From Stentor roeselii (taxonomy: Eukaryota > Ciliophora > Heterotrichea > Heterotrichida > Stentoridae), in assembly GCA_006503475.1 (NCBI GenBank), contig RSEH01000401.1:1-25234 (forward strand): a stretch of DNA of 25,234 nucleotides. The letters run 5' to 3'. Below, in pieces: positions 1 to 25,234 of this stretch. Every line of letters begins with the position of its first letter. The stretch's first letter is position 1. Both the position numbers and the translations under genes were made by a program. The notes below the pieces were generated by a model that ran no database searches, was not told the origin of the DNA, and saw nothing but the letters and a program-made list of their open reading frames with translations.

Positions 1-1788
1 TCTTCAGCTTCATCTTCTTCAGCTTCATCTTCTTCAGCTTCATCTTCTTCAGCTTCATCTTCAGTTGTCTCAGCAACGTCCTCGACTTGATCAGGAACTA
101 AAGCGTTATCTTCTTCTTCAGTTTCATCTTCTTCAGCTTCATCAGCTTCATCTTCTTCATCATCTTCCTCATCATCGTCTTCTTCATCATCGTCTTCTTC
201 AGCTTCGTCTTCTTCAGCTTCATCTTCAGTTGTCTCAGCAACATCCTCGACTTGGTCGGGAACTAAAGCGTTATCTTCTTCTTCAGCTTCATCTTCTTCA
301 GCTTCGTCTTCTTCAGCTTCATCTTCTTCATCATCGTCTTCTTCAGCTTCATCTTCTTCAGCTTCATCTTCTTCAGCTTCATCTTCAGTTGTCTCGGCAA
401 CATCCTCGACTTGATCAGGAACTAAAGCGTTATCTTCTTCTTCAGTTTCATCATCATCTTCTTCAGCTTCGTCTTCTTCAGCTTCATCTTCTTCATCATC
501 GTCTTCTTCAGCTTCGTCTTCTTCAGCTTCGTCTTCTTCAGCTTCATCTTCTTCAGCTTCATCTTCAGTTGTCTCGGCAACATCCTCGACTTGATCAGGA
601 ACTAAAGCGTTATCTTCTTCTTCAGCTTCTTCTTCAGCTTCATCAGCTTCATCTTCCTCATCATCATCTTCTTCATCATCGTCTTCTTCAGCTTCGTCTT
701 CTTCAGCTTCGTCTTCTTCAGCTTCATCTTCTTCAGCTTCATCTTCAGTTGTCTCGGCAACATCCTCGACTTGATCAGGAACTAAAGCGTTATCTTCTTC
801 TTCAGTTTCATCATCATCTTCTTCGGCTTCATCTTCTTCAGCTTCATCGTCTTCTTCAGCTTCATCAGCTTCAGTTTCATCTTCTTCAGCTTCATCTTCT
901 TCCTCAGTTGTCTCAGTAACAGTTTCGACTTGATCAGGAACTAAAGCATTATCTTCTTCTTCAGTTTCATCATCATCTTCTTCGGCTTCATCAGCTTCAT
1001 CGTCTTCTTCGGCTTCATCAGCTTCAGCTTCATCTTCTTCAGTCTCATCTGCATCATCATCTTCTTCTTCAGTTGTCTCAGTAACAGTTTCGACTTGATC
1101 AGGAATTAAAGCGTTATCTTCTTCTTCAGTTTCATCATCGTCTTCTTCAGCTTCATCAGCTTCATCGGCTTCATCAGCTTCATCAGCTTCTTCGGCTTCA
1201 TCTTCTTCAGCTTCATCTTCTTCAGTTTCATCATCATCTTCTTCCTCAGTTGTCTCGGTAACAGCTTCGACTTGATCAGGAACCAAAGCGTTATCTTCTT
1301 CTTCAGTTTCATCATCGTCTCCTTCAGCTTCATCAGCTTCATCAGCTTCATCAGCTTCATCAGCTCCATCAGCTTCAGCTTCAGCTTCAGCTTCATCTTC
1401 TTCAGTTTCATCTTCTTCAGCTTCATCAGCTTCATCTTCTTCAGCTTCATCTTCTTCCTCAGTTGTATCAGTAACAGTTTCGAGTTGATCAGGAACTAAA
1501 GCGTTATCTTCTTCTTCAGTTTCTTCATCGTCTTCTTCAACTTCATCAGCTTCATCGGCTTCATCAGCTTCATCAGCTTCATCAGCTTCATCAGCTTCAC
1601 CAGCTTCATCAGTTTCTTCAGCTTCATCTTCTTCAGTTTCATCTTCTTCCTCAGTTGTCTCAGTAACAGCTTCGACTTGATCAGGAACCAAAGCGTTATC
1701 TTCTTCTTCAGTTTCATCATCATCAGCTTCATCAGCTTCATCGTCTTCTTCAGCTTCATCTTCTTCAGCTTCATCTTCTTCATCTTCT
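1..1788 (-). CDS. Probable continuation of the acidic repeat protein, shifted by one base, running off the left edge
   Basis: Read triplet by triplet on the minus strand, this stretch has no stop for about 596 codons and no Met, so start-based gene finding misses it. It encodes acidic blocks (EDEAEEDEA, EDDDETEEED) separated by ten copies of a spacer close to DNALVPDQVEDVAETTED. It uses only about eleven amino acids (D, E, A, T, N, L, V, P, Q, I, G), with no Lys, Arg, His or aromatic residue seen. The spacer motif is shared with the gene that begins at 2841, and the frame differs by a single base at about 1789. I therefore infer one gene of at least 946 codons, with its C-terminus outside the window. 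Alternatives are a pseudogene tail or a programmed frameshift. Confidence 0.65.
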
Positions 1789-2352
1789 TCATTCATCTTC
1801 TTCAGTTTCATCTGCATCATCATCTTCTTCCTCAGTTGTCTCAGTTTCTTCATTAGTCTCAGTCGTCTCAGCAACAGTTTCCTCAACTTGATCTGGTACC
1901 AAAGTGTTATCTTCTTCTTCCTCCTCTTCTTCTTCTTCTGTTTCAGTTTCTTCTTCCTCCTCTTCAGTTTCTTCTGTTTCAGTTTCTTCAGCTTCTTCAG
2001 TCTCTTCAGCTTCTTCAGTCTCTTCAGCTTCTTCAGTCTCTTCAGTCTCTTCAGCTTCTTCAGTCTCTTCAGTTGTCTCAGTAGTTGTTTCCACAGTTTC
2101 CTCAAGTTGATCTGGTACCAAAGCGTTATCTTCTTCTTCTTCAGTTTCTTCAGCTTCTTCAGTCTCTTCAGTTTCCTGAGTCTCTTCAGCTTCTTCAGTC
2201 TCTTCAGCTTCCTGAGTCTCTTCAGCTTCCTGAGTCTCTTCAGCTTCCTGAGTCTCTTCAGTTTCCTGAGTCTCTTCAGCTTCTTCAGTCTCTTCAGCTT
2301 CCTCAGTTTCCTGAGTCTCTTCTGCTTCCTGAGTCTCTTCAGCCTCTTCAGT
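1..2352 (-). repeat. Tandem repeat array of 159-219 bp units, pyrimidine-rich on the plus strand
   Basis: The spacer motif recurs with its GCT codon at 102, 267, 426, 606, 786, 945, 1110, 1287, 1500, 1692, 1903 and 2122. Distances are 165, 159, 180, 180, 159, 165, 177, 213, 192, 211 and 219. Units around 426, 606 and 786 are near-identical copies at exactly 180 bp, suggesting recent duplication. Inside the units are nested TTCTTCAGC/TTCATC and TTCTTCAGTCTC microsatellite-like blocks. The plus strand is nearly all C and T with scattered AG. Confidence 0.9.
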
Positions 2353-2841
2353 TTCCTCAGTTTCATCAGTCTCGGTTGCATCTGCCACACCACCTAGTAA
2401 TCCGGCGACATTTCCTTCATCTGAGGTCTGCTCTTCATTATTTTCAGTGGTTTCTCCTTCTTCTCCTTCTTCTTCTCCTTCTTCACCTGTTTGAGTTTCC
2501 TCTTCAGTACCTGTTTGAGTTTCCTCTTCAGTGTCTTGTGTTTCCTCATTAGTCTCTTGGCTAGCTGAATTGCTTCCTTCATTAGTTTCTTGAGCATTAG
2601 TTTGGGAGCTAGTTTCAGTTGTTGAGCTGCCATCGGTGCTCGTTTCAGTAGTATCCTCACTGGATTGAACAGTATTTTCATCAGATGTTCCGGTGTCCTG
2701 TGACAAGCCAAGCTCAAGAAATGCTGTTTGATCATCGGTCACTGCAACTTTAATTCCGTTTCTACCTTCTGGGTAGACTTCTGCATTCAAATTAACGATT
2801 TGGGACAGGAGCGTCAAAACGCCTAATACCAAAAATCTCAT
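1789..2841 (-). CDS. Secreted, very acidic Glu/Thr-rich repeat protein, N-terminal part
   Basis: An open frame of 350 aa from the ATG at 2841 to TGA at 1789-1791. An upstream in-frame TTG at 2853 is less likely to be the start. The first 20 residues (MRFLVLGVLTLLSQIVNLNA) form a typical signal peptide, so the protein is probably secreted or delivered to a granule. A short mixed-sequence region of roughly 60 residues follows, then Thr/Glu/Ser-rich sequence, then a tract dominated by EETQEA/EETEEA units. Two copies of a spacer motif, DN(A/T)LVPDQ, occur near 1903 and 2122 and match ten more copies further left. The sequence is almost devoid of Lys, Arg and aromatic residues after the N-terminal third. 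I do not recognise a family. Such a protein could bind calcium or fill a secretory granule or mucus layer, but that is inference. The stop lies inside the repeat and is probably not the true end. Confidence 0.75.
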   Translation of the reverse strand: MRFLVLGVLTLLSQIVNLNAEVYPEGRNGIKVAVTDDQTAFLELGLSQDTGTSDENTVQSSEDTTETSTDGSSTTETSSQTNAQETNEGSNSASQETNEETQDTEEETQTGTEEETQTGEEGEEEGEEGETTENNEEQTSDEGNVAGLLGGVADATETDETEETEEAEETQEAEETQETEEAEETEEAEETQETEETQEAEETQEAEETQEAEETEEAEETQETEETEEAEETEEEEDNALVPDQLEETVETTTETTEETEEAEETEETEEAEETEEAEETEEAEETETEETEEEEEETETEEEEEEEEEDNTLVPDQVEETVAETTETNEETETTEEEDDDADETEEDE

Positions 2842-4598
2842 TATAAAGTTCAAAACGGATAGGAACTTATATCGATGTAAATATGGAAGTCACTAAAAAT
2901 CTTATACAAATCCTAAAATTGTAAATTTCTGTGAAATGAGTCAGCAAATCGTCATTCGCTTAAACTTCTAGATTCAATTCCCTTTATTCTTCATTCTTCT
3001 TTATTCCTTTCTTTTAAAAATTACTTCGCCTTCTCTAGTAATTTTTAGAGATCTCAACAACGTCAGAATTCCAAGAACCTTTATCAAGAGGACAAGAAAC
3101 GTCCAAAGAAAAGTCAATGAATTAAAAGAGTTACTCTTCAACAAGTGATCATATTCTTCTCAATCATTTTCCCAACAATCAACTTTTTTAATCAATCCTC
3201 GATGACCCTGTACTTTGCAGGCTTTGCAAAGAAAGGAAAGGGTTTTGATGATGATTAAAATTTAACTTGACAACCTTTCAAGTCGCAGGTCTTTCCATGA
3301 ACTATGAATAAGGACTTGAAGAAGGATTAGTGAATTTACTTAGAATAATTAGTTGGGAATTAAGGACTTAGAGGAAATCAGAATTGTTGATTAACTTGCT
3401 GTGATTTTATTCAGGGTTTATATAATTGGGGTTCTAAATCATGGAGAAGGTTTAGAAGGAATTTGATAACGTTTAGTTTAAGACTCTGAGACATTTAAGG
3501 ATGAGGAATGGAAAGTTAAGTATTAAGAGTTTTTTTTTGGTTTAGAAAAATTGTTTTAGTTTAATAGTTGAAATTTATAATGGATGGTGGAGAGGGATGA
3601 AGATTTGATTAAAAGTTGGGGAAATGAGATACTTTTTCATCGAGTTTAAAAAGAATTTTTGATAATATTTAATTTTTTAGAATAATTATCAGTCAAATCA
3701 AGGTAAACTTAAAAGCGAATTGAAAAATTCTGAAATTTCGTAGTTGGTTAACAGTTGAAAAACCATTAAAAGGTTTAGAAATAATCATGTTTCATGAATA
3801 ATTTGACCAGTAAAAATTCTTTATGACTTTAATGCTCACTCAAATAAACGATTAATAATCATATTAATTTTTGTGATGATATCTCGATAGATAATTGTTT
3901 TGTTTTTTACAATTCATTATATTGTAGGATGCAACTCAGATAAATCATTTCAATACCTAAGATTTCATATTCTTTCTAATTCATTATTAAGAAGAAATGA
4001 TCAATCTTCATCAACTAATTTTTAAATAATCCGAAAAGTACTTTGCAGTCTTATTGACTAAAATAGGTAAATAAATTATAAACATTCATTTGATGTCGAA
4101 GATATTTAGCTCAGATTTAATTAATAACTTTTGATAAATCCAGATATTTGCTTATAGTTGTAAATTTATTCAGATTATTTTCTAATATTACAATATCAAC
4201 TTAAGGTTCACTCTATTGACAGTACCTAAAATATTTTCTATAAATAGCCACTGATCATTATCATTACAAATAAAACCAAGGCGATATATCCTTCTCAATT
4301 GAGCTACAACTCCTAGTACTTAATATTTCTAAGATCTTTCTACTATCTTAATATCCTTTCCAAAAAATCTAAAGTTTTCTATAATATCTACTTGCAAATA
4401 CTTCTAATCCATTCTTCCAATCAAGCTCCCTCCACGAAAATCCTAAACCTATTCACTAATTCTCCAAAAAAACCAAATAAAACAATCCAAATATTCTCCT
4501 CACTAAATCCAAAACAAACAATACCCTTCCCCAACCCAACATCATAAAACCTCTAAACTTTCAATAACCCTTTAAAATTTCCATAAAAACAAAAATAA
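2842..4598. other. 1.76 kb spacer between two divergent genes
   Basis: There is no complete gene that I can support. From about 2936 to 3262 there is a gene-like patch with open frames on both strands (see findings). About 3300-3660 is G/T-rich and nearly lacks C. About 3660-4320 is plain AT-rich sequence. The last 200 bases before the plus-strand gene are A/C-rich and almost free of G. No tRNA, repeat or mobile-element signature was seen. Confidence 0.6.
4400..4598 (+). promoter_or_regulatory. G-depleted leader upstream of the coiled-coil gene
   Basis: About 200 bases contain only a handful of G on the coding strand, directly before the ATG at 4599, which sits in an A-rich context. The same composition precedes the other genes, so it probably marks promoter plus 5' untranslated sequence. 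No specific factor site was recognised. Confidence 0.4.
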
Positions 4599-5603
4599 AT
4601 GAGCGACTACGAGGAAAGCTCAGTGTCTAAAACCAGTTCCTACAGAATAAAAGGAAAAGCTTTAAAAGCACGACCAGGTTCCCTTCCCTGGGAAGAAGAA
4701 TCAATGACCTTCGGCAGGGACAAAGGAGCAGTATTACTAAAACTCCAAAGAGAAAACGCAGAGTTACGAAAGCAGTTAAAAGACTTCAACCAAAACATAA
4801 GCCACATAATCCTTCAGTTCAAAAATAAAAAATCATCAAAAGTTCCAAAAGAAAGCCGACCAGAAGAAGTTCTAGAAAATGCTCTGAAAAAATTAGGGTA
4901 CTACGAGTAAGTATTAAACAGAAAAGAATATAAAAGACTTGAAAATCGCATCGGAAGACTTAGTGACCCTGGATATGAAGCTGGTCTTAAAAGTGAAGTT
5001 TTCAATGCGCAGGAGAAAATGAATGACTTGGAAAATAACATCAGAAAACATGAGGCTCAACAAAAACTCAGGTCAAAAGAACTTGAGACTATCATGGAAA
5101 CTGGAGAAAAGAAAGAAGTAAATCGACAGTTCTTTGAAATTTCTAAAGAAATCGCAATTTATACCCAGAAAGTTGAACAGTTAAAAGAAAAGAGAAGAGG
5201 AATGAAAAAGAATAAGAAAGAAGTAGAAAAAAAACTTAAAGAATTAGAAAAGTTGGATTTTCCTGAAGATGATGAAAAGGAAATAGAGAAAGATGATAGT
5301 TTTTTTAGAGAGGCTTTTGAAAAAGCGAGGAAAAAGGATAAAGCTGTTGAGGGGAAGTATTGTTCTGGACTTAAACTGTTGGAGATTAAGGTGAAGAAAT
5401 TGAATGAGGAACTCTTGAAGATGAAGGAAGAAGAACTAAAAATTTCACAAGATTTAGCAATGAGGAATAAAGAATACTCAGAAAAACAACTTGAGTTAAG
5501 TGACTTGCAAATAACAGCAACTGCAACATCTATAAAAAAATCACAGAAAAATAAACCCAGCTATGGAGACGATCTGATGTTTTTAACTGAAGCAAATCTG
5601 TAG
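4599..5603 (+). CDS. Coiled-coil protein, two exons, unknown function
   Basis: The exons are 4599-4906 and 4922-5603, and the 15-nt intron removal joins two open frames exactly (GA+A gives Glu). The product is 329 aa. Residues about 45-70 and 103-310 are heptad-like and rich in Lys and Glu (QRENAELRKQLKDF, KKEVEKKLKELEKL), predicting long coiled coils. The N-terminus is Ser-rich with a basic stretch and PWEEE. The C-terminus is polar. There is no signal peptide or membrane segment, so it is probably a cytoplasmic or cytoskeletal structural protein, perhaps of cilia or cortex, though nothing proves that. I do not recognise the family. The start is the first ATG after a G-poor leader. Confidence 0.85.
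4907..4921 (+). other. 15-nt spliceosomal intron
   Basis: The sequence is gtaagtattaaacag. It contains the in-frame TAA that would otherwise end the first exon after 103 codons. Removal (phase 2) restores a continuous frame. Confidence 0.93.
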
Positions 5604-5752
5604 AACTTATGATAACTAAACCTAAAAATCTCTAAAACCCTTAAAATTCCCTAAAACCCCTTTAAAATTCCCTAAAACCCCCTAAAAACCCCATCACTAA
5701 AAACCCCTTCCACCAACACCCATCATCACCAAATTAAAAAATCCGGGCAATA
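5604..5752 (+). promoter_or_regulatory. Short G-free spacer with CCCTAAAA-like runs
   Basis: This is the 149-base gap between two plus-strand genes. It holds several imperfect CCCTAAAA/CCCTTAAAA runs and almost no G. It probably serves as 3' end of one gene and promoter/leader of the next. It is not an exact telomere repeat. Confidence 0.4.
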
Positions 5753-6841
5753 ATGAAAAATTATCTGCTTCAGGAAAACCAAAACATAATCCAAGAAATT
5801 TTCGAATTAAAATCCGAAGTTCCAGGTAAAAATTTACTCCTTTCTCAAATTCTCAGTACTTTTCGCAGCCTCGAACACAAATGGCTGGAACTTGTCGAAA
5901 CCAGCGAAAAAACCCAAAAATCTTTAAAAGACCGCCACTCACGAACAGAGTCTTCAATGATTCATTTCAAGCAAGTCCAGCTTAAACAACAACTGCGACT
6001 TACACGATGCACATCAAAAGAACTTCAACTAAAAAACATGCATGAAACTGTTGCAAGTCACTTGAAAGTCTTTCCTAAGCTCTGGAGTCAAAACCTTCAA
6101 AAACTTAAACAAAAATCAACAAGTTGGCGATTTACGCCTTTTGCTTCTCCGACTTATGATCAGGAATTTGATTTCTTGAAAAACTCTCGAATTTTAAAGG
6201 ATTCGGGGCAGGTTAACTTAACTCGAGAATTCAAAAAAGTGAAAAAAAATGAGAAAAGTTCAGAAAATTTTCAGGAAGTCCAGAAAAAATCACCTTTTCA
6301 GCTGAAAATTATTGAAGATTCGAAAAATACTTCAAAGTTCAGTGAAAAAATCGCTGATAACACCCTGCAAGATGATTCAGCGGAATTTGAGAAGGTGATG
6401 CAAGAAATCAGTGAAAATAAGGCGAATTTTTCAGGATTTGAGGAAAAAAGTGGCTGGAAAAGTGAATTAGAAAGTGAAAACGACTCACAAAACATAAGCG
6501 AGATAAAAAACGCGATTTCTGTTTTGTTTAAAGCAAATCTTCTCCTTCCTGAAAAGCGCAACATGCTTGATAAAATCACAGAATTAGTCCAAAATCCAGA
6601 AGAAAGTGAAAAACTAGTCCTTTACCTTCAACTACTCAGTATAAACCAAAGTCTTCTTCAATCTTACTCAAAACAAAGCGAAAACGATGTGAAAATCGAA
6701 GAACTTTTAGAAGCGACATCATTTTTATCAAGTCTCGGTCCTAAAAAGCTAGAATCTTCTCTACTCGAATTAAGTTTTTCTTTAAACACACGTCAAAAGC
6801 GTGGTTCAATCGGCAAATGCAGTACAAAAGAGATGACTTAA
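5753..6841 (+). CDS. Hypothetical 362-aa hydrophilic protein
   Basis: A single-exon frame of 362 aa from ATG at 5753 to TAA. It has no signal peptide or membrane segment. Residues about 1-120 look helical, with Gln/Lys/Leu-rich segments. The middle (about 150-250) is Lys/Glu/Ser-rich and probably disordered. The C-terminal third (about 250-345) is predicted helical with Leu-rich stretches (EKLVLYLQLLSINQSLLQ). I do not recognise it. It follows the coiled-coil gene by 149 bases on the same strand and converges on the DHHC gene, with only 20 bases between the two stop codons. A cytoskeletal or scaffold role is a guess. Confidence 0.75.
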   Translation: MKNYLLQENQNIIQEIFELKSEVPGKNLLLSQILSTFRSLEHKWLELVETSEKTQKSLKDRHSRTESSMIHFKQVQLKQQLRLTRCTSKELQLKNMHETVASHLKVFPKLWSQNLQKLKQKSTSWRFTPFASPTYDQEFDFLKNSRILKDSGQVNLTREFKKVKKNEKSSENFQEVQKKSPFQLKIIEDSKNTSKFSEKIADNTLQDDSAEFEKVMQEISENKANFSGFEEKSGWKSELESENDSQNISEIKNAISVLFKANLLLPEKRNMLDKITELVQNPEESEKLVLYLQLLSINQSLLQSYSKQSENDVKIEELLEATSFLSSLGPKKLESSLLELSFSLNTRQKRGSIGKCSTKEMT

Positions 6842-6861
6842 TTGTAATTAACTCTTACAAC

Positions 6862-8475
6862 TCACTCATTCTCCTCATTTATCGTACTTGACTGGTTTAA
6901 AAGTGGAAGATTCCGTCTTCTGCAACATCCTTCCTCGTCATCCAATTCGATTTTTTCACTTTTCTTAGAAAAATAACTCCAGTCTTCCGAGTCTTTCAAC
7001 AAAATCGAGCTTGTTGAGCTAAGTGAGCTAAAAACTCCGTTTTTTTTATAAGAATATTTATCATGCGTTGTTTTTTTCGATAAAACATTACTGATTTGAA
7101 TCCACAGCAATGGAAGGACCAGCAATAACACTGGAAGGCAAAATCCTGATAAAATCAAAGGCGTGTATTCAGGAACTGAGAAGTAAGACCCTAGGTAAGG
7201 GTTGTTCCCTTGATGGATGTTGAAATAACGCATTAGTCCTAAGGAGATTGTAGAGACTAGGTCAAGACATAGAAAAAATAAGTAAAAAACAAAGGTTTTA
7301 TGATTTCCTTCTCCTACACAGTTGTTGATCCATGGGCAGTGGTGGTCGAACTTCTAAGTAAAATTTACTCTTACGCACTTTCGGCAGTGGTGGCAATGAA
7401 CTGTTGTGTGAAGCTTCTTCACGGAACAGTAAGGACAGATGAAGTCTGGCTTTATAGTGGCGTAAAGCTCGGGGATTGAGGACTTTGCTCGCTCGTATGA
7501 AGGGTCTTTGAAACTTGTTACGATGAATAAAGCTAGAGTCATGAACTCTAAAAATAATACGCATGCGTTGACGATGAAGTCGAAAAAAGGTAACAGGACT
7601 AAGACTACTGCAGCGAGACGGAGATTCATTAGGATTATGTGGCTTGAGTACCTTTTCTTACCGATACGCTTTAGGGGAGTCTTGCATGGGTTGGTGATAA
7701 GTCCAGGTTCCTTCTAAATATCCTTTACCAGCACTTTCAGCATATCTGTGCACCCTCGACTAGTGGCAAGGTCAAAAGCAGTAAGATTCATATTACACCT
7801 AGCATTTCTCTGTGCCCCTTTCATAATCAAATGACGTGCAATTTTATACGCTGACTGAAAAACCGTCAAATGCAATGGTGAATATCCTTTACTATCCTTA
7901 ATCTGCAGATTTTCACTGACAGAGATCAAAAAAATGCTCATATTTTCATTTCCTTCCAAAACTGCCAAATGAAGAGGAGTCAAACTATTTCCATCCTTCA
8001 TCTCAATATTATTCATCAAGTTGCAGTAAAAGTAAACAAAAATCCCTACATTCCCCGAAGCCGCTGCCAGATGTAAAACATTCTGACCATTCACATCAGT
8101 TAAATTCGGATCAGCTCCAAGTCTTATATACTCCAAAACAAGTTTCTTCATATTTCTTACAATTTTGTTATGCTTCGCTGCCAAATGAAGAGGAGTCTGC
8201 TTTTCCTTGATAGTGACCGAGTTAAGCATTTCAGTCAGTATATAAGGAGGATGTCTTATTTTAAACTCCTCTAACAACACATTCAGATAAGGAACCATCA
8301 GGTACTCTTTCATCAATGTCTTAGAAAAATCGTGGAAAATGTTAAAACCTCCAGGATCCACGAATTTATTCAAGTCCAGTTGAGTTTTCTTTAATATTGA
8401 CTTGAAATTATCAAGATCCTGCGTTTGAAGCGCGATTAAAAGTCCTGCTTTTGTACTATTGCCTGATTCTATCAT
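6862..8475 (-). CDS. Ankyrin-repeat DHHC protein S-acyltransferase (HIP14/Akr1 type), three exons
   Basis: The exons are 8475-7729, 7713-7369 and 7353-6862, giving 527 aa. The enzyme is expected to palmitoylate Cys residues of client proteins at Golgi or plasma membrane. Residues about 75-249 carry ankyrin repeats ([53 protein letters not shown]). Membrane segments flank the cysteine-rich domain. [21 protein letters not shown] runs across the second intron into [14 protein letters not shown]. The catalytic DHHC is at residues 367-370. After two more membrane segments comes KKTTHDKY, matching the family's TTxE motif with D for E. The order ankyrin-TM-DHHC is that of DHHC17/Akr1. The C-terminal tail is acidic and Ser-rich with a CC pair. 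The stop is TGA. Confidence 0.93.
7354..7368 (-). other. 15-nt intron inside the DHHC cysteine-rich domain
   Basis: On the coding strand the sequence is gtaaattttacttag, phase 0. Splicing joins ...CRKCVR to KFDHHC, reconstituting the canonical [11 protein letters not shown] motif, which is strong independent proof of the intron. Confidence 0.97.
7714..7728 (-). other. 15-nt intron joining ankyrin and membrane domains
   Basis: On the coding strand the sequence is gtaaaggatatttag, phase 0. It contains the TAG that would end the ankyrin exon. Removal continues the frame into [18 protein letters not shown] and the first membrane segments. Confidence 0.93.
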
Positions 8476-8513
8476 TATTATTAGAATAAAGTATAAGATT
8501 TTGCTTCACCAGA

Positions 8514-8906
8514 TTAATAGTCAAAAGGCATTCGACTCTTCAGGATTTTTAACTCATCAGGCTCGTCACAGGACTGAACATAAGAACGTGCACGGTCGTG
8601 GAATAAAGGCTTTATGTCCAATACTCGTGGAAGGTACTTTGAGTACTTTAAGTTTCTTGACTTGTATTGAGGAGTCCTGTTGTTTCGGATGCATACAACT
8701 GGAAGCTTCGGCGAATTCAACTCGCTTTGAGAATAGACTTCTGATGGAATTTTTACTGATTTTTGATATGTCGGGGTTTGACGTTTTGAACTTGGAATTT
8801 TTGAACGGATCGCGATTACTGTTGGAGGATTTCTACGATGTTGGGAATGATTTGGACTTGGGTTTAATGGAGTTCCAATTGGGATTTGCTTTAGAAGGGT
8901 TTCCAT
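8514..8906 (-). CDS. Small basic protein, 130 aa, unknown
   Basis: The frame runs from ATG at 8906 (A-rich context, taaaataaATG) to TAA. The product is rich in Pro, Ser, Lys and Arg (SSKRQTPTYQKSV, PRVLDIKPLFHDRARSY), without signal peptide or membrane segment, and probably largely disordered. A longer open frame on the opposite strand overlaps it. I prefer the minus strand because the flank beyond 8906 shows the G-poor sense-strand leader typical of 5' ends here, and the start context is good. It ends 38 bases before the start of the ankyrin-DHHC gene on the same strand, but no intron links the two. I do not recognise a family. Confidence 0.6.
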   Translation of the reverse strand: METLLKQIPIGTPLNPSPNHSQHRRNPPTVIAIRSKIPSSKRQTPTYQKSVKIPSEVYSQSELNSPKLPVVCIRNNRTPQYKSRNLKYSKYLPRVLDIKPLFHDRARSYVQSCDEPDELKILKSRMPFDY

Positions 8907-9357
8907 TTATTTTAAGTTATCGGTTTTTGGATATGTTGAAGAAATTTAGGGATTTTTAGAAGGTTGGGCATGTTTTTGATGGTTTTATGAGGGTTTTGGA
9001 GGTTTTTTAGAGGAGATGGGATTGATAGGTAGAGGTTGATGGAGATTGAAGAGGTTTGTTAGAGGGTTGGAGGTCGGGAGTTAAGTTTAGTGAAATTTCA
9101 TTTCAAGATGTTAAATTCCGTGCTGAAGAATCTCAATTACATATAAATCAATAATTGTGGATATTCCTATAACCCAACTCTCCATCAACTCTCAAAAACT
9201 CGTTAAAACTCATTCTTTTTCACTCCTAAATCACTTTCCCTCACTTAAAATAATAACCCAAACATCGAATAAACCGCTTTAACTAAATCACCAACCCCTA
9301 AAGCCTTTAAACCCCTAAACCCCCTAAAAATAAATCACTAAAAACCTTTCCAAAAAC
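8907..9357. other. Spacer between TIM16 3' end and the small basic protein gene
   Basis: The right half (about 9170-9357) is C/A-rich on the plus strand, with CCCCTAAA-like runs. The left half (about 8941-9110) is G/T-rich and nearly free of C. The switch lies at about 9110-9170, consistent with a boundary between the 3' region of TIM16 and the promoter/leader of the gene at 8906. No gene was seen. Confidence 0.5.
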
Positions 9358-9686
9358 TTACTTATCTTTACTATTCAAAGTCTCCATAGCTCCAAGAACT
9401 TTACACTGCAAGTAAAACGATCCCCCTTTAGCAGGGTCATTCAATTCAAATAGTTTCTTATACATCATGAGCGTTTCCTGACTATCATATCCACTAACAC
9501 CCAATATTTTCTTCGCTTCATCTCTATTCATTTTCCTGAGTTTCGCTTTGGGGTAAATATTGATTCCCTTGCTTCCACTTTCTAAATAAATCTACCTTGA
9601 ACGACCTGCCTGGCCGCGTTGATTAAAGTCCTGGCGATGGTCGGTCCATACATCTTAAGCAGGGCCCTTAAAATAGGTCCAAGCAT
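9358..9686 (-). CDS. PAM16: TIM16/PAM16, mitochondrial import motor subunit, two exons
   Basis: The exons are 9686-9596 and 9581-9358, giving 104 aa. TIM16 forms a heterodimer with TIM14/PAM18 at the inner membrane and restrains J-protein stimulation of mitochondrial Hsp70. The N-terminus MLGPILRALLKMYGPTIART followed by LINAARQ matches the family's hydrophobic start, with the RQ at the same distance from Met as in the human protein. The J-like domain reads MNRDEAKKILGV, then KKLFELNDPAKGGSFYLQCK. The family hallmark GGSFYLQ.KV is intact, and the HPD of true J proteins is replaced by NDPAKGG, as expected for the inactive J-like fold. It is short at the C-terminus but complete. The two exons are joined by a 14-nt intron, one less than all others here. 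Confidence 0.9.
9582..9595 (-). other. 14-nt intron (or 15-nt intron with one base missing)
   Basis: On the coding strand the sequence is gtagatttatttag. The upstream frame closes at the terminal TAG and the downstream frame closes at the leading gTAG, so the junction must fall here, and the frame change requires a length of 2 modulo 3. The nearest canonical form would be gtaagatttatttag, with one extra A, but that would put the exons out of frame unless a neighbouring base also differs. Confidence 0.7.
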
Positions 9687-9775
9687 AAATTATGGGCGAT
9701 ATTCGAAAACCTCTGATAAGAAGATCGATGAGGTCAGACACTTTAAACTCAGGAAGCTTTTTCAACTCCTTCATC
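9687..9775. promoter_or_regulatory. Divergent start region between TIM16 and the WD40 channel
   Basis: TIM16 begins at 9686 on the minus strand. The channel's possible starts are 9692 (A-rich context, 5 bases away) and 9776. If the first is used there is essentially no intergenic promoter. If the second, the two genes share about 89 bases. Unlike other 5' flanks it is not G-depleted. Confidence 0.4.
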
Positions 9776-12700
9776 ATGGGACAAGCAGTGAAAAAAAGGA
9801 CAGTCCGGAATAAGGTGAAAGTCGAAGTGACTCCAGAAGAAGCGAAATTGAATTCTTTATTTAAAGAAGCTTCTGACTATATCTTAAAAAACGCTGAAAA
9901 GACGATTTCCACACCTTTTGCTATTAATTGTCTTGCTTTTTCAGAAGATACTGATACTGTCTTGTTTGGCTCGTCGAATGGAAATATTTCTAGATATGAT
10001 TTGAATGAGAATAAAATTGTTGATGATATTCCTTTGAACATTGGAGTTATTCATTCAATTCGTTTAGATGAACATAGCGATATCGCTGTTGTCGTTGGAG
10101 TGGCTCCGAGTGTGAAAGTTTATCGACTTCCTCGATTTGAATTGATTCAAGAGCTGCAAGGTCACACAGGACCAGTGAATCAATGCGAAATTGATTATGT
10201 GAAAGAAATCGTTTATACCATCAGTGATGATGGAACACTTCGCTCTTGGGACCTTGCAGAAATCGAAGAAACTCCTGAGACTGAAGTACTTATTAAACAT
10301 GTAGGACCTGGAAGATGTCTAGCTTTGTCGAATAATGAGAAGTACTTGTTTGGTGGAGGAGATGACTGCTTGATTAGAGTTTTTGACTTGATGATTAAAG
10401 AAGAGGTTTTGAATTTAAAGTCACATTCAGCTGCTGTTGTCAGTTTAACTGTTAATACCGAGTCTAACCTTCTAGCATCTGGAGGGGCTGATTTTTTAGT
10501 CATTGTTTGGAATATCTTGGACTTTACTCCGATGAATGTCTTCAGTGAGCATTCAGGAATTGTTAATACTCTTAGATTTGCTGTTGATCAGAACTTTTTA
10601 GTCTCAGGGTCTGATGATTTCAGCATGCGCGTCTGGGATTTGGATAAGGATCGAAGGGAAATCGTTTTAAATTCACATTCTGCACCTGTTCAAGATCTTC
10701 TCATCACTGGGGATAATGCACTTATTGTTAGCTGCTCTGATGATAAGTCACTTAAAATTTGGACTTTTCCTGAGTTTATGGAAGAAATCAACTTTAAGGT
10801 ACTTAGCAATGATTTTAACTCGATTATTGAAACTAGAGAGGCTATTATCTCTTGTGGAAGTGATCATAAGGTTAGGTTTTGGTTTAGGGAAAAAGATGAA
10901 GCTGGGGTTATACATTCGACTAATGGTGTCGGTCTCAAAGTTTGTGCTTCACTTGATGAAGAATGGCTTGCTGTTAGTGACGATTATGGCTTTCTTTACC
11001 TTATCGCTAATAAGGCACCTTTCCCTGTTATTAAAGAGTTTCAAGCACATAAAGGCTCGATAAGAGACATGTGCTTCATCAAGTCGGGAGAACTGGTTAC
11101 AGGTGGAGGAGACTCTAAAATCCTTATTTGGAATATAGAGACTTGGGATAGCAAACAGCTTAGAGGACATCAACAAAGCATCTGGTGTATTGGGTACACT
11201 CCATTCATAGATCTAGATGCAGATTTTTTAGTATCGGGTAGCAGTGACAAGACAATCCGTATCTGGGACCTAATAAAACTAAACGAAATCTGCAAGTTCC
11301 AAGTTCCAGAGCAAGCGACGGCATTAAGCGTAACGCACGACGGTCGTTACGTGATATCCGGTGGAATAAACGGTACTCTAACAGTATGGAACATCTCCGA
11401 GCGTGTAGAAGAGTCAATATTCACTCTTCACACTGACACAATAACAGGTTTATTCATAACAGAAGACTCATCCAAGATCATGTCAGTATCAAAAGACGCG
11501 AGTATCCAATTCATTTCCCTTGAATACCGAATTCCTCTAAGTTTCTTGACAAGAAAACAGCCAATACTATGCCTTGCTATAACAGAAGACCAAGAAGCGA
11601 TCATAACAGGCGAGCACCAAATGATCTACATGCAAGACAACCCTTTAATCTCTCAAAAGACTCGAATCCTGGGCCCTGAAGACAACGTTCAAAAGTTTCT
11701 AACTTACATGAAAACAATCACTTCAGGACAAATCATTCCACATGACCCGGCAATGGACAAGTTTATCATCGTTCCTTATTTTTTCAACTCACTTCATATT
11801 TACACGTTTTTAGGACTTAGAGAACATCTCACAGCTTCTTTAGTTGAAACCGCTGTCATGATTCCTAGCAAAGAAGGATACCACCCATTGTACATCGCCT
11901 TGCTTAAAGGACTTAAAGGCATACGTGATGATGTAGTCGATTCACTTATTGCACTTGGTGGGAATAACCCTTTTTTATTCCAGATTTTAGAAAATGTGAT
12001 GATTTTAATGAATAAAAAAGCTTTTCCTAAATTAGGAGATCTTTATGAAGCGATTTATCAACCTGCTTTTCGAAGAAGTCTTCCAAAGTTCTGCTCTCCT
12101 GACATACCCTTGCCTATTGTTGTCATTTCTGAACATCCTCGTGTGAGACCTGAGGATTTTTTTGATGCTGAAGAGATGGGGTCTCAAGGGCAGGGTATAC
12201 TTTTTAAAGAGAGTTACGTGAAAATTAGTTATCAAATGGGAAGTAAGGACAGTATCGAGTTTTTAGAAAGTCTTGCAAATTGCACTAATTTGAATGTAAT
12301 GAGAAGTCCATTGATTCAGGCAATGGTTCAGTATAAATGGCAACATGCGAGTTACCCGATGATGATTCAAGGGATTTGCTTTTACTGTTACTTGTTAGTT
12401 CTTAGTCTTTTTACAGCTTTTTTGAATTTTATGTTGACTGAATTGAGGACTATTTCAACTGTTGGGTTGTTTTTCTTGAATAGTTTGCTGCTTTTGTATG
12501 AACTTTTCCAGATGTCAGTTTCAGGGTCGTTTTACTTTACTTATATTTGGAATTATATTGATTGGTGTAGAGGGATCTTGCTTTACTTGTATATCATCAT
12601 CGCTTGGACTGGAAGATTTGAAGAAGGTGCAATGTCTGTGTTATCCTTAGTCATTTTCTTATCATTCTTAAGAGGAATTTCTTATTTCAGGCTTTTTAAG

Positions 12701-13384
12701 ATGACCAGGTACTTAATCAACTTATTATTTCAAGTCGTCGCTGACATTGGAGGCTTTTTGATTTTATTGTCTTATTCAACTCTTTCTTTTTGCTTCTTAT
12801 TCATCGTCCTGGTCAAGTGCAGTGGAACTCCTGAAGAAGTCTTAGAATGTGAAGCAAGTAAAACGTTTTCTTTACAGTTGTTAAGTTCTTATAACTTAGT
12901 CCTTGGAAACCTCGAAGCACAGCCCACTGACTTAGTCGAGTTTTTTTGTGTCACTTTTGCTTTGTTGATCAATCCGATCATCATGTTGAACTTGCTCATC
13001 TCCATCATTGGAGACACTTATGACCGGGTTCAGTCAGACTCCCTTAGCGCAGATATGAAAGAACTCATGGACATGATTCAAGAAGTAGAAAATATGATGT
13101 TTTTCAGAAGAGGACAAAATGGAAAACAATTCTTTCAGGAATGCACTGAATTTGAAAAAACTGACTTGGAAGGAGGATGGGAAGGAAAACTTAGAGCTTT
13201 GCAGGGAATGATTGAAAAAATTGAAGCGAAAAATACTGAACATCATAATCTTTTATTGAAAAAAGTTAGAATGCAGGATAAAGTACTTTCTCTTCAAGCT
13301 GAAAAAATTGATTTGATTGCCAAGTCTATGATTGAGAAAAAACGTGCGATGACTCGGGTGCAAGAAATGAAAGATAAGCGATAG
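9692..13384 (+). CDS. WD40-repeat protein fused to a TRP-like six-TM cation channel
   Basis: A 1230-aa single-exon frame (1202 aa if it starts at 9776, MGQAVKK). Residues about 60-640 hold many WD40 repeats with typical GH...WD spacing (SISDDGTLRSWDL-type blades: LVSGSDDFSMRVWDL, LVSGSSDKTIRIWDL, VISGGINGTLTVWNI), enough for one or two propellers. After a linker, membrane segments lie at about 887-912, 923-943, 951-972, 981-1000 and 1008-1042, then a pore/S6 region at about 1067-1118 ending LNLLISIIGDTYDRVQ, which is the TRP/polycystin-type S6 exit. The C-terminal 100 residues are coiled coil. It probably forms a cation channel in plasma or ciliary membrane, with the propellers as cytosolic interaction modules. 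The ion-transport family assignment is confident; ligand and ion selectivity are unknown. Confidence 0.9.
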   Translation: MGDIRKPLIRRSMRSDTLNSGSFFNSFIMGQAVKKRTVRNKVKVEVTPEEAKLNSLFKEASDYILKNAEKTISTPFAINCLAFSEDTDTVLFGSSNGNISRYDLNENKIVDDIPLNIGVIHSIRLDEHSDIAVVVGVAPSVKVYRLPRFELIQELQGHTGPVNQCEIDYVKEIVYTISDDGTLRSWDLAEIEETPETEVLIKHVGPGRCLALSNNEKYLFGGGDDCLIRVFDLMIKEEVLNLKSHSAAVVSLTVNTESNLLASGGADFLVIVWNILDFTPMNVFSEHSGIVNTLRFAVDQNFLVSGSDDFSMRVWDLDKDRREIVLNSHSAPVQDLLITGDNALIVSCSDDKSLKIWTFPEFMEEINFKVLSNDFNSIIETREAIISCGSDHKVRFWFREKDEAGVIHSTNGVGLKVCASLDEEWLAVSDDYGFLYLIANKAPFPVIKEFQAHKGSIRDMCFIKSGELVTGGGDSKILIWNIETWDSKQLRGHQQSIWCIGYTPFIDLDADFLVSGSSDKTIRIWDLIKLNEICKFQVPEQATALSVTHDGRYVISGGINGTLTVWNISERVEESIFTLHTDTITGLFITEDSSKIMSVSKDASIQFISLEYRIPLSFLTRKQPILCLAITEDQEAIITGEHQMIYMQDNPLISQKTRILGPEDNVQKFLTYMKTITSGQIIPHDPAMDKFIIVPYFFNSLHIYTFLGLREHLTASLVETAVMIPSKEGYHPLYIALLKGLKGIRDDVVDSLIALGGNNPFLFQILENVMILMNKKAFPKLGDLYEAIYQPAFRRSLPKFCSPDIPLPIVVISEHPRVRPEDFFDAEEMGSQGQGILFKESYVKISYQMGSKDSIEFLESLANCTNLNVMRSPLIQAMVQYKWQHASYPMMIQGICFYCYLLVLSLFTAFLNFMLTELRTISTVGLFFLNSLLLLYELFQMSVSGSFYFTYIWNYIDWCRGILLYLYIIIAWTGRFEEGAMSVLSLVIFLSFLRGISYFRLFKMTRYLINLLFQVVADIGGFLILLSYSTLSFCFLFIVLVKCSGTPEEVLECEASKTFSLQLLSSYNLVLGNLEAQPTDLVEFFCVTFALLINPIIMLNLLISIIGDTYDRVQSDSLSADMKELMDMIQEVENMMFFRRGQNGKQFFQECTEFEKTDLEGGWEGKLRALQGMIEKIEAKNTEHHNLLLKKVRMQDKVLSLQAEKIDLIAKSMIEKKRAMTRVQEMKDKR

Positions 13385-14252
13385 TTTATTAAAAATTAGA
13401 TAATTTAGGATTAGAAGTTGGAGATTTAGTGATTTATGAAGAGAAATAGGAATATTAAGATTTGGTGGATTTTTAGGAATTTTAATTGAAAATAGTCATG
13501 GTATTAGGGAGTGTGATGGGATATTTTAGTATTTTTGAATTTTTTAGGATAATGAGGTGGGGTAATTGGTTTTTGATATTTTTATGGTCGTGAATTGGGG
13601 ATCTGCGATTTTGATTATTTTTGGTAAGGAATCATTTCTTGATGTTCAGGAGAATGGTGATGCTTGTGGAAATAGGGATTGGTTTTGCTGAGAATGGACC
13701 ATGTCTCTTGTTTGTTATCTGGGGTTGGAGAATGGTTTGTTAGGGATGAAAGAGTTTTCTGGGTGTTCCTAGGATTGAATTATTTTAATAGATGATTTTC
13801 GGAGTTTTTCGGTGGAACTGAATATCAGCTAGAAATAAACATTTACTTAAATAAATTCCTTAATAATTTAAGATTTTTTTCTGTGTTTAAAGAACCTCAT
13901 TCAACATCCTTTCTATCCAAACTTAAACATGTCCAAAGTCATAAGTCTTGACATATTTCCATATATTCTAATTTGGTGAATCCTAATTTTTATACAAACT
14001 AAACTATCAGAATAATCCGATAGGATTCCAAGCAAATAAATCATCCCACATTTATAATCCTCACTCTCCAAACCTTAAACCACTTACTTATCATCAAAAT
14101 TTCTTTCGCAAACCGATTCAATCAATTGAATGAAGGCTATCCCCGGCATCCTCAATTGAAAAAGTCCTCCAGATCACCAACCCTTCGAATTCCCATTCCA
14201 CTCGATCCCCATCTCCAAAAATACTATCCTGCTTCAGCCATAGCCAATAAAA
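13385..14252. other. 0.87 kb spacer between channel gene and PGK
   Basis: About 13385-13830 is G/T-rich and nearly lacks C, as seen downstream of other genes. About 13830-14030 is AT-rich. The end before the PGK start is A/C-rich. No gene, RNA or repeat can be supported. A 35-codon ATG frame at 13584-13691 was judged chance. Confidence 0.5.
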
Positions 14253-15500
14253 ATGTTGGCGAACAGACTTCAGATCACCTCAATATCAGAAGAACTAAAA
14301 GACCAGCGTGTCTTAATGCGTGCAGACTTCAACGTTCCCTTAAAAAACGGTAAAATCTCTGACCTGACACGTATCACTTCGACTCTTCCAACAATCAACC
14401 TGATCCTTTCCTCAGGAGCTCGTTCTTTAGTCCTCATGAGTCACTTGGGGCGGCCAGACGGTTTACCTGATGCAAAAAGTTCATTAAAAGTAGTGGCTGA
14501 GGAACTGGAGCGTCTTTTATCACGTCCAGTGACCTTCCTCACAGACTGCGTAGGCCCTGAAGTCGAAGCCGCATGTCGAGACCCCCCAGCAGGTTCGATC
14601 TTTCTTCTAGAAAACCTGAGGTTCCACCCTGAAGAAGAAGGCACCGGCAAAGACGCCAGCGGTGGCAAAGTCAAGCCTTCCGCTGAGGCAGTCTCCGCCT
14701 TTCGAGACTCTCTGAGCACTCTCGGAGACGTCTTCATCAACGACGCCTTCGGAACAGCTCACAGGGCGCATTCATCAATGGTCGGGGTCAAGCACAACAA
14801 AAGAGCGGCAGGCTTATTAATGGGTAAAGAAATCGAGTACTTCGCAAAAGTCCTTGAAAACCCTGCAAGGCCATTATTAGTCATCATGGGCGGAGCAAAG
14901 GTAAAAGACAAGATTCAGCTGATAATGAATCTTTTAGATAAATGTGATGAAATGATCATTGGAGGAGGCATGGCTTTCACTTTTTTAAAGAAATTGAAAG
15001 GACTTGACATTGGAAGTTCTTTGTTCGATGCTGAAGGAAGTGAAATTGTTGAAGCGATTATGAAGAAAGCTGAAGAAAAAGGAGTTCAAATACATTTACC
15101 TGTTGATTACGTATGTGGAACGAAACTCGCAGAAGACGCGGAAGTTCAGACCGTTGAAGGAAACATTCCTGAAGGCTGGCTGGGACTTGACATCGGCCCT
15201 AAATCAATCGAATTGATGACCCAGGCCATTCACAGGGCGAACACTGTTGTTTGGAATGGACCTCCTGGAGTTTTTGAAGTCAGTCACTTCAGAGGAGGCT
15301 CTCTAGCCTTTTATCAGGCTATTGTTAGTGGAAAGGAAAGAGGACTTGCAAGTATCATTGGAGGAGGAGATACTGCCAGCTTTGTTCAGTCAACTGGAGA
15401 TGTCTCTGCTATCAGTCATATTAGTACTGGTGGAGGAGCATCACTTGAACTTATGGAAGGAAAGGAACTTCCTGGAGTCACTTATCTTTCTCAGATTTAA
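14253..15500 (+). CDS. PGK: Phosphoglycerate kinase
   Basis: The product is a 415-aa single exon, the normal family length. The enzyme converts 1,3-bisphosphoglycerate + ADP to 3-phosphoglycerate + ATP in glycolysis. Substrate-binding motifs are intact: RADFNVPLKNGK near the N-terminus, SHLGRP with the conserved Arg, LENLRFHPEEE, and DAFGTAHRAHSS. The nucleotide-side motifs MGGAKVKDKI, GGGMAFTFLK, WNGPPGVFE and GGGDTASFV are also intact, so it should be active. There is no obvious targeting peptide: the first residues MLANRLQITSI lead straight into the fold, so it is probably cytosolic. The start has an A-rich context (aataaaaATG) and a stop codon lies just upstream in frame. The GC content is higher than that of its neighbours, typical of a highly expressed gene. 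The next gene starts 11 bases after its TAA. Confidence 0.98.
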   Translation: MLANRLQITSISEELKDQRVLMRADFNVPLKNGKISDLTRITSTLPTINLILSSGARSLVLMSHLGRPDGLPDAKSSLKVVAEELERLLSRPVTFLTDCVGPEVEAACRDPPAGSIFLLENLRFHPEEEGTGKDASGGKVKPSAEAVSAFRDSLSTLGDVFINDAFGTAHRAHSSMVGVKHNKRAAGLLMGKEIEYFAKVLENPARPLLVIMGGAKVKDKIQLIMNLLDKCDEMIIGGGMAFTFLKKLKGLDIGSSLFDAEGSEIVEAIMKKAEEKGVQIHLPVDYVCGTKLAEDAEVQTVEGNIPEGWLGLDIGPKSIELMTQAIHRANTVVWNGPPGVFEVSHFRGGSLAFYQAIVSGKERGLASIIGGGDTASFVQSTGDVSAISHISTGGGASLELMEGKELPGVTYLSQI

Positions 15501-15511
15501 TTAATAGGATA

Positions 15512-17206
15512 ATGAAAGTTCCTGATTATCTCGTCGGGCTTTTAGAAGCTTTTGGGTTTCTGGCACTTTTTCAGGCTGGGCATCGAAGCTTGCTTTGTCT
15601 TGTTATTGTTCTTGCTGTTAAGGCTGTTTATGTGGATAAACTTTGGGTTATTCCTTCGAATTTGTTTACTGTGCAGAATGTAAGGATTAGTTAGGCTGTC
15701 AAGGTTATGTTTGGAGGAGTGCTAAAGTTATCAATCGTCTTCCTAACAATCTACCTCTGCAACATATCTCTTATAGTGTAAAATCCATTCAGCCCACTAG
15801 TATCAGTACCAGGCTACCTCAGCATAAACTTGGCGCTTCTAGTCTGGAACAAAACAAGAGAAATGGACGAGTTGCTATTCACAGGAGTCCTTCTTTTCAC
15901 AGTAATCATAATCGGGCTAGCTTTTCAGTTTTCACTTCAAGTCGCAGTTCTTTCAGTCCTCTGGGCTTGTTTACGTAAGTTCGAGTCAAGTTATTCAATG
16001 ATAAACCAGAAGCTTAACTGTAAATTTTCAGGATACTCTTGGATTGTCGCTTGTGTTGCTGGAGTTTCTTATTGTGCAGTAAGAGCTTTAGCTCTTGAGG
16101 AACCTGGAGATTTCAATTTAGAATCTTTTGTTCTTGTTCTCATTTCAGCTTTTTGTGTGTTTTTTTTACCTGCAAGTCTTGGGACTAGACTTGATAAAGA
16201 AGCGAAGTTTCAGACAAGTTATCTTGTTTTGTATTTATTTACTGTTTTCACCGGAGAGCCTATGATGAATATGTGTTATTTGCTGATATCTAAAACTTCC
16301 GTGTTCTTTTTATCCTCTCAAAATCAGGAAATGCTTCCAGGTAATCAAAAAACTGGAGTAATTTCACATATCTTATCACATAAAGACTCAAGACGTATCT
16401 TTTTATTTCTAATGTAAAATTTATTCAGAGTGAACTTTTTATTCATGTTCGTCGAGGCAATTTATGGATACTGGAGCAATAGTTTAGGTTTGATTTCAGA
16501 TGCGATTCACATGTGCTTCGACTGCACAGCACTAGCGATAGGTTTATACGCGTCTTACATATCAAAACGTGCAGCAGACAGTGAGCACCCTTACGGTTAC
16601 ACACGTTATGAGACACTTTCAGGTTTCACTAATTCGATTTTCTTGATATTCGTGGGAATCAAGATCTTCATTGAGTCAATCGAGCGGATCATGGAAACTC
16701 CTGAGATTCAAACGGATATGTTGATACTTGTGTCGGTTCTGGGACTTATTGTTAATATCTTTGGACTTTGCTCGTTTCATGACTTGTCACATGGAGATAA
16801 TAGCAACTTAAAAGGAGTCTTTTTGCATGTTTTGGCTGATACGCTTGGAAGTGTTGGAGTTATTGTGTCATCTGTTCTTATCAAACTTTATGATTGGCAT
16901 ATTTCAGACCCGATTAGCAGTCTTATCATTTCTACACTTATTTTACTTAGTGTCACTGAGTTACTTGGAAGTAGTGTTGTTGTCATGATGGAATCGGATG
17001 ACCATGGCAAGGGCAGGAAAATCAAAAAAAAAATCAAGAAAGTTGAAGGAGTTGAAAAAGTTGAGAAGGTGTTTTATTGGAAAGTCTCAGGAAAGTTAAA
17101 CGCAGCGATGGTTTCAGTAAAAGCTTCCGACTCAGCAGATAAAACCCAGATAACAACCCATTTAAAATCCCTCCTCCCCGAAACAAGCACAGTGCAAGTC
17201 ATCTAA
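15512..17206 (+). CDS. Zinc transporter of the cation diffusion facilitator family (ZnT5/Msc2-like), four exons
   Basis: The exons are 15512-15679, 15695-15777, 15793-16413 and 16429-17206, giving 549 aa. The N-terminal half (about 1-270) is a set of extra hydrophobic segments, as in ZnT5 and fungal Msc2. The C-terminal half is the CDF domain. Just before it, HILSHKDSRRIF and NFLFMFVEAIYGYWSNSLGL are characteristic of the ZnT5/ZnT7 group. The zinc site is complete: HxxxD in TM2 (DAIHMCFD, H318 and D322) and in TM5 (HVLADTLGS, H424 and D428). The His-rich cytosolic loop is reduced to HDLSHGD. A cytosolic CDF tail follows. It probably loads zinc into the early secretory pathway by proton exchange, based on the family. 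The first ATG lies 11 bases after the PGK stop, and frames upstream are closed. Confidence 0.93.
15680..15694 (+). other. 15-nt intron 1 of the zinc transporter
   Basis: The sequence is gtaaggattagttag, phase 0. It ends with the TAG that would otherwise terminate a 60-codon frame. Confidence 0.93.
15778..15792 (+). other. 15-nt intron 2 of the zinc transporter
   Basis: The sequence is gtaaaatccattcag, phase 2. Removal turns GTG-TAA into GTC and continues the membrane-domain frame. Confidence 0.93.
16414..16428 (+). other. 15-nt intron 3 of the zinc transporter
   Basis: The sequence is gtaaaatttattcag, phase 2, differing from intron 2 at only two positions. Removal joins RRIFLFL to IVNFLFMF, the conserved ZnT5-type junction before the CDF domain. 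Confidence 0.95.
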
Positions 17207-17231
17207 TTAGTCTATAGTTCCATAGTTAAAA

Positions 17232-18164
17232 CTAATTCGAAGAGCTATTCGGACATACACTAAACCTTAAATTGTTCCAGTCATCAAAAAGTTCTCTCCA
17301 AACATAAAACTGGTTCCAAGTCCTTTCTTCCCCTTCCATAATTTTCGCATCAACTACGCCCCTGAACTTCCAGCAAGCTTTAAAAAACCCGGCAGCAACA
17401 AATTCATTCGAATTTTCTCTACACAAAGGACACCTGCACCTTTCCCTCAAACTTTCTAAAGAAAAAACTCCAAATCCAAGTGAACAAACAACAGTTCTAT
17501 TTCTCGCTTCACATTCTCGATTCCTACAATAACATTCAACAGAAAACCCTTCTTCAACCCTTCTCCATTTCGCTGCCCTTTCATCTACTTTGACTTCATA
17601 GTTGATTCCTTTGACAATTAAAACATGCATCGCTTTTTTAGTGATTTCTTGAAAAGGGTCTAAGTCAAAAGTTGTGATTATCGGTCGATGTGAGATGAAA
17701 GAGTTTAAGTCCATTGTGATCTCTGCGTTGTAAGCGATTTCTGATAAAAGTAAGCTTCCAGGTATTTCTTGTCCTGATATTCTTAAAGTTTGGGCGTCGA
17801 AAGGACAGTCAAGGCCTAAACTTTGCATTTTCTTCTCGATTGCAAGTTTAAGTGACAGGACGAATTTCTTTTCGTAGTTGTTTACGTAGACTGGGTATGA
17901 CCTGCTCCGGAATTTTATCAGAAAACGCGCGACGGGAAGAGAGGACATCTCGATCATTTCAAGAGGACTTGAAAGAGGAAGGTCACTGAAACTTAATGAT
18001 GAGACTTCTGAACCGTTTTGGTAATATACTTGATGTGGACCGATTATTGAGGTTAATGACTCGACTTCGTCTCGGATGTATTCTAGGTTGAATCTTTTTG
18101 GATTATCGATTTTTATCTCTAGAAGAGATTCGGATAAGGTTGTTAGGAAGATTGAAGTTTGCAT
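17232..18164 (-). CDS. Ubiquitin-like domain protein with C-terminal Cys cluster
   Basis: A 310-aa single-exon frame ending in TAG. Residues about 80-155 read like a divergent ubiquitin fold (beta-strand FLIKFRSRSYPVYV, helix LKLAIEKKMQ, then QTLRISGQEIPGSLLLSEI). Residues 211-264 carry a cysteine cluster (C211, C213, C218, C227, C243, C245, C248, C264) around GFGVFSLESL and CRCPLC, which would bind zinc in a RING-like or treble-clef manner. A similar ubiquitin-like plus GxGxF...CKCPxC arrangement is, as I recall, frequent in protist genomes, but its function is not established. A role in ubiquitin signalling is plausible, not shown. The stop lies 25 bases from that of the converging zinc transporter. 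A G-poor sense-strand leader precedes its ATG. Confidence 0.8.
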   Translation of the reverse strand: MQTSIFLTTLSESLLEIKIDNPKRFNLEYIRDEVESLTSIIGPHQVYYQNGSEVSSLSFSDLPLSSPLEMIEMSSLPVARFLIKFRSRSYPVYVNNYEKKFVLSLKLAIEKKMQSLGLDCPFDAQTLRISGQEIPGSLLLSEIAYNAEITMDLNSFISHRPIITTFDLDPFQEITKKAMHVLIVKGINYEVKVDERAAKWRRVEEGFSVECYCRNRECEARNRTVVCSLGFGVFSLESLRERCRCPLCRENSNEFVAAGFFKACWKFRGVVDAKIMEGEERTWNQFYVWRELFDDWNNLRFSVCPNSSSN

Positions 18165-18545
18165 TGTTTATTTGTTTGGATGGGAAATTTGGGGAAAATT
18201 TAAGGCTGGAATATGGAATGGTTGGATTATGATTTTTTTTTTGGATTGGAAGTTGGAGGAATTTTAGGGAAAAGTGGAAGGATTTGGAATTTTTTTTTTG
18301 GTTTTGGGGATGGAGTGGATTGGATTTTGGAGGTTTGAATGGGATTGTGTTTTATTTGGGGTTTTAATTTTTGTAATGAGTAAATCGATTAATTTCATTT
18401 TTGGAGTTTTGGGATAATGATTTTGGTTTTAATTAGAAGGTATTCATTTAAAGGATTATTTTTTTTATTATTACTTTGGTATAAGAAGATATCATTTGAA
18501 GCAGCATTTATTTAATAATATCTAAACTTCTAACTATAATAATTC
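18165..18545 (-). promoter_or_regulatory. C-free (sense: G-free) leader and spacer
   Basis: About 18170-18420 is G/T-rich on the plus strand with hardly any C, and it includes runs of T next to GGG/GGA. Read on the sense strand of the gene at 18164 it is an A/C-rich, G-depleted leader like those before other genes. The last 120 bases are ordinary AT-rich sequence up to the stop of the next gene. No gene was seen. Confidence 0.4.
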
Positions 18546-21500
18546 CTATTTAAATTCAAGACTATGTGGCATAGAGTCACTGGCAAGTATGATTTGAGCT
18601 CGTTTCACAAAATTCAGACTTCTTTCCTTCTCCATTTTCCTCCAAGTCTCTTTCAAACTACTGAAAACCGCAAATAATGAGACAAGAAATTGTCCAGCCA
18701 TTGCAGCAATAACACCAAAAATCACAAATTTTTCAATAAACTGAGCTGAAGACACTTCAATCTTCCACAACAGCGGATAAGTCACAATCATCACAATCAA
18801 AACACAAGCCTCTCCAAAAAGATTCGACCAAAATACTAAAACATCCTTAAAAGGTCGAAACCAGAGTAAAAACCAAAGCGAAACAAAAGATCCTAAAATA
18901 TTCAAAGCGCCCTGCAGATAAAGATTCGAGTTCAAAAAGACTTGCCCTAAAACATAACCTAATCTCCTAAGAAAGTAAAAAAAATAATACTGCGAACTCC
19001 AAAAACCTCTGTCATTTTTAAACTCATCAAAAAGACTTCCCCATTTTTTCTTGAACTCATCTTGACCTTCTTGAATCTCTGAAAGTGAATTGAAAGAAGT
19101 AATGAAAATTATAACAGGAGTTAAAGCGAAAGCTAACTGATTGTTTCTTACAGCTGAGATTGAAGCGAAGAAGAGATTCGTGTAGCCTTCAACTGCCTTT
19201 TTAATTTCCTGTATAGTTCTTACACTTCTGAGTTGAATAATTGCAAAAATTCCGATTTCCAGGTAAAGTTGTATCCAAAACCTAAGAAAAAAACTGTATC
19301 TGTAGTTTTCCAGGATTTTTATAGCTTTTACCGTGATTTTTCCGAGATTAAATCGAGAAAGTAAGTAAAGAAACGGAAAGACCAGAATAACTGCAATTAA
19401 AGTGAGAAGATTTGATCCTAAATTCAATAAAAACACGCAAGTGTCGATTCCGTAATTTCTAGCTTCATAATAAGGCTCAACACAAGAATCTGAGCTTAAA
19501 AGGTATTTGATAGGATTGGGGATAATGTTATACCCTGAAAAGCCTGATAAAAATATTCTGATGTTCTCAGTCATTGGGTTACTGTTCAAGGGAAGGTAAA
19601 TCAGCACCTGGATCATGTTCAGCAAGGCCCAGGCTAATGAAGGATTTAATATTATGGATGAGCAGACTGATGTTGAAACTATTGTTTGGACTACTGCTTT
19701 TGATGAATTTATCAAAACTTCTAATGATGGGTCAATTTTGGGATGGTTAAAGGCTAGCAAATCTCCGGTTAAGGTATTGCTTTGAAGAAGAGAAGAGCTG
19801 AGACTCAGGAACAGTTTTGGTTTTATTAACACTTTTAAACGGGTTCCTTTTTTTACGTCGGTTTTTGGAATGAAAGAGAAGAGAAACTCGACTTGCTCTC
19901 TTTTTATCAGAGTTATTTGGTAGTTTAATGGGCTTTCTATTGAAAAGTCGAAATTGCTCTGGTTAACTGAGACGGGTTCTGAAAAGAGAATCTTGAAATA
20001 AGTACTCGAAAGTACTTGTAAAGATGCATTAAATAGTTTTCTTGTGCATAGATTATCTTTGCCTATATATCCTTCAGCACAAATGCAGTTATAATTATTA
20101 TCAAATATTGCGTTTTTAACACAGATTAAGCATTTTTGTTCACATCTCTCACAATATTCAGGACATTTCGCACATTTAAGATTAAAGTCGTTTGAAGAGT
20201 TGAAAAATCCTTCCTGACATTTGCAAACATGACCACTTGCAACAGCTTTCAAATCTTTACATAAAGTACAGGATTCTTTATCACAAGTCTCGCAGTCGTT
20301 CAGACACTTCTGGCATTTTCCATCATTTCCTTTGATAAAACCTTCAAAACATTCACATCCGCTGGTATATGATGGAAAAGCATTTTCATTTTTGCAGGTT
20401 ACACATAAATCTGCTTGAATACAGTTAAAGCATTCATCATTACACTTCAAACAAGTTCCTTCTTTTAAAATCTGAGTTTTATTAAAGTACCCTTGTTTGC
20501 ATTGACATCCTCCAGAATCAAGCGGGATTGACTGTGAATCCAAACATTGGTCACATATGGCTGATGAAGAACATGACTTGCATTCGACGAAACAAGGTAA
20601 GCAACTTCCATCTGATGATAAACTTGATTTATTGAAAAAGTTTTGTTTGCATACACATCCAAGTGATGAATGAGGTTCTGCATTTAAATCTAAGCAAGAA
20701 TCACAGATTGATGAACTAGAGCATGTTTTACAGTCTGAATAACAAATCTCACAATAACCTCCTGTTTGTAAACTAGTGGAATTAAAGTAGCCTGATAAGC
20801 ATGAACATCCAATGAGGGAACTTGGAATCGCATAGGGATCTTTACAGGTCAAACAAATCAAAGTCTGCGAGCATGAAGAGCATTCATGATAACATTTAAT
20901 GCAGTTAGTTGAATCACTCAAGGGATTTGAATCAAAGTATCCATTTGCACATTTACATCCCATATTATTGATATTCAAGTTTATCTGACAATTGCATCCT
21001 ATTTCATCAGTAGCTTGAAGACAGAGACAAATGATAGAAGTCCCATCAATAGTACAACTTTTATAACTGCAACTATCGCAGTTCAAACAAATCGATCCTT
21101 TACATCCATACAAACAAGAACTCGAGCATGAATTACCTTCACCATTTAATAAATGAGAGTCTTGTGTGGAGATGCAGTATTCAAAGCTGTTTTCTTTAAT
21201 ACCAGGTGAACAAGTTGAAGGACAACTTGGAGCAAGACAATTTCCTACTGAATGGCTAGAAGAGTAAAAATCAGTAAGTGTGACAACTTCTGTGAATAAA
21301 TAAAAACTCCACATCAGGCCATGAAATGATAGAGTTTTATACCCCAAGTAATGATCATAATTCCCAGACTCTGAATAGTGCGAAGATTGAGCTATTGTTA
21401 ATGCAAGAACTCCATTGACGTAAAAGGTTGCTTGGGCTCCTTGGTTTATCATGGCGATAAACGCCCAATTATCTAATTAGATATTACCACTATTTATAGT

Positions 21501-21947
21501 GACTGAAGATGCACCGATTAGGTTATTTGAGTCGTATCCATTTCGACGTATATAGGCACTGATCAAGTTTCCAGTATTAACTCTTGTGATCGCAAACCCA
21601 TATAAATTATAAACTCTGACCAATAAAAAATAGTCACTATCATCCCTAGATTTTATCCATATTATCTGGGAAAATATTGACCCAAGCGATAATGATGAAG
21701 GAACTTTTTCATTTGGAGGAAGCTTTATATATGAATTAAAGCTGCTAGTGAAATAAGCCCCTCGGTCGGTAGGGATTGTATCAGAAGTCGTGGTTGAGAT
21801 ACTCTGGCCATTTTGACCGTGATTGAAGGAACCTGAGTAGTCATAGAAGACCTGACCAAAGTTTATCCCGAACTTGTATTCAACTATCTTGCTGGCTTCA
21901 AAAATCGCCCAGAGAAGATAGACTGTTGAAAAAAATGATGCCTTCAT
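18546..21947 (-). CDS. Receptor-like multi-pass membrane protein with LamG-like and Cys-rich repeats, two exons
   Basis: The exons are 21947-21488 and 21472-18546, giving 1128 aa. It has a signal peptide (MKASFFSTVYLLWAIFEAS). Residues about 25-225 resemble a laminin-G/concanavalin-like lectin fold (INSDNWAFIAMI, ATFYVNGVLALTIA). Cys-rich furin/EGF-like repeats span about 230-630, the last six being tandem units of 46-50 residues with pattern C.xC...C..C....C..C...GC.C..G(Y/F)F. After a linker, a stretch with NPSLAWALLNMIQVLIYLPL begins a C-terminal region of about eight membrane segments, followed by a basic tail (SLKETWRKMEKER). This architecture is common in large ciliate surface-protein families. 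Ligand and function are unknown. A paralogue lies at the right edge. TAG is the stop. Confidence 0.88.
20048..20903 (-). repeat. Six tandem Cys-rich coding repeats (about 150 bp period)
   Basis: Units begin at about 20903, 20753, 20603, 20453, 20315 and 20174 on the minus strand. The first three spacings are exactly 150 bp and later ones 138-141 bp. Each unit holds about eight Cys in the pattern described for the gene, plus the conserved GYFN/GFFN turn. Confidence 0.85.
21473..21487 (-). other. 15-nt intron in the LamG-like domain
   Basis: On the coding strand the sequence is gtaatatctaattag, phase 1. Splicing gives TINSDNWAFIAMI, the usual pre-strand motif of LamG-like domains, and fuses a 153-codon exon to the long second exon. 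Confidence 0.94.
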
Positions 21948-24908
21948 TAAGATAATAGAAATGGTGAAGCCTAAAAATTAAAACATGAAGGAAATTATTT
22001 AATTTCTTAAGAAAATTTTTTATGAACTTCCTGATCTTGATCAAAGACAGTTCATTTAAGATATTACCATGAATATAATGATTTTAGACCTTTCAATATA
22101 GATAAAAATCGTCGGCTGGAATAAGGAAAAAAATAGTTTAAAATTGAATATCCTTGAACTTTGATTACTATTTAATAGCACCTTCTCTTCTAATATTTCA
22201 TTCACTTCGAATTCAATCATGTCTAAATAAAGATGAATAGATTAAAAGAAAAATCCCAAAACCATTAGGTATCTATATCAAATAATGGAACATCGAAGGT
22301 TATAAGAAACTAGTTAATCAGAAAAAAAAATATAAAGTTATTATCAGTTTTTAAAACTACTTCTGGTAGATATATCCTCTACTCTTCATAGATATATCTC
22401 TGGATTATCCCATTATGCAAATTACTGGAATATTCCAGAGTCAGAATAATTGAAATTCAAATATATCTAATTTCACTAAATCGAATATTTTTTCTCACAC
22501 GAATTCAACTAAATTCTTATTAAAGATCAATTTAAGGAAGTCCTTGATTTATCAGCACAAAAATTTCCAGTAGATCATACTGAATTGCTCAAAAAACTAT
22601 CTTCACAATTAATTCTTGATTCCAGTAAAGAAGTTCAACTAAAAAATTTGATCTCCAACTTGAAAATTACTTCAAAACTAAAAAAAAGTCCAAAAATCAT
22701 TCAGTTGCACTAAAATTCATATCTTTATCAAAACAGTATAAATTCCTATTTTTAAGAATTTCTTACAAATATGAGTAATGAGTTCACAATCCATTAAAGG
22801 ATCAACATAGATTTTCCGAACAAGAAAAATTTAAAGATCTTATTGATGAATATAAAGAAATCTATAACAATATGTCCAATAGAATGAAGGACTCTGCAAG
22901 TCAAATATTTTTTTAGTAAGGTGTGCGGCACCTAAAGTTTCGGACAGCTGTGAGTTGTGATAATAAATTTTTCTTGTAGAAGTAGCAGAAGCTGATTGAT
23001 TCGATATTAAAGTACCTTATAATTTATGTTATATTTGAAGGAGATTATATTTATATGGTATTGGAAGATTCCTTGCTATTTTTTAAATAAAAATTACTCT
23101 GGTTATAGGAAAATATAGAAAAGAACCATTGTATTCGTCACCAACTATATAAAATATTAAGACTGACACAAAGATGGATAGCATTATTCAACAATAGCCA
23201 TAATTTAATTGGTCAAACCAATTGTTGAGTAAGACAGAAGTTGATCTATGTCGATAACAATAAATAAAATGGAAAAAGTAATAATCATTCATTTATATCA
23301 ATATAATCGACTTTAAATATAACTATAAATTTTTAATGTTTTTTAGAGATTTAATATTTTCATTTTTATTTCAACTTGTTTTTCAATAGGGGAAGTACTG
23401 CAACCTATCTGGACATACTACTTGTTTATAATGCAACATATATAGCAGAGGCAAATCCCATTTTTCGGGAAGATTGTTTTCATTATTACAAGTGATAAAT
23501 ATTCATCAATCTGAAAACTAACCTATCTCTTAGAAGGTCCCTATTTAAATGGAAAGATTCTTATCTATTTAATAATGAAATTAATGTTTGATATAATTTA
23601 TTGGCATATTCTTAAGTATAATTATAAATTATGATTCATCAAGCCGTATCTAAAGCTTGAGAACAAAGGGAAGTCAAATAGGTTTTGTGAATTCTTTGGA
23701 TTTGTATTATCTATCTTATTGTTTTTCTGATTAGATTGAATATTATCTAAAAATCAATCTTTATCAATTTCCAAAAATTATTATCAGGTGATTTTGTGAT
23801 ATTAATTATTAGAAAGGTAAGGGAGTAGTTTTTAGTTGGGTAAAGGATAAGTAAGTGTTAGTAATTAATTTTTGAAGATTTTATGTTTTGCTTCACCTTG
23901 TTGAAGTTTAAAGTATTAAAATGTTAGTGATGCTAAAGTATATGCATATCTGACTTTATATTTACACATCTTAAAAGCTCTTAAGTTTTGAATATATTTT
24001 TAAATAATTATAATAAAACAACTCTGTACTAAGGTGAATTTGAATTCTATCAAGATCATTAATTATATCTAAATATTCATTAATGAATAACTTTATATTC
24101 ATATCCTAAACTACTTTAACTATAATTTAAGCATATCTAATATATCCTAGATTTTTCGATACAAAATTAAACAAAAAACAACATACATAAAGATCAATTA
24201 AAAGCCGAAAAAAATTGTAAAACAACTGTAATAAATTTCACAATCTTAAAAACTAAATATAAACTTATTGCTAAAATCCAACTAGGCAAATTTCAATCAT
24301 AATATTGAAGACTATGACAGATTTCAGTTTTTGGTCTGAAAATCATGAAATATTTAAAGTTAAACTAGATGTTAAGAAGAAAAACTTTGAGCTAGTTTTA
24401 AATGCCTAATTGACATCAAACTAATAGAAAAATAAATCTTAGAATTTCTAACTAACTATCTCAATTTAAACTCTTCTCTGTATCTGAAATGATATCCCAA
24501 ATTAAATAATCAATTATAAGGCTTATGATAAAATAGAGTGTATGAAAGAAATAATATAAAATTCTTTGTAGTTGTAGCCTGGAACTTCTTCATCTTGGGT
24601 ATAGCCAGATACTAAACATCTTCTATGAATAAGTGAGAACTATAGCATCAATTCTAGTACCACTATTGAAATTTTCGAATTTTTAGTGTATTAAATTCAC
24701 GATTTACCTTGAAGATATCTTAGATTCTAAATAATTGTTAACTTTTTCTGGCTGATTAATTCATAATTATTATACATTTCATTGAGAAAATCTTGATAAT
24801 ATAAGTTATTTTTGTTGAATAATTGAAATTGCCTATACATATTCGGCTTTCGGTCGATTTCTGTTTTATTCATATTCACACTACTAGTTAAATACTAAAA
24901 CCTCAGAA
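21948..24908. other. 2.96 kb AT-rich gap between paralogues
   Basis: No complete gene can be supported. Composition is uniformly AT-rich, without the strong G- or C-depletion seen in other spacers. Short protein-like open patches occur on the plus strand (22513-22713, 22782-22916, 22992-23090) and on the minus strand (24727-24873 and about 24484-24622). These may be decayed gene pieces or chance (see findings). No terminal inverted repeats, transposase or RNA gene were recognised. Confidence 0.6.
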
Positions 24909-25234
24909 TTAATTAAAACCTATAGTTTTTTTAGCCCTGTTAACAAAGGCTAAACTTCTCTTTTTATCCAGTTTCCTCCATATTTCCAGTAAACTTCTAA
25001 AAAAAACAAACAAAGTCACTATAAACTGTGCACTTATTACAGTAATCACACCAAAAATCACAAACTTTTCAATAAAAAGTGCTGCATTTTCCTCAAAGTT
25101 CCACAAAAAAGTATAAGTCACAATAAAAACAACTAAAATACAAACCTCTCCTAAAAGATTCGAAACAAAAACCGGAAAATCTTTAAAAGGTCGAAACCAG
25201 ATTAAAAACAAAAACGAAATCAAAGATCCTAAAA
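24909..25234 (-). CDS. Paralogue of the Cys-rich multi-pass membrane protein, C-terminal end only
   Basis: The frame is open from the right edge to TAA at 24909-24911 (108 residues visible). It aligns without gaps to the end of the neighbouring 1128-aa protein. About 63 of 102 positions are identical by eye, including ILGS, WFRPFKD, SNL.GE.C, IEKFVIFGVI and the tail WRK...RSL.FV.RA. Two to three C-terminal membrane segments are present. The paralogue's C-terminal tail is shorter by several residues. It is on the same strand, so this is a tandem duplication, and the N-terminal domains lie beyond the window. Confidence 0.92.
   Translation of the reverse strand, partial: LGSLISFLFLIWFRPFKDFPVFVSNLLGEVCILVVFIVTYTFLWNFEENAALFIEKFVIFGVITVISAQFIVTLFVFFRSLLEIWRKLDKKRSLAFVNRAKKTIGFN

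Follow-up and report, generated by a model that had tools for sequence, protein, structure and literature searches.

A truncated gene for an extremely acidic repeat protein in Stentor roeselii, candidate member of a family of polyanionic secretory cargo

One end of the Stentor roeselii contig RSEH01000401.1 encodes an extremely acidic repeat protein, for which our best reading, held at about even confidence, is a secreted, polyanionic, Ca2+-condensed cargo of extrusomes or mucus that belongs to a family with varied bodies. Such a cargo would work like Tetrahymena Grl proteins or mucins, yet be built differently. The whole stretch of DNA that was analysed, 25,234 nucleotides, is referred to as the window. 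Since the contig ends at position 1, where a repeat is present, the gene is truncated and the protein incomplete. The features of the window gene are:

1 to 2841, minus strand: acidic-protein gene, starting at 2841 and cut off by the contig edge before its 3' end
2782 to 2841, minus strand: signal-peptide-like start MRFLVLGVLTLLSQIVNLNA, 20 codons, cleavage site placed by eye, aligned with four paralogues
2698 to 2781, minus strand: conserved mature N-terminal motif EVYPEGRNGIKVAV...FLELG, common to C347a, C347b, C347c and C517
2131 to 2697, minus strand: T/S/E/Q-rich, then TEEAEETQ-repeat acidic region, 5' of spacer 1
2107 to 2130, minus strand: spacer 1, DNALVPDQ
1888 to 1911, minus strand: spacer 2, DNTLVPDQ
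1789 to 1791, minus strand: TGA that terminates frame 0; the acidic reading resumes one base on (frameshift)
1677 to 1700, minus strand: spacer 3, DNALVPDQ
1485 to 1508, minus strand: spacer 4, DNALVPDQ
1272 to 1295, minus strand: spacer 5, DNALVPDQ
1095 to 1118, minus strand: spacer 6, DNALIPDQ
930 to 953, minus strand: spacer 7, DNALVPDQ
771 to 794, minus strand: spacer 8, DNALVPDQ
591 to 614, minus strand: spacer 9, DNALVPDQ
411 to 434, minus strand: spacer 10, DNALVPDQ
252 to 275, minus strand: spacer 11, DNALVPDQ
87 to 110, minus strand: spacer 12, DNALVPDQ; the gene continues from there to the contig end

The signal peptide was called by eye and from the paralogue alignment. D or E occupies 547 of the 947 visible codons, and K or R is found at residues 2, 27 and 31 alone. 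The first 350 residues include 69 T and 14 S. The 597 residues that follow the frame break are made up of E (252), D (142), A (86), T (42), V (29), N (11), L (11), P (10), Q (10), G (3) and I (1), with K, R, H, F, W, Y, M, C and S all absent. A preliminary description of this DNA had proposed a signal peptide, a left part of 11 residue types without positive or aromatic residues, and a protein of at least 946 codons. The first agrees with the minus-strand start at 2841, the count over 597 residues recovers exactly those 11 types, and the length is borne out by the visible codons; the single open frame that was assumed is not, as frame 0 stops after 350 codons.

Twelve spacers were identified, ten of them DNALVPDQ, one DNTLVPDQ and one DNALIPDQ, at intervals of 73, 71, 64, 71, 59, 55, 53, 60, 60, 53 and 55 residues (n = 11; the interval spanning the break was measured with both frame pieces placed side by side). 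All pairwise comparisons of the 12 eight-codon cores gave 103 synonymous against 22 non-synonymous differences (pN/pS 0.056), and the spacers are under constraint, more than expected by chance. The regular spacing of 53-73 residues with one conserved hydrophobic spacer, as described earlier, was thereby recovered. A degenerate 24-base pattern for DNALVPDQ matched the genome at ten places, all inside the window gene; the spacer is therefore a trait of this gene and no family rule.

The ends of the protein, by contrast to this spacer, connect it to other genes. Its N-terminus identified four genomic paralogues with E-values from 1.6e-13 to 4.1e-8, and the motif VYPEGR..I..AV...LVELG is common to the five aligned genes including that of the window, all five of which were picked for being search matches. 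The motif marks a subgroup, since C395b and eight genes beyond the cluster described below had no match in the N-terminal motif searches. As a query, the C395b N-terminus matched itself alone. By eye only, its PKGRGLIKDAALV resembles PEGRNGIKDAV of other N-termini. The absent C-terminus of the window gene very probably lies outside the window, at G000:C347:1-429 on the plus strand, and with this putative join the gene would head a tandem cluster of low-complexity paralogues. Cluster bodies are E/N/R-rich, poly-DE or mucin-like. Intact paralogue ORFs are acidic and count 1398, 4442, 2094 and 596 codons, the largest encoding 4,442 aa; C347b consists for 30% of S/T and has 187 N-glycosylation sequons, C517 for 44% with 74 sequons.

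A C-x-x-G-x-C module, with the pattern [VI]x[VI]xC-x-[DN]-G-x-C, is found near the end of all six cluster members with a visible C-terminal part and also in eight other proteins that are acidic or S/T-rich, which brings the module genes to 14. Profile cross-matches among these 14 mostly scored above decoys, with exceptions. C347:1-429 scored 32.9 bits against a module profile of three other genes (best decoy 9.5), and merely 14.6 against the profile of the N-terminal-module group (decoy 14.4). The window gene counts as a module carrier by way of its putative join to C347:1-429. As judged by sequence comparison, the N-terminal motif and the Cys module are shared and constrained ends of the cluster; in one of ten N-terminal pairs, the window gene versus C517, dN was not under dS (0.412/0.381). 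Across the family the bodies vary (near-pure acid, E/N/R, poly-DE, S/T/N mucin-like, heptad) and, in the aligned sequences, the Cys module stays. The two module relatives that were tested for heptads, C391 and C91, have coiled-coil-like bodies, in which 0.83 and 0.68 of hydrophobic gaps show 3/4 spacing, as compared with 0.24 in shuffles. Weak matches C33 (E 0.86) and C349 (E 0.75) were not counted as members, nor were C320 (E 0.09) and C344 (E 0.46), where no module was seen by eye at either locus.

Database searches agree, for the pieces covered, with the earlier statement that no named family has this build. Pfam had no match for the first 350 aa of the window protein at E 0.001, and with E up to 1 eight family pieces yielded two unrelated chance-level matches alone (E 0.18 and 0.32); no granule, mucin or Ca2+-store model was matched in either set. 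PDB searches with E up to 1 returned nothing for the C99 member or for a 14-row module profile. A prokaryote origin was considered for the C99 member only: of 57 pattern matches, tblastn against GTDB contigs confirmed none. In the literature searched, no matrix protein of a heterotrich extrusome or of heterotrich mucus was found.

Grl proteins are described as acidic and Ca2+-binding, with predicted coiled coils (PMC6189453), ciliate granule cargo as acidic, aggregating and of low calcium affinity (PMC4978903), and heterotrichs as having extrusive cortical granules (PMC9774955). Compared on such described features, the window protein is like Tetrahymena mucocyst Grl and Paramecium trichocyst matrix proteins in its signal-peptide-like start, its acidity and its ciliate lineage, and C391 and C91 share with Grl their heptad bodies; it differs in being very repetitive and acidic, and in the Cys module. 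Its 597-residue part has no heptads, the short hydrophobic gaps (1, 3 and 4; 10 each) being explained by ten spacers. Secreted gel-forming mucins and large mucins resemble C347b and C517 in S/T-rich repeats, a signal-peptide-like start and a Cys module towards the C-terminus. The long S/T-rich repeats and many N-sequons of these two paralogues are lacking in the window protein: neither frame part has an N-sequon, no mucin-type S/T repeats were found, the 597-residue part having 42 T and lacking S, and the charge of the protein sits in side chains. Mucin-type Cys domains such as VWD and CK had no Pfam match in the scanned pieces. Hence, given the lack of heptads and the few S/T in the tested part, the window protein is close to neither the Grl nor the mucin model. 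Aspein- and asprich-type acidic proteins of biomineral matrices, secreted and with D/E-rich repeats, are a further resemblance.

The giant S/T/N-rich paralogues with their 187 and 74 sequons resemble secreted coat mucins, and the holdfast of Stentor polymorphus secretes a sticky substance (PMC9774955). Both fit a structural coat that is secreted constitutively, as a lorica, a holdfast glue, a glycocalyx or the polymer of a cyst wall, and involves no storage in regulated granules, a possibility that we consider rather doubtful; the heptad relatives that share the module are more like granule cargo. Calsequestrin and the calreticulin C-domain also combine dense D/E with a signal-peptide-like start, and the extreme acidity of the window protein behind such a start would suit a luminal Ca2+ store of the ER or alveolar sacs that serves contraction. 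This is improbable: KDEL/HDEL-like ends occur in none of ten visible family C-termini, no such Pfam model matched in the scanned pieces, the protein has spacer repeats, and mucin-like paralogues bearing the same ends fit a store poorly.

The frame break may be an assembly error, or a mutation that broke the gene. Together with the repeat at the contig end, the one-base break at 1789-1791 could indicate a decaying pseudogene or a misassembled repeat, in which case the family is real and this gene makes nothing. We hold that to be quite improbable, as the 597 codons past the break form one stop-free frame with 10 of the 12 constrained spacers, and a lone indel within a long repeat is a common assembly error. 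A programmed +1 frameshift is another conceivable cause of the break; intact paralogues have no such break. A short intron was rejected, as the stop has no GT dinucleotide within 60 bases and no GT...AG of 13-59 nt spans it. Elsewhere, window genes contain two putative introns of 15 nt each. Translation of UGA as tryptophan is not favoured either: 42 long ORFs end in TAA (23), TAG (16) or TGA (3), the last being the break itself and two C320 ORFs, with the next in-frame stop 0-2 codons behind, so that TGA appears to be a stop codon in this genome. That GAA/GAT repeats in low-complexity DNA merely happen to leave frames open, with no protein made, is extremely unlikely, for although plus-strand frames across the repeat are also open (305, 238 and 155 aa), the signal-peptide-like start, the paralogous ends, the spacer pN/pS and the intact 4442-codon paralogue speak against it.

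We return to the secreted, Ca2+-condensed polyanion. The acidic secreted matrix of the preliminary description survives as the best reading of a role that is deduced, and is strengthened because large, secreted-looking mucin-like or acidic paralogues share its ends. The layout would comprise a signal peptide, the N-terminal motif and about 900 visible D/E-rich repeat residues with DNALVPDQ as a hydrophobic sticker, completed by a small Cys-containing C-terminal module on the adjoining contig, where a disulphide is predicted. The body is probably disordered. Along the secretory path Ca2+ would bind, neutralise and condense it, and the condensed polyanion would be packed in a dense granule, a cortical extrusome or mucocyst-like, with hydrophobic spacers and Cys modules as putative cross-links or sorting tags. 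Upon release Ca2+ would be exchanged, and the polyanion may swell to a gel, coat or adhesive.

More tentatively, the Cys-hairpin module could be an address and condensation tag that loads any polyanion into one granule, with D/E replacing sugar acids in the window protein and the regularly spaced DNALVPDQ setting the gel mesh, either as a hydrophobic sticker or as a site of processing. If true, a genetically encoded poly-acid, a mucin-like glycoprotein and an acidic coiled coil would all be loadable. A fixed module with freely varying polyanionic bodies would provide named candidates for the heterotrich extrusome or mucus matrix, and the C-x-x-G-x-C module a handle for sorting experiments. A single genome would then offer a natural comparison of poly-acid, mucin-like and coiled-coil answers to the same packing problem.

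The acidic-protein gene runs off the left end of the window, which is the entire contig C348; the genome searched, seemingly that of a heterotrich ciliate, comprises 44.4 Mb in 522 contigs.

2841 to 1, minus strand: acidic-protein gene, 5' end at 2841; signal-peptide-like start, then 350 codons up to TGA 1789-1791

Past this TGA the acidic reading resumes one base on and continues for 597 codons, stop-free, up to the contig end, hence the "at least 946 codons" of the preliminary description do not lie in one frame. No intron of 13-59 nt fits this frame break. D and E make up 547 of the 947 visible residues, K and R occur at positions 2, 27 and 31 only, and none of K, R, H, F, W, Y, M, C and S is present in the final 597, in line with the claimed composition. 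The claimed spacing also holds: 12 DNALVPDQ spacers (one with A to T, one with V to I) recur at 53-73 residue intervals. Across the genome a degenerate spacer pattern, which misses two variants among the 12, has all ten of its matches in the window gene. The codons indicate constraint on the spacers at the protein level: all pairs of 8-codon cores show 103 synonymous versus 22 non-synonymous differences (pN/pS 0.056); with flanks (14 codons) the counts are 172 and 119 (pN/pS 0.154). Spacer copies nearer the contig end have almost identical DNA, hence recent duplication or conversion also contributes.

In 155 kb of examined sequence, 42 long ORFs end in TAA (23), TAG (16) or TGA (3), the TGA cases being the frame break and two ORFs of contig C320. 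UGA thus seems a rare stop here, in contrast to the Blepharisma species of a published genome, for which passages of that paper give UGA as tryptophan, introns mostly of 15 and 16 bp and telomeric repeats CCCTAACA (PMC9942806). Three units of CCCTAACA had 547 overlapping genome matches (reversed control 0), and the matches listed include the starts of C26, C40, C48, C56 and C70 and the end of C40. Short internal CCTAAA-like arrays, distinct from this unit, lie at window 5621-5692 and 9293-9328. Two putative introns were recognized by eye:

About 21477, minus strand: putative 15-nt GT...AG intron GTAATATCTAATTAG, contains an in-frame stop
About 16416, plus strand: putative 15-nt GT...AG intron GTAAAATTTATTCAG, contains an in-frame stop

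The start of contig C347 lies within an open frame of 142 codons, which reads AETTEEEAEEDEAEEDEAEEDDDEEDDDEED..., contains an apparent degenerate spacer (EDTMVDQVEEE) and closes with ETVDVQVECIDGECSAVLLQENDNHFEFRVNLKAVDAN-stop. Since the C347 repeat is the window gene's repeat and the spacer pattern matches no other gene, we infer that reversed C348 joins C347, whose start would be the window gene's C-terminus. Paralogues were searched in the genome with the N-terminal 157 residues of the window protein; a fifth match, on C33, has E 0.86.

C347:24327: paralogue match, E 1.6e-13
C347:8033: paralogue match, E 7.8e-12
C347:2440: paralogue match, E 7.7e-9
C517:15027: paralogue match, E 4.1e-8

Three of the four paralogues have intact low-complexity ORFs (letters denote genes on one contig):

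C347a: 1398 aa, D/E 53%, E/S/N/R repeats
C347b: 4442 aa, ESSESVSENTT-type repeats, then LGPEILNQ..IPPLIPGPLP repeats; 187 N-glycosylation sequons in total
C517: 2094 aa, 74 N-glycosylation sequons

The fourth, C347c, leaves its contig after 321 codons and is matched by a 606-codon C-terminal part at C395:18410-16593 (minus), with which it probably forms one gene. Next to this part on C395 lies C395b (596 aa), which codes for a poly-DE protein whose start resembles a signal peptide. Orientation is shared by four genes on C347 (the window gene's end, a, b and c) and by two on C395; the contig order would be reversed C348 - C347 - reversed C395, which would make five co-oriented genes.

For a C-terminal piece of 46 codons all 10 cluster pairs have dN below dS (for example, dN/dS values 0.027/0.458 for C347b-C517 and 0.246/0.935 for window-C347a); in two pairs dS is saturated. 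For the N-terminal 48 codons this holds in nine of ten, including three window pairs (0.410/0.494, 0.291/0.707, 0.275/0.634); the exception, window-C517 (0.412/0.381), counts against constraint.

Elsewhere in the window, a 1231-codon ORF at 9689-13384 (+) has many WD40 repeats (Pfam) and a C-terminal multi-pass stretch, which by eye resembles a TRP/polycystin-type channel as well as long membrane ORFs of C344 and C517. Another family of large proteins, which combine Cys-rich repeats with a C-terminus that is multi-pass, is represented at 18546-21977 (-) and by a second copy of its end at 24909-25232 (-), cut by the right edge; an apparent relative, C395:7152-10916 (-), adjoins the acidic cluster.

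All six cluster-type genes with a visible C-terminal part contain a Cys module, [VI]x[VI]xC-x-[DN]-G-x-C, located 23-24 residues from the C-terminal end in the window gene, C347a and C395b, and 163-188 in C347b, C517 and C395a. At least eight more genes have it, a lower bound as genome searches score best candidates alone; C391, C91, C180 and C40 are known from partial reading.

C99: 117 aa, signal-peptide-like start and module, little else
C153: 374 aa, G/S/T-rich, bears module
C30: acidic EEEVVEDGGET repeats and module; start lost at contig end
C391, C91, C94, C180, C40: module close to the N-terminus
G000:C391:159502-160623, minus strand: module-bearing heptad protein, long S/E heptad repeats (LESELSS), 2264-codon open frame
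C91:118655-120498, plus strand: module-bearing heptad protein, long S/E heptad repeats (LESELSS), 732-codon open frame; weak signal peptide by eye

In direct searches the link between the cluster and C99 is weak (E 0.0101, 0.0125), therefore profiles were tested with 4,214 decoys, either shuffled or reversed, as the control, and with domain edges picked by hand. With the C99/C153/C30 profile all 11 others exceed the top decoy (9.5 bits), the window C-terminus scoring 32.9 bits and C40 lowest at 15.5. The cluster profile places eight of eight others above its own top decoy, the lowest barely (12.5 versus 12.4). With the profile of the N-terminal-module group seven of nine others pass its top decoy (14.4), the window by a narrow margin (14.6); C347b and C517 are missed. 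By hhalign, C99 group and cluster match at 97.7%, N-terminal group and cluster at 93.8%, and C99 and N-terminal groups at 97.6%. The 14-row module alignment has three invariant columns: C, G and C.

Hydrophobic 3/4 spacing occurs in 0.83 and 0.68 of gaps in the C391 and C91 bodies (shuffled mean 0.24), which by sequence pattern are coiled-coil-like heptads, making both candidate acidic coiled-coil granule proteins. C180 and C40 resemble them by eye. No such spacing was found in C94, C347a, the first part of C347b, C517 or C395b; the C153 body offers three hydrophobic gaps only, and the proline-rich part of C347b reaches 0.33, which is slightly over its shuffles (mean 0.25, maximum 0.31), and lacks 3-4 alternation.

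Common to the family are a signal-peptide-like start where visible, the module, and a body polyanionic by side chain or glycosylatable. Parts of the literature describe ciliate granule cargo as acidic, aggregating and binding Ca2+ with low affinity (PMC4978903); Grl proteins, the granule lattice proteins of Tetrahymena mucocysts, as acidic and Ca2+-binding, with coiled coils predicted (PMC6189453); in the heterotrich Stentor polymorphus, cortical granules that are extrusive and measure about 0.5-1 um, and a holdfast secreting a sticky substance (PMC9774955); and Alcian blue staining, read as acid mucopolysaccharide, of several protist extrusomes including Tetrahymena mucocysts (PMC12811490). 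On these grounds the window protein may be a polyanion matrix, condensed by Ca2+ and of extrusome or mucus type, a reading we believe about as readily as we doubt it. The protein would be secreted, putatively disordered and disulphide-forming; its polyanionic body would bind Ca2+, and the protein would be addressed to a granule and swell. A constitutive coat is clearly less likely. An ER/alveolar Ca2+ store is unlikely: a polyanion might suit it, but none of the ten visible C-termini has the KDEL/HDEL-like end of a resident ER protein. A broken gene copy, with the frame break on one side and the conserved spacers on the other, seems slightly less probable still, and a non-coding repeat is very improbable.

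Pfam gave no match to the first 350 aa of the window protein (E 0.001), and two unrelated chance-level matches only to eight family pieces (E up to 1). Neither C99 nor the 14-row module profile had a PDB match, no prokaryote relatives of C99 were confirmed, and the literature searched, of partial coverage and hence a weak negative, held no paper evidently about such proteins. The window protein is proposed to work like ciliate granule cargo or mucins, but fails tested features of each: unlike granule cargo it lacks heptads in the tested part, unlike mucins it lacks S/T repeats of their kind, and it showed no known domain. We therefore file the window gene's family as a polyanionic matrix family with a module of its own, whose working mode would resemble that of known cargo or mucins.
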